Of a stretch of DNA of 64,000 nt, positions 1 through 64,000 are shown in pieces (position 1 is the stretch's first letter; every line of letters begins with the position of its first letter). Origin of the DNA: Nocardia bhagyanarayanae (GTDB lineage: Bacteria; Actinomycetota; Actinomycetes; Mycobacteriales; Mycobacteriaceae); the NCBI RefSeq assembly GCF_006716565.1, contig NZ_VFPG01000001.1, positions 5,022,001 to 5,086,000 of the forward strand, given 5' to 3'. The position numbers and the translations under genes were made by a program. The notes beneath the pieces are model-generated. The model did not search any database, had not been told where the DNA came from, and was given only the letters and a program-made list of their open reading frames with translations.

Positions 1-3000
1 TAGGCCGGATCGGGCTGCGGTGTCGATCTTTTCGGCGATCGATGGCCAGAATGGGTCGCTGGTGAGGCGGGGGTTGATACTGTGTGCGAGGGGCTGCCAG
101 CGGGCAGACGGCCGGTTCGGGTCGCCGATCGCGGCGCGCACGCGCTCGTCGAGGCGCTGCTGATGGTGGCGTTCGAGGACAGGGAAGCGGCGTGGGCCGG
201 TCGGGTTCAGGTCGTCGTCGGGCACATGTAGGGCGGCACGCCACACGGCGAGATCGGCCAAGAGTTCTGGCTTGGTGTCGAGGAACGGGCGCGCCCAGAC
301 GGGCGCGGTGGCCGGCGTCCACGCCCGTGCGGCGACGGAAATCTGTTGCGCCAGTTCAGTGACGACGTGGCCGCGGGCGGTGATGTGGGCGAGTTCGGGG
401 CTCGTGTTGTCGAGGTCGCGGGGTAATACGCGCGTCCAGGGCAGGGGACCGGCGCGTCCGGAGTGCGCGCCGGAGGTGTCCAGCCTCCAATCGAGCACCG
501 CGGCAGGGTCATCGGCGCTATCCAACTCACGCGTGGCCGCCGCGGTGCGCAGGGCGGTGATGGGGTCGGTTCCGGTGAGCGCGAGCAGGGCGAGGTGCCC
601 GCGCAGGACCGGGTAGGCCGGGGCGTGGGTGAGGCCGAGGTGGATGGCTTCGGCGGCGGTGTCGATCGCGGCGAGTGTCTCGGGTAGGACGGTGTGTTCG
701 GCGTAGAGGGAGATGGTGTCGAGGTAGATGTCGAGGGCGCGGCCGAGCCGCCGTCGGGGGTCGAGCGCTTCGCGCAGGGTGGTGTGGGCCGATTTCGCGC
801 GCCGGTCACGGCCCAGGATGCGGATCAGGGCCTCGACCGCGGTGCGCGGGAATGCGGCGGCGAGCGTGTATTCCTCGCCTTTACCGCCGCCCAGGGCCGT
901 CGCGAGGTAGAGGTGGTTGGCGTAGCGGCCGCGGGTGAGAGCGACGTAAAGCTGTTGACGCGATTCGGTTCCGGTGAGCGCGACATGACAGGTATCGGTG
1001 GTGATGCCTTGCGCGGAGTCGATGGTGGCGGCGTAGCCGAGGTCCACGTGGGCGGCCACATACTTCGCAGACAACACGACGTGTAGGTCGGTGTCGCGGC
1101 CGGAACGCCGGTGGGTGGCGGTGATACTGCCGTCCGGATGGACGGCGGTGACGGTCCAGGTGTAGCCGTTGCGCACCCAATCCCGGTCGCCGAGGCGGAG
1201 TTTCGAGTTGTTGAGGCGGGTGCGGATGATGTCGCCGAGCGAGGCGTGACAGCCGTCGGCGAGTACGCATTCGGGCCCAGGCGCTGTGGTGGTGCGGGCG
1301 AGTCGGTCGGCGCGGGCGCGGGTGTTGAGCGCGGTGACCGCTTCGCGGGTGGCGGCGAGCATGATGGTGTCGCGCCCGGCGGTGTGGTCGGTGTGCCAGG
1401 CGGTGTAGGTGTCATCGAGGCTGGTTCCTCGGTGCCCGGCGTGCACGCGGCCGTGGTCGAGGTACCAGCCCAGTGCCGCCGGATCACCCGCACGCACACC
1501 CAAACTCGCCGTCGCTTCAAGATCGTCGGCGAACCGGACCACATGTGTCAACGTCAAGTCGGGTTCGGGGCAGGCGTCGGCCATGTCGGCATACGCGCCG
1601 CCGGCCTCTATCGCGGGGAGTTGGTGTTCGTCACCGATGCAGCGCACCGTCGACCCCGCCGCGTCGAAAAACTTCAGCAACTGCAAACGTTTCCGATCGG
1701 AGAGCAAGATATGTTCATCGACAATGACCAGGGTGTCGGGCCCGACTTCGCGGACCCATTCCGGTAGAGCGGGCGGGTGTTCGCGGTGCAGCGCCGGATT
1801 GTCCGGTCGCGGGGTGTGTTCGTTGAGGACGTGTAGGAGACGGTCGACGGTCTCAGCGCGCGCACCGATCGACTCGCTCAGCACCCCGGCCGCGGACGCG
1901 GTGGGGGCCAGGCCGAGGACCGTTCCGCCGCTGTCGTGCCAGGCGTCGGTGAGCACGTTCATGGCGGTCGTCTTGCCGGAACCGGCGGGTGCGTCGGCGG
2001 TCCGGACCCGCAACGTCGAGGTGGCGAAGGCTTCGATGATGGCGATCTGGCCCGCGAGCAGGGGACGGTCGGCGTTGGCTCGGGTGTAGCGGTCGATCGC
2101 GGCCGCGACCGTCTCGAGGGTCAGGGTGCGGGCGCCGGTGCGAACCGACAGCTCCACCAGCTGCGCACCTACTGCCAACACGTGTGTGCTGGTGTAGATC
2201 TGCGACCCCGCCGCGACGTGCACACCGATGCTGTCGGCACGCCGGAAAACCGCAGGCATTTCCCGAATTTCGGGAGCGATCACCGCGTCAGGATCACCCA
2301 ACGCGATCACATCTTCTGCCGACAGGACAGCATCTTCGACAGCCTGCGAAACCCTTGCCCACTCGTCGATACCGAGTATGCCGCGGACCTGCCGCTGCAC
2401 CTCGGCGACGACATGGTGACGTTGCCATGTCGACCGCCGCGCCGATACCGCCTCGAGCACACTGGCGGCTTTTGCCGCAATCCACGCCGGTGTCACCACC
2501 GGGCACATGACCCGGGCAGCGTTGAGGACGCAAGTGATCATGGCCGCGAGGGCTTCTCGGCTGCCGAGTTCGTCAACGGCTTCAGCGCGCCAGAAGGCGC
2601 GTTCCTCGGCGCGGGTGCGTTGGAATTGTTTGGCCGGACGGGTTGCCAATGTGGCGCGTTCGGCGAGCTCGAACACCTCACCAGCGGTGGGTTCGCGGCC
2701 CAGCGCGCGCTGGAAATCGGTGGTCAACTGATCCAGACGGGAGACGATCGCGGCGTCGCGACGCGACCAACGGCGAATCAAACTGTCGGGCACGCCGACC
2801 ATTTCGCGTATCGGAGGATCGGTTCCGGGCCGGTCTGCGAATACCACCCCGACCAAGTCGAGAAGGTGATGCTCGAGGCGGGTGTTGTAGATTTCGCTGA
2901 CCGCGACCACCGATTGGTACAGCACGGTCCCGTCCACGGTGCGCCACTGGCCTGCCGCCGGACCCTTCCGCACCCGCACCCGGTTGGCGATCGGAACGTG

Positions 3001-3834
3001 GGAATGCAGGGCTGGGTCGCCGGCACGACTGGTGCGGTGATCGAACACCATCGCCACCACGCCATCCACTTCGACTTGGCGAATCCCGTTGCGCCCCAAC
3101 CGCGTGTAGATGCCGTTGGCCTCCAACCAGGCGATCGCGTCGGCCACCGCACGCCGATGCGCGAGCTCGATCTTGTCCGAGATGTGCTTGGGTGCGACCG
3201 CCCACAGCGCCGATACCGACTTCACCGGCGAGAAACAGATGTCGAACCCCGCCACCGCGACCGCTCGCGGGCGCACCGCCTGCGCCACCCACGCCGACAG
3301 TTCCCGCTCATCCAACGGCGCCCGCCCGTACTGCTCGTCAAACATTTCGGTCGCGACATCAGTGCGAATACGCGACCGATCCTGCTCGGAAACCTCGGCA
3401 TCGACGTGGAAACCGCGCTCGATATTGTGCGCGGCGAACGCCATTCCGCACCGTTTTCGATAGTCGGTTGCGTCGGGATAGATACGAAAAGGGTTTCCCA
3501 ACAGTGCCGCATCCTGAGCCCAACGGCGCGCGTCTTTTGGCTTCGCGCCCTTTCCAATCTGCTCATCGAAGACCCGTTCTTCGACCAGATCGGCGTTCGG
3601 ATGCACACCGACACCGAGCAGATTCCGCATCTGCTCCTCGGTGACTTTCTCACCAGCAGCGATGCCGAGGGCGGGGAGACCCGATCCGAGCCAGCGTCCG
3701 GGGGCTTCGCCACGCTCAGAGTAGTAGTCGGCCAGCGACGTTCGGCCTCGGCTGGGGTCGTCGTGGGCAGCGACCCTGCGTAGGTAATACAGGTAACCAG
3801 TCCCTGCCACGATTTTATGGATCGTCGCAGTCAC
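1..3834 (-). CDS. MobF (TrwC/TraA-type) conjugative relaxase-helicase, partial
   Basis: Nicks plasmid DNA at oriT and unwinds the transferred strand. The gene runs off the left edge, so only the first 1278 codons are visible. The N-terminus has the tyrosine-rich relaxase start (Y14, Y16-Y17, Y37-Y38) and the metal-binding histidines H266, H277 and H279 in the form LHSHVPIAN. A RecD-like helicase follows, with Walker A APAGSGKTT near residue 617, the motif-III-like CIGDEHQLP, and near the C-terminal side DSAQGIT and YVALTRGR. Walker B reads VIVDEH. The GTG start gives the family N-terminus MTATIHK; an in-frame ATG lies 15 bases upstream at 3849. The other genes to about 14.3 kb share this strand. 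Confidence 0.93.
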   Translation of the reverse strand, partial: MTATIHKIVAGTGYLYYLRRVAAHDDPSRGRTSLADYYSERGEAPGRWLGSGLPALGIAAGEKVTEEQMRNLLGVGVHPNADLVEERVFDEQIGKGAKPKDARRWAQDAALLGNPFRIYPDATDYRKRCGMAFAAHNIERGFHVDAEVSEQDRSRIRTDVATEMFDEQYGRAPLDERELSAWVAQAVRPRAVAVAGFDICFSPVKSVSALWAVAPKHISDKIELAHRRAVADAIAWLEANGIYTRLGRNGIRQVEVDGVVAMVFDHRTSRAGDPALHSHVPIANRVRVRKGPAAGQWRTVDGTVLYQSVVAVSEIYNTRLEHHLLDLVGVVFADRPGTDPPIREMVGVPDSLIRRWSRRDAAIVSRLDQLTTDFQRALGREPTAGEVFELAERATLATRPAKQFQRTRAEERAFWRAEAVDELGSREALAAMITCVLNAARVMCPVVTPAWIAAKAASVLEAVSARRSTWQRHHVVAEVQRQVRGILGIDEWARVSQAVEDAVLSAEDVIALGDPDAVIAPEIREMPAVFRRADSIGVHVAAGSQIYTSTHVLAVGAQLVELSVRTGARTLTLETVAAAIDRYTRANADRPLLAGQIAIIEAFATSTLRVRTADAPAGSGKTTAMNVLTDAWHDSGGTVLGLAPTASAAGVLSESIGARAETVDRLLHVLNEHTPRPDNPALHREHPPALPEWVREVGPDTLVIVDEHILLSDRKRLQLLKFFDAAGSTVRCIGDEHQLPAIEAGGAYADMADACPEPDLTLTHVVRFADDLEATASLGVRAGDPAALGWYLDHGRVHAGHRGTSLDDTYTAWHTDHTAGRDTIMLAATREAVTALNTRARADRLARTTTAPGPECVLADGCHASLGDIIRTRLNNSKLRLGDRDWVRNGYTWTVTAVHPDGSITATHRRSGRDTDLHVVLSAKYVAAHVDLGYAATIDSAQGITTDTCHVALTGTESRQQLYVALTRGRYANHLYLATALGGGKGEEYTLAAAFPRTAVEALIRILGRDRRAKSAHTTLREALDPRRRLGRALDIYLDTISLYAEHTVLPETLAAIDTAAEAIHLGLTHAPAYPVLRGHLALLALTGTDPITALRTAAATRELDSADDPAAVLDWRLDTSGAHSGRAGPLPWTRVLPRDLDNTSPELAHITARGHVVTELAQQISVAARAWTPATAPVWARPFLDTKPELLADLAVWRAALHVPDDDLNPTGPRRFPVLERHHQQRLDERVRAAIGDPNRPSARWQPLAHSINPRLTSDPFWPSIAEKIDTAARSGL

Positions 3835-4083
3835 GCCACCATTAAGCATCGGTGAATGGCAGAAGGAAAGGAGATTTTGGGATGCTGTGAACGTCTGAAA
3901 AGTAAAACACGCTGGTCGTTATTGGAAAGTTATCCTCGATGCAAGAGGTCTGTGAAAAGGAGGGCGAGAGGAGAGGGGGTGACTGATGGATGGCGAAGCG
4001 TTGGGTTGTGGAGATGCGATGAGAGTGCGGTGGCTGGAAAGCGTGGGTGGAAGGTGGATTCGGGGGTGATGGCGATGGCGAGA

Positions 4084-4112
4084 GACCGGGACCGTGCTGC
4101 GCGGTCCCGGTC
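4084..4112 (-). terminator. Stem-loop between gene at 4132 and relaxase gene
   Basis: Perfect 11-bp inverted repeat (4084-4094 and 4102-4112) with a 7-base loop, just past the stop of the minus-strand gene at 4132. There is no T-run, so it is a terminator-like hairpin by position. The stretch 3850-4083 shows no convincing gene. Confidence 0.5.
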
Positions 4113-4131
4113 CGGCCAATATCGGGATCGG

Positions 4132-4518
4132 TCAGACGCTGGGAGCGGGGATCGACATCCAGCCCACCGACGCGCAGGCGTAGTAGCGGTCATTGAGGGC
4201 GACGACGTCGCCGACCGACAGCGAGCGCAGTCGCTTCGCCGTCCAGGCGTCGGCGTGGTGCTGATCGTCGGGATGGACGGGATGGTCGTTGAACGCGGCG
4301 AAGACTCGTTCGAGTAGAAGCTGATCTGATCCGGTGGTCGCGGCGGGGAGGGTGTAGTGGTAGGCAAGGGCCAGTCGCGCGCCCGGGAGGTAGCCGGAGA
4401 GCAGGGCGTCGGAGTCCTGGTTGAGCAAGACGGTGACGGTCAGCGTGGGTCCGGGTGTCAGCCATCGCTGGAGGGCGCGAAGAACCTGGCGGGCGTGAGG
4501 CATCGGGGGACGGTGCAT
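4132..4518 (-). CDS. Hypothetical plasmid-type protein, 128 aa
   Basis: Family not recognised. The ATG at 4518 is preceded by AGGAGG at good spacing, which rules out the longer Arg/Pro-rich extension upstream. The protein has a central hydrophobic part (LTVTVLLNQDSDALLSGY) and ends with a VGDVVALNDRYYACASVGW segment. That kind of segment recurs in short proteins of actinobacterial plasmids, as far as I recall. There are no membrane spans or nucleotide-binding motifs. It lies 92 bases downstream of the zinc-ribbon gene and ahead of the relaxase, so it is probably an accessory replication or transfer protein. That role is inferred from position only. Confidence 0.7.
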   Translation of the reverse strand: MHRPPMPHARQVLRALQRWLTPGPTLTVTVLLNQDSDALLSGYLPGARLALAYHYTLPAATTGSDQLLLERVFAAFNDHPVHPDDQHHADAWTAKRLRSLSVGDVVALNDRYYACASVGWMSIPAPSV

Positions 4519-4610
4519 GCGGGGCCTCCTGGCGAGATCAGGGTGGGGGCCGGTCCGCCGCGGGAGCGAGTCGCCGCGGCGGACCGAAGTTGGATGGTGA
4601 AGCGGGTGGG

Positions 4611-6203
4611 TCAGGCTGCGCTGGTGGCGCGTTCGCGCGCGGTGACGACGCCGAGGTCGATGCGGCACTGGGTGCAGTAGTTGTCGGCGTGCACGATGCC
4701 GGGACGGGCGCAGGCGTCGCAGCGGCCGATCCGCTGCCCGGCCCCGAGCGCGGCGGGCCGCCGACGACGGGAGGCAGCGCGCCGCGGTGCGAGTCGATCA
4801 GCGGCGGGCTTGTCGAGATGCATCGCCATCCAGCGGGTGACGATGCGCCAGGTCGGTCCGGTGTTCGCGGCGGCGGCGCGCACGCGGTCGAGGAGCGCGC
4901 GCACCTGCTGGGGCTGGGCGGCGGCGATGTAGGCACAGCGGGACTCGACGAACTCCTGCATCCCCCACGGTGTGGGCAGGGGCGGGATGCCGGGGTGGCC
5001 GTCGGCGCGGCAGACATCGCAGAGGCCGTCGTCGCTGACGCGTCGACCATCGCGGATGTGGATGGCGCGTCGGTCGGTGTCGGGCCGGTCGATCCAGCAG
5101 CTGACGCACGGCCACCCGAGGTAAGGGGTCATGGCCGCGAGGTCGTAGTCCAAACCCGAACCCTGCCAAGTGCGTTCGGGAAGGTCGAGGTCGGTGTAGG
5201 GCAGGAACTGGTCGTAGTCGCTGGGAGTCGGGAGCCCGGTCCGCGCGGCCGCGAACCGTGTCTGGTCCGTGGGAGTGATCTTCGGCGGAAAGTTGGTCCA
5301 GCCGCGGGGGCGCCGCGGACGGCGATGGTCGTCGAAGTCCGAGGGGTCGGTGTGGTGCTCGCGCAGGAACGCGCGGCTGGCGTCCTCGACGGCGGGGTGG
5401 CGACCGTGTCGGGCCTTGCCGTCGGGGAACCGCCGCTTCGGTGACTTCTGATCGAGCAAGTCACGGTCGCGTTCGGTGAAGTTCTCGGCGACGTGGAGGA
5501 AGTAGCTGCGGTCCCACAGCTCGGCTTGCACGTGTGCCCACAGCAGATGGACGGGCTTGCGCGGATCCGGCACGGGCACAGTGCGATCGGGGGCGAGTTC
5601 GGTTTCGATCGCGAAGAGCCGGTCGGCGGCGTAGGCGGCGAACTCAGCATCGCTGGACTGGCGGCGCTGGGCGGTGCGTCGGTCGCGGTTGCGGTGTCGC
5701 AGGTTCACCGCCCCGGAAACAGGTCGTCGTGAGCGGCGGTAGGCGATGGCCTCGGGAGTGAGTCGCGCGGCGTCGGTCTCAGGCGAGGGGGTCGCGGTGA
5801 GCCGGTCACGGTTGCGGCGTTCGCGGATCGAGCGGCGAACCCACTCGGCCGCGTCGATACGCACCTCGGTGGCATCAGGCATCGCGGGACGGTGCAGCCC
5901 GGGGTCGGAGTCGGCGGTGAGATCGGTGACCATGCCGCGCAGTTCGGGTCGGCTCTTGGCCATCCACCCGAGCTGGCGGGCAGCGACCTTGTAGGGATTA
6001 CGAGTCAGGATGTCGGCGGCCCGATCGAGAAACTCGCGCTCCCGCGGGGAGGCCAGCGCGAGCACGGCGCGGAACCGTTCACGCGCCCGGTCGGGGTCGA
6101 CTTCGAGCAGGCACTCGATTTCGCCGAGCGCGTCAGCGAACGGTGAAGCAGTCGGAACAGCTTCGATCTCAACAACGTCCGAAGTGGTTGTCGTAGCAGT
6201 CAT
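4611..6203 (-). CDS. Hypothetical protein with two zinc-ribbon-like Cys clusters, 530 aa
   Basis: No family recognised. The ATG at 6203 begins MTATTTTSDVVEIE; the reading frame stays open upstream but becomes Pro/Arg-rich and is unlikely to be coding. The C-terminal third has two Cys pairs of the CxxC type: CVSCW paired with CDVC, and CDACARPG paired with CTQC near the end. The middle is Arg/Asp-rich and hydrophilic. Size, cysteine arrangement and location between ssb and the relaxase suggest a DNA-associated plasmid protein, possibly for replication. That is inference. No signal peptide or membrane segment is seen. Confidence 0.75.
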   Translation of the reverse strand: MTATTTTSDVVEIEAVPTASPFADALGEIECLLEVDPDRARERFRAVLALASPREREFLDRAADILTRNPYKVAARQLGWMAKSRPELRGMVTDLTADSDPGLHRPAMPDATEVRIDAAEWVRRSIRERRNRDRLTATPSPETDAARLTPEAIAYRRSRRPVSGAVNLRHRNRDRRTAQRRQSSDAEFAAYAADRLFAIETELAPDRTVPVPDPRKPVHLLWAHVQAELWDRSYFLHVAENFTERDRDLLDQKSPKRRFPDGKARHGRHPAVEDASRAFLREHHTDPSDFDDHRRPRRPRGWTNFPPKITPTDQTRFAAARTGLPTPSDYDQFLPYTDLDLPERTWQGSGLDYDLAAMTPYLGWPCVSCWIDRPDTDRRAIHIRDGRRVSDDGLCDVCRADGHPGIPPLPTPWGMQEFVESRCAYIAAAQPQQVRALLDRVRAAAANTGPTWRIVTRWMAMHLDKPAADRLAPRRAASRRRRPAALGAGQRIGRCDACARPGIVHADNYCTQCRIDLGVVTARERATSAA

Positions 6204-6560
6204 CACCGGGTCCTGTCGTGTCGTAGAAACGAGCCAGCCCCGCGCCGGGGTGCTCGCGCGCAACGGCACGAACCCCGGCACCGGGGCTGGGCGGCTGGTC
6301 GGCTGACCCGCCTGAGTGCGGTCGACCGGGGTGGGGTCCCGACGCGGCGGGAGGGAACGCGCCGAGGCGGGCGGCATCGAATTTCCGGCGCTCACGGCAC
6401 GCATCGGCGCGTGTGGCTGGGGCGTCGCGCAGGGGAAATTCGGTGGCGTCCGGGCGCGGGCCCGGAGCCGTGGCGGGGCCGCGCGCTGGTAGCACTCGAG
6501 AGGGGCGGGGCAGTCGACCAGACGGTCAGCCCTCACCCACCGCTGACCACACGCCTCAGG
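6204..6560. other. Gene-less gap with two GC-rich hairpins
   Basis: Leader region of the minus-strand zinc-ribbon gene. It holds two short perfect stems, CCCCG/CGGGG at 6238-6250 and CCCCGG/CCGGGG at 6273-6286. The minus frame is open across it but its composition is not protein-like. No gene is called. Confidence 0.4.
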
Positions 6561-7061
6561 TCAGAACTCGGGGTCGTCGCCAGTACCCCAGCCGCTTCCC
6601 CCGGCCCACGGGTCCTGGCTTGCGCCGACTGCGGCACCGACCAGTTGTGCGGAACCCTCGGTCTCGGTCGCTGGTTTTGCCGAGCGCGCTGGGGACTTCG
6701 TCGTGCGGTGGACTTTGGCGGTTGCGTAGCGCAGCGAGGGCCCGATTTCGTCGACGTCGAGTTCCACGGTGCTGCGTTTCTGACCGTCGTCGGTGGTCCA
6801 GTTGCGCTGCTTGAGCCGCCCGGACACGATTACCCGCGCGCCGCGGGTCAACGATTCAGCCAGGTTCTCTGCGGCCTCTCGCCACACCGAGCAGCGCAGG
6901 AACAGCGCCTCGCCGTCCTTCCAATCGTTGATTGTGCGGTCGAAAACCCTTGGCGTGGAAGCCACCGTGAAATTGGTGACCGCAACACCATTCGGGGTAT
7001 ACCGCAGCTCTGGATCACCTGTCAGGTTTCCGATCACGGTGATCGTCGTATCTCCAGCCAT
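6561..7061 (-). CDS. ssb: Single-stranded DNA-binding protein
   Basis: Binds ssDNA during replication and conjugative transfer. 166 aa. The N-terminal OB-fold is clear: [20 protein letters not shown], then [38 protein letters not shown]. The disordered tail ends in an acidic tip DDPEF, a variant of the usual DDxPF that docks partner proteins. The ATG at 7061 was chosen because AAGGAG lies about 8 bases upstream; the ATG two codons earlier sits too close to it. Probably an element-borne copy, separate from the chromosomal ssb. Confidence 0.95.
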
Positions 7062-7173
7062 GGTCATACTCCTTCGAGAGTTGTTGGCGAGTACAGGAAT
7101 CGGTTGCACATCATCGGGTCGTCGGTGCCGTGAGATGGCGCTCACCAGCGGGGGTCGCGTGGATGTCTGTGGG

Positions 7174-8352
7174 TCACCTGTGGATTGGACCGAGGTCGAT
7201 GCCCAGTTCGGCGGCGATACCGAGCCCGTGGTCGGCAAGTCGCCGAAGCTCTTGCGGGCGCATTCCGCTGCGCAGGGCGGTGTCGAGCAGGATGGCCATC
7301 GAGTGCGAGGGGTCCGTCTCCAGCGCCGCGTCCAGGGCGATCCCTGCCAGGGGGCCATCGCCGCGGACGTAGGCGCTGTAGCCGAGAAGTACTGCGGCCT
7401 CGGCACGGTCGCGGCCTGACAGCGATCGGACGAGGGTCACCCACAACTGTTCGGCCGCAGTGGCGTGCTCGCCCACTGCGAGGGCGAGCAACGCATCGCG
7501 TACCCTCCGATCACGCAAGACGACGGCCAGTTCGGCTATCTGTCCTGCGGTGGGTAGATCACCGGAATCGAGAGCTGCGATCTGATACAGCACCTGTTCG
7601 AGCGCTCGCCGGTAGTAGCTCTCGGGGTCGCTGGCTCGGGTGGCCGCAACGTAGCGGGCATGCACAGCCGACAGCGCGTCCTCGAGGTGCGCGGTCACTT
7701 CCTGCGTCGAATCCCTGTCCGGGGTGACCAGGTTGGTCAGCTCCGAGCGGGTGCTGTGAATCGGTCGACCGTTGAGCACATACGCGAAGGACACCATCGA
7801 AGTGGTCGGGTCCGAGAGTGTTCCTTGGTGATCGGTGTCGAGCAGGCTCCACCACCGCTGGCCCGCCTCGATCGCCGAGACCGCCCATGCACCGGCGAGT
7901 GTCACCTCCTTTCGCGCCAGCTGCCGCCCGAACGCGGCGACGAGCGTGCCCCACGGCGTGGCGCCGCCGCGTGTGCGTGGTTCGCGCATGCGGTCGTCGA
8001 TGATCACGGCCAGTACTTCGGTTGCCGTCTCGGAGGCGCAGATGCGTGCGACCGCAGAGGCTAATGCCGCCGCCAATCCCCGTTGGCGACGCCTGTTTTG
8101 GTCGAGGTCGAATCGTATGACTGGTCCGATGACCGAGTTGGGGTTGGACGGCTGCGGTCTGCGCAGCAGGACCACGACCAGCGATCGTTCGGGTGTGAAC
8201 CCGACCAGCGCGGGCATTGCGGCGATCAACTCGCCGGGCTCGTGCACCCGCAGCTGCTGTACGGGGCTCCAGTCGCCGTGCCCAGGAACAGGAGTCGGGG
8301 TCGACTCACCTACGGCGGGCGGTGGCGCATCGTCAGGGGTGTGGTCGGACAC
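7174..8352 (-). CDS. DUF4192 family protein, 392 aa
   Basis: Actinobacterial family of unknown function. The diagnostic N-terminal stretch is present ([20 protein letters not shown] followed by LVVVLL), then a long alpha-helical C-terminal half ([40 protein letters not shown]) that looks repeat-like. The start is GTG 8352, preceded by GAAGGAGG at 8-base spacing. It lies 112 bases upstream of ssb on the same strand. DUF4192 genes are common on actinobacterial chromosomes and plasmids; here it travels with replication genes. Confidence 0.88.
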
Positions 8353-8502
8353 GAGGGTTCGCCTCCTTCGCAAAATGGATGCCAGGGCGTGACAGAGGAC
8401 GCCGAGGTTGAGCTCAGCTTCGCCGCTCGAGAAGCGCGCGAGAGGACATCGACCCGTAGCAGGGATGCGTGGACCCATGTTGTGGGCGTGGGGAGCCGGG
8501 CG

Positions 8503-8625
8503 TCAGCAGTCGGGGACGTCCTCGAGCCAGACTTCGAAGGTGCCGTTGGGTCGGACGGTGATGCACATCCCTCGCGCAGAAACACTGGCGGAAGTCGCAC
8601 CGACCCGGATATTGGCGGGCGACAC
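8503..8625 (-). CDS. Possible 40-aa small protein
   Basis: GTG-started ORF ending MCITVRPNGTFEVWLEDVPDC. Its composition is protein-like and it continues the run of tiny minus-strand genes. There is no clear ribosome site for the GTG, and an internal ATG would give only about 21 residues. Function unknown. Confidence 0.35.
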   Translation of the reverse strand: MSPANIRVGATSASVSARGMCITVRPNGTFEVWLEDVPDC

Positions 8626-8658
8626 AGATCGGCCTGCCTAGAAACCGAACTCGAGAAA

Positions 8659-8753
8659 TCAGCAGTGGCCGTGCTCGTCGATGAGGTAGCCAGTCACCGT
8701 GGCGGTCTTGGCGCAGGATGGGAGCGAGAACCGGCCGTCGCGGGGCGCGTCAC
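8659..8753 (-). pseudogene. Tiny ORF, apparently frameshifted
   Basis: A GTG at 8753 overlaps the TGA of the 71-aa gene (GTGA), as expected for a coupled third gene. Its frame soon becomes Arg/Pro-rich. The neighbouring frame reads RFSLPSCAKTATVTGY then LIDEHGHC-stop with no start codon of its own. One missing or extra base near 8730 would join the two into about 31 residues. Read as a damaged small gene; coding is not certain. Confidence 0.3.
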
Positions 8754-8965
8754 TTCACTGAGGGGCTGTCGACGGGTTCGGCCGACAGGGTGATGCTGGC
8801 GGTGCGGTCGGGCCTGCCGGGGGAGTGGATGCGGAGGTCGATGCCAGCGGTGACCGTGCCAAGGCGAGACGACGGGATGGCCTGCCAGGGATGGTGGCGG
8901 TCTTCATCGAGTTCGGGCAGGTTGTCCTCGATCCAGGCGACCAGATCGGTGCTGTAGCGGATCAT
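8750..8965 (-). CDS. Hypothetical small protein, 71 aa
   Basis: Second gene of a coupled run: its ATG overlaps the stop of the 74-aa gene upstream (ATGA). It starts MIRYSTDLVAWIEDNLPELD and ends TLSAEPVDSPSVK. It is acidic at the N-terminus, and no domain is recognised. Coupling and codon usage support translation. Function unknown, probably element housekeeping. Confidence 0.6.
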   Translation of the reverse strand: MIRYSTDLVAWIEDNLPELDEDRHHPWQAIPSSRLGTVTAGIDLRIHSPGRPDRTASITLSAEPVDSPSVK

Positions 8966-9186
8966 GCGGTGCGCCGATCTACGGCGGTGAGGTGCCGGTG
9001 GCCGACGCGCAGGATTAGGTCGGTGCGACGGTGTGCGGTGAGCAGATGCTCGAACATCCTCCGCATTTCCTCACCAGCGGCGACTGCGATGCCGTCTGTG
9101 TTGGGCGAGCGGGAGTACTCGGCGGCGGCCATCGCGTGCTCGGCGCGCTCGACCGACAAGGGGAACCACAGGTCAACCGAAGGCAT
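8962..9186 (-). CDS. Hypothetical small protein, 74 aa
   Basis: The ATG at 9186 has AAAGGAG 8 bases upstream. The protein begins MPSVDLWFPLSVERAEHAMA and ends HLTAVDRRTA; it is helical and charged, without a recognised domain. It is the first gene of a three-ORF overlapping run with the 71-aa gene and the damaged ORF after it. Confidence 0.6.
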   Translation of the reverse strand: MPSVDLWFPLSVERAEHAMAAAEYSRSPNTDGIAVAAGEEMRRMFEHLLTAHRRTDLILRVGHRHLTAVDRRTA

Positions 9187-9230
9187 TAGCAGAACTCCTT
9201 TGCATCGAAGGCGCGAACGCGGACACTGGC

Positions 9231-9249
9231 CGTGCGCCGGGGGCGCACG
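9231..9249 (-). terminator. GC-rich hairpin
   Basis: CGTGCGCC / GGCGCACG, a perfect 8-bp stem with a 3-base loop. It lies between the stop of the broken gene at 9340 and the start of the 74-aa gene. Terminator-like by position, but no T-run follows. Confidence 0.35.
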
Positions 9250-9339
9250 GAATCAATTCCGGCAGTGGCCAACCGAGACCGCGGCCACCGCGCAAGGTCG
9301 AACCCATCCGCAGAATGGGTGCGCGCTGGCTCGGACGGC

Positions 9340-9648
9340 TCAAACTGGCTGTTCGAGGACGTTGGACACGACGGTGAGCCAGATGGCAGCCCGGTGCCGC
9401 GTCGGTGCGGGTAGGAGCCGGGTCAGAGCACGCGCGATCGGTCGCGGACGTAGGGGTGGGTTGATCAGGTGTGGTGTGAGTGTTTGGTCACCGAGGTCGA
9501 TGCGGTAGGTCGGGCCGTCGGGTTCGGTGACGTCGAAGACGGTGGCGTGTGAGTCGGTGGCGTGGTAGAGGTCGAAGGCGGTGAGCGCCGCGGAGATTGG
9601 GCAGTCGGCGGTGACGTCGATTTCTCAGGTGACGTAGTAGTCGGCCAC
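9340..9648 (-). pseudogene. Small plasmid-type gene with in-frame TGA at codon 8
   Basis: GTG 9648 has GGAGG 7 bases upstream and encodes M-ADYYVT, then TGA (9625-9627). The same frame continues as EIDVTADCPISAALTAFDLY and runs on to a TGA at 9340, 103 codons in all. The downstream frame is clearly protein-like (VFDVTEPDGPTYRIDL). A tryptophan codon TGG changed to TGA would explain it, since VTWEIDVTA reads naturally. Read as a nonsense-mutated gene. Restart at a later codon cannot be excluded, but no good site is seen. Function unknown. Confidence 0.6.
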
Positions 9649-9673
9649 GGTGGTGCCTCCAGACTGTGGTGGG

Positions 9674-10534
9674 TTATCGGTGGAGGTGTCGGGGGCGGGC
9701 GCGGCTGTAGCGGAAGCCGTTGCTGATGGTGCGGTCGGCTTCGGCTGCGGTGAATCCCTCGACGCCGATGTGGGCTTGGGCGGCGGTGGTGAGGATGATG
9801 CGGGCGTGGTGTTCGTTGATTTCGTCGGCTGCCACGAGCCGCCCGAGGACCAACGCCGCGCGGAACAGGCTGTGGTTGCGCAGGTGCAGCCGCGCGTGAG
9901 CGACGCGGTCGGCCTCGCTGGTGAGGATCGCCGCGAGATACGAATCCGGGCGCGCCACCGTAGAACTGGTCCAGTCAACTGCCGGTACTGCGGGTGGTGG
10001 AGGTGGGGTGAGTCGGTCGATGAGGATGTCGGGAAGATCGGCGACCGGGCGGTTGTCGATGATCGTGTAGTCGCCGTGGGGTGTGGCCGAGCCGGGGGCC
10101 ACGATGTAGCCGCCGTGCCCACGGGAATCGATACCGTGTCCGATGCGGGCGATGGTGCATCGCAACTGCGGTTGCTCGGGTGCCCGGTAATACAGGTGCC
10201 AGCCCGCCGGTGTGGCGATGGTCAGCGTCGCCGGTATTGGGCTAGCCAGGACTGCGGTAAGCCGTGCCAGTGCCTCGCTGAAATCGGTTGCGGGTGGGCG
10301 CATATGGCTGGCGTCGAGGTCGATCACGTGCAATCCGGCGGGTCCGGTCGCGATGGCGATGTTGTAGCGGGGGTTGGTGTTCCACCAGCGGTGGATGCGG
10401 TCGTCATCGGTGCTGGCCAGCTGCGGCCAGCGTTTGATCGCCGGTGTCTTCCCGCCGGGGCGCAACGGGAACACCGGCCAGCCGCGGGCGGCGGCGGCCA
10501 GGGCCACCGCCCGCAGGTCGAGGACAGCGGTCAA
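9674..10534 (-). CDS. Bifunctional DNA primase/polymerase (Prim-Pol), 286 aa
   Basis: Primer synthesis for element replication. Family signatures: RGWPVFPLRPGGKTPAI near the N-terminus, then IAIATGPAGLHVIDLDASH with the catalytic-type DLD, and ATPAGWHLYYRAPE in the middle, followed by GHGGYIVAPGS. The protein consists of the Prim-Pol domain plus a helical tail; no helicase is fused. Two starts are possible: GTG 10543, which abuts the GGAGG, or TTG 10534, which has that GGAGG at an 8-base spacing. TTG is preferred here. It lies downstream of the ParB-like gene. Confidence 0.85.
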   Translation of the reverse strand: MTAVLDLRAVALAAAARGWPVFPLRPGGKTPAIKRWPQLASTDDDRIHRWWNTNPRYNIAIATGPAGLHVIDLDASHMRPPATDFSEALARLTAVLASPIPATLTIATPAGWHLYYRAPEQPQLRCTIARIGHGIDSRGHGGYIVAPGSATPHGDYTIIDNRPVADLPDILIDRLTPPPPPAVPAVDWTSSTVARPDSYLAAILTSEADRVAHARLHLRNHSLFRAALVLGRLVAADEINEHHARIILTTAAQAHIGVEGFTAAEADRTISNGFRYSRARPRHLHR

Positions 10535-10640
10535 GACGAACACCTCCGGGAAGGCGAGATGGAGCTGGACCGGTGCGGGGGCGGCGAGAAACGGCCGGCC
10601 CGTGCACCGGGCAGGTGAGAACGTGGCGGACTTTCGGTGT

Positions 10641-12404
10641 TCAGGCGGCCTCGGGCTGCTGGGTGGTGGATTCCGTGGTGGCGGTGGGGTTGTCGATGTC
10701 GATGTCGTCGGAGTTGATTTCGCCGAGGGCGGCCAGCTCGACCGGAACGAGCTGGTGGCCGAGGGTGCGCAGGAACTCCAGATACAGGCGCACGCCGCGG
10801 TCGGCGTAGCGCCACAAGTCTTTCTCGGCGCGGTTTTCGTAGGCGCCGAGCACCAACGCGAGCACGATCACTTGGCAGCGCGCCGGTTTGGCGGTCTCGA
10901 TGGTGGCGATCAGTTCCTCACGGCTGCCGAAACCGCTCAGACCCAGCAGTTTCAGCGCGGAACTGAACGCGTGGTACTCACCGAGGAGCCCGCTGTGGGC
11001 TACCAGGGCGTGGGCGAGGAACACTGCGGCCTGCGCCGGTGGGGTCTTGCGCGCCAACAGCGCGGTCACGAACTCGACGCGGGTGGTCTTGGCGGCCTCG
11101 CCCTGCTTGTTGAGCTCACGCACTCGCCGCCGGGCCAACCGCTCGTCCTCACGCCGCTCGGCCTCGGCCTGCGCGGCGGCGCGACGCCCCGCAGCGAGCT
11201 CATCACCCCCGCCTCCGCTCTCGCCCACACCGTGCGTGTCACCGGAGTCGGTGTCCTCGGCGGTGATGTCGTCGCTGTCGGTGGTTTCGCGCTCGAACAG
11301 CCCGGCCGCGTCGAGCTGGTCGCGGGGCAGGAAGTACTCGGCGAGAACCTGCTCGCGCTGCTCGACCTCGCGGGCGTGGCGCAACCCCTCGGCGGGTTCG
11401 GTGTCGGGGTGATCGCGGGTATCCCAGTCGACGGTGTCGGGGTCGACGAGGGCACCGGTATCGACCTCGACCCACACCATGTCCTCGCCGATCTCCAACC
11501 ACACCAGCCAGAAACCGGGGTGGGCGTGGATGTGGGAGATGTCGACCGCGGTGCCGTCGGCGTCGACCAGCTCGGCCGCCACGATCAGCGGTGCTTTGTC
11601 GGTGTAGTAGCCCAGGTCGGGGTAGTCGGTGAGGATGCCGAGCCCGGCTTCGGCGTAGGGCAGGGCCGCGGTCAGGTAGGCACGCGCTTCGGCGCGGTCG
11701 TGGGCGATCCGGTTGGCCTCGTAGGAGAACCAGCTGCGATTGGCACGCATGAGCCGCTCAACAGCGTCGGTGTCACCGAGGTTGTCGTATTCGGCGATGA
11801 TCGCCGCCTGTTCGAGGTCGTATTGGCCCTCATCGACCAGGTTGCGGGCGGTGTCGGAGGCGCCGATCTTGCCTGCGCGTTTGATGTCGTCGCGTTTGGT
11901 CTGCAACGCGCGCGCCACCTGGGTGACCGAAGCGCCGAGATCGAGCATCTGGGCGATGCCTTTGGCGCGGTCGCTGTCGGTGAGCGGGATGCGGCGGTCG
12001 TTGACGGTGATCTGCTCGGTGATGCGTTCGATCTCGGCTTCGGCGGCATCGACCGACGGATCGAAATCGGTGACCCACACCGGCACCTCGGTCTGGGCGA
12101 ACGCCAACGCGGTCAGAGTGCGGACCTGCCCATCCCGCACGACCAAGCGGCCGTCGGGCATCCGGATCACCTTGATCGGGGACCGGACCCCATGCTCGCG
12201 AATGGATTCGGTGACATCGGGGTGGTCTTCGAGTCGGAAGTTCTCGCGGACGTTGTCGGCGATGTCGAGCAACGCCGGATCCAGCGTCGGCCCCCGCTGC
12301 ACGCTCGCCGCGCTGTCAGTCGGTGCGGGCATGCTGGTCGAGTCGCGGTCCGGGTCGGGGATGGTGTCGGGATCGAGGACAGGTGTGTCGGTGTCGTGCG
12401 ACAT
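10641..12404 (-). CDS. ParB/RepB-like nuclease-domain protein, 587 aa
   Basis: Partition-type DNA-binding protein. The ParB N-terminal core is visible at about residues 45-125: NVRENFRLEDHPDVTESIRE, HGVRSPIKVIRMPDGRLVV, RDGQVRTLTALAFAQ. A KorB/HTH-like region follows, with GIAQMLDLGASVTQVARALQ. The rest is a long acidic linker (near 380-420), an Arg/Glu-rich coiled coil and a helical C-terminus. It is much longer than chromosomal ParB (about 300 aa), as is usual for actinobacterial plasmid versions. ATG 12404 has AGGAG upstream. No ParA ATPase gene lies beside it in the window. Confidence 0.9.
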   Translation of the reverse strand: MSHDTDTPVLDPDTIPDPDRDSTSMPAPTDSAASVQRGPTLDPALLDIADNVRENFRLEDHPDVTESIREHGVRSPIKVIRMPDGRLVVRDGQVRTLTALAFAQTEVPVWVTDFDPSVDAAEAEIERITEQITVNDRRIPLTDSDRAKGIAQMLDLGASVTQVARALQTKRDDIKRAGKIGASDTARNLVDEGQYDLEQAAIIAEYDNLGDTDAVERLMRANRSWFSYEANRIAHDRAEARAYLTAALPYAEAGLGILTDYPDLGYYTDKAPLIVAAELVDADGTAVDISHIHAHPGFWLVWLEIGEDMVWVEVDTGALVDPDTVDWDTRDHPDTEPAEGLRHAREVEQREQVLAEYFLPRDQLDAAGLFERETTDSDDITAEDTDSGDTHGVGESGGGGDELAAGRRAAAQAEAERREDERLARRRVRELNKQGEAAKTTRVEFVTALLARKTPPAQAAVFLAHALVAHSGLLGEYHAFSSALKLLGLSGFGSREELIATIETAKPARCQVIVLALVLGAYENRAEKDLWRYADRGVRLYLEFLRTLGHQLVPVELAALGEINSDDIDIDNPTATTESTTQQPEAA

Positions 12405-12427
12405 CGGGCAAGGCTCCTATCGTGAAA

Positions 12428-12470
12428 CAGGTAGGCACCGGCCAGGTTTGAGCTGGCCGGTGCCTACCTG
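12428..12470 (-). repeat. Perfect 18-bp inverted repeat, 7-base loop
   Basis: Arms 12428-12445 and 12453-12470 are exact reverse complements. The repeat lies between the small gene ending at 12544 and the ParB-like gene starting at 12404. Either a strong rho-independent-type stem without a U-tract, or a protein-binding or centromere-like site for the ParB-like protein. Confidence 0.7.
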
Positions 12471-12543
12471 AGAGCGGATATGAGAGGTGTGGACCGGTTG
12501 CGGGCCGCCTGTACCGGGTCGGCGGCGGGAATGGGTGGAAGGG

Positions 12544-12759
12544 CTAGTTCTTGGTGCGGGGTGCGACGTTGATCGGGCGCAGGAACCGCGCGCCGTGCTG
12601 GTCGGGGTCGCTGTAGCTCCAGTGCTTGCCTTTCCAGTCCGGGTGCTGCTCGCGCCTGCGGGCGACGGTGTTCTCACCGAGGGCGATGACGGTTCCGGCG
12701 GTACCGAAATGCTCGGCGCACTCGAACTCCGCACGGGTAAGGGTCAGGGTGTCGGGCAT
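12544..12759 (-). CDS. Hypothetical small protein, 71 aa
   Basis: ATG 12759 is preceded by GAGGAGG. The sequence MPDTLTLTRAEFECAEHFGT leads into TVIALGENTVARRREQHPDW and ends RFLRPINVAPRTKN. Highly charged, one Cys, no recognised domain. It sits between the DUF932 and ParB-like genes on the same strand, so it is probably co-transcribed with DUF932. Function unknown. Confidence 0.65.
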   Translation of the reverse strand: MPDTLTLTRAEFECAEHFGTAGTVIALGENTVARRREQHPDWKGKHWSYSDPDQHGARFLRPINVAPRTKN

Positions 12760-12875
12760 GCGGAGACAACCTCCTCGAGGTCGGGGCCCGTTGAGGACCC
12801 ACAGGGATGGCTGAGAGAGAACAACAACTACGACCGAACTGGCGAGTCTGTGCCCGGGGTAGCCGCGCTGGTGGC

Positions 12876-14108
12876 TCAAACGAGCGACATCGCTTGCAGG
12901 GCAAGGTCGTCGAGGCTGTCGGCGCGGTCGGCGTCAGGGACGGTTTGGCTGTAGCTGGTGACGGCGTTGGCGATGCCGGCGGCGGTGAGCTGACCGCCGG
13001 CGATGAAATGGCGCAGGATCCCGAATCGTTCGTCCTCGGTGAATCCCAGCTTCTTGGAGACGACTTCGATGCTGCGTTCGGGGTGGGTGACCGGCGTGGC
13101 GGCGTGACGTTCCAATTCGGTGACGCGTGCGGCGAGAAATTGCGGGGACAGCCACTCGGCGACCTTGTCGCGGGTTTCGGCAGTGATCACCGCCAGCCGC
13201 TTGCGGTAGGTGTCCTGTGACCAGGTCCCGCCGACCTCCAAACGGTCCCCGATGTGGCGTTTGGTGTAGGCGAACATCGGCAAGGTGAGCCCGTTGCCAC
13301 AGATCTGCACCATCAGCTCCGGTTTCAACGTGACCGCGTGATGGCCGATCTCGGAATTGGAGAACCGGAACCCGGCGAACACCACCGGCTCGCTGCCCGC
13401 CCGATAGCCGCGGCCTTCACCGGCCGCGACCGGGCGCCACCGCTGCAGCTCACCGGCGGCGTGGCGGCGTTCGGCCTCGAGCTCAGGGTTGGCGAACGGA
13501 CTGCGATAGTTCGACAGGAAACTCGGCGCCAGCGCCCGCACCTTCGGCGAGTACACCTTGCAGTGCATGGAGGACTCGGTCAGATCGCAGGCGCGCACCG
13601 ACACATCGGCGTCGGCTTGGCGGATGCCCTCCAACACCGCGGTCAAGACGTCGAGGTTGTCGATGATGCCGTAGCGATCCGACAACACCGCGCGCAGGAT
13701 CCCGGGCTCGTCGGGGACACCGGAGGTGAACAGGCGCAGCAGAAACGATCGCTCATCGCCGGTAGGCGTCAGGCGCGGGTCGTCGGGGCCGTGGAGCAGG
13801 CCATTGACATTGGCGTCGTAGAGATCGGTGCGCGATTGCTCGCGCAGCCACTTCAGGTAGCCGACGGGGATCTTCAGCTTCGACCCCAGGTGCGCATCGG
13901 CGGCGGCGGTCGGCCGGTACAAGCCGTCGACGAGGGTGAAACCCCGCTCATCCAGGATCGGCTCGACTCCGGACAACTGCAGCAGACCATCACTAGCACT
14001 CAACGCTGAGGCGGGGGCCACGACATCGACCTTGGCGGCTTGCTGGGCGTTGAGCAGCCCCACCAAGTCCCCCAGCTGGGCGTGACGCACACAGGTGGCG
14101 ATCGACAT
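12876..14108 (-). CDS. DUF932 family plasmid protein, 410 aa
   Basis: DUF932 proteins are frequent on phages and conjugative elements; their function is not known. Visible family features are SKLKIPVGYLKWLREQSRTD, RAVLSDRYGIIDNLDVLTAV, FRFSNSEIGHHAVTLKPEL and QICGNGLTLP. ATG 14108 has AGAGGAG about 9 bases upstream; a longer Cys-containing extension upstream is not favoured. First intact gene of the minus-strand block if the frameshifted ORF upstream is dead. Confidence 0.88.
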   Translation of the reverse strand: MSIATCVRHAQLGDLVGLLNAQQAAKVDVVAPASALSASDGLLQLSGVEPILDERGFTLVDGLYRPTAAADAHLGSKLKIPVGYLKWLREQSRTDLYDANVNGLLHGPDDPRLTPTGDERSFLLRLFTSGVPDEPGILRAVLSDRYGIIDNLDVLTAVLEGIRQADADVSVRACDLTESSMHCKVYSPKVRALAPSFLSNYRSPFANPELEAERRHAAGELQRWRPVAAGEGRGYRAGSEPVVFAGFRFSNSEIGHHAVTLKPELMVQICGNGLTLPMFAYTKRHIGDRLEVGGTWSQDTYRKRLAVITAETRDKVAEWLSPQFLAARVTELERHAATPVTHPERSIEVVSKKLGFTEDERFGILRHFIAGGQLTAAGIANAVTSYSQTVPDADRADSLDDLALQAMSLV

Positions 14109-14182
14109 GAGTGAAAACTCCTCTCGGACAGACGGACAGGGGACCTCGAAGCAGACAGCGCAGACACGGCCCCGACCAGGGG

Positions 14183-14333
14183 TCACTGCTGTTGGCGTAG
14201 CGCCTGCACCAACGCCAGCGACGCGTCAACCTCGGCGCGGGTGCTGGCCAAGCGGCGAAAGGCGAGCTGTTCGAGGGGATTGGACGGCCTCCAGGGCGCG
14301 GGCGGCGTCCTGGAGGCGCTGCTCAGTAGGCAC
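14183..14333 (-). pseudogene. Small coiled-coil gene with one-base frameshift
   Basis: GTG 14333 (G-rich site upstream) reads VPTEQRLQDAARALEAVQ. The helical reading then jumps frame at a CCCC run near 14280 and continues LEQLAFRRLASTRAEVDASL to QALRQQQ-stop. Removing one C restores a single 49-residue helical protein. The full span is 151 bases, one more than a multiple of three. Most simply a frameshifted gene or a sequence error; programmed +1 shifting is possible but not supported otherwise. Confidence 0.5.
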
Positions 14334-14592
14334 GTAGCTGCCCCCATCGCACCGGCGGCGTGCAGTGTTCGAACGTGTCATAGGCACGCCAGACATCAGA
14401 TGTACTGAGCCGCAGCGGATTTGGCTCGAAGCCATGGCGCTCGGCGGGCTCGGCCGACGCAACAAGCGGTTACCGGTCGTTGAGCTTCCGTTGCCATGAT
14501 CGGTTCGCCTGACGGGTCTGAAGTATGCATTCTCAGAGAATCACCTGTTGCCTGCGGTCGCATGACTGGGCAACGCGGCGGTCCCACGACGG

Positions 14593-14844
14593 ATGGCGAA
14601 TGACACACGCCGAACGGTGGTCCCGCAACTTTCGGTGTCGAGCGCCCCGGCAATGGGGTCGGGTTGGGACACTCTCGGCGGGGCGGTGTCGTGGAATCCG
14701 GCCGCATTCCTCAACCGAGACGGCCGTATGGAGGTGTTCTCTAGTCCGGACTTCTTGCCGATCGCGGCTGGTCGCAGAGCGTCGGCTGTGATCCGGCGGC
14801 GCAGCAACTCTTGGCCGGCGGCCGCCGTTGTGAGACATGATTGA
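14593..14844 (+). pseudogene. Relic of a beta-propeller lectin-like (PLL) protein
   Basis: An 83-codon frame whose middle reads SGWDTLGGAVSWNPAAF then LNRDGRMEVF. This matches the blade repeat of PLL/tectonin-like propellers (GW..LGG...P......DGR.EVF). Only one blade is present and the end is Arg/Ser-rich. Read as a truncated remnant. The surrounding 14334-15056 shows no other convincing gene. Confidence 0.4.
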
Positions 14845-15056
14845 GACCGCGATCTTCAGGTGTTCCGTGGTCTCACGGGTCGAGTCGTCTGGCGTTGTCG
14901 CATTTCACGATTGCGAGAGGTGGCCGAAAAGAGCGCTGGTGGTCGCGGTTGTGCCTACGGACACCGCCGGGTGGCCGCGCCTACCCTGTGAACGGGTCTA
15001 TTCGGAGGCCTGTGCGGTTAAGCATTGGGGTGTTTGGGCTGAGAGAGGGGGTTGTG

Positions 15057-15632
15057 GTGGGCGTGGTGTTCGGTGAGTTCGATGAAGAGGACTTCCAGCT
15101 GTTCGTGAAGGATCAACGCGATTCGCGTTGGCTGGCGTGGCTGGACAGCATCCCAGACCAGTTGGACCGTTTCCTGATCGAGACCGTGCCAGGTATGCCC
15201 CTGGATCCGTACTCGTCCAGGGGGTTGAATCTGGCGGAGGGAACGGCCGTCGCCTACTTCGCTGATGCCGAAGCGATACGCGCGCCGCTGAATCGGGGTC
15301 TGGCCGAGCAGTTCGCTGTGTTCCTCGGGGAGGTGTTCCGGCGCAGCTTCGATGGTGCGTGGATCAACGTCCCCGACCACGATGAGACGGGGATGGGGTT
15401 TTGTCCGGTGGTGCGATTCCCGTTCACCAACATGGATATTCACGTACGGGTTTTCCTCGCTGCGGCGGTGGAGCAACGCACAACGATCGAGTGGGTCACG
15501 GTGTGGACTGCGGCCGCCGAGATCGAGGCTGCATGGTGGAAGGCGGGGAAGCCCACGCGTTCGCAGTGGCTGGCAGCCAAGTGGATACCGCCCGAGGAGT
15601 ACGACGACGAGGCGGACGCCATGAAGTCTTAG
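15057..15632 (+). CDS. Hypothetical protein, 191 aa
   Basis: No family recognised. From MGVVFGEFDEEDFQLFVKDQ it is acidic and aromatic-rich, with WLAWLDSIPDQLDRFL, a WINVPDHDETGMGFC segment and an acidic end PPEEYDDEADAMKS. The start lies among several GTGs (15054, 15057, 15063, 15066) just after a GAGAGGGGG site; 15057 has the best spacing. Possibly an immunity-type or cargo protein of the element, which is inference. Plus strand, unlike the replication block. Confidence 0.65.
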   Translation: MGVVFGEFDEEDFQLFVKDQRDSRWLAWLDSIPDQLDRFLIETVPGMPLDPYSSRGLNLAEGTAVAYFADAEAIRAPLNRGLAEQFAVFLGEVFRRSFDGAWINVPDHDETGMGFCPVVRFPFTNMDIHVRVFLAAAVEQRTTIEWVTVWTAAAEIEAAWWKAGKPTRSQWLAAKWIPPEEYDDEADAMKS

Positions 15633-15703
15633 GCACGAGCAGTCGTAGAATCGGCTGTGATGGGATGAGGATCAGCGCAGGACGGCCGGTCAGGAGGCCA
15701 GTC

Positions 15704-16165
15704 ATGCCCAGACCCCGTCAGCATGCCCGCGGCGGCATGAACCAGCAAGCCATCGATCGGGCTAACCGACTGCGGGAACGTACCCGCGACAGACGGCAAC
15801 GCTCACGCGAGCGGGAGAAGCTCATTGCGGCTGCCGCGAAAGAATATGTTGACGCGGTGCAGGCGATCGCGGCGGCCGAAGCCAGTCGCGACCGTGAAAT
15901 CGCACAGTTGCGCGCGCAGATCGAAGGCGTGCAGGCGCGCGCCGCGGAAGAGATCGGACGGCATCGCGCGAATCAAGCGGCTGCCGGAGCATTGATCCGC
16001 CAGCATGAACCGGACGACAACGCGATCGCCGAGCTCCTCGAGACCACTCCTCGCGCCTTGCGGCAACTTGTCGCAATAGCTGACCGGGGCCGCAAGCGAG
16101 AATCACAAGAGCCATCTATCTCCGCCGCCGACGACCTGACGGACGCCGAAGAACACCATCATTGA
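15704..16165 (+). CDS. Coiled-coil hypothetical protein, 153 aa
   Basis: ATG 15704 has AGGAGG 7 bases upstream. The N-terminus is basic (MPRPRQHARGGMNQQAIDRA; RLRERTRDRRQRSRERE). A long helix with heptad character follows (VQAIAAAEASRDREIAQLRA), then IAELLETTPRALRQLVAIAD, which resembles a DNA-binding helix-turn-helix. Length and basic helix suggest a DNA-binding or structural protein. It follows the 191-aa gene on the same strand with a 71-base gap. Confidence 0.6.
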   Translation: MPRPRQHARGGMNQQAIDRANRLRERTRDRRQRSREREKLIAAAAKEYVDAVQAIAAAEASRDREIAQLRAQIEGVQARAAEEIGRHRANQAAAGALIRQHEPDDNAIAELLETTPRALRQLVAIADRGRKRESQEPSISAADDLTDAEEHHH

Positions 16166-16607
16166 GGGTTCGGTTTAGAATTTGCGATCAGGTCCTTTAC
16201 GGTGGCGCTGGCTGCGGGTGGTGGTCCGCAGCCCTTGCAGATTTACGTCGGCGTCGCCGTGCACAACCGCGCAGAGGCGTCAGGTCGCGCGAAGACCGAG
16301 CAGTTCGTTGCTGCCGTTGCCGTGTAACACCGGGCCAGAGCGGTCTCTCCGACCCTTTCTGTACCGGGCTGGGCTGGACTCCTGGGAACCCTGAGCAGCA
16401 ACGCTGTCGACCGGTTTACCCACCGCAGGTGAAGAGTTCGTGAGCGGCCAGCTCGACGACGCCCTCTCTGTCGTTTGCGCCCCAAACATGTTCACCTCCG
16501 ACCGGGCAGGAACCCTCACGACTACCGCCGTTCTTATGAGGTGTTTGAAACCACCCGCGCCGCTCGCGCGGCCCCGGGCCGCCCTCGTTTCGTGCGTCGT
16601 AACCGCG
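16166..16607. other. No gene seen
   Basis: 442 bases between convergent genes. Frames on both strands lack protein-like composition, and no strong hairpin or repeat was noticed. Confidence 0.4.
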
Positions 16608-17711
16608 CTAGACAGGTTCCTCGTCGAGGTTGCGGAGGCGGCGATGGATGTCCTCGATTCTGGCCGGAACATTGGAATCGCCCTGACGAACCGGGACTTG
16701 GAACAGGGCTGAACTCATCCGGCCTTCGGTCTGGGTCGCACCGCGGACGACGAAGGGGAGGCGGTCGGGATGCTGTTCGGGTATCAGTATGGCGAAGACT
16801 TCGCCCAGAGCGGCCGGTGTCCGGCACATCTTGATACCTGCGATCTCGGGATAGACCAGGGCTTCGATGGCCGATCTGTATCGGTCCTTGGCGCCGACGT
16901 CGATAGCGCACCCGTTGACTTCGGCGAGGATGTCGCGGCCGTGGGAATCCTTCACGGTTCTGGCTCCGAGGACGATGATCCCGCCTTTGGTCGAGTTCGC
17001 GAAGGCTGCGATATCTCCGGCGATGACGATGCGAGCGCGGTCATTCTTCGGGTAGTGGCCGTCTTTCGCGTCCAGAGCTTCCGACTCGGCTGTGCCCAAC
17101 AGGAATTGGATCTCACCGGATTCGATGGCCGCGAAGGCTTTTTCCGGTGTGGCGGAGAAAGGTTCGTTCATGACGATGTCGCGCATGTGTGACACCATGA
17201 AGGCCATCTCGCCGACGGTGAGATCAGGCGGCGGCAGCACGGTCAGCTCGCAGAGACCGCCGTCGCTGGAGTCGTTGTAGAACTTGGTCTCCACGCAGGT
17301 CGTCCCTCTGGCGGCCAACAGGGGCTCGGTCAGAGCGCGAATAGTCTGGTCGGTGAACTCGGATCTCCGTGGTAGCACCACGTCGATCGAGAATTCAAAA
17401 CTGTCCGCGCGGCGGGTCATCGAGAGCATGTCTTCGGGATACGGGTAGTTCGCTGCCCAGGCCGACCGAAAGACGCCCACGGCGCTAGGTAGGTAATCGA
17501 TCGAGATCGTTGCTGTCGGATCGGCGACATCGTCTGCACTCGTGACCGCATGTCCCATAGCCTCGGAGAGTTCCCCGGCGGTGATGTCCTGGAGTTCATC
17601 CAGCTTCCCCTGCGTGGCGGCGCGTGGGTCGTATGCAGCCAGTATGTGATCGTCCGGATCGAGGAAGGCTCGGCTAGCGCGATCCCATCGAATCCTTGGC
17701 TTGTCCGTCAT
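16608..17711 (-). CDS. AlbA_2/Schlafen-like putative DNA-binding protein, 367 aa
   Basis: The central part carries the AlbA_2 pattern: LLGTAESEALDAKDGHYPKN (E.x.LD.K core), then IAGDIAAFANSTKGGIIVLG, where AFAN..GG is the strongest signature. The N-terminal 170 residues are unlike anything I recognise (DSFEFSIDVVLPRRSEFTDQ). AlbA_2 proteins bind nucleotides or nucleic acid and occur in defence and regulation. ATG 17711 is chosen; a GTG lies just before it and the ribosome site is weak. Stand-alone gene in the cargo zone near the NACHT gene. Confidence 0.65.
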   Translation of the reverse strand: MTDKPRIRWDRASRAFLDPDDHILAAYDPRAATQGKLDELQDITAGELSEAMGHAVTSADDVADPTATISIDYLPSAVGVFRSAWAANYPYPEDMLSMTRRADSFEFSIDVVLPRRSEFTDQTIRALTEPLLAARGTTCVETKFYNDSSDGGLCELTVLPPPDLTVGEMAFMVSHMRDIVMNEPFSATPEKAFAAIESGEIQFLLGTAESEALDAKDGHYPKNDRARIVIAGDIAAFANSTKGGIIVLGARTVKDSHGRDILAEVNGCAIDVGAKDRYRSAIEALVYPEIAGIKMCRTPAALGEVFAILIPEQHPDRLPFVVRGATQTEGRMSSALFQVPVRQGDSNVPARIEDIHRRLRNLDEEPV

Positions 17712-18038
17712 CACGAGTGGGGCTGATCCTTCATGCAGCGTCAGGTGAACAAACCATCATAGATGTCGACTGTCAGCACTCCTGTGAGTTCTCTACGAGA
17801 TCCGACTGCGCGCATGACCTCGACACCGCAAAGCTTCCCCAACAGCTGCGTTTCGAACCTCGCCCCGAACGCCGAGATGATCACCTCCAGCACCACCGCG
17901 GTGCTGGCCAAGATCGTGTGGACTGTCGACATCATCGCCGCACCCGCGGCCTTGCTGCTGGCCCTACTGGCGAGCGCCGGTCAATCGGTCCGATACGCGC
18001 CCGGCCGGATGGTCGCGGTACCGACGAACCACCAGCTA

Positions 18039-18401
18039 TCAAAACCACCGATTGACACCACCATTGAGATTCGCAGTGGCCGGGAACCGCCCGGTCCTGG
18101 GCCTCCGGCGGGCGTTCGGTATCTGAGCTTGCGACAGATAGGCGGCCGCGCGGCGCAGGACCTCGTTCTCCTGCTCGAGCAACCGGATCCGGCGGCGGGC
18201 ATCGCGCAACTCGGCGGACTCGCTGCGCGTAGTCCCAGGCTTGTTCCCATCATCGACATCGGCCTGGCGGATCCATTTCGACAACGTCATCGGATGGACC
18301 CCGAAATCGGCCGCGACCTGCTCCAGCGTGATTCCCTCGTCCCGGTTGCGGGCGACCCGCACGACGTCATCGCGAAACTCTTTCGGATACGGCTTGGGCA
18401 C
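18039..18401 (-). mobile_element. Truncated IS3-family element: orfA only
   Basis: Transposase OrfA with helix-turn-helix DNA binding: MPKPYPKEFRDDVVRVARNR, DFGVHPMTLSKWIRQADVDD, then the leucine-zipper RIRLLEQENEVLRRAAAYLS. Similarity stops after LSQAQ near 18130, and the tail to 18039 is unrelated. The orfB integrase (DDE) that should follow in the -1 frame is missing. GTG 18401 has GAGGA upstream. It cannot transpose by itself. No terminal inverted repeats were identified. Confidence 0.85.
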
Positions 18402-18898
18402 TGCGACATCCTCTCAGACCTGCCCCTCGGCAAGCCATCTCGGTTGTCACCAGCCCTGCAGCAGCCCCACCAGGCGCTTTAGCGGAGACCGGTGCGGGGG
18501 TCGACACCAGCGCCGCACTAGGCCGGGCAGTCCTGCGTACTGACCTCTGGACGCCATTTCTCCTCATAGTGCCGTCCGAACGGCGATGGTCGCTGTTCCG
18601 ACCACGCTAGAAGGTATCGAGACCGACCACGGCTCCGAGGGTGTGAGAACTCGATCGATCTGAGGGAGCTCATCTTCTTCGCCAGAGTCTGTCCTGCCTA
18701 GGTGGCGACGCCTCTTTGCTCGTGGCGGTCAGCTTCAGGCCGGGCCCCGTCGCCGGGTCCGGCCGATTTACCCGCAGACGACACGGATTGTAGGGCCTCA
18801 CAGGCCACTCGACGCCCTTGTTGGATGATCGTGCAATGCCGAGGTCTGTGTTCGCTTTTCATGTTCCGCGACTGTGCAGAGTGCGTGGGAACGAGGTG
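18402..18898. other. Intergenic between IS remnant and NACHT gene
   Basis: About 500 bases without a convincing gene. It should contain the IS left end and the NACHT promoter, but neither could be pinned down. Alternative upstream starts for the NACHT gene lie at 18818 (TTG) and 18836 (ATG). Confidence 0.35.
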
Positions 18899-21106
18899 AT
18901 GAAGGAGGACCTGGCCTCCCGTGACATGAGAGCGTTTCGTTCTTCCGATGATGAGGTTGTGACCCGGGTTTCCGAGCTTCGAGAAGGGGTGCTCGCTCCT
19001 GCCGCAGTAGTGGTAAGTGCGGGCGCGCTGGTTGTTCTCGGTGAGCCGGGCGCTGGAAAGACGTCGTTACTGGCTGAGCGGACTGATGGTTTAAAGCCGC
19101 TGATGGACAGGTGGGATGGAGAGGCCGATGCATGCCTGTGGGTGTCGGGCGCTGATCTGACCGAGGGTTCGTATGACGAAGAACTCGGTGACCATCTGGC
19201 CGCGCTTCCTCTGGTCGAGGAATCGAGCGTCGGGACCGGCGTGTTGACCGTTGTCCTCGATCAAGCGGACGAAAGCGCGCTGCTTCGGCACCTTCCTCGA
19301 AAGTTGGCGAAGTCGCTTCGACGGCGTGATATCCGCCGCGTGCGTTTCATGATCGCATGCCGTACCGCCGACTACCCAGTCACGATGACGTCCGTTCTCA
19401 CGGAAGCGTTCGGAGCATGTCATTGTGTGGATTTGGCGCCGTTGAGCCGCGCGGAGGCGGTTCGGTTGGCCGATAGTGCCGGTGTATCGGGCGAGGACTT
19501 GATCGCTCGGGTCGAGCAGGCGTCAGCGGCTGTGCTCGCGAGTATCCCATTGACACTGGAGATGTTGGTTCGAACCTTCCAGGCTGATGGGCGCTTACCG
19601 GGCACACCCGAGGCACTGTTCGCCCGTGGCGTTGAACTGTTGGCCGAGGACCCGGATCCCGCACGAGTGAACGGCCCGATCGAAACCACCGGTCCCCAGC
19701 GTTTGGCCGTGGCGGGTCGAATCGCAGCCTGGACACTGCTGTCGGGCCACCGGACGGTATGGAGGGGGCGCGGCCTCGAGGGCGGCCATTTCGATCTGCC
19801 CGATGGTGAACTCGTCAGTGGCAAAGAGAGCACGACAGCGGGCTCGTTCGACGTCACTGCCAGGGTGCTGAAAGAGACGATGGCAACAGCACTGTTCACA
19901 GTGCCGGACGAAAACCGTGTCGCGGTACGCCATTCCTCTGTCGCTGCCTATCTGGCAGCCCGATTTCTGGTCAACAGATGCACCACCCAGCAACAGCTGG
20001 CGAACCTTCTTCTGGTCGGCTCCCCGGATGGGGAGACCGCGAGTATCCCCGCCCCGCTTCGCGAGACGGCGTCGTGGGTTGTGGCCATGCGACCATCGTC
20101 CACACGGTGGTTGGCCGCAGCTGATCCGGAAAGTCTCGCCGTGCACAGCGCGTTGGTGCGATCCGACGATGTCCGTCGACTCACTGTCGAGAAGCTCCTG
20201 GACCGCGCAGCACGGGTCGAACTCGGCGACATGCGATGGGCGCTCGCCAAGTGGGACCTACAACACCCGTTGTTGGCTGAGCAGGTGGCCGAAGTACTGG
20301 AAAGCGCGCCAGACGCTGCTACACAGGACTGGGAGACCACGGCAAGAGTACGCATCGCGGTCCGCTTGGCACGAGATGCTTCGACAGCAGACCCGAGGCT
20401 GGTCACGACGCTGCTGGCGCTCACCTCGAACAACGCCTCGCATCCCACCGAACGTCGACTCGCAGCCCGTGCGGCGTTCGAACTCGACCCCGAGCGCTCG
20501 GCACCCGCGTTGATCACGGTACTCGATTCCCTGAATTCGAACTCGGACGGAGACCACGAACACGAGTTGCGAGGCACACTGCTGAGTCTGCTGTGGCCAG
20601 GTCACATCGATCTGACCACAATGCTGACTTCGCTGCGCAATCCGCCCTCGTATCTCTATGGCATGAAGGCGGCTTTTCTACGGAGCCTTCCGGATCTGTT
20701 GACGGACGACCATATTCCAGAAGTACTCGCCTGGGCTCACAGAGCCGCGTGTCAGCCCGAAGCGGTAGGGGCAGGGTTCGCCTTCAACGACGATGTGGCG
20801 GAGCAGTCTCTGCTCGATTCCGTCTTCGACCGCGCGCTCGGCGCCTCTGATGCCGAGTCGAATCTGGAGGTTCTTGCGCAGATCGTTGTGTGCTTGTTCC
20901 AGCAAGACCGCGATGCGCCTCTGCCGTCTTCATTGCAGCCGGACGAGAACGGCCATGAATCCCTACGGGCTCAAAATCTTCGCAGACTGCTGGCGCAGGC
21001 ATTGGTTGAAGAGACAGCTCGTACGCAGATGTCCGGACTCAATGCATCGTGGAAGATCCTGCACGACTGGAAAATCGACTACTCGAGGCGTTGGATGGCC
21101 CCTTAG
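18899..21106 (+). CDS. NACHT-type NTPase, N-terminal part of a split gene
   Basis: STAND-class NTPases sense infection or stress and activate an effector. The P-loop VVLGEPGAGKTSLL lies about 60 residues from the start, the NACHT-style Walker B is LTVVLDQADES, and the sensor is RFMIACRTADYP. The rest is helical, HEAT-like (VRHSSVAAYLAARFLV; LEVLAQIVVCLFQQD). The frame ends with an out-of-place tail after SGLNAS near 21045, while the -1 frame carries on with EDPARLENRLLEALDGPLD. So this is about two-thirds of a roughly 1230-residue protein. The start is uncertain; ATG 18899 is used. Confidence 0.75.
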   Translation: MKEDLASRDMRAFRSSDDEVVTRVSELREGVLAPAAVVVSAGALVVLGEPGAGKTSLLAERTDGLKPLMDRWDGEADACLWVSGADLTEGSYDEELGDHLAALPLVEESSVGTGVLTVVLDQADESALLRHLPRKLAKSLRRRDIRRVRFMIACRTADYPVTMTSVLTEAFGACHCVDLAPLSRAEAVRLADSAGVSGEDLIARVEQASAAVLASIPLTLEMLVRTFQADGRLPGTPEALFARGVELLAEDPDPARVNGPIETTGPQRLAVAGRIAAWTLLSGHRTVWRGRGLEGGHFDLPDGELVSGKESTTAGSFDVTARVLKETMATALFTVPDENRVAVRHSSVAAYLAARFLVNRCTTQQQLANLLLVGSPDGETASIPAPLRETASWVVAMRPSSTRWLAAADPESLAVHSALVRSDDVRRLTVEKLLDRAARVELGDMRWALAKWDLQHPLLAEQVAEVLESAPDAATQDWETTARVRIAVRLARDASTADPRLVTTLLALTSNNASHPTERRLAARAAFELDPERSAPALITVLDSLNSNSDGDHEHELRGTLLSLLWPGHIDLTTMLTSLRNPPSYLYGMKAAFLRSLPDLLTDDHIPEVLAWAHRAACQPEAVGAGFAFNDDVAEQSLLDSVFDRALGASDAESNLEVLAQIVVCLFQQDRDAPLPSSLQPDENGHESLRAQNLRRLLAQALVEETARTQMSGLNASWKILHDWKIDYSRRWMAP

Positions 21107-22008
21107 ATCGTCCGATCCGGCGAGAACTGCTGGACTCGAAGGATTTCGCGTGGGTCATGGATCAGGCGGAACGCGCGGCATCAACATCGAACACTATCTT
21201 GACAAGAGGGTATGGGGAGTTGGCCGCTCGCCTGTTCACACGTCGGGATGAGCACGCGATGGTGCTGGCCACCAACGAACACCACCCGGCGCGACCATGT
21301 CTTGAAAGGTATCTACAGCTAGCTGACCATCCTGCCGAGCGATTGCAACCACGACGCTCGCACTCCGATGAAGAGCGACGCAGATGGTCAGAATCGGAGT
21401 TTCTCGCGGACCTGAGGCAACTTCTCGAAGGCGCCCGCGCCGGGAACAACGACCGAGTATGGCAGTTCGTTCAAAGATTGCGAATCGACCCGCGGAGGGG
21501 GCGATTGGCCGATCAGAGTGGACCGATGCATACCTGGCCTGCGGCGGCTGCACTCGATGAGCCGCTGTCCGATCTCACTGAGATGGCGTTGCGATATCTC
21601 ACCGCCGAGAACGACCACGCTGATGACTGGATCAGTCGGCCGGACACGCTCGACTGGCGGTCGTGGGCCGGATACGCGCTGCTCACTGAACTCGACAACG
21701 ACAACCGCCTTGACGAACTACCCCCCGCTGCGTGGGCTTCGTGGGCGGCCTCTATCCTGAGCGAATTCATCGGTTCATCGACCAGCTTCGATGAACCATC
21801 GCGAATCAGATTGCTTCGCTTGGCCGCCGCCTACGCTCCTGCGGTGCTGGCGCGCCAAACGCGTCATCCGCATCAGCGCAGACCTCCTGGCCGTCGTGCA
21901 CGAGGCTCTCGCAACGATCGAGCACGAGCTACCATCACACTGCGAATTGCTTTGGGATCGCACGCCCGGCGTCCGACGCAGAAACAAGAAGGCCGGCACG
22001 GACGCTGA
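21049..22008 (+). CDS. Middle segment of the frameshifted NACHT protein
   Basis: Starts as an arbitrary GTG. The frame continues the helical region of the upstream NTPase: EDPARLENRLLEALDGPLDR, AWVMDQAERAASTSNTIL, then DLTEMALRYLTAENDHADDW and SRIRLLRLAAAYAPAVLARQ. It becomes meaningless after about 21850, where the original frame resumes as RVIRISADLLAVVHEAL. The segment is thus bounded by two compensating one-base shifts (likely a lost G near 21045 and an extra A in CCAAACG near 21855). Not expected to be made as an independent protein. Confidence 0.6.
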   Translation: MEDPARLENRLLEALDGPLDRPIRRELLDSKDFAWVMDQAERAASTSNTILTRGYGELAARLFTRRDEHAMVLATNEHHPARPCLERYLQLADHPAERLQPRRSHSDEERRRWSESEFLADLRQLLEGARAGNNDRVWQFVQRLRIDPRRGRLADQSGPMHTWPAAAALDEPLSDLTEMALRYLTAENDHADDWISRPDTLDWRSWAGYALLTELDNDNRLDELPPAAWASWAASILSEFIGSSTSFDEPSRIRLLRLAAAYAPAVLARQTRHPHQRRPPGRRARGSRNDRARATITLRIALGSHARRPTQKQEGRHGR

Positions 22009-22591
22009 CAAACAGGACGTAGCCGACGTTTGGCGGCCGAAGCCGGAAGCTGCCCTTAGCGCCTACATCGCGCACGAACTGACACTGAGACTGGCGGGCG
22101 ACCGGATTGCCGTCAACCGCGAAGTACTGATTCTTCCCACCGATCCATACGGAGCCGGAGACCGTACCGATATCCTCATCGACACGCACACCCATGCCGA
22201 CGACGTTGTCGACGCCGATCCCGGACACCCCATCAAGCTGGTAATCGAGGTAAAAGGCGCCTGGAACGTAGAAGTCGAGACCGCACAAGAAACTCAGCTG
22301 GTGCAAAGATATCTGCCGGAGACGGACACCGATATCGGCATCTACGTCGTCGGATGGTACCCAATCGGTCTATGGGATGCCAAAGCGGACTCCCGTAAGA
22401 CGCAGGCGAAGAAACTCGACCCGGATACACTCAGCGGTGATCTGAAAGCTCAGGCGCAGCGATGGTCTAACGAATCGGCGGTCCACGTTGAATCCGTGGT
22501 CATGACGATTCCTCGTCCATATCGACCAGGCGTCGGTCAAGAAGCCACTAAACCAGACGAATCGGATGATCAGGATCAGCAGGAAACGTGA
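21791..22591 (+). CDS. C-terminal segment of the NACHT protein, PD-(D/E)xK nuclease-like
   Basis: The meaningful part begins near 21860 (RISADLLAVVHEALATIEHE). A nuclease-like core follows: LSAYIAHELTLRLAGDRIAV, NREVLIL, GAGDRTDILID and KLVIEVKGAWNVEV, which together give the E-D-ExK arrangement of PD-(D/E)xK enzymes. The end is hydrophilic (PDESDDQDQQET). In the intact parent this would be the effector of the NACHT protein. Same frame as the N-terminal segment, so only the middle is displaced. Confidence 0.6.
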   Translation: MNHRESDCFAWPPPTLLRCWRAKRVIRISADLLAVVHEALATIEHELPSHCELLWDRTPGVRRRNKKAGTDADKQDVADVWRPKPEAALSAYIAHELTLRLAGDRIAVNREVLILPTDPYGAGDRTDILIDTHTHADDVVDADPGHPIKLVIEVKGAWNVEVETAQETQLVQRYLPETDTDIGIYVVGWYPIGLWDAKADSRKTQAKKLDPDTLSGDLKAQAQRWSNESAVHVESVVMTIPRPYRPGVGQEATKPDESDDQDQQET

Positions 22592-23093
22592 CTGCGCGCT
22601 CCGATCTGCGAATACCGCCGGACTTCAAAATATCTCGTAACGACGGGCCGCTGGCCACCTGAGGTTCCCCGGCGTGGACCCGATGATCGAGGAACGGGAC
22701 CGATCACGCGGCTTGTTTCAGCTGAACCCCGGCTGCCGCCGCCCATCTCACCCAGACCGACCAGCGAACTCTCGCGGCCCCGATCAGGTGAGTGTCAGAA
22801 ATGGCTTGCGGCGGAGGATGAATGCATCGCATTCAGCCCCGCCTCCACGGAGCGCGTCGGCGATGGTTTCGCGATGTGCATTGTGCGAGTGTGAGGCGCG
22901 AAGTGATGCCCGCTCCCGGTGACACCACTTCGTCGATGGCAAGTGAAGAGCCGAGGGGCCATTACGCCATGTGCCAAGTGAATGCGAAAGGTGCGGGGTG
23001 TTATGGCGCTTGCGATTCGGGAGTTCCGGAGACAGTACTACCACTGCTCCGTCGTCGAGTGCAGCAGTGATGGTGGTCTCAGCGGGCAGGGCC

Positions 23094-23330
23094 TCACAGG
23101 CGCTTGGCTCGCGAGCTTTCGCGCTGCGTCGTACCAACTGGTTGCAGTCGGTTGACTTCGCCGGGCCAACTGTCGAGGTGGGCTTCTTGGAGCCGGTCGT
23201 TGAGGTGGTTGATGATCTCGGCGAGGCGCTGGCGGCCACGGGGAGTTACAGGCGGGCTGGGGCGGCGGATACAGGGCTTCTCTGCCGAGGGCGTTGGTGA
23301 CGATGTCGATGACCTCGGAGTACGCACGCC
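23094..23330 (-). pseudogene. Relic of a site-specific recombinase/transposase C-terminus
   Basis: Two minus-strand frames together read AYSEVIDIVTNALGREALYP (from about 23325), then, after a shift near 23250, VTPRGRQRLAEIINHLNDRL and QEAHLDSWPGEVNRLQ. The second part resembles C-terminal tails of actinobacterial integrases and transposases (RIAEAHREGWLGEVEGLQ type). Frameshifted and lacking any catalytic part. The family assignment is tentative. Confidence 0.4.
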
Positions 23331-23530
23331 CCGGATGCGATCTGCTTCGGCGCGAAAACCTTGACATGTGAGTGCATGCTCCGTCGGCTCGACCCGCTCC
23401 TCCGAACTTGCCAAGAACTTGCCAAGACCCGCCGGAACTGGTGGACGGAGCGAATCGCCCTGGACACGAATCGGCCTCTGACCTGGGCAGAACCGAACTC
23501 GCTGGACCCACACCTCATTTCCGTCACCCT

Positions 23531-23573
23531 GGGGGTCAAGTGGTCGCCGGTTCGAATCCTGTCAGTCCGGCCA
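23531..23573 (+). other. tRNA 3'-end-like sequence, candidate attachment site
   Basis: GGTTCGAATCC (T-loop) is followed by an acceptor-like run ending GTCCGGCCA. It looks like the 3' half of a tRNA, but the T-stem is imperfect and no matching 5' half is seen upstream. Actinobacterial integrative elements usually insert in tRNA 3' ends and leave such a partial copy. The other junction and the integrase lie outside the window. Confidence 0.5.
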
Positions 23574-23979
23574 GGTATGAGTTTGTGTCCGAACTCCGCA
23601 TACAGCGTCGAGTCATGGCGCGCGGCGACCCCGCCTCGACGGGCGGGTCGAGCGACTCGGCGGCAGAGGTCGACATCGACACGAAGGAGCACCGCGGGAC
23701 GTGACCGGAGGCATGCGTCGGTTCGGTGGTCGAAACCGAGGGCGTCGGTGGCGAATTTGGACCGGCCGCGTCGAGCGCCGGCGCGACAGAGGAAGGGGAG
23801 CGGCTTCCGCGCGTTGGCACACTGTTGGCACACTGGCAGTGCTCGGCGTTCGGCGTGGAGTGTGAAAACCGCTGCTGACCTGGCTCGATGGAATCAGGGC
23901 AGCCAGCATTTGATTATGCACACGGAATCTCCACAATTGCCGACGCTGCTCTCCACAGTGGGTGGTTAGGGTTCCGAGC

Positions 23980-24696
23980 ATGGAGCTTCGGAATGGGGAG
24001 CGCGGCGGGGCGGCCAACGGGCAGGCGGCGCGGCGGATTCTGGTGGTCGACGACGAGGTCACCATCGCCGAATCCGTGGCCGCGCGGTTGCGGGCGGAGG
24101 GGTTCGCCGTCGAGCTGGCGCACGACGGACCCGGCGCGGTGGCAGCGGTCGAGGCGAACGAGCCAGACCTCGTTGTGCTGGACGTGATGCTGCCCGGCTT
24201 CGACGGACTCGAGGTGTGCAGGCGCATCCAGGCCGGGCGCGGCGTGCCGGTGCTCATGCTCACCGCGCGCACCGACGAGACCGACCAGCTCGTCGGGCTC
24301 GGCGTCGGCGCGGACGACTATCTGACCAAGCCGTTCTCGCTACGGGTGCTCGCGGCCCGGGTGCACGCGCTGCTGCGCCGGGTCGAGCGCGCCGCCGACC
24401 GGGAGGGCGCCGCGATCATCGTGGGCGACCTGCGCATCGATCTGGAGCAGCATCGCGTCTGGCGCGGCGACACCGAAGCCAAGCTGACGCCGCTGGAATT
24501 CGAGCTGCTCGCCAGGCTGGCGCGGCGGCCGCGGGTGGTGCTGGCCAGGGAACGCCTGCTCGAGGAGGTCTGGGATTGGGCCGACGCGGCGGGCACCCGC
24601 GCGGTCGACAGTCACGTGAAGGCGTTGCGGCGCAAGCTCGGCGCCGATCTGATCCGCACGGTGCACGGCGTTGGCTACGCGTTGGAGGCGCGATGA
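23980..24696 (+). CDS. OmpR/PhoB-family response regulator
   Basis: Two-component transcription factor, 238 aa. Receiver domain at residues 19-130: ILVVDDEVTIAESVAARLRA with acidic DD, phospho-acceptor D68 in LVVLDVMLPGFDGLEV, and K117 in DDYLTKPFS. The winged-helix output domain is in the C-terminal 100 residues (KLTPLEFELLARLARRPRVV; VDSHVKALRRKLG; IRTVHGVGYALEAR). ATG 23980 was chosen over an upstream GTG because it better fits the family N-terminus. The stop overlaps the kinase start (ATGA). Confidence 0.95.
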   Translation: MELRNGERGGAANGQAARRILVVDDEVTIAESVAARLRAEGFAVELAHDGPGAVAAVEANEPDLVVLDVMLPGFDGLEVCRRIQAGRGVPVLMLTARTDETDQLVGLGVGADDYLTKPFSLRVLAARVHALLRRVERAADREGAAIIVGDLRIDLEQHRVWRGDTEAKLTPLEFELLARLARRPRVVLARERLLEEVWDWADAAGTRAVDSHVKALRRKLGADLIRTVHGVGYALEAR

Positions 24697-25778
24697 CCAC
24701 CGACGCGCGCCCGAAGGACTCCGCCGCCACGTCGCCCCGGTCGGAGTTGGCGCGCCGATGCCGCGCGCTCGCCGACACGGTGGCCGAAGCGCTGCCGCGG
24801 CCGTTGGATCCGGTGCGGTCGGTGAAACTCAAGCTGGCGATCCTGATGGTGGTTTCGGGTGGTCTCGCGTTCGGGTTCTTCCGTTTCCAGATCGGCTGGC
24901 TGCCGCCGCGCACCACCTTGACCGCGGTGCTGATCGCGCTGATCACTTCCCAGATCCTGGCGCACGGCATCACCAGGCCACTGCGGGACATGACCGCGGC
25001 CGCCCAGCGCATGGCTCAGGGCGACTACACCCGCCGGGTACGGGCGAGTTCGCGCGACGAGGTGGGGCAGCTCGCCGAGGCGTTCAACCGGATGGCCGCC
25101 GACCTCGCCGCCGCCGACCAGCAGCGCCGCGACCTCATCGCCAACGTCTCGCACGAACTGCGCACACCGATCACCGCGCTGCAGGCCGTGCTGGAGAACC
25201 TGGTCGACGGTGTCTCCGAACCCGATCCGAGCACGCTACGCACCGCCCTGGCCCAGACCGAACGGCTCGGGCTGCTGGTCTCCGAACTGCTCGACCTGTC
25301 CAGTATCGAGGCGGGCGCCTTGGCGCTGGATCGCGAGAACGTACCGGTCGCGCCGTTGCTCGCCGAGGTGGTCGCCGAGGCCGAGGTGATGGCGGCGGCG
25401 CTGGGTCGCGGCGTGCGATTCAGCACCGACGTGCGGCCCGACACCGCGTGCGTCGACGCCGACCGCGCACGCTTGCACCAAGTGCTGATCAACCTGCTCG
25501 ACAACGCCGCACGGCACGGCCCGGCGGGCGGCGAGGTGCGAATCACCGCCCGCGCGCAGCACGGCGAACTCGTCATCGACGTCCAAGACGAGGGACCCGG
25601 CATCCCGGCCGCCGAACGCGCCACCGTCTTCGACCGCTTCACCCGTGGCGGACGCACCAACGGCGGCGGCACCGGACTCGGCCTCGCCATCTCCCGCTGG
25701 CTGGTCGACCTGCACGGCGGCACCATCGCCGTGGCCGACCCCGGCTCCCGCATCCGCGTGGTCCTGCCCGCCCCCTGA
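24693..25778 (+). CDS. Sensor histidine kinase, HAMP-HisKA-HATPase
   Basis: Membrane sensor partner of the regulator just upstream, 361 aa. One or two membrane segments at about 47-64 and 72-91, HAMP (ITRPLRDMTAAAQRMAQGDY), dimerisation/phosphotransfer box LIANVSHELRTPITAL with H154, and the ATP-binding N box (INLLDNAARHGP), G1 (DEGPGIP) and G2 (GGGTGLGLAISRWLV). The extracellular loop is almost absent, so it may sense within the membrane or through the following membrane protein. Four-base overlap with the regulator gene. Confidence 0.95.
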   Translation: MTTDARPKDSAATSPRSELARRCRALADTVAEALPRPLDPVRSVKLKLAILMVVSGGLAFGFFRFQIGWLPPRTTLTAVLIALITSQILAHGITRPLRDMTAAAQRMAQGDYTRRVRASSRDEVGQLAEAFNRMAADLAAADQQRRDLIANVSHELRTPITALQAVLENLVDGVSEPDPSTLRTALAQTERLGLLVSELLDLSSIEAGALALDRENVPVAPLLAEVVAEAEVMAAALGRGVRFSTDVRPDTACVDADRARLHQVLINLLDNAARHGPAGGEVRITARAQHGELVIDVQDEGPGIPAAERATVFDRFTRGGRTNGGGTGLGLAISRWLVDLHGGTIAVADPGSRIRVVLPAP

Positions 25779-25867
25779 CGGGCGGGATCGGACCGACAAC
25801 CCACCAACGCAACCCGGACCGCCAGAGGTGCCGGGGCGATCACGCACACCCGAAATCGGAGGGGAAC

Positions 25868-27859
25868 ATGAGTAAAGAACCGACCGGGCGGAACGATTCG
25901 ACGCCTGAACCACCGGACGCGACCGCCGCGGAGCCCGCCACCGACGGTGCCGCGCGGTCTACCGGCCTCGACGCGGCGAGCCCGGCGGCCGCCGAGACTC
26001 GGGAAAGTTCCGATGGTGGAGCTGATCTGGCGGCCGCCGCCGTAGGTACTGACACGGCGAACGTCGCGCCAGTACCTAGAAGCGGCAAGACGGCTACTCC
26101 CACCGAGGGCGCGGTGGCAGTGCCATCGAACGCTCCGGCCGACACCAAGACAAGTGCACCGTCAGCTACTCCGAACGCAAGCGAGGCGACGGCCTCCCCG
26201 AATGCTTCGGCTGACATCCGAACCGCGACCTCGTCGAACGCTCCGGCTACCAGCAAGACGCCGACTTCCTCCGACGAGCCCGCCGCATCTGCCGCCGAAT
26301 CCGGAACGAAGCTCGTGAAGACAGTGGATGCCACTGCGAAAAGCTCTGACGGGCGGGAGGATTCCGCAGGCGCACTCCAGCCCATGACTCCCGTTTCCGG
26401 CCCACCGGGAACCCCGCCGATCCCCAAATGGCGCAGGGTCAACTATCCGCCCGCAGTCTTGCCCGCCGCCGCGATCGCCGGAATCGCGGCCGCGGTGCTG
26501 ATTCCCGTGGACCGCCCCGGCATCGGCTGGGTGCTCGCCGGTGCGGTCGCCGCGGGCGCGGTGTTCGTCGTCGATCGGCGGGCGCGCGGGGCGGTCGAGC
26601 AGGGCGAGTCCGCCGATCACTCGATTCGCGCACTGCTGCGGCGCAATCCGGTGCGACTGTGGTGGACCGCGCTCGCCTTGGCGCTGCTGGCGGTGGGCGC
26701 GGTGCGGGCGGCGGGGTGGTTGTTCGTGCTGTGCGCCTTGGCGGCGGTCTTCGCCAGTTCGCTCGCGGTGGTGCCGCGCCGCTCGGTGCACGGCATCTGG
26801 TACGACGCGATCGCCGTGCCGCTGGAAGCGTCGGCCGCGGTGCTGTGGGTGTCCGAGGGTGCGCGCCGGGCGCGCGACGGGCGGACGGCGCGCACGTGGC
26901 GGGCCGGGCTCTCGGTGGGCGCGACCGTCGCGCTGCTGGCGGTCTTCGCGCCGCTGCTCGGCAGCGCCGACGCCACTTTCGGCTCGATGCTGTACCGGTT
27001 GGTCCCCAGTATCGACCCGGGGTCGCTCGCGCGGTGGACGCTGGTGTCCGGTGTGGTGGCGATGGGCTGCTTCGGCGCGATGTACCTGCTGGCCGGTCCG
27101 CCGGTGTCGGCGGATTCGAGGCCGAGCGAGAAGGTTTCGGGTCGCACGGTGAGCCGGTGGGAGTGGGTGCTGCCGGTGGGCGCGTTGACGGCGCTGTTCG
27201 CCGCGTTCGTCGCCGCTCAGTTCGCTGCGCTGTTCGGCGGCGACGACTACGTGCAGAAGACCTCGGGCCTCACCTACGCGCAGTACGCGCGCAGCGGGTT
27301 CTGGCAGCTGTCCATCGTCACCATGCTGGCGCTGGCGGTGATCCTCGCGGTGCTGCGGTTCGCCGACCAGGATTCGGCGCGCGACCGGACGTGGCTGCGC
27401 GCGCTGCTCGGCTCGGTGACGGTGCTGTCGCTGGTGCTCGTCGCGTCCGCGCTGGGCCGCATGTGGACCTATCAGCAGGCCTACGGGTTCACGGTGCTGC
27501 GCTTGCTGGTGGAGGTGTTCGAACTGTGGCTGGGTCTGATCTACGTGCTGGTGCTCGCGGCGGTTGTCCGGTTGCGCCGCGCGTGGCTGCCGCGCGCCGC
27601 GCTCGGCACGGCGTTCGCGACGCTGCTGGTGCTCGCGATCCTGAATCCGGAAGGCCTCGTCGCCGAACGCAACATCGACCGCTGGACGAACGGGAAGAGA
27701 CTCGACACGGACTATCTGAGCACCCTCTCGCCCGACGTCGTCCCCGCACTGGACCGGCTGCCGGAACCGATGCGCGCCGAGGTGCTCGAACCGATCCGGG
27801 AGGACTTGCCCGAGGACACCTGGCAGAGCTGGAACTTCTCCCGCGCCGCCGCCCGCTGA
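25868..27859 (+). CDS. DUF4153/DUF4173-like integral membrane protein, 663 aa
   Basis: The first 190 residues are a low-complexity Ala/Thr/Ser/Pro/Glu region, predicted disordered and cytoplasmic. About ten or more hydrophobic spans follow (AVLPAAAIAGIAAAVLIPV; LSIVTMLALAVILAVLRF; LLVEVFELWLGLIYVLVLAA). The C-terminus has the family-type ERNIDRWTNGKRLDTDYLST and LSPDVVPALDRLP. GGAGGGG precedes ATG 25868. It lies 89 bases after the kinase gene, so the three probably form one operon and this protein may be the regulated or signalling partner. Function unknown. Confidence 0.85.
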   Translation: MSKEPTGRNDSTPEPPDATAAEPATDGAARSTGLDAASPAAAETRESSDGGADLAAAAVGTDTANVAPVPRSGKTATPTEGAVAVPSNAPADTKTSAPSATPNASEATASPNASADIRTATSSNAPATSKTPTSSDEPAASAAESGTKLVKTVDATAKSSDGREDSAGALQPMTPVSGPPGTPPIPKWRRVNYPPAVLPAAAIAGIAAAVLIPVDRPGIGWVLAGAVAAGAVFVVDRRARGAVEQGESADHSIRALLRRNPVRLWWTALALALLAVGAVRAAGWLFVLCALAAVFASSLAVVPRRSVHGIWYDAIAVPLEASAAVLWVSEGARRARDGRTARTWRAGLSVGATVALLAVFAPLLGSADATFGSMLYRLVPSIDPGSLARWTLVSGVVAMGCFGAMYLLAGPPVSADSRPSEKVSGRTVSRWEWVLPVGALTALFAAFVAAQFAALFGGDDYVQKTSGLTYAQYARSGFWQLSIVTMLALAVILAVLRFADQDSARDRTWLRALLGSVTVLSLVLVASALGRMWTYQQAYGFTVLRLLVEVFELWLGLIYVLVLAAVVRLRRAWLPRAALGTAFATLLVLAILNPEGLVAERNIDRWTNGKRLDTDYLSTLSPDVVPALDRLPEPMRAEVLEPIREDLPEDTWQSWNFSRAAAR

Positions 27860-28316
27860 ACCCGCCCGAACCGCGCCGCCGACTGATGCCCGCCACGGAC
27901 GGAGTGCCCACACTGGGGGACTCCCGCACCGCCTGCCACCGGACTCAGGGCGGGCGCGGGCCGACGCCTCCTGGGCTCATCTCCGCATCGCCGACGAGCT
28001 CGGCCGTCGCCTACGAGCCCTGCCGCCGCTGCTTCGGTGCCATCGCTGACGCACGGTTGCTCGCCGACGGACTTGGCGAACCGCCGCAAGCGGACTGATC
28101 ACGCCGTGCACGAACTCGATGCCCTTCATCGCAGTGCCGCCGAGGAACGCCGCACCGACCGCCGCATACGAACGGAGTGCTGCCGCCGAGGACTCCGCAC
28201 CGACCGCCAACGGACTCCGGGGTGGGAGCAGACTGAACCCGACGTCTCGCGGCGCGAGCTCTGCGCCGCCGCCGAACCCCGCCGCCGACGAACCCCGCGT
28301 CCGCGGTGCGCCTACC
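27860..28316. other. No gene seen; short imperfect tandem repeat
   Basis: 457 bases between convergent genes. GCCGCCGAGGA...CCGCACCGACCGCC occurs at about 28136-28163 and again at 28183-28209, a 47-base step. Neither strand gives a convincing protein. Confidence 0.4.
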
Positions 28317-28820
28317 TCACCGCCGCGATCCGATCGCGAGCCGCACCGCCTCGGCGGGATCGGCGGCGGTGAGCGTGGCTTGCAGCGGCTCACCCGCGGC
28401 GTCGAGGATCTGCCACCCGCCGAGGGAGACGACCGGGATGTCGCCGCGGTGCCGTGCCAGCGCCAGTTCGGACAGCGTGCCCCAGGAGCCGCCGATGACG
28501 ATGACGGCGTCGGCGGAGCGCACCAGGATCGCGTTGCGCGCCTCGCCCATGTTCGTGAACAGCACGGCGGAAAGTCCCTGGCAGGCGGCGTCGCGGTCGA
28601 TGTCGGGCCGCACGCCGATCACCAGACCGCCCGCGCGTGACGCGCCTTCGGCGACGGCGGCCATCACACCGAAGCCGCCGCCGCACAGCACGGTCGCCCC
28701 CGCGGCGGCGAGCAGTCGTCCGACTTCGGTGGCGTTCGCGGCGTCGGCGCGGGTGCATGCGGTGGGTCCGCACACGGCGACCTGCTTGGCGTAGGTGCGT
28801 CGGGTGGTCAGCGCTGCCAT
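28317..28820 (-). CDS. TIGR00725/LOG-like Rossmann protein, 167 aa
   Basis: Belongs to the lysine-decarboxylase-like / molybdenum cofactor carrier-like superfamily of nucleotide-binding Rossmann folds. Signature stretches: GATVLCGGGFGVMAAVAEGA and VIVIGGSWGTLSELALARHR, the second being the GGxGTxxE motif. Length fits the short TIGR00725 type. The exact substrate is not evident; it could be a cytokinin-riboside phosphohydrolase relative or a cofactor binder. It is followed on the same strand by no close gene and lies just after the enoyl-CoA hydratase gene. Confidence 0.8.
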   Translation of the reverse strand: MAALTTRRTYAKQVAVCGPTACTRADAANATEVGRLLAAAGATVLCGGGFGVMAAVAEGASRAGGLVIGVRPDIDRDAACQGLSAVLFTNMGEARNAILVRSADAVIVIGGSWGTLSELALARHRGDIPVVSLGGWQILDAAGEPLQATLTAADPAEAVRLAIGSRR

Positions 28821-28845
28821 ATCGACAGTGTGCCGGGTCGAGGGG

Positions 28846-29586
28846 TCAGCCGCGGGTTCCTCCGGCGAGTCGCGCGGCGGCGTCGTCGGGGAAGCCGAAT
28901 GTCATCTCGGTTTCCGCGCGCAACGCTGCGGCCCGGTCCATCGACCGGGTGTTGGCGTAGAGCGCTTTGTAGATGCGATGCGAGCCGGGCGAGTTGGCGG
29001 CGATGCGCTCGGCGAGCTCGGCGACGTACCGGTCGAGTTCCGCGTCGGGCACGCAGTGGTCGACGAGCCCGATGCTCGCGGCTTCGGCGGCGGGCAGCCT
29101 GCGGGCGGTGAAGCTGAGTTCCTTGGCCCTGGACATGCCGACCCGTTCGGGTAGCCGCACCGACATGCCCCACAGCGGGACCAGCCCCCACTGGCTGTGG
29201 GTGTCCCCGAGTTGGGCGGATTCCCCGGCCACCAGCAGGTCGCAGCCGAGGGCCAGTTCCAGGCCGCCGGTGAAGCAGTGCCCGTGGATCTTGGCGATGG
29301 TGGGCTTGGGCAGGTCCTCGAGCAGTCCGATGGTCTCGGCCTCGCGGAACCGGTGCGCGAGTGCGTGGCCCTCGGCCAGCGCGGTCAGATCGTGTCCGGC
29401 GCAGAACGATCGGCCCGCGCCGGTGAGTACGACGACGCGCACGGCGTCGTCGCCGGCCAGTGTTTCCAGGTGGGTGCGCAAGTGGTCGAAGGTGTCCGCG
29501 GTGAGGGCGTTCAGCTTGTCGGGCCGGTTCAGCGTCAGCGTCGCGATCGCGCCGTCGATCGAACACAAGACGAGTTCATCGCTCAT
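28846..29586 (-). CDS. Enoyl-CoA hydratase/isomerase family protein
   Basis: Crotonase-fold enzyme acting on acyl-CoA thioesters in fatty-acid or aromatic-acid breakdown; 246 aa, normal length. Signatures: IATLTLNRPDKLNALTADTF, oxyanion-hole region LTGAGRSFCAGHDLTALAEG, and KIHGHCFTGGLELALGCDLL. ATG 29586 gives MSDELVLCSI, the usual N-terminus; an upstream extension is not needed. The usual second catalytic glutamate region reads THSQWGLVPLWGMSVRLPER, so the exact reaction is open. Confidence 0.93.
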   Translation of the reverse strand: MSDELVLCSIDGAIATLTLNRPDKLNALTADTFDHLRTHLETLAGDDAVRVVVLTGAGRSFCAGHDLTALAEGHALAHRFREAETIGLLEDLPKPTIAKIHGHCFTGGLELALGCDLLVAGESAQLGDTHSQWGLVPLWGMSVRLPERVGMSRAKELSFTARRLPAAEAASIGLVDHCVPDAELDRYVAELAERIAANSPGSHRIYKALYANTRSMDRAAALRAETEMTFGFPDDAAARLAGGTRG

Positions 29587-29718
29587 GCCTGCGCCTCGCT
29601 GACGCTCGGCTCCGGCATGCGCGAGGCACGCTGGCACATGATTCGCTCACTTCGTTCACTCATCGGCCACCTCCGTGTGTGCGCACCGCCGTGCACGCCA
29701 CGCCGGTGACTTCGCACC

Positions 29719-30138
29719 CTAACGCGCGCTGCCGGACGACGGTTCGTCGCCAGCAGACGCATGGCCGGACCCTGCACCGTCGTCGTCTCGGCCGCAGGGA
29801 TGTGAATCCGCCCGCGCGGGAGCGGATTTCACGAATTTCAGGCCGATGACGCAGGCGATGATGCCGCCGAGGAAGGCGATCTTGCTCGCCGAGACGGTCT
29901 CGGCGCCGGTGGCCATGGCGTACCCGACGGTGAGCGCCGCACCGATGCCGATCCACACGGCGTAGGCCACACCGATCGGTATGCGCCGGGTGGCCAGCGC
30001 CAACCCGATCATGCTCACCGCCAAGGCGATACCGAACACCGCTGTGGGCACGGCCCGCGACAATCCGTCCGACATGCCGAGCGCGGTCGCCCACACGGCC
30101 TCGAACACCGCGCTGACGATCAGAAGCGGCCACGCCAT
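29719..30138 (-). CDS. SMR-family transporter, probable guanidinium exporter subunit B
   Basis: Four-helix small multidrug resistance protein. The essential glutamate lies in helix 1 (SAVFEAVWATALG) and a Gdx-type helix 3 segment is present (GVAYAVWIGIGAALTVGYAM). At 139 aa it is longer than the usual 105; the extra 35 residues after LKFVKSAPA are hydrophilic. The ATG follows the stop of the paired SMR gene by one base, so the two are coupled and likely form a heterodimer. The upstream riboswitch points to guanidinium as substrate. Confidence 0.9.
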   Translation of the reverse strand: MAWPLLIVSAVFEAVWATALGMSDGLSRAVPTAVFGIALAVSMIGLALATRRIPIGVAYAVWIGIGAALTVGYAMATGAETVSASKIAFLGGIIACVIGLKFVKSAPARADSHPCGRDDDGAGSGHASAGDEPSSGSAR

Positions 30139-30139
30139 C

Positions 30140-30454
30140 TCAGCTCACCGCCTTCAGCCCGGCCACACAGGCGACCAGCCCGCACAGCAGCAGTGTCCGC
30201 GCCAAGCTCGCCCGCTCCTTTCCAGTCAGCACCGCCCACACCGCGGTGAGCACCGCGCCGACGCCGACCCACACCGCGTAGGCGGTGCCGGTGGGCAGGG
30301 TACGCATCGCGAAGGCCAGGCCGAGCATGCTGGCGACGAGCGCCGCCGCGAACACGAGGGTGGGAACGAGACGCCGGAAACCGCGGGATTCGGCGAGCGC
30401 CGTGGCCCATACGGCTTCCAACACCCCGGCGACGAGAAGAACGACCCAAGCCAC
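30140..30454 (-). CDS. SMR-family transporter, probable guanidinium exporter subunit A
   Basis: First gene of the pair, 104 aa, four membrane helices. Helix 1 has AGVLEAVWATALAESRGF with the proton/cation-binding Glu, and helix 3 reads TGTAYAVWVGVGAVLTAVWA. GTG 30454 with GGAGG 6 bases upstream. That ribosome site lies inside a hairpin that can compete with the guanidine-III riboswitch just upstream, which argues for ligand-controlled translation. Gdx/SugE-type export of guanidinium in exchange for protons is the expected activity. Confidence 0.92.
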   Translation of the reverse strand: MAWVVLLVAGVLEAVWATALAESRGFRRLVPTLVFAAALVASMLGLAFAMRTLPTGTAYAVWVGVGAVLTAVWAVLTGKERASLARTLLLCGLVACVAGLKAVS

Positions 30455-30468
30455 GACCGACCTCCATG

Positions 30469-30508
30469 GTCAGTCTTGTCGCTGTCCGGGTACTGAGCCC
30501 TCGTCCGG
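30469..30508 (-). promoter_or_regulatory. Guanidine-III (ykkC-III) riboswitch
   Basis: Reading the minus strand: CCGGACGAGG (30508-30499), a variable loop, GTACCCGG, then CAGCGACAAGACTGA. This matches the ykkC-III pattern as I remember it (CCGGACGAGG, GUACCCGG, GACAAGAC). The loop bases TCAGT (30496-30492) pair with ACTGA (30474-30470) to make the expected pseudoknot. It lies just upstream of the SMR pair, the class of gene this riboswitch controls in actinobacteria. Confidence 0.88.
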
Positions 30509-30655
30509 AGGCCCGCCGCGGGCCTTGTCTTCGACGCTAGCACGCGACGTAAGCGGCGGATGGTGAGCTTGGTTACCGGCCCGCTACGGCCGACTTCCGG
30601 CCGGGCGTGCGCCAATGCGCTTGCCGCGACATTGCATTCGATGCCATCGCCGACA

Positions 30656-31489
30656 CTATCCGGCCTCGATGGCGTCGGCGACGCGGGCCCGCAACGCCAG
30701 CGCGTCGCGTGGCGCCATCACTTTGGCGTCGTTGTCGAAGTAGACGTACACGTCGCCGCCGCGCGCCCAGGACCGGATCTTCTCGGCCCACATGTCCAGT
30801 CCGTCGTCGGTGTATCCGCTGACATAGAGCTCGTCGTGCCCGTGCAACCGGACGTACACGAAATCCGCGGTGACGTCCTCGAGCAGCGGATACTTGCCCG
30901 CCGCGTCCGCGACCACCAGCGCGATCCCGTGCTCGCGCAACAACTCCGGGAATTCCGGCGTGACGAAGCTGGGATGCCGGATCTCCAGCGCGTGGCGCAG
31001 CGGCCGGTCCGCGTCGGCGGTGGTGTGGGCGGGGTCGACGCGGTGATCGTGTCGGCTCGCGATCTCGGCGGCCTGCGCCGTGCTGCGCGGCAGATGGGCG
31101 AAGAAGCCGGTGAGCAGCTCCGGGTCGAAGCGCATGGTCGGCGGCAGCTGCCACAGGATCGGTCCGAGCTTGGGGCCGAGGGCGAGGACGCCGGAGGCGA
31201 GGAAGTTGGCCAGCAGCGTGTCGCCGTCGCGCAGTCGTTTCATGTGGGTGATGAAGCGGCTGCCCTTGACGGCGAACACGAAGTCCTCCGGTGTCTGTTC
31301 GGCCCAGCGCAGGTAGCTCGACGGCCGCTGCAACGAGTAGAACGATCCGTTGATCTCCACGCTGTTCATTCGCTCGGACAGGTAGCCGAGCTCGAGCCGC
31401 TGGGTCAGTCCCACCGGGTAGAACACGCCGCGCCAACCTCGATACAGCCATCCCGAGGTGCCGATCCGGATGTCGCCCATGGATTCCAT
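30656..31489 (-). CDS. DUF72 family protein (YecE-like TIM barrel), 277 aa
   Basis: Function of the family is not established. Features: DIRIGTSGWLYRGWRGVFYP at the N-terminus, NSVEINGSFYSLQRPSSYLR, FVFAVKGSRFITHMKRLRD, GPILWQLPPTMRFD, then ALEIRHPSFV and DFVYVRLHGHDELYVSGYTD, with DVYVYFDNDA near the end. All are classic DUF72 landmarks and the length is normal. An ATG two codons into the frame is an alternative start. No operon partner is evident; the SMR pair lies downstream on the same strand, behind its own riboswitch. Confidence 0.93.
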   Translation of the reverse strand: MESMGDIRIGTSGWLYRGWRGVFYPVGLTQRLELGYLSERMNSVEINGSFYSLQRPSSYLRWAEQTPEDFVFAVKGSRFITHMKRLRDGDTLLANFLASGVLALGPKLGPILWQLPPTMRFDPELLTGFFAHLPRSTAQAAEIASRHDHRVDPAHTTADADRPLRHALEIRHPSFVTPEFPELLREHGIALVVADAAGKYPLLEDVTADFVYVRLHGHDELYVSGYTDDGLDMWAEKIRSWARGGDVYVYFDNDAKVMAPRDALALRARVADAIEAG

Positions 31490-31632
31490 GGTGGCAGGCG
31501 GCGGTGTGCCGGGGGCGGGTGAAAGCCGTAAAACCAGGCGCGGCAGGATCTCCGAGGGTTCGACCGCCCGTCGTTCGGGTACGCCATGGTCGGATCATTC
31601 GCTTTTCAACTGAGTTCAATCGGAGGAATCAC

Positions 31633-31794
31633 ATGTCGAAGGTCGATGCCGTGCGGCTGTCGAGCGTGCTGGGCATCGATGTGGCGCAGGCGATGCTGCG
31701 GCTGCGCAACGAGCGGTATCCCGGCGAGAACGAGCACGACACGTGCCTGCGTCTCATCGCCGAGGACGCGCAGCGCAGGCGGCACGGCGCCTGA
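31633..31794 (+). CDS. Hypothetical small protein, 53 aa
   Basis: ATG 31633 is preceded by GGAGG at good spacing. MSKVDAVRLSSVLGIDVAQA then MLRLRNERYPGENEHDTCLR; charged, two short helices, one Cys. It looks like a small DNA- or RNA-binding protein but no family is recognised. Divergent from the DUF72 gene with about 140 bases between. Confidence 0.65.
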   Translation: MSKVDAVRLSSVLGIDVAQAMLRLRNERYPGENEHDTCLRLIAEDAQRRRHGA

Positions 31795-31833
31795 GGCGCG
31801 TCGTCCGAGCCGAATGCAGGGTCGGCTCGGGCT

Positions 31834-32211
31834 TCATCGGTTTCCGCGGTAGGGGCGGCCGCAGTCGCCGCTGATGTGGAGCACACCGTGCCCGCACACT
31901 CGCGCCGAGAACTTCGCCAACGCCTCGCTCAACGCGCTGACATCGTCGAAGGCGAGGGTGCCTGCGTCGATGGCACGGGCGATCTCGCTTTCCAGCTCGA
32001 TCACCCGCATGAGGACGCGCAGCACCTCCGCATCGCGCGGCTTCCGCGTTTCCGCATCGCGAACCAATTCCTCGGCGATCGCCCCGGCCCGGTGCAGGTC
32101 GCGCACCGCGCCCGCCGGATCGCGGCGGCGGACCGACAGCCGTGCCTGATTGCGCAGCGCCTCGATGTCGCCCAAGCGGGCGCCGAGATGGGGAGATTCG
32201 GGTGACGTCAC
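31834..32211 (-). CDS. Hypothetical helical protein, 125 aa
   Basis: Starting from GTG 32211 (GAGG upstream) the protein is MTSPESPHLGARLGDIEALR, then helical and charged (LVRDAETRKPRDAEVLRVLM; VSALSEALAKFSARVCGHG), ending in a short Gly/Arg tail. No domain is recognised. The frame is open further upstream but that part is Pro/Arg-rich and lacks a ribosome site. It diverges from the DinB-type gene. Confidence 0.6.
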   Translation of the reverse strand: MTSPESPHLGARLGDIEALRNQARLSVRRRDPAGAVRDLHRAGAIAEELVRDAETRKPRDAEVLRVLMRVIELESEIARAIDAGTLAFDDVSALSEALAKFSARVCGHGVLHISGDCGRPYRGNR

Positions 32212-32386
32212 GATGTCCTCACTGGGTGCGTGGTGGCAACGAGTGGTTCGGATCGTGTGTTCGAGTCGGCGAGGTGCAGTGCATATCGCCGGTGTACCCC
32301 GCCGCGTGACACTGTCGCGTGGATCGCCCGGCAGTGGGTAGGTCCCGAGGACAGAGCACATCGACGACGGCAGGGAGGCGATGGCG

Positions 32387-32896
32387 ATGACGAGCGCGCA
32401 GCTGCTGACCGACGGCTACGAGCGGGTCAGGGAAGCGGTGTACGAGGCCGTCGACGGCCTGGACGAGGACGCGCTGACCTTCCGGATCGACCCGGGCGCC
32501 AACACGATCGCCTGGCTGATCTGGCACCTGACCCGGGTGCAGGACGACCACATCGCCGACGTCGCGGGCACCGAGCAGGTATGGACCGCCCAGGATTGGT
32601 ACGGCCGTTTCGGCCTGCCGCTGGACGAACGAGCGACCGGCTACGGCGACGGCCCCGAGGAGGTCGCGCTGGTGCGCGCGTCCGCGGAATCGCTGTCGGG
32701 CTATTACGACGCCGTCCACGAGCGGACTCTGGACTTCGTGCGCGAGCTGACCGATGCCGACCTGGCGGAGGTGATCGACACCCGCTGGGACCCGCCGGTC
32801 ACCCTCGCGGTGCGGCTGGTGAGCGTGATCTCCGACGACCTCCAGCACGCGGGCCAGGCGGCGTACGTGCGCGGGGTGTTCGACCGCACGAGGTGA
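32387..32896 (+). CDS. DinB/DUF664-family protein (mycothiol-dependent transferase-like)
   Basis: Four-helix bundle with a metal site; actinobacterial members include mycothiol-dependent enzymes. AWLIWHLTRVQDDHIADVAG supplies two of the expected histidines and SDDLQHAGQAAYVRGVFDR the third. Length of 169 aa is typical. GGAGG is spaced 8 bases from ATG 32387; an earlier ATG at 32381 is only 2 bases away, so 32387 is preferred. Expected to be a cytosolic thiol-handling or detoxifying enzyme; substrate unknown. Confidence 0.88.
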   Translation: MTSAQLLTDGYERVREAVYEAVDGLDEDALTFRIDPGANTIAWLIWHLTRVQDDHIADVAGTEQVWTAQDWYGRFGLPLDERATGYGDGPEEVALVRASAESLSGYYDAVHERTLDFVRELTDADLAEVIDTRWDPPVTLAVRLVSVISDDLQHAGQAAYVRGVFDRTR

Positions 32897-32902
32897 ACGG
32901 CG

Positions 32903-34522
32903 TCAGGTTCGGGTGAAGACGCCGAGGCCGTCGGCGTCGAAGTATTCGAGGGTCAGCGTGTTTCCGGCGAAGGTGGCACGCGAGACCGAGCCGGTGGGTG
33001 CGTTCTCGCCGGTCGGTGTGAACACGAAGGTGTCGCCGTCCCAGTGGCGCAGCGGGAAGCGCATGTTCCGCGGGCCCAGGGTGAGGGTGAGCCCGTCGTC
33101 CTCGACGGCGACGGTGGCCGGACCGTAGTAGTCGTTGTCGTAGCGGCCCGCGTAGGTCGGCAGCGGTTGCGCCGGGGCGGGTCGCGCGGGTGGCGACGCG
33201 CCCGCGAGGCTGCCGATCGGCGCGCTGAGCGGTGCGAAGGCCTCCCGGTAGAGCGCGCGCCAGTCCTCGCGGACGGTGCCGAACTGGACGAGGTCGGCGA
33301 ACTCGGCGTTGAGCGTTTCGGGTAGCCCGATCGGCGCGGCGTTGGTGAGCGTCACGATGCCGACGTTCACGGAGGGGATCAGGGTGAACGCGGTGGCGGC
33401 GCCGAGATCGAAGGCGCCCGAATGCCCGAGCACCACCCGTCCTGCCGGGGAGACGCCGACGTTGAAGCCGTAGCCGTAGAACCCGGCGCGCGCGTCGAAG
33501 GTCCTCGGCGGCGCCGACACCGCTTGCGGCGACACCGCGGGTTGCAGCGCGTCGGGCGCGAGGAACGGCCGGCCCTCGACCGCGCCGTCGGCGAGCATCA
33601 TCGTCATCCATTTGGCGAGATCGTCCACCGACGAACTCACCCCGCCCGCGGGGGACTGGGCGTCGGGGTCGCGCGGCGGGTCCGCGACCCGATACCTGCC
33701 GTCGACGAGCACGTGACCGTCGGCGCGGTCGTCGCGTGCGCGGAAGTCGCTGTACCGCGAGCTCGTGGAGGTCATGCCGAGCGGCTGGTAGATCTCCTTG
33801 TCCGACAACGTCTCCCAGTCGGCGCCCGCCGCGGTGGCGACCGCGACGGCGGCGGCGGTGAGACCGAAATTGGTGTAGGCGTAGGAGTCGCGGAAGGCGT
33901 CCAGCGGCAGCTCCCGCAACCGCTCGAGCACCTGCTCGCGGTCGTAGCCGAGGTCCTCGAGCAGATCGCCCGCGTGATCGGGGAGCCCGGACCGATGCGC
34001 GAACAGATCACCGACGGTGACCTTCTCGGTGACGTACGGGTCGCCCAACGCGAACGAGGGCAGCAACTGGCGCACCGGCGTATCCCATCGCACGGCGCCC
34101 GTGGCGACCTGCCGTGCGACGACCGTCGCCGCGAGCGATTTCGACACCGACGCCAGCTGGAACACCGTCTCCGGACCGACCTTGGCGTCCGAGCCCACCG
34201 CGCGCACGCCGAAACCCTTGCGGTACACCACTTTTCCGTCGTGCACGACGGCGACGGCGAGTCCGGGGACCCGCGAGGTCGCCAGCAGGCTCTGGGCGAG
34301 CTCGTCGAGCCGATCCACCGCCTGGCCGACCTGTCCGTCGGGGATCGTCACCCCGGCGACCTGGTTCGGTGACTCGACGGAGGTGCTGGTGGCGGGCGAC
34401 TGCGGAGCCGGCGCGTCGACGCAGCCGCCGACGAGCAGTCCCGCGGCCACCAGCGCCGCGAGACCCGGAACTCTCCGCCGATCTCCGCGCACGGCCACTC
34501 CCGGGGCTCGTTTTCGACACAA
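32903..34522 (-). CDS. Serine hydrolase, class C beta-lactamase fold, lipoprotein
   Basis: The lipobox LVGGC puts the lipidated Cys at 34, so it is exported and membrane-anchored. Catalytic SVSK at S125-K128, YTN at Y216-N218 and HSG at H367-G369 are the three landmarks of the penicillin-binding / class C beta-lactamase / esterase superfamily. The C-terminal 120 residues form a lipocalin-like beta domain (YAGRYDNDYYGPATVAVED; FVFTPTGENAPTGSV). At 539 aa it is longer than a true AmpC, so an esterase or D-amino peptidase is as likely as a lactamase. Confidence 0.9.
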   Translation of the reverse strand: MCRKRAPGVAVRGDRRRVPGLAALVAAGLLVGGCVDAPAPQSPATSTSVESPNQVAGVTIPDGQVGQAVDRLDELAQSLLATSRVPGLAVAVVHDGKVVYRKGFGVRAVGSDAKVGPETVFQLASVSKSLAATVVARQVATGAVRWDTPVRQLLPSFALGDPYVTEKVTVGDLFAHRSGLPDHAGDLLEDLGYDREQVLERLRELPLDAFRDSYAYTNFGLTAAAVAVATAAGADWETLSDKEIYQPLGMTSTSSRYSDFRARDDRADGHVLVDGRYRVADPPRDPDAQSPAGGVSSSVDDLAKWMTMMLADGAVEGRPFLAPDALQPAVSPQAVSAPPRTFDARAGFYGYGFNVGVSPAGRVVLGHSGAFDLGAATAFTLIPSVNVGIVTLTNAAPIGLPETLNAEFADLVQFGTVREDWRALYREAFAPLSAPIGSLAGASPPARPAPAQPLPTYAGRYDNDYYGPATVAVEDDGLTLTLGPRNMRFPLRHWDGDTFVFTPTGENAPTGSVSRATFAGNTLTLEYFDADGLGVFTRT

Positions 34523-34673
34523 ACCCTCCTCGAGCGTAGATCAACCGATCTTGCGACGAAAGGCTGCGCGGAGGGCGGCGGTGTTTGCCCCACGGGATTC
34601 GCGGTAGTCCTCACCCCGAACCACTGACCGTCGGCGGACACCTCCGGTCGCCGACCCGCGGAGAGGAGCTTCG

Positions 34674-35372
34674 ATGAGTCAGCTGCCGAAAGGCCGTGGC
34701 GTCACCCGACGGCATACCGTCGCGGCGCGCGGCGCATCCGCCTTGGCGATCGCGGCCACGGTATTTCTCGCCCCGGTCACCGGCACCGCGTCCGCCGCCG
34801 ATCCACCCGTACTCGGCGGCGGCTCCGGCATCGTCATCGCCAACCAGGCCGAGTGCACGCTCACCTCGATCGGCCACGACCGTGCCGGGCGCCTGGTCGG
34901 CCTCACCGCCGGTCACTGCGGCAAGGCGGGGGCGACGGTGCTCGCCGAATCCGATCCCAACTACGGCGTGGTCGGCAGGTTCGCCCATACCGATCCCGCG
35001 CTGGACTACGCGGTCATCGAATTCGACCCGCAGCGGGTCACACCGGTGCGCCAGCTCGGCGACATCGCGATCACCGGCATCGGCGCGCCCGCACGGTTCC
35101 CGGCCACCGTGTGCAAGAAGGGCCGCACCACCGGAACCACCTGCGGCGTCGCCTGGGGCCCCGTGGGCCCGGCCACCGAGACCTGGACTCAGCTGTGCGT
35201 GCTCGAAGGTGACTCCGGCGCGCCCGTGGTGGTCGGCTCGACGCTCGTCGGCATGGTGAACGCCTATCTCGGGGTGGGTTGCTTCGGGCCCGAAGTGGGT
35301 ACCGATATCCATGCGGTAGTCGCGGATCTGGACGCACGCGACCTCGTGGGTGCGGGCTTCTGGCCGATCTGA
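34674..35372 (+). CDS. Secreted S1-family (chymotrypsin-like) serine protease
   Basis: 232 aa with an N-terminal signal (ALAIAATVFLAPVTGTASA, cleavage likely after ASA near residue 41). Catalytic triad visible: H81 in TAGHCG, D111 in DYAVIEF, S181 in EGDSGAPV. Cys pairs at 61/82 and around 147, 157 and 175 fit disulfides. Almost no pro-region, unlike the alpha-lytic or streptogrisin type, so it resembles the short actinobacterial S1 proteases. GAGAGGAG precedes ATG 34674. Divergent from the beta-lactamase-fold gene. Confidence 0.93.
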   Translation: MSQLPKGRGVTRRHTVAARGASALAIAATVFLAPVTGTASAADPPVLGGGSGIVIANQAECTLTSIGHDRAGRLVGLTAGHCGKAGATVLAESDPNYGVVGRFAHTDPALDYAVIEFDPQRVTPVRQLGDIAITGIGAPARFPATVCKKGRTTGTTCGVAWGPVGPATETWTQLCVLEGDSGAPVVVGSTLVGMVNAYLGVGCFGPEVGTDIHAVVADLDARDLVGAGFWPI

Positions 35373-35723
35373 TCGGCGCCGCTCGCGAAAGCTCGGCCAG
35401 TGCTCGCGCGTTGCCGTGGGTGAGCGATTGCCGGACGCTTCGACAGCGGCTCGCGTGAGCGCGATCGCCTGTCCATCAAGTGAATCGATCGTCCTGACGG
35501 ACCGCACGCGACGCTGCGCCGACTTTCACCACCCGCCAATGGATTCCGTGTCCTCGCCTTTAGTCAAGTAATGCTCGAATCTCAACTCGAACCGTCCCGG
35601 TTTGGGGTTGGTCACAACGACCGCATCGCCGGGCGAGGGTGTTTGCCGAATTCGCGCCACCGAATCGCTTCCGAGGTTGCCGGTCGATACCGTGGGGGCA
35701 CATCGGGAGGAAGCGGAATCCAC
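35373..35723. other. No gene seen
   Basis: 351 bases between two plus-strand genes. Upstream extension of the following frame (from 35571) is Arg/Gly-rich and lacks a ribosome site. Probably holds the promoter of the 119-aa gene. Confidence 0.35.
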
Positions 35724-36083
35724 ATGGGCCCCAACGACGCCGAGGACGACGGCATGCCTGCTCCGGTGCGGGACTTCGGCACGGCGATCCGCATGGGCCT
35801 CGACCTCGCGCTGGCGTTGGTGGAGGACACCGACACCTCGCTGGACGGCATGCTGCGCACCCTCGAACGCCACACCAAGCGATGGGCGCTGGACGGCGTA
35901 CCCATCGACGAGATCCAGCACGCGGTCCACGACGGCGTCAGATCCGGGCTCGCCCAGCTGCGCGACGACGCGGGACCGATGCTCGACTGCGTGCTCGTCG
36001 TGGATCTACTCGACGTCATGACCTCGGCGGTGTCGCGCGCGTACGTCGCGGCCGACCGCACCGTGCGCGGCACCGCGCTCTGA
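35724..36083 (+). CDS. PucR/CdaR N-terminal-domain-like protein, 119 aa
   Basis: After ATG 35724 (GGAGG about 12 bases upstream) the protein is helical: RMGLDLALALVEDTDTSLDG, then TKRWALDGVPIDEIQHAVHD and GVRSGLAQLRDDAGPMLDC. The W(A/T).(E/D)GVP.DE...A.H.G pattern is what I associate with the N-terminal (RsbRD-like) domain of PucR-type regulators. No DNA-binding domain is attached, so it may be a truncated or stand-alone signalling module. Confidence 0.55.
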   Translation: MGPNDAEDDGMPAPVRDFGTAIRMGLDLALALVEDTDTSLDGMLRTLERHTKRWALDGVPIDEIQHAVHDGVRSGLAQLRDDAGPMLDCVLVVDLLDVMTSAVSRAYVAADRTVRGTAL

Positions 36084-36144
36084 AGCACGGTCATTACCTC
36101 GCGGGTAATCGTGCGGCGCCCGCCCGATTCGTAGGATCGGCCAG

Positions 36145-36924
36145 GTGACTACGCAAACAGCGGGCGATCTGCTGCGGCACTGGCGGCTCGAGCGCAGGCT
36201 GAGCCAGCTCGAGCTGGCCGGCCGCGCCGAAACCTCCGCGCGCCACCTCAGTTTCATCGAAACCGGACGCGCCACCCCGAGCCGCGCGATGCTCGCCCAC
36301 CTGTGCGATCACCTCGACATCCCGCTGCGCGAACGCAACCGCCTGCTGCTGGCGGCGGGCTACGCGCCCGCCTACGCCGAACCGACCCTCGACACCCCCG
36401 AGATGGACGCGGTACGGCAGGCGATGCGCCAGATCCTCGTCGGCCACGAGCCCTACCCGGCGCTGGCCATCGACCGGAACTGGAACATGGTGGAAGCCAA
36501 CGCCGGTGTGGCCGTGATGCTCACCGGCATCGACTCGCGGCTGCTCACCGCACCGGTCAACGCGCTGCGACTGAGCCTGCACCCCGGCGGCATCGCGCCG
36601 CGGATTGCCAACCTCCCCGAATGGCGCGGGCACCTGTTCGCCCGGCTGTCGCGCCAGATCGAGGTCACCGGCGCCCCGGAACTGATCGCGCTGCGCGCGG
36701 AACTGCGCGCCTACCCGGGCGGCGAAACCGAGGTCGCGCTACCGGAGCCGGACCAGGCCACCGTTCCGCTGCGGCTGCGCCACGACGGTGCGGAACTGTC
36801 GTTTCTGTCGGTCACCACCGTGTTCGGCACACCGATGAACGTCACCGTCGCCGAACTCGCCATCGAATCGTTCTTTCCCGCCGACGCCGAAACGCGAAAG
36901 TACTTGAACACGCTCACTTCCTGA
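36145..36924 (+). CDS. XRE-family regulator with MmyB-like ligand-binding domain
   Basis: The N-terminal HTH covers residues 7-65: LLRHWRLERRLSQLELAGRA then SARHLSFIETGRATPSRAML. The C-terminal MmyB-like domain follows (YPALAIDRNWNMVEANAGVA; PLRLRHDGAELSFLSVTTVF; ESFFPADAETRKYL). 259 aa, normal. MmyB regulators of actinobacteria bind fatty-acyl ligands and often control a neighbouring dehydrogenase. The GTG start at 36145 directly follows an AGG-containing site. The 3' end overlaps the convergent kinase gene by 11 bases. Confidence 0.92.
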   Translation: MTTQTAGDLLRHWRLERRLSQLELAGRAETSARHLSFIETGRATPSRAMLAHLCDHLDIPLRERNRLLLAAGYAPAYAEPTLDTPEMDAVRQAMRQILVGHEPYPALAIDRNWNMVEANAGVAVMLTGIDSRLLTAPVNALRLSLHPGGIAPRIANLPEWRGHLFARLSRQIEVTGAPELIALRAELRAYPGGETEVALPEPDQATVPLRLRHDGAELSFLSVTTVFGTPMNVTVAELAIESFFPADAETRKYLNTLTS

Positions 36925-37771
36925 GTCGTGCCGAGAGCGCCGCACGGGCGGCGGCGAGAGTCTGCGCGCGGTACCCGGCGCCGAACAGCGCGACGTGCAC
37001 CAGCAGCGGATGCAGCTGATGCAAAGGAACACGGGAGCGCCATCCCGCCGCCAGCGGGCGGGTTCGCTCGTAGGCGGCGACAACGCGATCCAGGTACGGC
37101 GCGCCGAACAACGCGAGCATCGCCAGATCGGTCTCCCGGTGCCCGCCGTGCGCCGCCGGATCGATGAGCATCACGCCCGCCTGCGTCCAGCGCAGATTGC
37201 CCGACCACAGATCACCGTGGATGCGCGCCGGAGGCTCGGGCGGGCCCGCAAGCTCCTCGACGGACTCCATCACCCGCTCCAGCAGCCGCACCCCGTCCGG
37301 GCCGAGCACGTCCGCGGTGCGGGATACGAACGGGCGCAACCTGCGCTCGGCGTACCAGCGCGCCCACGGGCCCTCGCACGGCGTGTTGTCCAGCGGGAGT
37401 TCGGCGATCCAGCCGGGCCACGACGCGCCGAAGACGCCCGGCGAATCCGCGTGCAGCACAGCGAGATCCCGGCCGAAGCGGTCCGCAGCGGCGGGGGAGG
37501 GCGCGGCGTCGGGCAACCACGGCAGCACCAGCATCCCGTCCTCGGCGGCCAGCACCGGCGGCACCAGCGCGGCATTGCCCGCCGCGAGCCAGCGCAGACC
37601 CGCCGCCTCCGCCGCGAACACCCCATCCCGGTCCGCGGCGGCCTTGACGAAGACGACGCGACCGTCGGCCAGCTCCGCCCGGTGCAGCGTCCAGTCGTGA
37701 CTCGACCCGAGATCGGTCACCGCGTGGACGGCGACACCCAGCGACTCACCCAACCGGTCGGCGATGCTCAC
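36914..37771 (-). CDS. Fructosamine kinase family protein
   Basis: Phosphorylates ketoamine-glycated amines or proteins so that they can be deglycated. 285 aa. Kinase landmarks: VVFVKAAADRDGVFAAEAAG (phosphate-binding Lys), catalytic loop IHGDLWSGNLRW, and the DFG-equivalent LIDPAAHGGHRETDLAMLAL. Start at ATG 37771 gives MSIADRLGESLG. Convergent with the MmyB-type regulator (11-base overlap). The LLM oxidoreductase gene upstream, on the same strand, ends 70 bases before this start, so the two may be co-transcribed. Confidence 0.93.
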   Translation of the reverse strand: MSIADRLGESLGVAVHAVTDLGSSHDWTLHRAELADGRVVFVKAAADRDGVFAAEAAGLRWLAAGNAALVPPVLAAEDGMLVLPWLPDAAPSPAAADRFGRDLAVLHADSPGVFGASWPGWIAELPLDNTPCEGPWARWYAERRLRPFVSRTADVLGPDGVRLLERVMESVEELAGPPEPPARIHGDLWSGNLRWTQAGVMLIDPAAHGGHRETDLAMLALFGAPYLDRVVAAYERTRPLAAGWRSRVPLHQLHPLLVHVALFGAGYRAQTLAAARAALSARLRK

Positions 37772-37840
37772 CGCACCACCGTAGGCGCACCTCCGCCTTC
37801 GCTGCGGTCGTGCGCGAGTTTCCGGACGGCCGCGCCGATA

Positions 37841-38716
37841 TCAGGATGCGGTGCGCGCGATGACGTGCTCGGCGAACCGGGACAGGTTCGCGATCTTGGT
37901 CTCCAGGCTCTCGGTGTCCTGATCGCGGGTGTACGGATTGCGGAAGCCGACGATGACATCGGTGACGCCCTTGTCCTCCAGCCGCTTCACGCCGTCGACG
38001 GTGAAACCGTCCAGCGAGATGACGTGCACTTCGAAGTCCTTGCGCGTGCCGTACTCGGCCCGCAGCTTGTCCAGCTTCGCCAGTAGCCGATCGAGCTCGG
38101 CGGGATCGCCGCCCGCGTGCATCCAGCCGTCACCGCGCTGGGCGGCGCGCCGCAGCGCCGGACCGCTGTGCCCGCCGATGAGGATCGGGATCGGTTCGGT
38201 GGGCACCGGGTTGATCTTGATCGGCGGCAGGTCGTAGAACTCGCCGTGGTACTCGAAATAGCCGCCCGCGGTGAGCCCGCGCACGATGTCGACGCACTCG
38301 TCCATGCGCGCGCCGCGCTTCTCGAACGGCACGTCCATGATCTCGAAGTCGTCCGGCCACGGGCTGATCCCGACACCGAGACCGAACCGATTGCCGCTCA
38401 GCGCGGCCACCGACGCCGCCTGCTTGGCCACCAGCACCGGTGGGCGGATGGGCAGCTTCAGCACGAACGGAGTGAACCGCAGCTTCGTCGTCGCGGCCGC
38501 CATCGCCGCCGAGAGCACGAACGCCTCGATGAACGGTTTGTCCTCCAGGAACTCCCGGCTGCCGTCGGGGGTGTAGGGGTAGGTGGCGTCGGAGTCGCGC
38601 GGATAGGCGACGCTGTCGGCCACCGCCATCGACGTGTACCCGGCCGCCTCGGCGGCCTGCGCCAGAGGCACGTAGTAGGACGGGTCGGTCATCGTCTCCG
38701 CGTACGTGAACCGCAT
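37841..38716 (-). CDS. F420-dependent LLM-class oxidoreductase
   Basis: Luciferase-like TIM barrel that probably uses F420, as most actinobacterial members do. MRFTYAETMTDPSYYVPLAQ, then SVAALSGNRFGLGVGISPWP, DMP-type segment DDFEIMDVPFEKRGARMDE and IPILIGGHSGPALRRAAQRG are family hallmarks. 291 aa. ATG 38716 has AGGAAGG upstream. Divergent from the TetR gene, which makes it the likely target of that regulator. Substrate unknown. Confidence 0.92.
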   Translation of the reverse strand: MRFTYAETMTDPSYYVPLAQAAEAAGYTSMAVADSVAYPRDSDATYPYTPDGSREFLEDKPFIEAFVLSAAMAAATTKLRFTPFVLKLPIRPPVLVAKQAASVAALSGNRFGLGVGISPWPDDFEIMDVPFEKRGARMDECVDIVRGLTAGGYFEYHGEFYDLPPIKINPVPTEPIPILIGGHSGPALRRAAQRGDGWMHAGGDPAELDRLLAKLDKLRAEYGTRKDFEVHVISLDGFTVDGVKRLEDKGVTDVIVGFRNPYTRDQDTESLETKIANLSRFAEHVIARTAS

Positions 38717-38863
38717 GGAATCAGCCTTCCTGCTCGGTCGTCGCCGGGCAACGGCTCGTCGGTGGGCGGCACGCCCACGGCATCGCCATGGCGAACATCT
38801 CCCAGCCAATTAATCACTGGTGCTTAACTTGGTCAAGACTCGGGTTCAGTACAGTGGGTGCCT

Positions 38864-39487
38864 ATGCAAGCCGACGACTCGCGCGCCGCCCTGCTCGACG
38901 CGGGGGAGCGACTCATCGCCGAACGCGGCGTCGACGTCCCGCTGCGCGACATCGCCGCCGCCGGGGGCCAACGCAACAACTCCGCGGTGCACTACTACTT
39001 CGATTCCCGCAACGGACTCGTCGAAGCCATCGTCGAGCGCCGGATGAACCGGCTCGAACAGCGCCGCATGGAACTACTCGCCGCCCACGAAGCCGACGGC
39101 ACCGGCGCCGACCCGCACGCTCTGGTCGGCATGCTCGTCGGACCCATGCTCGAACTCGTCGGCGAAGACCGCACCAGCCACTACGGCCGCTTCCTCGAAG
39201 TCGTCCGCACCCACCCCGTCATCGCCGACGCCCGCCGCCTCGCCGGCGCCGAGCGCGCCGCGGTCCGCATCATCGCCACCCGCCTGGGCGCCGCCCTCCC
39301 GCAGCTGTCGCCCCGCCACCGCCGCCGACGCCTCGAAACCATGACCACCGTGCTGTTCGCCCTCGTCGCCGACTACGAACGCGCACTCCAAGACGGCAGC
39401 CGCACCCCGCACCTCGACACCGACACCGCCGAGATCGCCGACATGCTCGTCGCGATGCTCACCGTGCCGGCGCGCGACCCGGCCTGA
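38864..39487 (+). CDS. TetR-family transcriptional regulator
   Basis: N-terminal HTH: RLIAERGVDVPLRDIAAAGG, NNSAVHYYFDSRNGLVEAIV. The C-terminal ligand domain is helical (VGMLVGPMLELVGEDRTSHY). ATG 38864 gives MQADDSRAAL; GTG 38858 is the alternative. TACAGT at 38850-38855 with TTGGTC upstream could be a -10/-35 pair placing transcription start at or next to the start codon, so a leaderless message is possible. The divergent region to the LLM gene (38717-38863) contains TTAATCACTGGTGCTTAA, a likely operator area. Confidence 0.9.
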   Translation: MQADDSRAALLDAGERLIAERGVDVPLRDIAAAGGQRNNSAVHYYFDSRNGLVEAIVERRMNRLEQRRMELLAAHEADGTGADPHALVGMLVGPMLELVGEDRTSHYGRFLEVVRTHPVIADARRLAGAERAAVRIIATRLGAALPQLSPRHRRRRLETMTTVLFALVADYERALQDGSRTPHLDTDTAEIADMLVAMLTVPARDPA

Positions 39488-39571
39488 ACGCTCCTCGAGC
39501 GTGACCGCCGCGAATCTTCGTGGCTGATCGGCGTCCATCGCGGCGAACCAACACCGGCACCGCGTCCCGAA

Positions 39572-40369
39572 TCACCCCTCCCGCGAACGCCGCGCCAATT
39601 CCACTGTCGCCGCGCGCAATCCGTCGACACCGTCCAGCCGCTCCGCATAACCCACCCGCGTCCGCGCCACCCCGCGCGGCGTCTCCACCCGCAAATCCAG
39701 CCCGTACCGATCCGCCCGCTCGCACAGCGCCGCCGTCGCATCCGGATAACCACCCAGCACCCGCGCCATCGACAACAGCGCATCGGCGTGATCGTCGTTC
39801 AGATGCGCGACCGCCCGCGCCGCCACCGGCGCCACCGGATCCGGCTCCGCCGCCAGATACTCCTCGGCCGTCGCCGAATCCATCCGCCCGTACCCGCCGA
39901 CCCACCGCACCCGGCCGACCCGGAACACCCACAGCGAGAAATCGCTGTACTCGACATACATCCGCGCCGCGGGCACCGCCGCCACATGCGCTTCCCGCGC
40001 CGCCGCCAACTCCGCGCCCACCGGACGCTCCACCACCCCCGCCAGCGTGATCCGCGAACCCGCCAACGGATCCGCGGGCCGCTCCGGCGCCACGATCGAC
40101 AAACTGGCCCGCGCATCGCCCGCCAGATTCCGGCCGTGCTCGGCCAACCGCGACACACACAACACCGGCGCACCGTCCAACAACCCGTACGTCACGAACG
40201 ACGCCCACGGCGACCCGTCCTCGCTCAGGCTCGCCAAGGTCGCGATATTCGTCGCCGCCGCAACCGTTCTCGCCTCCTCCGCAGCAGAAGGCCGCGCCGC
40301 GTTCACCACCGCAGCGAGCGGCCCGGGCACCGACGGCGCGTCACCGGGATCACCGTGATCGAGAGTCAT
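39572..40369 (-). CDS. HugZ-like pyridoxamine 5'-phosphate oxidase-fold protein with DUF2470
   Basis: Split-barrel flavin/heme-binding fold at residues 20-170 (TLASLSEDGSPWASFVTYGL; VLCVSRLAEHGRNLAGDARA; YVEYSDFSLWVFRVGRVRWV) followed by a DUF2470 domain (VAHLNDDHADALLSMARVLG). This two-part layout is that of HugZ/HutZ-type heme-handling proteins. 265 aa from ATG 40369. The gene lies head-to-head with the following plus-strand gene, with under 100 bases between the two starts. Confidence 0.88.
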   Translation of the reverse strand: MTLDHGDPGDAPSVPGPLAAVVNAARPSAAEEARTVAAATNIATLASLSEDGSPWASFVTYGLLDGAPVLCVSRLAEHGRNLAGDARASLSIVAPERPADPLAGSRITLAGVVERPVGAELAAAREAHVAAVPAARMYVEYSDFSLWVFRVGRVRWVGGYGRMDSATAEEYLAAEPDPVAPVAARAVAHLNDDHADALLSMARVLGGYPDATAALCERADRYGLDLRVETPRGVARTRVGYAERLDGVDGLRAATVELARRSREG

Positions 40370-40454
40370 GACCACCAGCGTGCCACGCCGAAACGCCGCC
40401 GGAGCCGCAACCAAAGCAACCCAACACCCCCACGCCGCCACCCGATACGTGAGG

Positions 40455-41555
40455 ATGAGCCACGTGACCCGATACGCATTCGACGCCGACCGCAACGCAC
40501 TCGTCGCCATCTGGGCGACCGGACGCGGCGACCTGGCCGAGACGGTGGCCCTGCTGCCGCCGACAACACCCGAACTGGCCACGGATCTGGCGTCGAATCT
40601 GACCACGCTCTCGCGCTTCCACTGGCGCACCTACACCCACCCCGCGGCCGCCGCGGGCGACCCCGACATCCCCGACAGCGAAGCCTGGCGCCGCGCCGAA
40701 GAACGCCGCAACTTCACCGAAGTCGAGAACGGCCTGCGCAACCCCAACCTCCCCACCGAAGCGGGCCTGCTCGTCTCCTACAGCGGCGTCGTCGAATCCG
40801 CCCACCGCGTCGGCCGCTGCCTACACGGCATCCGCACCGACGAACTCACCGAGACCATCGTCGCCGAGATCCACCGCGAACAGGCCGCCATCGAAGCCGC
40901 CGAACTCGGCGACCTCTCCGGCCGCGCCCGCCAAGCCGTCGAACTCTCCCGCCCCGACGTCTCACCCGCCCAGGTCCACGCCGCCGACACCCTGCTGCGC
41001 ACCGACCCACTCGGCGCACCCGAACTGTTCACCGACCTCGACCCCGCCTCCGCCTCCGTCGCCGCCGCCCACTGGCTGCACGCCGCCGCCGAGGTCGCGG
41101 GCGAACTCGCCGACCTGCCCATCACCGAGGTCATCGCCGAAGCCGACGACATCGAAGCCATCCCGGTCGAAACACCCACCCTCGTCCTGGAACGACTCGA
41201 CAGCGGCGAAACCGCCACCGACATCGTCACCGACCTCATCGCCGAAGCCGTCGCAGTCTCCGAAGGCCACCTGCCCGCACCGTGGGCCGTCGTCGCCCGC
41301 GTCGCCGAACTCGAAGAGCACGCCCGCCGCTACGACGTCGACAAAACCACCCGCGCCGCGCTGCTCGCCGAATTCCGCGTCAGCCGGCTCGATCCCGCCC
41401 GCCCCGCGCTGGACCTGCTGGAAGACCTCCTCGACGGCATCCGCGGCTGCCTGCTGCTCTACGCCGCGCACCACGACGACGACACCGACATCGAGGACCG
41501 TTTCGCCGCCGACGTCCGCCACGCCGCGGACAATCACTCCGAACGACTCTTCTGA
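40455..41555 (+). CDS. Hypothetical protein, about 366 aa
   Basis: No family recognised. Acidic, Ala-rich and helical: TRYAFDADRNALVAIWATGR, SAEWR-type segment SEAWRRAEERRNFTEVENGL, then several hydrophobic helices (ASVAAAHWLHAAAEVAGELA; ARPALDLLEDLLDGIRGCLL). Starts at ATG 40455 or GTG 40464; a GTGAGG site favours the GTG by spacing. Cytosolic by appearance. Divergent from the HugZ-like gene; convergent with the lipase-like gene. Confidence 0.7.
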   Translation: MSHVTRYAFDADRNALVAIWATGRGDLAETVALLPPTTPELATDLASNLTTLSRFHWRTYTHPAAAAGDPDIPDSEAWRRAEERRNFTEVENGLRNPNLPTEAGLLVSYSGVVESAHRVGRCLHGIRTDELTETIVAEIHREQAAIEAAELGDLSGRARQAVELSRPDVSPAQVHAADTLLRTDPLGAPELFTDLDPASASVAAAHWLHAAAEVAGELADLPITEVIAEADDIEAIPVETPTLVLERLDSGETATDIVTDLIAEAVAVSEGHLPAPWAVVARVAELEEHARRYDVDKTTRAALLAEFRVSRLDPARPALDLLEDLLDGIRGCLLLYAAHHDDDTDIEDRFAADVRHAADNHSERLF

Positions 41556-41564
41556 GGCGAACCC

Positions 41565-42815
41565 TCAACCCGCCCGGCCCGCACCGAGGGCCGCGGCGGG
41601 CTCACCACCCAACCACCCGCGCAGCGCCACGTACACCGCCTCGTGATTCAGCAGCGTGAAATGATTCGCGCCCGGCAGATGCAGACCGTTCTCCTCCAGA
41701 AAACCGAGCCGCCGAGCCCGCCCGCTGCCCGAACCGCTCGGGGTCAACACCAGACCGTCACCGAGGACACGGCCCAGCGGATGACGCGCACTCCTGGTGA
41801 ACGTCGCGGTGACGAAATAATGGTCCGCACCCTCCAACAGCGGCACCTCCCGCACCGCACGCCGCTCCAACGCGTCCGCGTCCACCCCGCGCCAATCCTC
41901 GTCCACCAGCGAACCGTGCCGCAGATCCCGGATCCCCGCGCTGCGCCGTCGCAGCAGCCGGCCCACCGGCCGCGTCTCCGGCAACCGCACCAACGCCGCC
42001 GACAACCGATGCACCACCTGCTCCAGCGGCGCCCCCAGATGCGGCGAACCCAGACACACCACCTGGCGCACCGACCGCACCCACACCCGATCCTCTTGCA
42101 CCGCACCGAAGCACGCCGCCCGCGCCACCAAACCGCCCATCGAATGCCCCACCAGCGAGATCCGCCGCACCGGCACCGGCCAGTGCGCGACGAGCCGCTC
42201 CATCAGATCCGAAAGCTCCCGCGCGTTCTCGGAGATGTGCAGCCCGCTGTTGTAGCGCACCTGAACGCACGCGCACCCCAGATCCGTCGCCAAGCGCTCG
42301 GCATACGTCGCGCGACCGCCCAACCGCCACGCGTGCTCCGTCTCGACCAGACCGTGCAGGAACACCACCAGACGCTCACGCGGCGGCACGTACTCGGCAA
42401 TCGATTCCGGCGCGACGGGATTCCCATCCACCCGCAGCGTCATCGGACCCGCGAGAATCGGCATGCCGTCCTCGAGGCGGTCGCCGATCAGGCCTTGCAG
42501 CGCCGCGAGGAATCCCGAACCCCACACCGTGCGGGACGGAGGCGCGCCAGGCAGATCCGCCGCCCGTTCGCCCACCGCCCCCGCGGTGACCGCCGCGGTG
42601 CCGACGATCCGGTACACGCCGTCGGTGATCGCATCGTGCATCAGCTTTACCGGCTCGGCGGCGGGACCGACGCCCCAGCGCACCGCGGCGAACACGCGAT
42701 CCGAGACCGCCCGATGGATCGTCCCGATGCCGTCTACCGCACCGCCCAGCTCGTCACCCGCCAGGCGGGCCAGGGCGCGGATCTCCGCTTGGCGCTGCGG
42801 GACACTCTCCGACAT
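41565..42815 (-). CDS. Alpha/beta hydrolase (triacylglycerol lipase-like)
   Basis: 416 aa. Oxyanion loop VVFLHGLVETEHAW, nucleophile elbow ISLVGHSMGGLVARAACFGA, and a C-terminal His region LHLPGANHFTLLNHEAVYVA. The first 120 residues are an extra helical region (VKLMHDAITDGVYRIVGTAA). No signal peptide, so probably cytosolic or cell-associated. ATG 42815 was chosen; an open frame continues upstream in Arg-rich nonsense. Most likely an esterase/lipase of the LipA/PGAP1-like group. Confidence 0.88.
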   Translation of the reverse strand: MSESVPQRQAEIRALARLAGDELGGAVDGIGTIHRAVSDRVFAAVRWGVGPAAEPVKLMHDAITDGVYRIVGTAAVTAGAVGERAADLPGAPPSRTVWGSGFLAALQGLIGDRLEDGMPILAGPMTLRVDGNPVAPESIAEYVPPRERLVVFLHGLVETEHAWRLGGRATYAERLATDLGCACVQVRYNSGLHISENARELSDLMERLVAHWPVPVRRISLVGHSMGGLVARAACFGAVQEDRVWVRSVRQVVCLGSPHLGAPLEQVVHRLSAALVRLPETRPVGRLLRRRSAGIRDLRHGSLVDEDWRGVDADALERRAVREVPLLEGADHYFVTATFTRSARHPLGRVLGDGLVLTPSGSGSGRARRLGFLEENGLHLPGANHFTLLNHEAVYVALRGWLGGEPAAALGAGRAG

Positions 42816-42859
42816 GCGTTCAGTGTACAACCGTGCACTGAATTTCGTTCGTGGACGGC

Positions 42860-43864
42860 TCAGGCAGGCACGCTGGTGACGGCGATCGCCGACTCGGTCA
42901 AGCTGCCCAGATACAACGTGCCCTCGTGCTCGACGATCCCGGTGACCATCGCGTAATCCGTGCCCTCGGTCTGCAAATCGTGCACGACCGTGCCCTCGAA
43001 ATCGACCGCGAGCACCCACACCGTTCGTGGCGGCTTCGGACGCGCCCAGGCGGGCAGCGACCACACCACACGGCGCAGCACGCCGGGGAGGGGAAGTAGG
43101 CGGTCCAGCAACGCATCTCGTGGCGCGGGCAAGGTGATCCAGACCAGGCCGTCGCTGCCGAGCGCCATATTGTCCGGGAAGCCCGGCAGGTTCTCGATCA
43201 GCCGATCGTGCGTACCCGCTCGCGGCCCCGTCAGCCAGTAGCGGGTCACCCGGTAGGCGCCGGTCTCGGCCACCAGTACGCAGGAGCGATCGGGGGCGAG
43301 CACCACGCCGTTGGCGAATTGCAGTCCGTCGACGAGGGTTTCGACCTTGCCGGAAAGATCGCGCCGGAACAGTCGGCCGGTGCCGGAATGCTCCAGCAGG
43401 TCACCCATCCACTGGTCCAACGGGTAACGGGCCGAGGACGCGGAAAAGTAGATGGTGCCGTCGATATCGCGAACAACGTTGCTGGCGAACGCGAGTCGCT
43501 CGCCGTCTACCTCGTCGACCAGCACCTCCAGCGTGCCGTCCGGGTCCAAACGCAGCAGGCCGCGCGCGAAATCGCAGATCAGCAGGGAACCGTCGGCATC
43601 GGCGTGCAGCCCGAGCGGGCGGCCGCCCGTGTTCGCCAGTTTGCGCACCGATCCGTCCAGGGGATCGACGCTCACGATCGCACCGCTCGCGAGGCCCGCG
43701 ATCACCTTCCCGTCCGGCGTGCGCACCACGTCCTCGGGGCCCGTGCCGGGGAGTTCGAAGCGAGTGACCGGCGGCAGTGGGGGAGTGCTGCGCTTCGCGC
43801 GGGCCCGATCCGGGGTGGGTGGGGGCGTCCAGCGGTGCGGTTGCATTGTCCGGCCTGCGAGCAT
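42860..43864 (-). CDS. SMP-30/gluconolactonase or strictosidine-synthase-like beta-propeller
   Basis: Six-bladed propeller, 334 aa. Repeated blade signatures: EDVVRTPDGKVIAGLASGAI, GRPLGLHADADGSLLICDFA, NVVRDIDGTIYFSASSARYP, LQFANGVVLAPDRSCVLVAE and FPDNMALGSDGLVWITLPAP. The pattern follows the strictosidine-synthase-like branch. Could be a lactonase or esterase; the metal ligands were not checked. It starts MLAGRTMQPHRW, with an internal ATG at 43846 also possible. It lies upstream of the lipase-like gene on the same strand, 44 bases apart. Confidence 0.88.
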   Translation of the reverse strand: MLAGRTMQPHRWTPPPTPDRARAKRSTPPLPPVTRFELPGTGPEDVVRTPDGKVIAGLASGAIVSVDPLDGSVRKLANTGGRPLGLHADADGSLLICDFARGLLRLDPDGTLEVLVDEVDGERLAFASNVVRDIDGTIYFSASSARYPLDQWMGDLLEHSGTGRLFRRDLSGKVETLVDGLQFANGVVLAPDRSCVLVAETGAYRVTRYWLTGPRAGTHDRLIENLPGFPDNMALGSDGLVWITLPAPRDALLDRLLPLPGVLRRVVWSLPAWARPKPPRTVWVLAVDFEGTVVHDLQTEGTDYAMVTGIVEHEGTLYLGSLTESAIAVTSVPA

Positions 43865-43982
43865 GCGGTCAGCGTATCCGTGGATCGGGTCGTCTCGGTG
43901 GAGACCGGCCGGAACAATTTAACATCCCGCTATGTAGATATGCGCATCTAACCATGTGTTCCCCTTCAGCCCGAAACCTCAG

Positions 43983-44000
43983 CGCCCGGCAAGCCGGGCG
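43983..44000. repeat. 8-bp hairpin
   Basis: CGCCCGGC / GCCGGGCG with two bases between. Sits near the end of the possible small ORF on the minus strand (stop at 44022) and could terminate it. Confidence 0.4.
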
Positions 44001-44021
44001 TAGCAAGGACAGGGAAGGGGA

Positions 44022-44189
44022 TCACGCGATGACTTGTACAGTCAGGTGGTGTTCGGGTGGCCGCAGTTCGGGTGCTGATATGACGGCGGCGAGCGCTGCG
44101 ACGCCGAGCTGGGCGTGTTCGGCCTCGGTGTTCGGCGGGTGGCTCTCGGGCTTGCGGCTAGGGGAGCGGTGTCTGGTCAGGAGATGCAA
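44022..44189 (-). CDS. Possible small ORF, 55 aa
   Basis: TTG-started frame overlapping the 58-aa ORF by 13 bases. Its latter part is protein-like with high third-position G+C: KPESHPPNTEAEHAQLGVAA, LAAVISAPELRPPEHHLTVQ. No ribosome site is seen, so it may be translated by coupling, be the shifted end of the upstream ORF, or not be a gene. Confidence 0.3.
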   Translation of the reverse strand: MHLLTRHRSPSRKPESHPPNTEAEHAQLGVAALAAVISAPELRPPEHHLTVQVIA

Positions 44190-44353
44190 GCCACGGCAGG
44201 AGGATTGAGGACTTCGAAGGGGAGAGGGCCTGCGATAGAGGCGGATTCAGCGGACTGCGGTGACGCTTCGACTCGCTGGGCGAGAGCATCGAACAGCCGC
44301 GGGGCGCTCAGTTCTTCTGTAGCACTGAGGAATCCCGGTATCGAAATATGCAT
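44177..44353 (-). CDS. Possible small peptide gene, 58 aa
   Basis: MHISIPGFLSATEELSAPRL, then FDALAQRVEASPQSAESASI and a hydrophobic end FEVLNPPAVACIS with one Cys. No strong ribosome site; AT-rich DNA around the ATG (TAGATAGATATGCAT) suggests a promoter and perhaps leaderless translation. The start region has a degenerate second copy at about 43930-43954. No family recognised; a regulatory or precursor peptide is conceivable. Confidence 0.4.
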   Translation of the reverse strand: MHISIPGFLSATEELSAPRLFDALAQRVEASPQSAESASIAGPLPFEVLNPPAVACIS

Positions 44354-44430
44354 ATCTATCTACCCGCCAACTATCGACTAGTCGACTTCTCTCACTATCT
44401 ACCGATCAAAAGAAGCCCGGACGAGGGGAG

Positions 44431-44467
44431 GGGTCGGGTGGGCCGCCCCCAGGGGCCCACCCGACCC
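44431..44467 (-). terminator. Strong terminator hairpin
   Basis: Perfect 14-bp inverted repeat (44431-44444 and 44454-44467) with a 9-base loop, immediately after the stop of the minus-strand gene at 44469. A T-rich stretch (TTCTTTT on the minus strand) follows about 15 bases on. Confidence 0.8.
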
Positions 44468-44468
44468 G

Positions 44469-45185
44469 CTACGGAGTAGTGGTGAACACGTGCCACAGCA
44501 CGCCGAGTGTGGCGACTGCGAACAGTGGTGTGAGAATCCAGGTTTCGACCTTGTTCCCGGTCCGTTCGATGATCGGTAGGCAGGTGCGCAGCTTGAAGGG
44601 CCAGAAGAGGCGGCAGCCGCGGTCGGTGAGACAGTCGCCGATGAGGTGGGCGAAGGCGCCGAGGCCGACACAGAACGGCAGCCAAGCGGGTCGATCGCTG
44701 ATCCAGTTGTCCATGGCGAAAGTGCCCGCCGTGGCGAGGACGACGACGGTGCCCCAGGATCGGATGCCGTCACCCGGCGGGTACAGGTGCAGGGCGCGCA
44801 CGGCCAACGCCAGCAGGAAGAATACGAGCGCGAGAGTGAATCCCCGTCCGATCCAATGCATTCCGGCCCACGTGCCGTACGCGGCCGCGATCACGAACGC
44901 GAAGGAGTGCGTCGCTTGCCGGTGTCCGCCGGCGACCGTCGATATGACCTTGCAGAGGAAATAGGAGAGTGGGCCGAGCACATGCGCGATCGTTCCTTTG
45001 GGGTGATCGGCATCGGGGAGCAGCGCCGCGCCTGCGGTGAGAAAGACGCCGAGAACGACGTCCACCGGCCCGAGCCGGGCCTCGCTGCTCTGCAATACCG
45101 GATAGGTCAACGCCGCGAGAGGCAGCGTCGCCGCCGCCACCGACCAGGCGAACGCGCCGCTGGTCGCATGTGAATGTCCAAGCAC
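44469..45185 (-). CDS. YdjM/LexA-binding-like membrane metal-dependent hydrolase
   Basis: Starts M-LGHSHATSGAFAWSVAA, the typical HSHA N-terminus. Further metal-type ligands lie in LLPDADHPKGTIAHVLGPLS, GGHRQATHSFAFVIAAAYGT and GLGAFAHLIGDCLTDRG. Five to seven membrane spans, 238 aa. GTG 45185 is used because family members begin there; the frame is open to 45215. Function of the family is unclear (phospholipase-like fold). Followed by a strong terminator, so probably monocistronic. Confidence 0.85.
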   Translation of the reverse strand: MLGHSHATSGAFAWSVAAATLPLAALTYPVLQSSEARLGPVDVVLGVFLTAGAALLPDADHPKGTIAHVLGPLSYFLCKVISTVAGGHRQATHSFAFVIAAAYGTWAGMHWIGRGFTLALVFFLLALAVRALHLYPPGDGIRSWGTVVVLATAGTFAMDNWISDRPAWLPFCVGLGAFAHLIGDCLTDRGCRLFWPFKLRTCLPIIERTGNKVETWILTPLFAVATLGVLWHVFTTTP

Positions 45186-45377
45186 TACTTCGAGATTAGT
45201 TGAACACCAGACCATTCGACATAATCCCGGCCTGGCGGATTACGTCAACCACTCGGTGTATCTCGCGAAACGCCTTGGGGGAGTTGGTCTCCGGCGGGGA
45301 GTGCCGTTCGTTACACCTCATCGAGTGGCGTCGAGAGGCGACCGCCTGTGGTGTGACTCCTCTCATGCCACTCCATC

Positions 45378-45427
45378 TATACGGCACCGTATATCGAGAC
45401 TATCCTGACTGGCATACGCAACCGTAT
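45378..45427. promoter_or_regulatory. Two tandem palindromic operator-like sites
   Basis: TATACGG-CA-CCGTATA (45378-45393) is perfect. ATACG-CAAC-CGTAT (45414-45427) repeats the same half-site 35 bp on. Both lie upstream of the plus-strand membrane protein gene at 45526, and look like TetR-type operators. A related CGTAT-CGT-ATACG lies at 49179-49191 before the MFS gene. Confidence 0.5.
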
Positions 45428-45525
45428 ATAAGAACCGGCGGCGCGGCGAGATGAAGGCGTCGCGAGGCCGCGGCCGCGGCGAAACCTGTTGGGGCCACGG
45501 CTCCGCGCACGGAAGGGGAGTTCGC

Positions 45526-45912
45526 ATGATCAAGTGGGCAGGCTGGCTCATCGTGTTGTTCCCGGGAATCGGGCACACGGTGGGCGCTCTCGTGGAGACG
45601 GCGCCGGACTACGCCGCGGACTGGTTCAGCGGAGAAGGGTGGAAGGCCGATGCGACCGCGATGAACTACGCCGAAGCCACGCTGTGGTACACCGTGTTCA
45701 GCTTCGGCGTGCCGTTCCTCCTGATCGGCCTGATGGTGCTGTGGCTGGACCGGCGCGGCGTCACCCCACCAGCGTTCCTCGCGTGGCTTGTGGCCGGTTG
45801 GACTCTGATCACCGTCGCAGTCGGCGGCCCATCGCCACTGCTGGTCCTATTGATAGCCGCCGGCCTGTTACTCGTCGGCTCCCGACGCGCCGCCCGTCGC
45901 GGCAAACCTTGA
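45526..45912 (+). CDS. DUF6463-like small membrane protein, 128 aa
   Basis: Four membrane spans: MIKWAGWLIVLFPGIGHTVG, TLWYTVFSFGVPFLLIGLMV, FLAWLVAGWTLITVAVGGPS and PLLVLLIAAGLLLVGS. A WFSGEGW loop lies between the first two spans. AAGGGGAG is spaced well from ATG 45526. Function unknown; a role in envelope or drug response would fit the tandem operators upstream, but that is inference. Confidence 0.75.
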   Translation: MIKWAGWLIVLFPGIGHTVGALVETAPDYAADWFSGEGWKADATAMNYAEATLWYTVFSFGVPFLLIGLMVLWLDRRGVTPPAFLAWLVAGWTLITVAVGGPSPLLVLLIAAGLLLVGSRRAARRGKP

Positions 45913-46060
45913 GGCTGCTGCGGCAACGCCAATTCGGTCGAGCTGAACCCGTCGCGGGACCAGCGCAGGGGAGAGCCCGACCTTCTCTGATTAGGCGATT
46001 TCGATCCGCCGCCGACGGCGTGTTCACCGGCACCGCGGCCGCCGACCGCACACCAGGTCC

Positions 46061-46171
46061 GAGGTGCTCGTCGACCCCGTCCGCTACGAGCCGCAGTCTC
46101 TCGACGACTTCCGCGCAACGCTGACCGCGCGAAACGTCAACGATCCGATCGCGACCGCCGGTGCACGTTGA
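46061..46171 (+). pseudogene. C-terminal relic of an unknown gene
   Basis: In 45913-46264, which otherwise shows no gene, one frame reads EVLVDPVRYEPQSLDDFRAT then LTARNVNDPIATAGAR-stop. It is convincingly protein-like but has no start or upstream continuation. Family not recognised. Confidence 0.3.
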
Positions 46172-46264
46172 CAGCAAGGGTTCGTGAGCGCCGACGGGAG
46201 CCGGGTTGTGTCCTCGACCCGACCATGCCGGTGACCGTCGGCGGGTACCGGCATCGGTCCCCGG

Positions 46265-46512
46265 ATGGCGCCGCTGACGGCTGCCGTTCGGGAGAACTCG
46301 CTCGCCGACGTGGCGGTCACCGCCTCGTACGTGGCCGAAACCGAGCTGACCCACCGGATCGAGCTGATCGACTGGGAGCGCGAAAATGTGGCCGCGGCGT
46401 GCGCGAGCACGGGTTCGCGGTGCCGGTGAGTGCGGCCGATTTCCTGTTGATCCAGGGCGGCACCGGCCGAACAGTGCGTCTGACCACGGCACTGCGCGAA
46501 ATCCTACGATAG
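46265..46512 (+). pseudogene. Small gene broken by one-base frameshift
   Basis: From ATG 46265: MAPLTAAVRENSLADVAVTA, then THRIELIDWERENVAA. The shifted frame continues VREHGFAVPVSAADFLLIQG and ends TALREILR-stop. One G lost near GCGGCGTG (about 46395) accounts for it. About 82 residues if repaired. No family is recognised. Confidence 0.45.
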
Positions 46513-46659
46513 TGCGGGAGCCCGCACACCGTCGCCGACCGATCAGCGTCGGATGCGGTACGCGGATACTCGCCGGATAGGAGCAATGAACAGGTCGACG
46601 AAATCTATAGCCCCAGGACGACCTCGGCGTCCGAGGGCCTGTCCTAGAGGAGTTTGACA

Positions 46660-47112
46660 ATGTCACGGAACTTGAACGGCCCGAACGGTCTTCGCGCGCT
46701 GGGCCAGGCCTCGCTGGGCGCGCTGCTGGTCACTGCGGGCACCGGTCATCTGACGTTCCAGCGCCAGGAATTCCGGGCGCAGGTCCCGCACTGGTTGCAG
46801 GTGGACCCCGATGTCGTCGTCGTCGCATCCGGAGTCGTCGAGATCGGCCTCGGCAGCGCGCTGCTCGCCACCTGGAAACAGCCTCGCCGCGCCCTGGTCG
46901 GCGGCGCGGTCGCGGCGTTCTTCGTCGCGATCTTCCCCGGCAACATCGCGCAGCTGGTCAACCACACCGACGCCTTCGGTCTGGACACCGACACCAAACG
47001 TGCTGTGCGACTGGTCTTTCAGCCGCTGCTCGTCGCGTGGGCGCTGGCCGCCACCGACAGCCGCCGCGTCCTGCGGGAGCGACGCGCGCTGCGGAATCGC
47101 CGATCGGCGTAG
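46660..47112 (+). CDS. DoxX-like membrane protein, 150 aa
   Basis: AGAGGAG precedes ATG 46660. Four hydrophobic helices: LGQASLGALLVTAGTGHLTF, VVVVASGVVEIGLGSALLAT, GGAVAAFFVAIFPGNIAQLV and LVFQPLLVAWALAATDSRRV. The pattern TAGTGHLTF...FRAQVPHWL matches DoxX-family proteins. Family members are linked to redox or thiol balance, not firmly. Stand-alone gene. Confidence 0.8.
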   Translation: MSRNLNGPNGLRALGQASLGALLVTAGTGHLTFQRQEFRAQVPHWLQVDPDVVVVASGVVEIGLGSALLATWKQPRRALVGGAVAAFFVAIFPGNIAQLVNHTDAFGLDTDTKRAVRLVFQPLLVAWALAATDSRRVLRERRALRNRRSA

Positions 47113-47494
47113 CCGAACACGGATATGAAGTCGCCTCGGCGAATCGGCGAACTCTACTTGACATAATGTCGATTATCGGCGCGAGAACGGGGCGGCTGGA
47201 AGGGGTTGGATCTGCTTGCAGCGCTGCGGGTTTGCGTGCTGTAGCGCTGTGTCCCGTCGGTCCGGGTCGCTGCGTCGACGTCCGTGGCCGCAGGTTCATG
47301 TGCTGTGTGCGGAACGTCGATGCGGTGTCCCCTTGGACGCGGACTTCGCGGTCGGAAATTTTCCGGCGATCTTGGGTTCTCATACGAATCTCTAGTGTTC
47401 GGCCAAGATTCGAGTTCGGTCCACTTCCCCGCGTTGCGGACGAACCTCCCTCAAAACGTCACAGTGACGAAAAGCATCGGAGAGTGCGGACTCT
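47113..47494. other. No gene seen; palindromic site
   Basis: 382 bases. TTGACATAATGTCGATTATC near 47158-47177 contains the palindrome GACATAATGTC and could be a promoter/operator. GAGAGT/ACTCTC at 47480-47495 is a short hairpin just past the MFS stop. Confidence 0.35.
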
Positions 47495-49129
47495 CTATCG
47501 ACCGCTCCCCGGCGTTCCAGGGACTTTCGTGTCCGGCGGGCCGACCGGTCGGCGAGGCAGCAGGCCGGTGCCGAACAGCGCGGCGATCGCGAGCAGAGCG
47601 GTCACGGCGAATGCCGCCTGCAGGGCCTCGAGACGGGCGTCGGAGTTGACCGCGAGGATCGCCTCACCCGTGGTGTCGCCGACTTCGGCGGTGTCGAGCG
47701 CGGCCGCCAGCTGAGTGTTGGACAGGAACGGCACTCCGTCGGCCAGGTTCGTGGTGGCCTGCTCCTGTACGGAGGCCGGAATAGCCGGATTGTTCTCGAT
47801 GCCCTCGATCACGGACGACGTGAGCGTGGCGATGAGGACCGACCCGATCAGCGCGGTGCCCAGGGACGCACCGAGAGTGCTTGCGGTGTTCTGCAGTCCC
47901 CCGACCTCGGCACTCTCCGAATCGGGCACGGCGGATACCGTCACGGCTCCCAGCTGCGAGGCCAAGGCACCCAGGCCAAGGCCCATCAACAGCATCGGAA
48001 TCGACACGATGCCCGCGTTGGCGCCCGGATCCATTCCGGCGGCGAGGATCAGCACGCCGACGATCATCGCGCACAGACCGAGTCGCACGACGCGGCGCGG
48101 ATCGGCACGGGGCCAGAACCGAGGGATGCCCGCCGCGGCAAGGACCAGAGCGATCGACAGTGGCAGGATCCGCACCCCGGTCTCGAGCGCGCTGAGTTCG
48201 AGCACCACCGACAGAAACAGCGGCACGGAGAAGAACACCCCGGCCTGCACCGCGAATTGCGCGAAGAACATGCTCAAGCCCCCGGCGAGCTGCCGGTTCG
48301 CCAGCAGGCCCGGATCGACCAGCGCGTCGCGGCCCTGCTCGACCAGATAGGTCTGGCGCCGCAAGAACAGATACAACAGCAGCAGGCCGCCGATCAGCAG
48401 CCAGACGACGGGCGACAAACCCAGCACGGCAGGGCCCCCTGCCTTCGTCCGCACCCAGCCCCATTCGCTCGACCGCAGTACCCCGTATACGACCATGCCG
48501 AGTCCGATCACGGAGAGGACCGATCCGATGAGATCCAGGCGGACAGGTTCCGCGGGTGCGTCTTGGACCCGGCGGAGCACCAGCAGAATCAGCACGACGA
48601 CGATCACCTCGCCGAAGAAAACGTACCGCCACGATGCGAACGTGGTGACCGCACCGCCGAGGAGTGGACCTACCGCGACGGCCATCGCGCCCGCCGCGGC
48701 CACCAGTCCGTAGGCCGCCGACCGGCGTTCGGGAGGGAAATTCCCCGCGACGAGGGCGACGATCGCGGGCATGATCAGGGCAGCGCCGATGCCTTCCAGC
48801 AGCGACCAGCCCAGCAGGAGGATCGGCAGGTTCGGTGCCAGTCCGGTGGTGAACGAGCCCGCGCCGTAGATCACGAGGCCGATTCCGAACGCCCTGCGCC
48901 TGCCGAGGATGGTGCCCACCCGGCCGCCGGTGATCATCAGCGATGCCATCACCAGCGTGTACATGGTGATGGCCGTCTGGATTCCGGTGATCGTGGTGCC
49001 GACGTCCTCGGCGACGGTGGCCATCGATACGTTCATCACGGAGCTGTCGAGAGTCATCAAGAACTGGCCCGATGCCAGGACGACAAGCACAAGCGTGGAG
49101 CTGGATCTTTCCGTCGGCACCGCTGCCAT
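47495..49129 (-). CDS. MFS drug-efflux transporter, DHA2 (14-TMS) family
   Basis: 544 aa. Fourteen hydrophobic spans are consistent with the sequence. Motif A after span 2 is GGRVGTILGRRRAFGIGLVI; motif C-like GAALIMPAIVALVAGNFPPE and AAGAMAVAVGPLLGGAVTTF follow. The start MAAVPTERSSSTLVLVVLAS at ATG 49129 has AAGGAG upstream. A CGTAT-CGT-ATACG palindrome lies in the divergent region shared with trpF, suggesting local repression. Exports unknown toxic compounds; it may serve the nearby polyketide genes, which is inference. Confidence 0.93.
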   Translation of the reverse strand: MAAVPTERSSSTLVLVVLASGQFLMTLDSSVMNVSMATVAEDVGTTITGIQTAITMYTLVMASLMITGGRVGTILGRRRAFGIGLVIYGAGSFTTGLAPNLPILLLGWSLLEGIGAALIMPAIVALVAGNFPPERRSAAYGLVAAAGAMAVAVGPLLGGAVTTFASWRYVFFGEVIVVVLILLVLRRVQDAPAEPVRLDLIGSVLSVIGLGMVVYGVLRSSEWGWVRTKAGGPAVLGLSPVVWLLIGGLLLLYLFLRRQTYLVEQGRDALVDPGLLANRQLAGGLSMFFAQFAVQAGVFFSVPLFLSVVLELSALETGVRILPLSIALVLAAAGIPRFWPRADPRRVVRLGLCAMIVGVLILAAGMDPGANAGIVSIPMLLMGLGLGALASQLGAVTVSAVPDSESAEVGGLQNTASTLGASLGTALIGSVLIATLTSSVIEGIENNPAIPASVQEQATTNLADGVPFLSNTQLAAALDTAEVGDTTGEAILAVNSDARLEALQAAFAVTALLAIAALFGTGLLPRRPVGPPDTKVPGTPGSGR

Positions 49130-49217
49130 AGAACGCTCCTTCGTTGGAAATCCGTGACGGCGCGGGCGGTGGCTCCGACGTATCGTATACGGCTCGGCGC
49201 GCGGTAGGTTCGTTGTC

Positions 49218-49829
49218 GTGTACGTGAAGATCTGCGGACTGACTTCCGTTGCCGCGGCGGATGCGGCGATCGCGGCAGGCGCCGATGCGATCGGTGTGGT
49301 GATGAACCGGACCAGCCCGAGGCGGCTGGAGTTCGGTGCGGCCGCGGAGATCGTCGCGGCGGCCGGTGGCCGGGTCGACACGGTTCTCGTCGTCAACGAC
49401 ATGTCGGCCGTGGATGCCGCGGAAACGGCCGCGAAGCTCGGTGTGGCGGTGTTGCAGTTGCATGGTTCGTACACGCGCGACGACTTCGCCGCCGCGCTCG
49501 CGATCGTGCCGCGAGTATGGCGGGCGACGTCGCTGAAGGCCGACCCGGATCTCACGATCGGCGCGTTCGGCGAGGAAGCGCTTCTTCTCGACGCGCCGAA
49601 GCCGGGGTCCGGGGAACGATGGGACCTCTCGGAGCTCGAGGCACGCAAACCCGAGGGTAGGTGGATGCTCGCGGGCGGACTGGGCCCCGGCAACGTCGTC
49701 GAGGCTATTCGGGCTGTTCGGCCGTGGGGCGTGGATGTGTCCAGCGGTGTCGAGGCGAGCCCGGGGGTCAAGGATCTGCGGAAGGTTCGTGACTTCATCG
49801 CCGCGGCGCGCAGCATCGGCGAGGTCTGA
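49218..49829 (+). CDS. trpF: Phosphoribosylanthranilate isomerase
   Basis: Tryptophan biosynthesis: converts N-(5'-phosphoribosyl)anthranilate to the carboxyphenylamino-ribulose phosphate. 203 aa TIM barrel. MYVKICGLTSVAAADAAIAA (catalytic Cys in KICGLT), IGVVMNRTSPRRLEF, VLQLHGSYTRDDF, WMLAGGLGPGNVVEAIRAVR and VDVSSGVEASPGVKDLRKVR are all TrpF landmarks. GTG start at 49218. Actinobacteria such as Streptomyces and Mycobacterium usually use PriA for this step, so a separate trpF is of note; it may serve a secondary pathway. Confidence 0.93.
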   Translation: MYVKICGLTSVAAADAAIAAGADAIGVVMNRTSPRRLEFGAAAEIVAAAGGRVDTVLVVNDMSAVDAAETAAKLGVAVLQLHGSYTRDDFAAALAIVPRVWRATSLKADPDLTIGAFGEEALLLDAPKPGSGERWDLSELEARKPEGRWMLAGGLGPGNVVEAIRAVRPWGVDVSSGVEASPGVKDLRKVRDFIAAARSIGEV

Positions 49830-49961
49830 GCGCGCCGACACGCTCCGAGTAACACGGGGGTGTGGGTCCGGCGACCCCTTGGGTGTCTATTTGCTGGTCG
49901 TTAGCCCGCCGACGATGGGAGTACACATCCCCGATCGCTCGCGCGAGGAAGAACCGGCTCT

Positions 49962-51131
49962 ATGTCAATCGTTCTCGACCATGCATTGCCCACCCGCACG
50001 GCTGCGCACGCGCGCGCACACACGACTCTGTCGACAATGCCGACGACGGTGCCCGTCATCGAAGCAATCGCGACCGGCGCACCCAGCCTCGTTCTCGAAC
50101 AATCCGTCGCCGCGGACTGGATGGCCGACCAGTTCACCGATCCGGAGCAGCAAGCGCGAATCAGGCGCATCTTCGGCAAGACCAGGATCAACACCCGGCG
50201 ATTCGCGGTGGACCCGTTGGATCGTGAACTTCACGCGCCCGGCGGCGACACGGCGGCGATCCAGGATCGCATGGACCTGTTCTACCGCCGCGCCGTTCCT
50301 CTGGCGACCGATGTGGCGGGGCGCGCGCTCGCCGGCGTCGACCCCTCGGAGCTCGGACTTCTCGTCTTTGCGACAAGCACCGGCGTCATCGCGCCCGGCG
50401 TGGATGTCGCGGTCGTCGAAAACCTCGGACTGCCTCGGTCGATCGCTCGGCTGGTGGTCAACTTCATGGGCTGCGCGGCGGCGATGAACGGAATTCGCGC
50501 CGCCTCGGACTTCGTGCGGGCCAACCCCGGCAAGAAGGCGATGGTCGTGTGCATCGAACTCAATTCGGTGCACATCACGCCTGCCGAGGACGTCAGTGAC
50601 GCGGTGATCCACAGCCTGTTCGGAGACGGCTGCGGCGCGGTCGTCATCGGGGCGAAGCGAGGGGTGGAGCAGGCGAAAGCCGGGACGATCGTCATCCGGG
50701 ACAAGTTCACCCACCTGTTCGAGGGGACCGAAGACGGCATCGCGGTCGGCGTCAACCACGACGGCATCAGCTGTGAGCTGTCCGAGAACGTACCCAGGTA
50801 CATCTACAACGGTGTCGCACCCGTCGTCGCAGACGTGCTGCGCCGCAATGGTTTGCGTCGATCGGACGTCGATGTGTGGGCGATCCATCCGGGCGGGCCG
50901 AAGATCTTGCTCGAATCCGCGCGATCGCTCGGCCTTCCGTCGGAAGCCGCGTGGACGAGCTGGGAGGTGCTCGGTGAATACGGAAACATGTCGAGCGTCT
51001 CGTTGATCTTCGTGCTCGAGCGGATCGCCGGCCAGGCGGCGGCGAACAAGCCGATCTCGACGGGCGTGGCGTTCTCGTTCGCGCCGGGAGTCACGATCGA
51101 GGGATTCCTCTTCGACGTCGTTCGCCGGTGA
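49962..51131 (+). CDS. Type III polyketide synthase (chalcone/stilbene synthase family)
   Basis: Homodimeric iterative synthase that extends a CoA starter with malonyl-CoA. 389 aa. Catalytic triad visible: C171 in NFMGCAAAMNG, H309 in WAIHPGGPKIL, N342 in GEYGNMSS. Other landmarks are GKTRINTRRF and HSLFGDGCGAVVIG. The product cannot be told; possibilities include alkylpyrones/resorcinols or 1,3,6,8-tetrahydroxynaphthalene. It stands alone with the SnoaL-like gene after it, upstream of the type II cluster. Confidence 0.95.
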   Translation: MSIVLDHALPTRTAAHARAHTTLSTMPTTVPVIEAIATGAPSLVLEQSVAADWMADQFTDPEQQARIRRIFGKTRINTRRFAVDPLDRELHAPGGDTAAIQDRMDLFYRRAVPLATDVAGRALAGVDPSELGLLVFATSTGVIAPGVDVAVVENLGLPRSIARLVVNFMGCAAAMNGIRAASDFVRANPGKKAMVVCIELNSVHITPAEDVSDAVIHSLFGDGCGAVVIGAKRGVEQAKAGTIVIRDKFTHLFEGTEDGIAVGVNHDGISCELSENVPRYIYNGVAPVVADVLRRNGLRRSDVDVWAIHPGGPKILLESARSLGLPSEAAWTSWEVLGEYGNMSSVSLIFVLERIAGQAAANKPISTGVAFSFAPGVTIEGFLFDVVRR

Positions 51132-51239
51132 TCATGATCCGGATGTCGCGCTCGTAGACGTCATGGCGGTCTCGAAATGCTTGTGGCAGAGGTGGATCGG
51201 TGTGCGTCCCGCCGGGCCCGGCGTAGTGTGGTGACGATC

Positions 51240-51674
51240 ATGACGACAGTGGAGAACGCGAACACCGAACTGGTGCGGGCCATCTTCGATCGGATGGCCC
51301 GCGGCGATATGCGCGCGCTCGGCGAGGCGATGGCCGACGATTTCGCGTGGACCTTTCCCGGCGACTGGTCCTGGGCGGGTACCTGGGCGCCGAAAACGGT
51401 TGTGCTGCACGAGATGTTGCGGCCGTTGATGGCGCAGTTCAGTAGCTATCGGCTGGAGGCGGACAGTATTCTCGGCGACGGTGATCGTGTCGTGGTGCAA
51501 GCTCGCGGCCATGGGGTGACCAAGCGCGGTGCGGCCTATGATCAGACGTACTGCATGATCTTTCGTGTCGCCTACGGGCGGCTCGTCGAGGTCGTCGAGT
51601 ACTGCGACACCGCGTTGGTGGAGCGGGTGCTCGAGCCGATCGGTCCCCCGCCGGGCGCGCCACGCGGCGAGTAA
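51240..51674 (+). CDS. SnoaL-like / NTF2-fold protein, 144 aa
   Basis: MTTVENANTELVRAIFDRMA, then GDMRALGEAMADDFAWTFPG, DSILGDGDRVVVQARGHGVT and MIFRVAYGRLVEVVEYCDT show the cone-shaped alpha+beta fold of the SnoaL/nuclear-transport-factor-2 superfamily. Members act as cyclases, isomerases or hydrolases in polyketide and other pathways. The start is uncertain: ATG 51240 or GTG 51231, with no strong ribosome site. It follows the type III synthase by about 108 bases. Confidence 0.8.
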   Translation: MTTVENANTELVRAIFDRMARGDMRALGEAMADDFAWTFPGDWSWAGTWAPKTVVLHEMLRPLMAQFSSYRLEADSILGDGDRVVVQARGHGVTKRGAAYDQTYCMIFRVAYGRLVEVVEYCDTALVERVLEPIGPPPGAPRGE

Positions 51675-51921
51675 GTCGGGCGCGGCTCCCCTGGTGGCGA
51701 GTCGATTCGGGCCGATCCGGATGCCTCCGGTCTGAAACAGACCCGGGCAACGAGGTCGACGCTCGCGAAAACCGGACACACGAAACCGTGAGTATCTTTT
51801 TCGGACAACGAACCCCCGGTGACCGGGCGATGTGCCGGTAGGCCTTGTCCCCGGCCGTCGCGGCGGCGCACGATCGTAGAGAGTCACGGTTGTTGTCGTT
51901 GTCATCTCAGCAAAAGGAACC

Positions 51922-52104
51922 ATGAAAATGCTTGCCAAGGCTGCCGCGGCGCTCGCCGCGATTGTGATCCCGCTGTCCGTCTGTACCATCGCCGCGCCCA
52001 CCGCATCGGCCGCGCCGTCGCCCGAGACCACCCCCGCGCTCGGTCCCGTGGTGATCTGCTTGAACATTCCGCTCGGCTCGGTGTCGGTGAGCTTCTGCAT
52101 CTGA
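51922..52104 (+). CDS. Small secreted two-cysteine peptide, 60 aa
   Basis: AAAAGGA precedes ATG 51922. A Sec signal peptide is clear: basic MKMLAK, hydrophobic ALAAIVIPLSVCTIAA, and ASA near residue 30 as cleavage site. The mature part is about 30 residues, starting APSPETTPALGPVV and ending in ICLNIPLGSVSVSFCI with two Cys (a possible disulfide). Family unknown. A strong hairpin 30 bases after the stop makes it a monocistronic unit. Confidence 0.75.
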   Translation: MKMLAKAAAALAAIVIPLSVCTIAAPTASAAPSPETTPALGPVVICLNIPLGSVSVSFCI

Positions 52105-52131
52105 GTCCGCCGCTTCGCGAGCGGGAAACCC

Positions 52132-52161
52132 GAGACCTGGCCTCATGGGTGGCCAGGTCTC
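52132..52161 (+). terminator. Terminator hairpin after the secreted peptide gene
   Basis: Perfect 11-bp stem GAGACCTGGCC / GGCCAGGTCTC with an 8-base loop, 28 bases past the stop; short T-containing stretch follows. Confidence 0.7.
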
Positions 52162-52200
52162 TTCGTGTCCTGGGTTCGTGCGTCGGATCCGGCTCGGGCG

Positions 52201-52404
52201 GGAGAAGGAAGTCCCGACGACGTGCTGTCGAAGGGGTATATCTGCCCCAAGGCGACGGCGATGGGCGGGTTGCACCACGACCCGGACCGTTTGCGCAGCC
52301 CGGCGCGGCGGGTCGGTGGATCGTTCGAGCCGATCAGATGGGACGAGGCGTTCGCCGAGATCGGCCGGCGGCTGCGAGCGGTGCGCGACGCGCACGGAAG
52401 GCGG
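52201..52404 (+). pseudogene. N-terminal relic of a molybdopterin oxidoreductase
   Basis: SPDDVLSKGYICPKATAMGG, LHHDPDRLRSPARRVGG, then FEPIRWDEAFAEIGRRLRAV is the fourth-cysteine region and start of the Mo-bis-MGD domain of formate-dehydrogenase/BisC-type enzymes. The first three Fe-S cysteines and the remaining 650 or more residues are missing. Clear truncation remnant. From here to 52662 nothing else is coding. Confidence 0.75.
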
Positions 52405-52662
52405 GACCGGAGGGACAGCCGGGTACCTGGAAAGACAACATCCTACGAATTCACCGTCGCTGACAGTTCCACAAATAGCGCGCGAATCTCCTTGCGGCAG
52501 AGGGAAATTAAACGTACGAATGCGATGAGTTAACTCCGATATTACCCAGTTTTCATCGATTCGATACGGGTTTCTCGATATTGTATGACGATACCTACAG
52601 TGCGGTGGGAATTGAGAATCTCACGTCGGTCGGGGGGAATGTCGCCCGTAGGAGAGCTCCCG

Positions 52663-53532
52663 GTGAAGTATCCAGTGTGCGCTCGCGTGTTAGGTCCATT
52701 GACACTCGCTCTCAACAATCACAACGCAACGCCGACCGCGCAGAAGCAGCGTCAGTTGCTGGCTTTACTCTTGGTCAGGCATGACACCGTGGTCCCGGTG
52801 ACTACGCTGATCGAAGAATTATGGAACGACGATCCACCGCGCAGCGCGGTCACGGTCGTGCAGACCTATGTGCTCGGAATCAGGAAGAAAATGGCCGAAC
52901 AGCTCGGTGTGGGACAGGCGGAGGTGGCTGAGCGCTTTCTCCGTACACGCAGCAAGGGCTATTCGTTCGATGTGCAGGACTGCGTTTTCGATCTGCGCGA
53001 TTATCAGTCCATGTCCGTGGCCGCCCGGTGCGCTGCCAAGACCGGCGACGACCAGCGCGCGGTGGATCTGTTCAGCGCGGCGGAGGCGCTGTGGAGCGGT
53101 CCGGCGCTGGTCGACGTGGAGGGCGGCATCCCGCTCGCCGCGGAGATCTCGCACCTGGACCACCTGCGGCTGACCAACGTCGAGCTGCGGGTGGAGGCGG
53201 AGCTGCGCCTGGGCAGGCACCGCGAGGTGTGCCCCGACCTGGCGCGGCTGACCATGCAGCATCCACTGCACGAGCGGCTGCAGGCGTACTACATGTTCGC
53301 CCTGTGCCGCTCGGGCCAGCGTGACCGCGCCTTGGCCTCCTTCCAGCAGTTCAGCAGGTCGATGCAGCGTGAGCTGGGCCTCGACCCGTGCCAGAAACTG
53401 CAGAAGCTGCACCAGGACATCCTGGCCGCCTCCGACGTCTCGGTGAGCGCGATGCTGAACAGCCGCCACGCCGGCTACCTGATCGGGTGGTACTCCCCCG
53501 AGTTCCGCACCGCCTCCGCCGAAACCGCCTGA
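52663..53532 (+). CDS. SARP-family transcriptional activator
   Basis: Pathway-specific activator of antibiotic clusters, 289 aa. N-terminal winged helix at residues 1-95 (LTLALNNHNATPTAQKQRQL; ALLLVRHDTVVPVTTLIEEL; FLRTRSKGYSFDVQ) followed by the bacterial transcriptional activation domain (LHERLQAYYMFALCRSGQRD; RALASFQQFSRSMQRELGLD). GTG 52663 is preferred because AGGAGAG lies 8 bases upstream and MKYPVCARVLGPL fits the family; earlier ATGs exist. Likely acts on the heptamer repeats before KS-alpha. Confidence 0.93.
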   Translation: MKYPVCARVLGPLTLALNNHNATPTAQKQRQLLALLLVRHDTVVPVTTLIEELWNDDPPRSAVTVVQTYVLGIRKKMAEQLGVGQAEVAERFLRTRSKGYSFDVQDCVFDLRDYQSMSVAARCAAKTGDDQRAVDLFSAAEALWSGPALVDVEGGIPLAAEISHLDHLRLTNVELRVEAELRLGRHREVCPDLARLTMQHPLHERLQAYYMFALCRSGQRDRALASFQQFSRSMQRELGLDPCQKLQKLHQDILAASDVSVSAMLNSRHAGYLIGWYSPEFRTASAETA

Positions 53533-53573
53533 CCGTCGCGAGTCCCTGGAGGCCGGGTCGACGCCGCCCCGCC

Positions 53574-54923
53574 TCACGTCCGCCCGAGCAGTTCGTCCAC
53601 CAGCGCGGTGGTGTGCGTCGCCGCTCGCATGGCCGGGTGGTCGAGCACCTCATGCAGAAAGTCCCTTGTCGTCGCCACGCGGGCGCCGGAGATCCGGAAC
53701 TCCTCCAGCGCCCGCCGCATCCGTGCGAGTGCCCGGTCGCGGTCCGGCGCCCAGACCACCAGTTTGGCAAGCAGCGAATCGTAATGCGGCGGTATCGAAT
53801 AACCGGCGTGCGCGTGCGTGTCGACCCGGACGAAAGGACCGCCGGGTGGAGTGAATTCGGTCAGCACTCCGGGAGCGGGCGCGAATTCAGAGGACGGATC
53901 TTCGGCATTTATCCGGCATTCGATCGCCGCACCGCGCAGGACAATATCGTCCTGGGCCATGCCGAGCGGTTGCCCGGACGCGATACGGATCTGTTCGGCG
54001 ATCAGATCGATGCCCGTCACCATTTCGGTGACCGGATGTTCGACCTGAATTCGGCAGTTCACTTCCATAAAATAGTAATTTCCGTCCCGATCGACCAGAA
54101 ATTCTACGGTTCCGGCACCGACGTAACCCGCCTCCAGTACACCGTCTACCGCGGATTTGCCCATCCGCTCGGCAAGACCGTCCGGAAGCCGTGGCGCCGG
54201 GGATTCCTCGATCAATTTCTGATGCCTGCGCTGCACCGAGCAGTCCCGCTCGCCGAGGTGTACTCCATTACCGTGCCCGTCGCACAACACCTGGATCTCG
54301 ACATGCCTGGCCGCGGCGAGGTACTTCTCCAAGTACACCCGGCTGTCGCCGAACAGCATCCGCGCGGTCGCCCTGGTCTCCTGGTAGGCCCGCGGGAACG
54401 CGGCGCTGTGGTGCACGACCTGCATGCCGCGCCCGCCGCCGCCCGCGGCGGCCTTGATGATCACCGGGTATCCGATCGAGTCCGCCAGCGCGTGCGCCTC
54501 GTCGAGTTCGAGCGGGTCGAGGCTGCCGGGCAGCAGCGGCAGTCCGGCCTTCGCCATCAGCGTGCGTGCCGACTGCTTGTCACCGAGTTCTGCCATCACG
54601 TCGGCGGGCGGGCCGATCAGCGTGATACCCGCCGCGCGGCAGGCGTCGGCGAAATCCGGTGATTCGGAAAGGAATCCGTATCCGGGGTGGATCGCGTCCG
54701 CCCCGGTGAGCTCTGCGGCGGCCAGCACGGCCGCGGCGTTCAGGTAGCTGCGTTTGGCCGCGGCCGGACCGATCTGCACCGCCTCGTCGGCGAAGTGCAC
54801 CACCGCGGAGTCGGCGTCGGCGACCGAGTGCACCGCGACGGTGCGCACACCCAATTCACGGCAGGTGCGCGCGACACGCAGCGCGATCTCGCCGCGATTG
54901 GCGATCAGAATCTTCTCGAACAT
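53574..54923 (-). CDS. accC: Acetyl-CoA carboxylase biotin carboxylase subunit
   Basis: ATP-dependent carboxylation of biotin, 449 aa, the usual length of a free AccC. FEKILIANRGEIALRVARTC at the N-terminus, the ATP-grasp loop IKAAAGGGGRGMQVVHH, VHLGERDCSVQRRHQKLIEE, and the catalytic EVNCRIQVEHPVTEMVTGID. No biotinyl (MKM) domain is attached. It follows accDA by 11 bases in a two-gene minus-strand operon that supplies malonyl-CoA to the polyketide synthase. Convergent with the SARP gene. Confidence 0.95.
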   Translation of the reverse strand: MFEKILIANRGEIALRVARTCRELGVRTVAVHSVADADSAVVHFADEAVQIGPAAAKRSYLNAAAVLAAAELTGADAIHPGYGFLSESPDFADACRAAGITLIGPPADVMAELGDKQSARTLMAKAGLPLLPGSLDPLELDEAHALADSIGYPVIIKAAAGGGGRGMQVVHHSAAFPRAYQETRATARMLFGDSRVYLEKYLAAARHVEIQVLCDGHGNGVHLGERDCSVQRRHQKLIEESPAPRLPDGLAERMGKSAVDGVLEAGYVGAGTVEFLVDRDGNYYFMEVNCRIQVEHPVTEMVTGIDLIAEQIRIASGQPLGMAQDDIVLRGAAIECRINAEDPSSEFAPAPGVLTEFTPPGGPFVRVDTHAHAGYSIPPHYDSLLAKLVVWAPDRDRALARMRRALEEFRISGARVATTRDFLHEVLDHPAMRAATHTTALVDELLGRT

Positions 54924-54934
54924 GGTCCCGCCCC

Positions 54935-56623
54935 CTACGCCACCGACCGGACGAAGACCTGCGGTCGCGCACCGAACCGCCGGAACCGGGCGCGTCGTTC
55001 GTCGGCCAGCTCCGCACCGCTGCGCCCGACCAGCTCGCCGAGCGTCGCGGCCACCGCGCGGTACAGCTGTTCGGCCGCGGCCACGGGTGCGGCACCGACA
55101 TCGTCGCCCGGCTCCGGCAGCACCCCGTCGACCACACCGAGCCGCAGGAGATCCCGCGCGGTCAGCGCAAGCGCGGCGGCGGCCTTCGGAGCCGCGGCCG
55201 GATCGTTCCAGACGATTGCCGCGCAGCCCTCGGGACTGATCACCGAATAGGTCCCGTTCGCGAACATCAGCACCCGGTTGGCGACACCGAGCGCCAGCGC
55301 TCCGCCGCTGCCGCCCTCGCCGATGACGACGCTGATCACCGGCACCCGCAGCGCGGACATCAGCCGGATGTTCTCCGCGATGACGATCGCCTGCCCCTGC
55401 TCCTCGGCGGTCGCGCCGGGATAGGCGCCGGGCGTGTCGATCAAGGTGACGACGGGCAGCCCCAGCTTCTCGGCCAACCGCATCAGTCGCGCCGCCTTGC
55501 GATACCCCGCGGGTGTCGGCATGCCGAAGTTGCGTTCCATCAGCTCTTTCGGCTCGTGCCCCTTCTGGTGCCCGATGACCATCACCGGTCGCGCGCCGAG
55601 CCAGGCCGTTCCCCCGACCACCGCGGGGCAGTCGCCCGAGATCCGGTCGCCGCGCAGCTCACGGAACTCGTCGAAGGCCAGCGCGAAGTAGTCGAGCGCG
55701 GTCGGCCGCTGCGGGGTGCGCGCACGGCGTACCTGCGTCCAGGGATCGTTCTCGGTGAGGCGGTCGGGATCGGTGATGACGCCCGCGTCCGCGGAAACGA
55801 AGCGTTCGGTCGGATCCACCGGCGCCGCGACCCGCAGTAGCCCGCCGAGCGTCTGGCGCAGGCCCGCGCGCGGCACGATCATGTCGATGAGCCCACGTTC
55901 CAAGAGGAATTCGGCGGTCTGGAACTTCGGCGGCAACTCTTGGCGAATGGTCTGCTCGATCACCCGCCGCCCGGCGAATCCCAGGCGCGCGCCCGGCTCG
56001 GCGATGAGCACGTCGGTGAGAGTGGCGAAGGACGCCGCCACGCCGCCGTAGGTGGGGTCGGTGATCAGGGTGACGGTCAAGACGCCGGCCCGGTCCAGCT
56101 GTTCCAGCGCCGCGCTGGTCTTGGCCATCTGCATCAGCGACAGCGGGCCCTCCTGCATCCGCGCGCCGCCCGAGGCCGTGACGACGAGCAGCGGAATACG
56201 CTGCGCCAGCGCGGTTTCCGCCGCAGCGGTGATCATCTCGCCGACCGCGGTGCCGAGGCTGCCGCCGAGAAAGCGGAAGTCCATCGCGGCGATCACCACC
56301 GGCTGACCTTCGATCGCCGCCCGCGCGCACAGGACCGCGTCGTGCATGCCGGTGCGGGCGCGGGCGGCGGCCAGCCGATCCCGGTACGGCTTGGTGTCGG
56401 TGAAGCTCAGCGGGTCGTCGTCGGTCGTGGTGGCGGGCAGCGCCTCGAACCGGCCGTCGTCGGCGAGCTGGACGATGCGCTGCTCGGCGGTGATCGGAGT
56501 GTGCCTGCCGCATTCGCCGCAGACGCCGAGGTCGCGGGCGAATCGCTTGCCGTACAGCGGAATCAGGCATGCCGGGCAGAGCACCCAGTCCGCGGCGCCG
56601 TCGGTGCCATGAGCTGACTTCAT
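54935..56623 (-). CDS. accDA: Fused acetyl-CoA carboxylase carboxyltransferase (beta-alpha)
   Basis: 562 aa. The N-terminal half is AccD-like, with the zinc ribbon C16/C19 and C35/C38 ([17 protein letters not shown]) and [20 protein letters not shown]. The C-terminal half is AccA-like ([60 protein letters not shown]). The fusion of both subunits is common in actinobacterial polyketide clusters. ATG 56623 has AGGAG upstream. Divergent from KS-alpha across 200 bases. Confidence 0.95.
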
Positions 56624-56734
56624 CACGCGTGTCTCCTGTGCTCGGGGAACGGGTGATCGGTCCGGACAGCGCCGGCCGGGCGATCACAGCGACAGCCTGC
56701 GCCCTCCCGCTAGAGAACAACTCGACTCCTCGGC

Positions 56735-56752
56735 TCGAGCGAGGTTCGAGGA
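56735..56752 (+). promoter_or_regulatory. SARP-type direct heptamer repeat
   Basis: TCGAGCG (56735) and TCGAGGA (56746) are exactly 11 bp apart, the spacing recognised by ActII-ORF4/DnrI-like SARPs. Eight bases after the second repeat lies GATGCT, a plausible -10. Another TCGA occurs 13 bp before the first. Upstream of the KS-alpha operon. Confidence 0.6.
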
Positions 56753-56795
56753 CCGGCCCCGATGCTTGGTCGCACGATCGAAGGGAGATAACGCC

Positions 56796-56828
56796 ATGAA
56801 CACCCACGCATCCGGTGGTGCGCGATGA
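56796..56828 (+). CDS. 10-codon leader ORF coupled to KS-alpha
   Basis: [14 protein letters not shown]. AAGGGAG lies at good spacing before its ATG, whereas KS-alpha has no clear site of its own. The TGA overlaps the KS-alpha ATG (ATGA), so KS-alpha is probably translated by ribosomes finishing this peptide. Confidence 0.55.
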
Positions 56829-58093
56829 GCCGCCGCGTTGTCGTCACCGGACTCGGTGTCCGCGCGCCCGGTGGGTCGGGCAAGGACGAGTTCTGGAAGC
56901 TGTTGTCCGAAGGCCGCACCGCGACGCGCCGGATTTCGTTCTTCGACGCCTCACCGTACCGGTCCCAGGTCGCGGGCGAGGCGGACTTCGACCCCGTGCG
57001 GGAGGGATTGTCGCCCAGGGAGATCCGGCGCATGGACCGTGCGGTGCAGTTCGCCGTGGTCTGCGCGCGGGAGGCAGTGGCCGACAGCGGACTCGACCTC
57101 GCGACGGTCGATCCGTACCGGCTCGGCGTGAGCCTCGGCAGTGCGGTCGCCGCGGCCACCAGCCTGGAGCGCGAATACCTGGTGCTGTCGGACTCCGGGA
57201 AGAACTGGCTGGTCGACGAGTCGTATCTCTCGCCGCACATGTTCGACTACATGGTGCCCAGCGTGATGCCCGCGGAAGTGGCCTGGAGTGTCGGGGCCGA
57301 GGGTCCCGTGGCGATGGTCTCCAACGGGTGCACGTCGGGACTGGACTCGGTCGGCCACGCGGTGCAGCTGATCCGCGAAGGCTCCGCCGACGTCATGCTG
57401 GCGGGCGCGTCGGACACTCCGATCACCCCGATCGTGGTGGCCTGCTTCGACGCGATCAAGGCGACCACCCCGCGCAACGACGAGGCGGAGGTGGCCTCGC
57501 GACCGTTCGACAACTCGCGCAACGGTTTCGTGCTCGCCGAGGGCGCCGCCCTGTTCGTGCTGGAGGAGTACGAGAGCGCCCGTAAGCGCGGCGCGCACAT
57601 CTACGCCGAGATCTCCGGGTACGCGACCAGGTGCAACGCCTATCACATGACCGGACTCAAGGCCGACGGCCGTGAGATGGCCGAGGCGATCCGGGTCGCG
57701 CTGGACGAATCCAGGATCGACCCGACCGGCGTGGACTACATCAACGCGCACGGCTCCGGCACCAGGCAGAACGACCGGCACGAAACCGCGGCGGTGAAGC
57801 GCAGTCTCGGCGCGCACGCCTACGCGACGCCGATGAGCTCGATCAAGTCGATGGTCGGGCACTCGCTCGGCGCGATCGGCTCGGTCGAGATCGCGGCCTC
57901 GCTGCTGGCGCTGGAGTACCAGGTGGTGCCGCCGACGGCCAACCTGCACGAACCGGACCCGGAATGCGATCTGGACTACGTGCCACTGGTCGCCCGTGAC
58001 CACCGGATGGACACGGTGCTCACCGTGGGCAGCGGGTTCGGCGGATTCCAGAGCGCGATGGTGCTGCGCAAGGCGGAGGCGTTGGCGGCATGA
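56825..58093 (+). CDS. Type II polyketide synthase ketosynthase alpha (KS-alpha)
   Basis: Condensing subunit of the minimal aromatic polyketide synthase. 422 aa. Active-site C169 ([12 protein letters not shown]), H309 (INAHGSGT) and H346 ([12 protein letters not shown]) are all present. The N-terminus [20 protein letters not shown] and the [12 protein letters not shown] segment are typical of KS-alpha. Stop overlaps the chain length factor start (ATGA). First main gene of the coupled biosynthetic operon. Confidence 0.96.
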
Positions 58094-59328
58094 TCCTTGT
58101 CACCGGAATGGGAGTGCTCGCGCCGAACGGCATGGGCGTGGAGCGTTTCTGGGATGCCGTGTTGTCCGGACGCGGCGGGATAGCGCCGCTCACCCGGTTC
58201 GACGCCAGCCGTTCGGCGGCGCGTCTCGCCGGACAGGTGGCCGATTTCGACGCGGCCGAGCATCTGCCGAGCCGGCTGCTGCCGCAGACCGATGTCTCGA
58301 CCCGGATGGCTTTGGTCGCCGCGCAGTGGGCGCTGGACGACGCCAAGGTCGACACCGCGACGATGACCGACTACGACATGGGCGTGGTGACCGGAAACGC
58401 TTCCGGCGGCTTCGAATTCACCCACCGCGAATTCAACAAGCTGTGGTCGCTCGGCTCCGAGCACGTCAGCGTGTACGAGTCGTTCGCCTGGTTCTACGCG
58501 GTCAACACCGGCCAGATCTCGATCCGGCACGGCATGCGCGGACCGAGCAGCGCGCTGGTCGCCGAGCAAGCGGGCGGACTGGACGCGATCGGTCACGCCC
58601 GGCGCACCGTGCGGCGCGGCACGCCGCTGGTGGTCACCGGCGGTGTGGATTCGGCGCTGGACCCGTGGGGCTGGGCTTCGCACCTGGCCAGCGGGTCGGT
58701 CAGCACGTCCACCGAGCCCGAGCGCGCGTACCTGCCGTTCGACGTCGGCGCCGCCGGCTACGTGCCCGGCGAGGGCGGCGCGATGCTGGTCGTCGAGGAC
58801 GCCGCCGCCGCGCGGGCGCGCGGCGTGCCCAAGGTGCACGGCGAAATCGCCGGGTACGCATCGACTTTCGACCCGCCACCCGGTTCGGGGCGTCCGTCGG
58901 GTCTGCGCCGGGCCGCCGAACTCGCGCTGGCCGACGCCGGGATGACGCCCGGCGACATCGACGTGGTGTTCGCGGACGCCTCCGGCATCCCGGATCGCGA
59001 CCGCGACGAGGCCGCGGCCATCGAGGCGATCTTCGGGCCCGGTGGCGTTCCGGTCACCGCGCCGAAGCCCCTGACCGGACGATTGTTCTCCGGCGGGGGG
59101 CCGCTGGACATTGTGACCGCTCTGCTGTCGGTGCGCGATTCGGTGATCCCGCGCACCGCGTACACCACCACACTCGCCGAGGACTACCGGATCGACCTGG
59201 TTCTCGGCGCCCCGCGCTCCGCCACCGTCGGCGGTGCGCTCGTCCTCGCGCGCGGGCGCTGGGGTTTCAACTCCGCGGTCGTCGTGCGTGCCGTGTCCGA
59301 TCGAGTACTTCCCGGGAGCGAATCATGA
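58090..59328 (+). CDS. Type II polyketide synthase chain length factor (KS-beta)
   Basis: Partner of KS-alpha that sets chain length and makes the acetyl starter by decarboxylation. 412 aa. The active-site Cys is replaced by Q160 ([13 protein letters not shown]), the defining change of chain length factors, and the ketosynthase His motifs are lost. [14 protein letters not shown] and [20 protein letters not shown] are typical. Overlaps KS-alpha and ACP by 4 bases each. Confidence 0.95.
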
Positions 59329-59579
59329 CCATGACCATCACCGAACTACGCCGGATTCTCGTGGAATGCGCAGGCGGCGAGGATCTCGCCGAGCTCGGCG
59401 GCGATATCGCCGCCGTGGAATTCGAGGAACTGGGCTACGACTCGCTCGCGCTCATCGAGACCGCGGCGCGGATCCAGCGCGACTTCGGCGTGACGATCCC
59501 GGAAGAGCAGCTCGTCGAGGTCAAGACGCCACAGGAGCTGGTCGACATCGTGAACGCCCAACTACAGGACGTGGCATGA
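59325..59579 (+). CDS. Acyl carrier protein
   Basis: 84 aa. The phosphopantetheine site is S40 in ELGYDSLALIETAARIQ. The rest is the usual four-helix acidic ACP (LRRILVECAGGEDLAELGGD; ITIPEEQ-type segment VTIPEEQLVEVKTPQELVDI). Carries the growing poly-beta-keto chain. The ATG overlaps the chain length factor stop. Its own stop overlaps a 25-codon ORF. Confidence 0.96.
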   Translation: MTMTITELRRILVECAGGEDLAELGGDIAAVEFEELGYDSLALIETAARIQRDFGVTIPEEQLVEVKTPQELVDIVNAQLQDVA

Positions 59580-59653
59580 GCGGTCAGGCGCGGAGGCGGC
59601 GGCGGAGTGTGACCGCGCAGGGCACCGCGCATGCCAAGGAGGACAGGGCGTGA
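59576..59653 (+). CDS. 25-aa micro-ORF bridging ACP and cyclase genes
   Basis: MSGQARRRRRSVTAQGTAHA then KEDRA-stop. Its ATG overlaps the ACP stop (ATGA) and its TGA overlaps the cyclase GTG (GTGA). Strongly basic. It may be a real micropeptide or a translated spacer that keeps the operon coupled. The cyclase ribosome site (AAGGAGG) lies inside it. Confidence 0.45.
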   Translation: MSGQARRRRRSVTAQGTAHAKEDRA

Positions 59654-60585
59654 ATATCCGGGTGATGAGTCATACGAAGGTGGTGCAGGCCGCGCCGGAG
59701 GTCGTCTACGACCTGGTGGCCGACGTGACCCGGTGGCCGGTGATCTTCGCGCCCAGCGTGCTGGTGCGCCACCTGCACCGCGGCCCGGACGAGGAGCGGT
59801 TCCGGCTGTGGGCGACCGTGAACGGCGCGGTGAACAAATGGACCTCGCGGCGCGTGCTGGACGCCGAGCAGCGCCGTATCGTCTTCGAGCAGGAGCGCAG
59901 CCAGGCGCCGATCGCATCCATGGGCGGCGGCTGGTCGTTCCGCGAGGTCGGTTCCGGCGCGACGAAAGTCACGCTGGATCACCACTTCACCGTGGTGGAC
60001 GGCGCCGACCCCGAGCAGGTCGCTGCGGCGGTGGACCGCAACAGCGAGACCGAGCTCGCGGCGCTGGCCCGCATCGCCGAGCTGGGCCACCCGGTCGAGG
60101 AGGTTGTCCACACCTTCGAAGACACGGTGACGCTGCGATGCTCGGCCGCCGAGGTGTACGACTTCGTCTATCACAGCGATCGGTGGCCCGAACATGTCCC
60201 GCACGTCAGCCGGATCGAGCTCACCGAGGACGACGACGGCGTGCAGCTGATGGAGATGGACACGGTGACCGCGGGCGGCATTCCGCATACCACCAAGTCG
60301 GTGCGGGTGTGCTTCCCCGGCGAGCGGATCGACTACAAGCAGCTGCTGCCACCGGCAATGCTCTTCGGGCACAGCGGCGCGTGGGAGTTCACCGACGGAC
60401 CGGACGGCGCGGTGGTCACCGCACGGCACACCGTCGCGATCAATCCCGACGCCGCCCGCGAGATACTCGGCGCTGAAACGGATCTCGCCGACGCCCGCGC
60501 CTATCTGACCGAAGCGTTGTCCACCAACAGCCGCAACACGCTGCTGTGCGCGGTGCGCTACGCCGAGACGAAGTCGCCGACATGA
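59650..60585 (+). CDS. Di-domain aromatase/cyclase (SRPBCC)
   Basis: Folds and aromatises the first ring of the polyketide chain. 311 aa with two similar START-like halves: VMSHTKVVQAAPEVVYDLVA ... ITRWP-type DVTRWPVIFAPSVLVRHL, and VVHTFEDTVTLRCSAAEVYD with YHSDRWPEHVPHVSRIEL. Each half has the W-P segment of this family. Di-domain cyclases typically go with C7-C12 or C9-C14 first-ring closure; which one is not evident. GTG 59650 has AAGGAGG 8 bases upstream. Overlaps the next gene (ATGA). Confidence 0.93.
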   Translation: MNIRVMSHTKVVQAAPEVVYDLVADVTRWPVIFAPSVLVRHLHRGPDEERFRLWATVNGAVNKWTSRRVLDAEQRRIVFEQERSQAPIASMGGGWSFREVGSGATKVTLDHHFTVVDGADPEQVAAAVDRNSETELAALARIAELGHPVEEVVHTFEDTVTLRCSAAEVYDFVYHSDRWPEHVPHVSRIELTEDDDGVQLMEMDTVTAGGIPHTTKSVRVCFPGERIDYKQLLPPAMLFGHSGAWEFTDGPDGAVVTARHTVAINPDAAREILGAETDLADARAYLTEALSTNSRNTLLCAVRYAETKSPT

Positions 60586-61508
60586 CAGCCACCGAAACCT
60601 CCGCGGCGCCCACCGTGACCGAGATCGCCGACGGCGTCTACGCCTACACCCACAGCCGCGGCGGCTGGTGTGTGAGCAACGCCGGTGTGCTGGCCGGCCC
60701 GGACGGCGCGGTGGTGATCGACACGCTGGCGACCGAGGGACGCACCCGCGCCCTGGTCGAGTTCGTCGACGGGCTCGGCGCAGGCCCGGCCCGCACGATC
60801 GTGAACACCCATCACCACGGTGACCACAATTTCGGCAACCACCTGTTCGGGCCGGCCGCCGTCGTCGTCGGCCACGATCGGATCCGGCCCGAGATGGCCG
60901 AAACCGGTCTGGCGCTGACGAAACTGTGGCCGAACGTGGACTGGGGCGACGTGCGAGTCACCTTGCCGGGCATCACGTTCAGCGACAGCGTGACCCTGCA
61001 CGTGGGCGAGCGACGGGTCGAGCTGATCCATCTCGGTCCCGCCGCGCACACCACCAACGACGTGGTGGCCTGGCTGCCCGCGGAGCGCGTGCTGTTCGCC
61101 GGGGACCTGGTGATGTCGGGCGCGGCGCCGTTCTGCCTGATGGGGTCGGTCAGCGGGTCGATCGCCGCGGTGCGGCGGCTGTTCGCGCTCGGCGCCGAGA
61201 CGGTCGTCGCCGGGCACGGTCCGGTGACCGGCCCGGAGATTTTCGACCAGACGTTGCGGTATCTGCGGTGGGTGCAGGATCTCGCGGCGGAGGGACGCGC
61301 GCTGGGATTGACGCCGCTGGCTATCGCGCTGGAGGCCGACCACGGCGAGTTCGACGGCCTGGTCGACCAGGAACGGCTGGTCGGCAACCTGTACCGCGCC
61401 GACGCCGAGCTGTCCGGTGGCCCGCTCGGCGAGCCGCTGGACGTGCTGTCCATCTTCGACGAGATGGTGCTCTACAACGGCGGGCAGGTGCCGGCATGCC
61501 TGGCGTGA
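60582..61508 (+). CDS. Metallo-beta-lactamase-fold cyclase/thioesterase-like protein
   Basis: 308 aa. Zinc-binding TIVNTHHHGDHNFGNH (HxHxDH), then LGPAAHTTNDVVAWLPAERV, LFAGDLVMSGAAPFC and TVVAGHGPVTGPE supply the remaining ligands. In type II clusters such proteins (ActIV-like) act as second-ring cyclases or release the chain from ACP. The stop lies 13 bases inside the monooxygenase gene. Confidence 0.9.
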   Translation: MTATETSAAPTVTEIADGVYAYTHSRGGWCVSNAGVLAGPDGAVVIDTLATEGRTRALVEFVDGLGAGPARTIVNTHHHGDHNFGNHLFGPAAVVVGHDRIRPEMAETGLALTKLWPNVDWGDVRVTLPGITFSDSVTLHVGERRVELIHLGPAAHTTNDVVAWLPAERVLFAGDLVMSGAAPFCLMGSVSGSIAAVRRLFALGAETVVAGHGPVTGPEIFDQTLRYLRWVQDLAAEGRALGLTPLAIALEADHGEFDGLVDQERLVGNLYRADAELSGGPLGEPLDVLSIFDEMVLYNGGQVPACLA

Positions 61509-62752
61509 GAACCGAATCGGTACGGGTCTGCGTGATCGGCGGCGGACCCGCCGGACTGATGACCGGGTTGCTGCTGGCCCGTTCCGGCGTGGACGTGCTC
61601 GTGCTGGAGAAGCATCCGGACTTCCTGCGCGATTTCCGGGGCGACACGGTGCACACCTCGACGCTGCTCGCGATGGACGAACTCGGCTTGGCCGAGGAGT
61701 TTCTCGCGCTGCCGCACGTCGAGCTGCCGCAGCTGCCGATGGCGACGGCCACCGGTCCGGTGGTGTTCGCCGACTTCAGCGCGCTGCCGGGGCGTTTCCC
61801 GTTCGTGGCGTTCATGCCGCAGTGGGACGTATTGAACTTCCTCGCCGAGGCGGGCCGCCGCTACCCCGGGTTCCGTTTGGTGCAGCGGGCGGAGGTCACG
61901 GAGTTGATCCAGCGCGACGGCGTGGTGGTCGGGGTCCGTGGCGAAACCTCCGAAGGACCGCTCGAGGTCACCGCCGATCTGGTGATCGCCGCCGACGGAC
62001 GCCACTCGATCGTGCGCCGGTCGGGTCTGCTCGAAATCGCGGCCAGCGCGGCGCCGATGGACGTGCTGTGGTTCCGGGTGAGCAAACCAGACGGTGAACG
62101 CCTGCCCACGGTCCGCAGCGGAAAGGGGTTCTTCATCGTCTGTATCGACCGCGGGGACTATCTCCAGGTCGCCTACATGATCCCGAAGGGCGGCTTCGCG
62201 GCCATCAGGGATGCGGGGCTGGCGCGGTTCCGCGCGGATCTGGCCGCTATCTACCCCGTGCTCGCCCCGCATTTGGACGCCGAGATCCTGGACTGGGACG
62301 ACGTGAAGCCGCTCGACGTCCGGGTGGATCGGCTGCGCCGCTGGTACCGTCCCGGCCTGGTCGCGATCGGGGACGCGGCGCACGCGATGTCTCCGGCGGG
62401 TGGCGTCGGGATCAACCTCGCGGTGCAGGACGCCATCGCCACCGCCCGGTTGCTGGCACCGATTCTCACCGCGGGCGCCACCCCGGGCACGGCCGCGCTG
62501 CGCACGATCCAGCGCCGCCGCGAATTACCCATGCGCTTCGTGCAATTCGCGCAACTGCACCTGCTGTCCGACCTGTACCCCAGCGCCGGTCGCCCCGGCA
62601 CCGACAAACCGCTGCTCGTCCGTCTGCTCCGGCGTTTCCCCCGCCTGCCCCGCCTGGTGGCCCGGGTGATCGGACTCGGCATCCGGCCCGAGCCCGTCCC
62701 GCCTCCGGCGAGCGGAACCGTCACGGCCCAGACGAAATCCAGGGAGAACTGA
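61496..62752 (+). CDS. FAD-dependent monooxygenase
   Basis: Group A flavoprotein hydroxylase, 418 aa. FAD-binding VCVIGGGPAGLMTGLLLARS at the N-terminus, DG motif VIAADGRHSIVRRSGLLE, and GD motif VAIGDAAHAMSPAGGVGINL. Likely hydroxylates or oxidises the aromatic polyketide. No membrane helix. The ATG at 61496 overlaps the previous gene; the stop is 2 bases before the hydrolase start. Confidence 0.93.
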   Translation: MPGVRTESVRVCVIGGGPAGLMTGLLLARSGVDVLVLEKHPDFLRDFRGDTVHTSTLLAMDELGLAEEFLALPHVELPQLPMATATGPVVFADFSALPGRFPFVAFMPQWDVLNFLAEAGRRYPGFRLVQRAEVTELIQRDGVVVGVRGETSEGPLEVTADLVIAADGRHSIVRRSGLLEIAASAAPMDVLWFRVSKPDGERLPTVRSGKGFFIVCIDRGDYLQVAYMIPKGGFAAIRDAGLARFRADLAAIYPVLAPHLDAEILDWDDVKPLDVRVDRLRRWYRPGLVAIGDAAHAMSPAGGVGINLAVQDAIATARLLAPILTAGATPGTAALRTIQRRRELPMRFVQFAQLHLLSDLYPSAGRPGTDKPLLVRLLRRFPRLPRLVARVIGLGIRPEPVPPPASGTVTAQTKSREN

Positions 62753-62754
62753 TC

Positions 62755-63516
62755 GTGTCGACCTACCTGCTCATCCACGGCGCCTTCCACGGCGGATGGG
62801 TCTGGCAGCGGGTCACCCCGCTGCTCGAGGACGCCGGGCACCGCGTCCTCGCGCCCTCGCTGGTCGGTCTCGGCGACCGCGCCCACCTGCTCACCGCCGA
62901 CGTCGGCCTCGACACCCATGTCCGAGACCTGATCGACCTGGTCACCTCCGAAGACCTCACCGACGTCGTCCTGGTCGGCCACAGCTACGCCGCCATCGTT
63001 GTCACCGCACTCGCCGACGCCCTACCGGACCGTATCGCCGAACTCGTCTACATCGACACCTTCGTGCCCAACGACGGCGAAGCGGTCGCCGACATCATGC
63101 CCGGCATGGTCGACGCCTTCGTCGCCGCGGCCGCCGCCCACGGCGACGGCTGGCGCGTGCCGCCGCAAACCGAACCCATGGGCGACGGCGGGCTCTACGG
63201 CGTCACGGAAGAACCCGACCTCAGCTGGGTCGCCGCGATGCAGACCCCCCAGTCCCTGAAAACCTTCCAGCAGCCGATGGAACTGACGAATCCGCAAGCG
63301 CTGGCGCTTATTCCAGTGTCCCACGTCTACTGCAGTGAAGGCGGTGCGGCCTTCAAAGCCATGCGCACCGCCATGCCCCGCACCCTCCCGCCCACCGACC
63401 TCCCGCCGGACCGCCTGCTCGTCCTACCGACCGGCCACGACTGCATGATCACCATGCCGCGCGAACTGGCGGCGCATCTCCTGGCGCTGGCACCTCGTTC
63501 GGCAGCCGCGCCATAG
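62755..63516 (+). CDS. Alpha/beta hydrolase (esterase)
   Basis: 253 aa. STYLLIHGAFHGGWVWQRVT and LLEDAGHRVLAPSLVGLGDR are typical of the salicylate-esterase / EstC-like group. Nucleophile in VLVGHSYAAIVVTALA, acid in YIDTFVPNDGEAV or later, His in LPTGHDCMITMPRELAAHLL. May hydrolyse an ester or assist a ring rearrangement in the pathway; no direct evidence. GTG start 2 bases after the monooxygenase stop. Last gene of the visible operon; convergent with the HxlR gene. Confidence 0.92.
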   Translation: MSTYLLIHGAFHGGWVWQRVTPLLEDAGHRVLAPSLVGLGDRAHLLTADVGLDTHVRDLIDLVTSEDLTDVVLVGHSYAAIVVTALADALPDRIAELVYIDTFVPNDGEAVADIMPGMVDAFVAAAAAHGDGWRVPPQTEPMGDGGLYGVTEEPDLSWVAAMQTPQSLKTFQQPMELTNPQALALIPVSHVYCSEGGAAFKAMRTAMPRTLPPTDLPPDRLLVLPTGHDCMITMPRELAAHLLALAPRSAAAP

Positions 63517-63566
63517 CCTCGATACAGCGGACAGTCATCCTCGGGTGCGGGTTCGCGAGCCGCCAC

Positions 63567-63935
63567 TCAGCTCGAGTCCCCGCCCGCGTCGTAGGCGGCG
63601 CGTGCCGCGAGAACCTCACCGAGGTGCTCGCTGGACCATTCCACGATGCTGCTGAACACCGGGGTCAGTGTCTTGGCCAGCGGCGTCGCCTCGTATTCCA
63701 CCCGTGGCGGGACCTCGGGATGGTAGGTCCGCGATACCAACCCGTCGCGTTCGAGTTGACGTAGGCGCTGGGTGAGGACCTTGGGGGTGAGGCCAGGGAT
63801 GCGCTGTTGGAGTTCGGTGAAGCGGAGGCGGCCGTCGTGGGTGAGCACCCACAGGACCTGGGTCGACCAGCGGCCGAAGACCAGATCGATGACCGGTGTG
63901 ATCGGGCACGGGTCGGTCTCGGGCACGGTCGTCAT
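63567..63935 (-). CDS. HxlR-family winged-helix regulator
   Basis: 122 aa. CPITPVIDLVFGRWSTQVLW (redox/ligand Cys at the N-terminus), FTELQQRIPGLTPKVLTQRL, QLERDGLVSRTYHPEVPPRV and EYEATPLAKTLTPVFSSIVE are the full HxlR domain. ATG 63935 has GGAGG 4-5 bases upstream; a GTG at 63956 is the alternative. Divergent neighbour lies outside the window. It may control the hydrolase-side genes or the next gene. Confidence 0.93.
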   Translation of the reverse strand: MTTVPETDPCPITPVIDLVFGRWSTQVLWVLTHDGRLRFTELQQRIPGLTPKVLTQRLRQLERDGLVSRTYHPEVPPRVEYEATPLAKTLTPVFSSIVEWSSEHLGEVLAARAAYDAGGDSS

Positions 63936-63976
63936 GCGTCCTCCCGGGTTTGTCACTTTCCGCTTGGTTACTACTA

Positions 63977-63990
63977 TACTTTGGAAAGTA
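63977..63990. promoter_or_regulatory. Palindromic operator-like site upstream of the HxlR gene
   Basis: TACTTT-GG-AAAGTA, perfect 6-bp arms, 41 bases upstream of the HxlR start in an AT-rich stretch. HxlR proteins bind such short palindromes and often autoregulate. Confidence 0.5.
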
Positions 63991-64000
63991 CTGTGGTTCC

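Follow-up and report, generated by a model that had tools for sequence, protein, structure and literature searches.

In a 64,000-nt stretch of Nocardia bhagyanarayanae DNA, hereafter called the window, a guanidine-III riboswitch very probably controls a two-gene operon for a Gdx exporter as a translational ON switch. The aptamer strand and the arm that pairs over the ribosome site of the first gene are mutually exclusive, as expected for a switch of this type, because the same bases (30474-30470) take part in both pairings. Both were conserved within the genus, where they also covaried on most measures. All coordinates below are positions in the window, and the riboswitch and both small multidrug resistance (SMR) genes lie on its minus strand. 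Related loci fetched for comparison are designated by L numbers.

The aptamer and the hairpin before the start codon

The preliminary description of this leader had staked its assignment on a covariance search, and the Rfam scan returned a match to the guanidine-III (ykkC-III) model RF01763 at 30465-30528 (-). The score was 58.3 bits, well over the gathering cut-off of 36 (E 1.8e-9), and the alignment covered the full model (positions 1-67). No other Rfam match at gathering threshold was present in the window. This was the one guanidine-III copy found in the genome, in which no guanidine-I match was detected. By its sequence, the segment 30465-30528 (-) is a guanidine-III riboswitch.

Its landmarks are those of an H-type pseudoknot, in which the strands of each of two helices are complementary. 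The first helix, which we take to be the one labelled P1, pairs CCGG (30508-30505) with CCGG (30489-30486), and thus spans 30486-30508 (-); these strands are replaced by GCGG/CCGC in L054 and by CTGG/CCAG in L081. The second helix, P2, joins TCAGT (30496-30492) to ACTGA (30474-30470), a pairing already pointed out in the preliminary description and confirmed here. The leader hairpin of the Rfam model, GGCCC/GGGCC, lies on the 5' side (30510-30524). On the 3' side, the start codon of SMR1, a Gdx-type gene, comes 20 nt after the P2 3' strand begins.

Upstream of the aptamer, TAGCGT (30534-30539 (-)), with TGC just 5' of it, is what we infer to be a candidate -10 element; a sigma-70 scan gave no match to back it. 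If it is a -10 element, transcription could possibly start near the 5' end of the aptamer. This region reads TGCTAGCGT in L001, L035 and L036, TGCTAGCCT in L028 and TGCTACGTT in L026. Two stretches 5' of the aptamer, GGTAACCAAGCTCACC (30562-30577 (-)) and TGCTAGCGT (30534-30542 (-)), were largely retained in L035 and L036 and partly in L028, a retention that suggests a promoter or an operator. The motif TCACC was seen again in several other listed leaders.

Between the aptamer and SMR1, the hairpin GACTGACC-ATGGA-GGTCGGTC (30455-30475 (-), 8 bp, -11.8 kcal/mol) competes with P2. Its arms run from 30475 to 30468 and from 30462 to 30455 and include one G-U pair (U30472-G30458), and ACTGA forms a portion of the 5' arm. 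The ribosome site GGAGG (30461-30465) is distributed between the loop, which holds GGA, and the 3' arm, which holds GG, and the stem ends right before the GTG start codon (30454-30452). Stem length, G-U pair, placing of the ribosome site and abutment on the start codon all read as previously described. So does the mutual exclusion of the two structures, since hairpin and P2 have five bases in common (30474-30470).

The 24-nt hairpin folded at -13.5 kcal/mol (z -3.63), which none of 200 shuffles equalled. Across the 21 nt located 5' of starts, equally good folding was seen at only two of the 131 SD-like sites of the window, the hairpin studied here being one of the two, and at four of 393 control starts. 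The controls were putative SD-like starts of open frames of at least 80 aa, taken from the flanks of the fetched loci. Folding of the whole 91-nt leader was unexceptional (z -1.59, 10 of 200 shuffles as good).

An intrinsic terminator, acting on transcription instead of translation, could also be imagined for this leader, since one terminator-like pattern is present (30459-30442 (-)). It consists of a 5-bp stem, an 8-base loop and a broken T-run, it overlaps the start codon and the early coding part of SMR1, and chance alone would produce 0.2 patterns of this kind. Terminator control was rejected on account of the weakness and position of this sole pattern, and we regard it as scarcely credible.

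Conservation of the two pairings among related leaders

Guanidine-III matches were found in 85 of 148 Nocardia genomes, in 236 of 397 genomes of the order and in 51 of 396 genomes of the phylum, the three samples overlapping. A total of 223 loci was fetched, comprising each of the 89 places found within the genus and the better-scoring part of the order and phylum matches listed. A sequence pattern read 192 of these; among the 31 unread loci, three belonged to the genus (L060, L080, L085). When 13 loci were scanned with Rfam, 11 had a guanidine-III match above the cut-off, including eight of the nine pattern-unread loci in the scan. True aptamers were therefore lost at the pattern step.

Removal from the 192 loci of four without a start and two with a poor pattern score left 186 leaders, corresponding to 152 unique segments. 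The segments of L054, L008 and L108 were cut by hand (arbitrarily for L108), L086 was dropped, and 12 segments outside 18-32 nt were excluded. The test set contained 138 unique segments of 18-32 nt, extending from the P2 strand to the start codon, 55 from Nocardia and 83 from other taxa. A second set came from named genomes searched with SMR2 as the query. Among the 80 loci listed, 43 had the pattern and 41 a start; eight of them had already been seen, and 33 were tested. Kinship in the hairpin tests was handled only by removal of duplicates and collapse to strand classes.

Each segment was compared with shuffles of its other bases, P2 strand and ribosome site being kept fixed. Nocardia segments folded at -9.56 kcal/mol, versus a mean of -5.10 kcal/mol for the shuffles (n=55). 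The natural hairpin beat the median shuffle in 54 of the 55 unique sequences, its rank being at most 0.05 in 25, at most 0.1 in 41 and above 0.5 in a single one. For the other taxa the energies were -7.10 versus -5.19 kcal/mol, with ranks of at most 0.05 in 22/83, at most 0.1 in 29/83 and above 0.5 in 23/83. In the second set, 10/33 leaders ranked at 0.1 or below and 8/33 above 0.5.

Swapping the downstream pieces among leaders gave a similar test of the fit between the two halves of the hairpin. The natural mean was reached in none of 5000 permutations, for Nocardia and for the other set alike, and by 71 of 5000 swaps in the second set. With each strand class reduced to one randomly chosen member, it was reached in 0/5000 permutations for the 12 Nocardia classes and in 3/5000 for the 23 other classes.

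A CC end is common in P2 strands and a GG end in ribosome sites, so that some pairing between them is automatic and the hairpin might be a by-product of the two. Permuted partners still paired at about -6.6 kcal/mol in Nocardia, and part of the stability is therefore free. In contrast to what a by-product would predict, shuffling with the ribosome site retained cost the Nocardia segments an average of about 4.5 kcal/mol. Moreover, the triplet GTC stood right before the start in 31/55 Nocardia leaders, about 15 times the frequency at control starts (15/393), and it pairs with the GAC of the aptamer outside the ribosome site. We judge a by-product very unlikely, and a mere composition effect was rejected by the shuffle, permutation and control-start comparisons. 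GTC was found at the same place in 41/83 other leaders and 14/33 leaders of the second set; the complementary GAC of the aptamer was invariant in 35 aligned Nocardia leaders.

The alignment of these 35 leaders was used to follow the two pairings side by side. P2 was paired in 96.6% of 175 cells, a level that none of 500 shuffles reached. The hairpin, in the register of the window, was standard-paired in 82.9% of 280 cells, versus 30.4-53.6% when slid by one to three columns. Its pairing percentage was reached by one shuffle in 500, and so was its covariation score. Pairs with changes on both sides showed no clear excess for P2 (88 of 500 shuffles reached the same count) and no excess for the hairpin (3 versus a shuffle mean of 2.8, with 370 of 500 as high). 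The consensus given by RNAalifold on this alignment consisted of P2 and two further pairs and lacked the hairpin, because RNAalifold cannot hold both pairings together. The preliminary description had suggested aligning orthologous leaders to see whether both pairings covary: in Nocardia they do so on most measures, but the count of double changes in the hairpin does not rise above shuffles.

Individual leaders illustrate how the stem varies. Among the closest relatives bearing an SMR pair, the segment is identical in L035, a U-G pair has become U-A in L036, and an A-U pair has become G-U in L028. L026 retains the stem, with its start codon a few bases later. Different stems occupy the same place elsewhere in the genus, for instance one of 10 bp (GGTGTGAACC/GGTTCACACC) in L015. 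A mismatch interrupts the hairpin in a second pair-bearing Nocardia clade (L054 onward), and the energy of L056 is a mere -2.5 kcal/mol.

Taken by sequence and predicted folding, the hairpin is kept within Nocardia and is patchy beyond the genus. Conservation of the anti-ribosome-site stem, on which the preliminary description depended, stood for the genus (54/55 leaders) and did not extend evenly outside it (29/83 ranks at or below 0.1, 23/83 above 0.5). That the hairpin might be universal in guanidine-III leaders was rejected in view of the ranks above 0.5 in these 23 leaders and in 8/33 of the second set.

Some leaders had another arrangement. In L106, L175, L190, L194 and L222, a long hairpin (GCAGTG...CACTGC, or nearly so) starts at the P2 strand and stops just short of the ribosome site; in L106, L175 and L194, further pairing around the ribosome site closes this platform again. 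The 12 unique leaders without an SMR gene behind them had a median energy of -4.1 kcal/mol, and nine of the 12 precede frames that start alike (L090, L092, L094, L097, L098, L103, L164, L173 and L179). These frames are 382-388 aa long where whole, those of L164, L173 and L179 being cut by the end of the locus. The two that were scanned, in L098 and L103, belong to the arginase family PF00491. Hairpins before the like-starting frames were weak in eight of the nine (-1.3 to -4.5 kcal/mol), L103 having -8.6 kcal/mol.

The SMR gene pair behind the riboswitch

The leader is followed by two Gdx-type genes, SMR1 (30140-30454 (-), 104 aa, GTG start) and SMR2 (29719-30138 (-), 139 aa). Both matched PF00893 (76.5 and 61 bits, respectively, for a cut-off of 23.7), they are separated by one nucleotide (TGA G ATG), and their charge biases are opposite, in line with the SMR pair of the preliminary description. 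The solved structure nearest in sequence to each was 6wk5, named Gdx-Clo (PMC7695847), and the residues E13, W16, S42, Y59 and W62 are all present in both proteins. W16 is a marker of Gdx proteins, the Qac subtype having Gly or Ala there (PMC7695847). Scores against the SugE equivalog NF008512 (NCBIfam) were 96.6 bits for SMR1 and 65.7 bits for SMR2, below its cut-off of 126, and the two proteins were therefore not assigned to it.

With loop boundaries that we set ourselves, the Arg/Lys charge bias was -4 for SMR1 and +5 for SMR2, the latter being about +2 without its C-terminal tail. The same computation on 18 pairs gave a bias of -4 to -6 for SMR1 in all of them, whereas that of SMR2 was positive in 14, zero in three and -1 in one. 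Distributions around +4 and -4 have been described for paired SMRs (PMC9574504). From these sequence features, SMR1 and SMR2 appear to be a Gdx-like guanidinium exporter pair, with putative transport.

The hydrophilic tail of 35 residues previously noticed on the second protein is real (SMR2 residues 105-139) but unconserved. Total lengths of SMR2 were 139, 117, 121, 126 and 140 aa in the five closest loci and 110 aa in the second pair clade, and no tail motif common to these relatives was seen. A conserved role for the tail was rejected and is indeed unlikely, since both its length and its sequence vary among the relatives examined.

Pairs were the minority arrangement. Among the 86 Nocardia loci parsed, 14 had a pair, 69 a single gene and three no SMR gene; outside the genus, the corresponding numbers were four, 87 and 15 for 106 parsed loci. 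L008 (Nocardia) and L108 (outside), whose SMR gene downstream of the riboswitch is broken into two reading frames, were not counted as pairs, and L008 was counted as single. The N. bhagyanarayanae genome carries two more PF00893 genes. For the best 20 named relatives of SMR2, guanidine-III was found at 16 loci and guanidine-II at two. In the second set, an SMR2-like match lay about one gene behind the aptamer start in 13/33 loci. Named genomes with guanidine-III before SMR2-like genes include Nocardiopsis, Kocuria and Oerskovia, so that this arrangement is not special to the N. bhagyanarayanae genome.

Further observations were made around these loci. The ACTG variant of the P2 strand was present in 8/55 unique Nocardia segments, all with SMR pairs, the others having single genes. 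This link is loose outside the genus, where L124, L126 and L136 combine ACTG with a single gene and L214 combines ACGG with a pair. Two Nocardia genomes have a second guanidine-III copy (L071 and L088), in which no SMR start follows and the aptamer passes directly into the 3' end of an SMR-like frame. By their sequence, these copies look like remnants of internal deletions; the L071 aptamer still scores 45 bits, and L088 gave no match above the cut-off. Finally, GAACGAAGTGAGCGAATCATG (29637-29657 (-)), between SMR2 and an enoyl-CoA hydratase gene, has seven copies in the genome with at most one mismatch, versus none for the reversed-pattern control.

A proposed switch and its relation to known systems

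Isolated P2 strands were computed at -4.4 (core) to -7.0 kcal/mol (extended), a figure outside which P1 and tertiary contacts fall, versus -11.8 kcal/mol for the hairpin. Because of this difference, the model suggests that the hairpin would be the default state without ligand. To open the region from the ribosome site through the start codon, the free strand required 12.9 kcal/mol; with the six leading bases of the hairpin made unavailable, 4.6 kcal/mol sufficed. Blocking these bases is a stand-in for the pseudoknot, the energy models including neither pseudoknot nor ligand. In the blocked state, the AGG of TGGAGG was free (probability unpaired 0.88-0.90) and its TGG was mostly paired elsewhere (0.18-0.39 unpaired). 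The drop in opening cost exceeded 2 kcal/mol in 32/55 Nocardia leaders and 31/83 others, and was at most 0.5 kcal/mol in 11/55 and 26/83, respectively.

We propose that, in the absence of guanidine, the 3' strand of P2 would pair with the bases right before the start codon. The resulting 8-bp hairpin, which abuts GTG, would sequester the ribosome site and keep translation low. Guanidine would stabilise the pseudoknot, which would reclaim ACTGA and open the hairpin, and ribosomes could then start on SMR1. SMR2 would be translated by translational coupling across the 1-nt gap, and the two products may assemble into an antiparallel heterodimer exporting guanidinium.

The general part of this scheme has precedents. 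In the proposal of Huang et al. (PMC5696562), guanidine would stabilise the fold at the expense of competing structures and expose the ribosome site; they rate the functional mechanism of guanidine-III as less well established and, in the parts of the article covered, mention only competing structures near the ribosome site. The review PMC12186494 gives the same translational model together with protection from RNase E, which it ascribes to guanidine-III citing Richards and Belasco 2021. The aptamer might accordingly work mainly via mRNA stability, with the guanidine-bound pseudoknot as a block to 5'-end scanning by RNase E and a secondary part for the hairpin, and the position of the aptamer near the probable 5' end of the mRNA would suit such a role. 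Yet the covariation of the bases before the start with the P2 strand is left unexplained by mRNA stability, which could also work jointly with control of translation. We consider a mainly stabilising role possible but doubtful, and translational switching through the hairpin remains our preferred reading.

The closest described system is the guanidine-III riboswitch of Thermobifida fusca (5NWQ, PMC5696562). It resembles the present one in its match to the full-length model, its P2 helix, the SMR gene just downstream and the proposed exposure of the ribosome site. In the T. fusca leader, as far as it is described there, the ribosome site lies 16 nt from the 3' end of the aptamer and the competing structure is unspecified, whereas the Nocardia window has an explicit competing hairpin, which is built with the P2 strand and reaches up to the start codon. 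Guanidine-II riboswitches (RF01068) have also been described as translational ON switches (PMC12186494), but they have a different aptamer, which had no match in the window. On the protein side, paired Gdx (SugE) exporters as presented in PMC9574504 and PMC7695847 have the same SMR fold, E13/W16/S42/W62, adjacent genes and opposite Arg/Lys bias; the window pair differs from them by the unconserved 35-residue C-terminal tail of SMR2 and by scores below the SugE equivalog cut-off. Genes associated with guanidine-III include emrE and speB (PMC2864571).

The general switch model (PMC5696562, PMC12186494) and paired Gdx exporters are thus already published. No earlier drawing of the 8-bp hairpin was found in the literature covered, which includes parts of PMC7736828, PMC7266159 and PMC8492726 and excludes Sherlock and Breaker 2017 and Richards and Belasco 2021. 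What is new is the comparative support, from aligned and folded leaders, for one expression platform that has a strand in common with the aptamer.

For general biology, this looks like an ordinary guanidine detoxification operon. It is ordinary in kind and well supported, a clear and well-conserved example of a known switch type. The leader and its relatives offer a concrete 21-nt competing structure with natural compensatory variants, which makes the guanidine-III platform easy to test. In Nocardia, aptamer and expression platform are probably fused without a linker, the P2 3' strand being itself the anti-ribosome-site arm. Each change in this strand would then have to be matched twice, by the P2 5' strand and by the bases preceding the start codon, and the conserved GAC would favour GTC right 5' of the start. 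If this is true, guanidine-III would be among the cases in which selection on an aptamer is felt as far as the start codon, ribosome site included.
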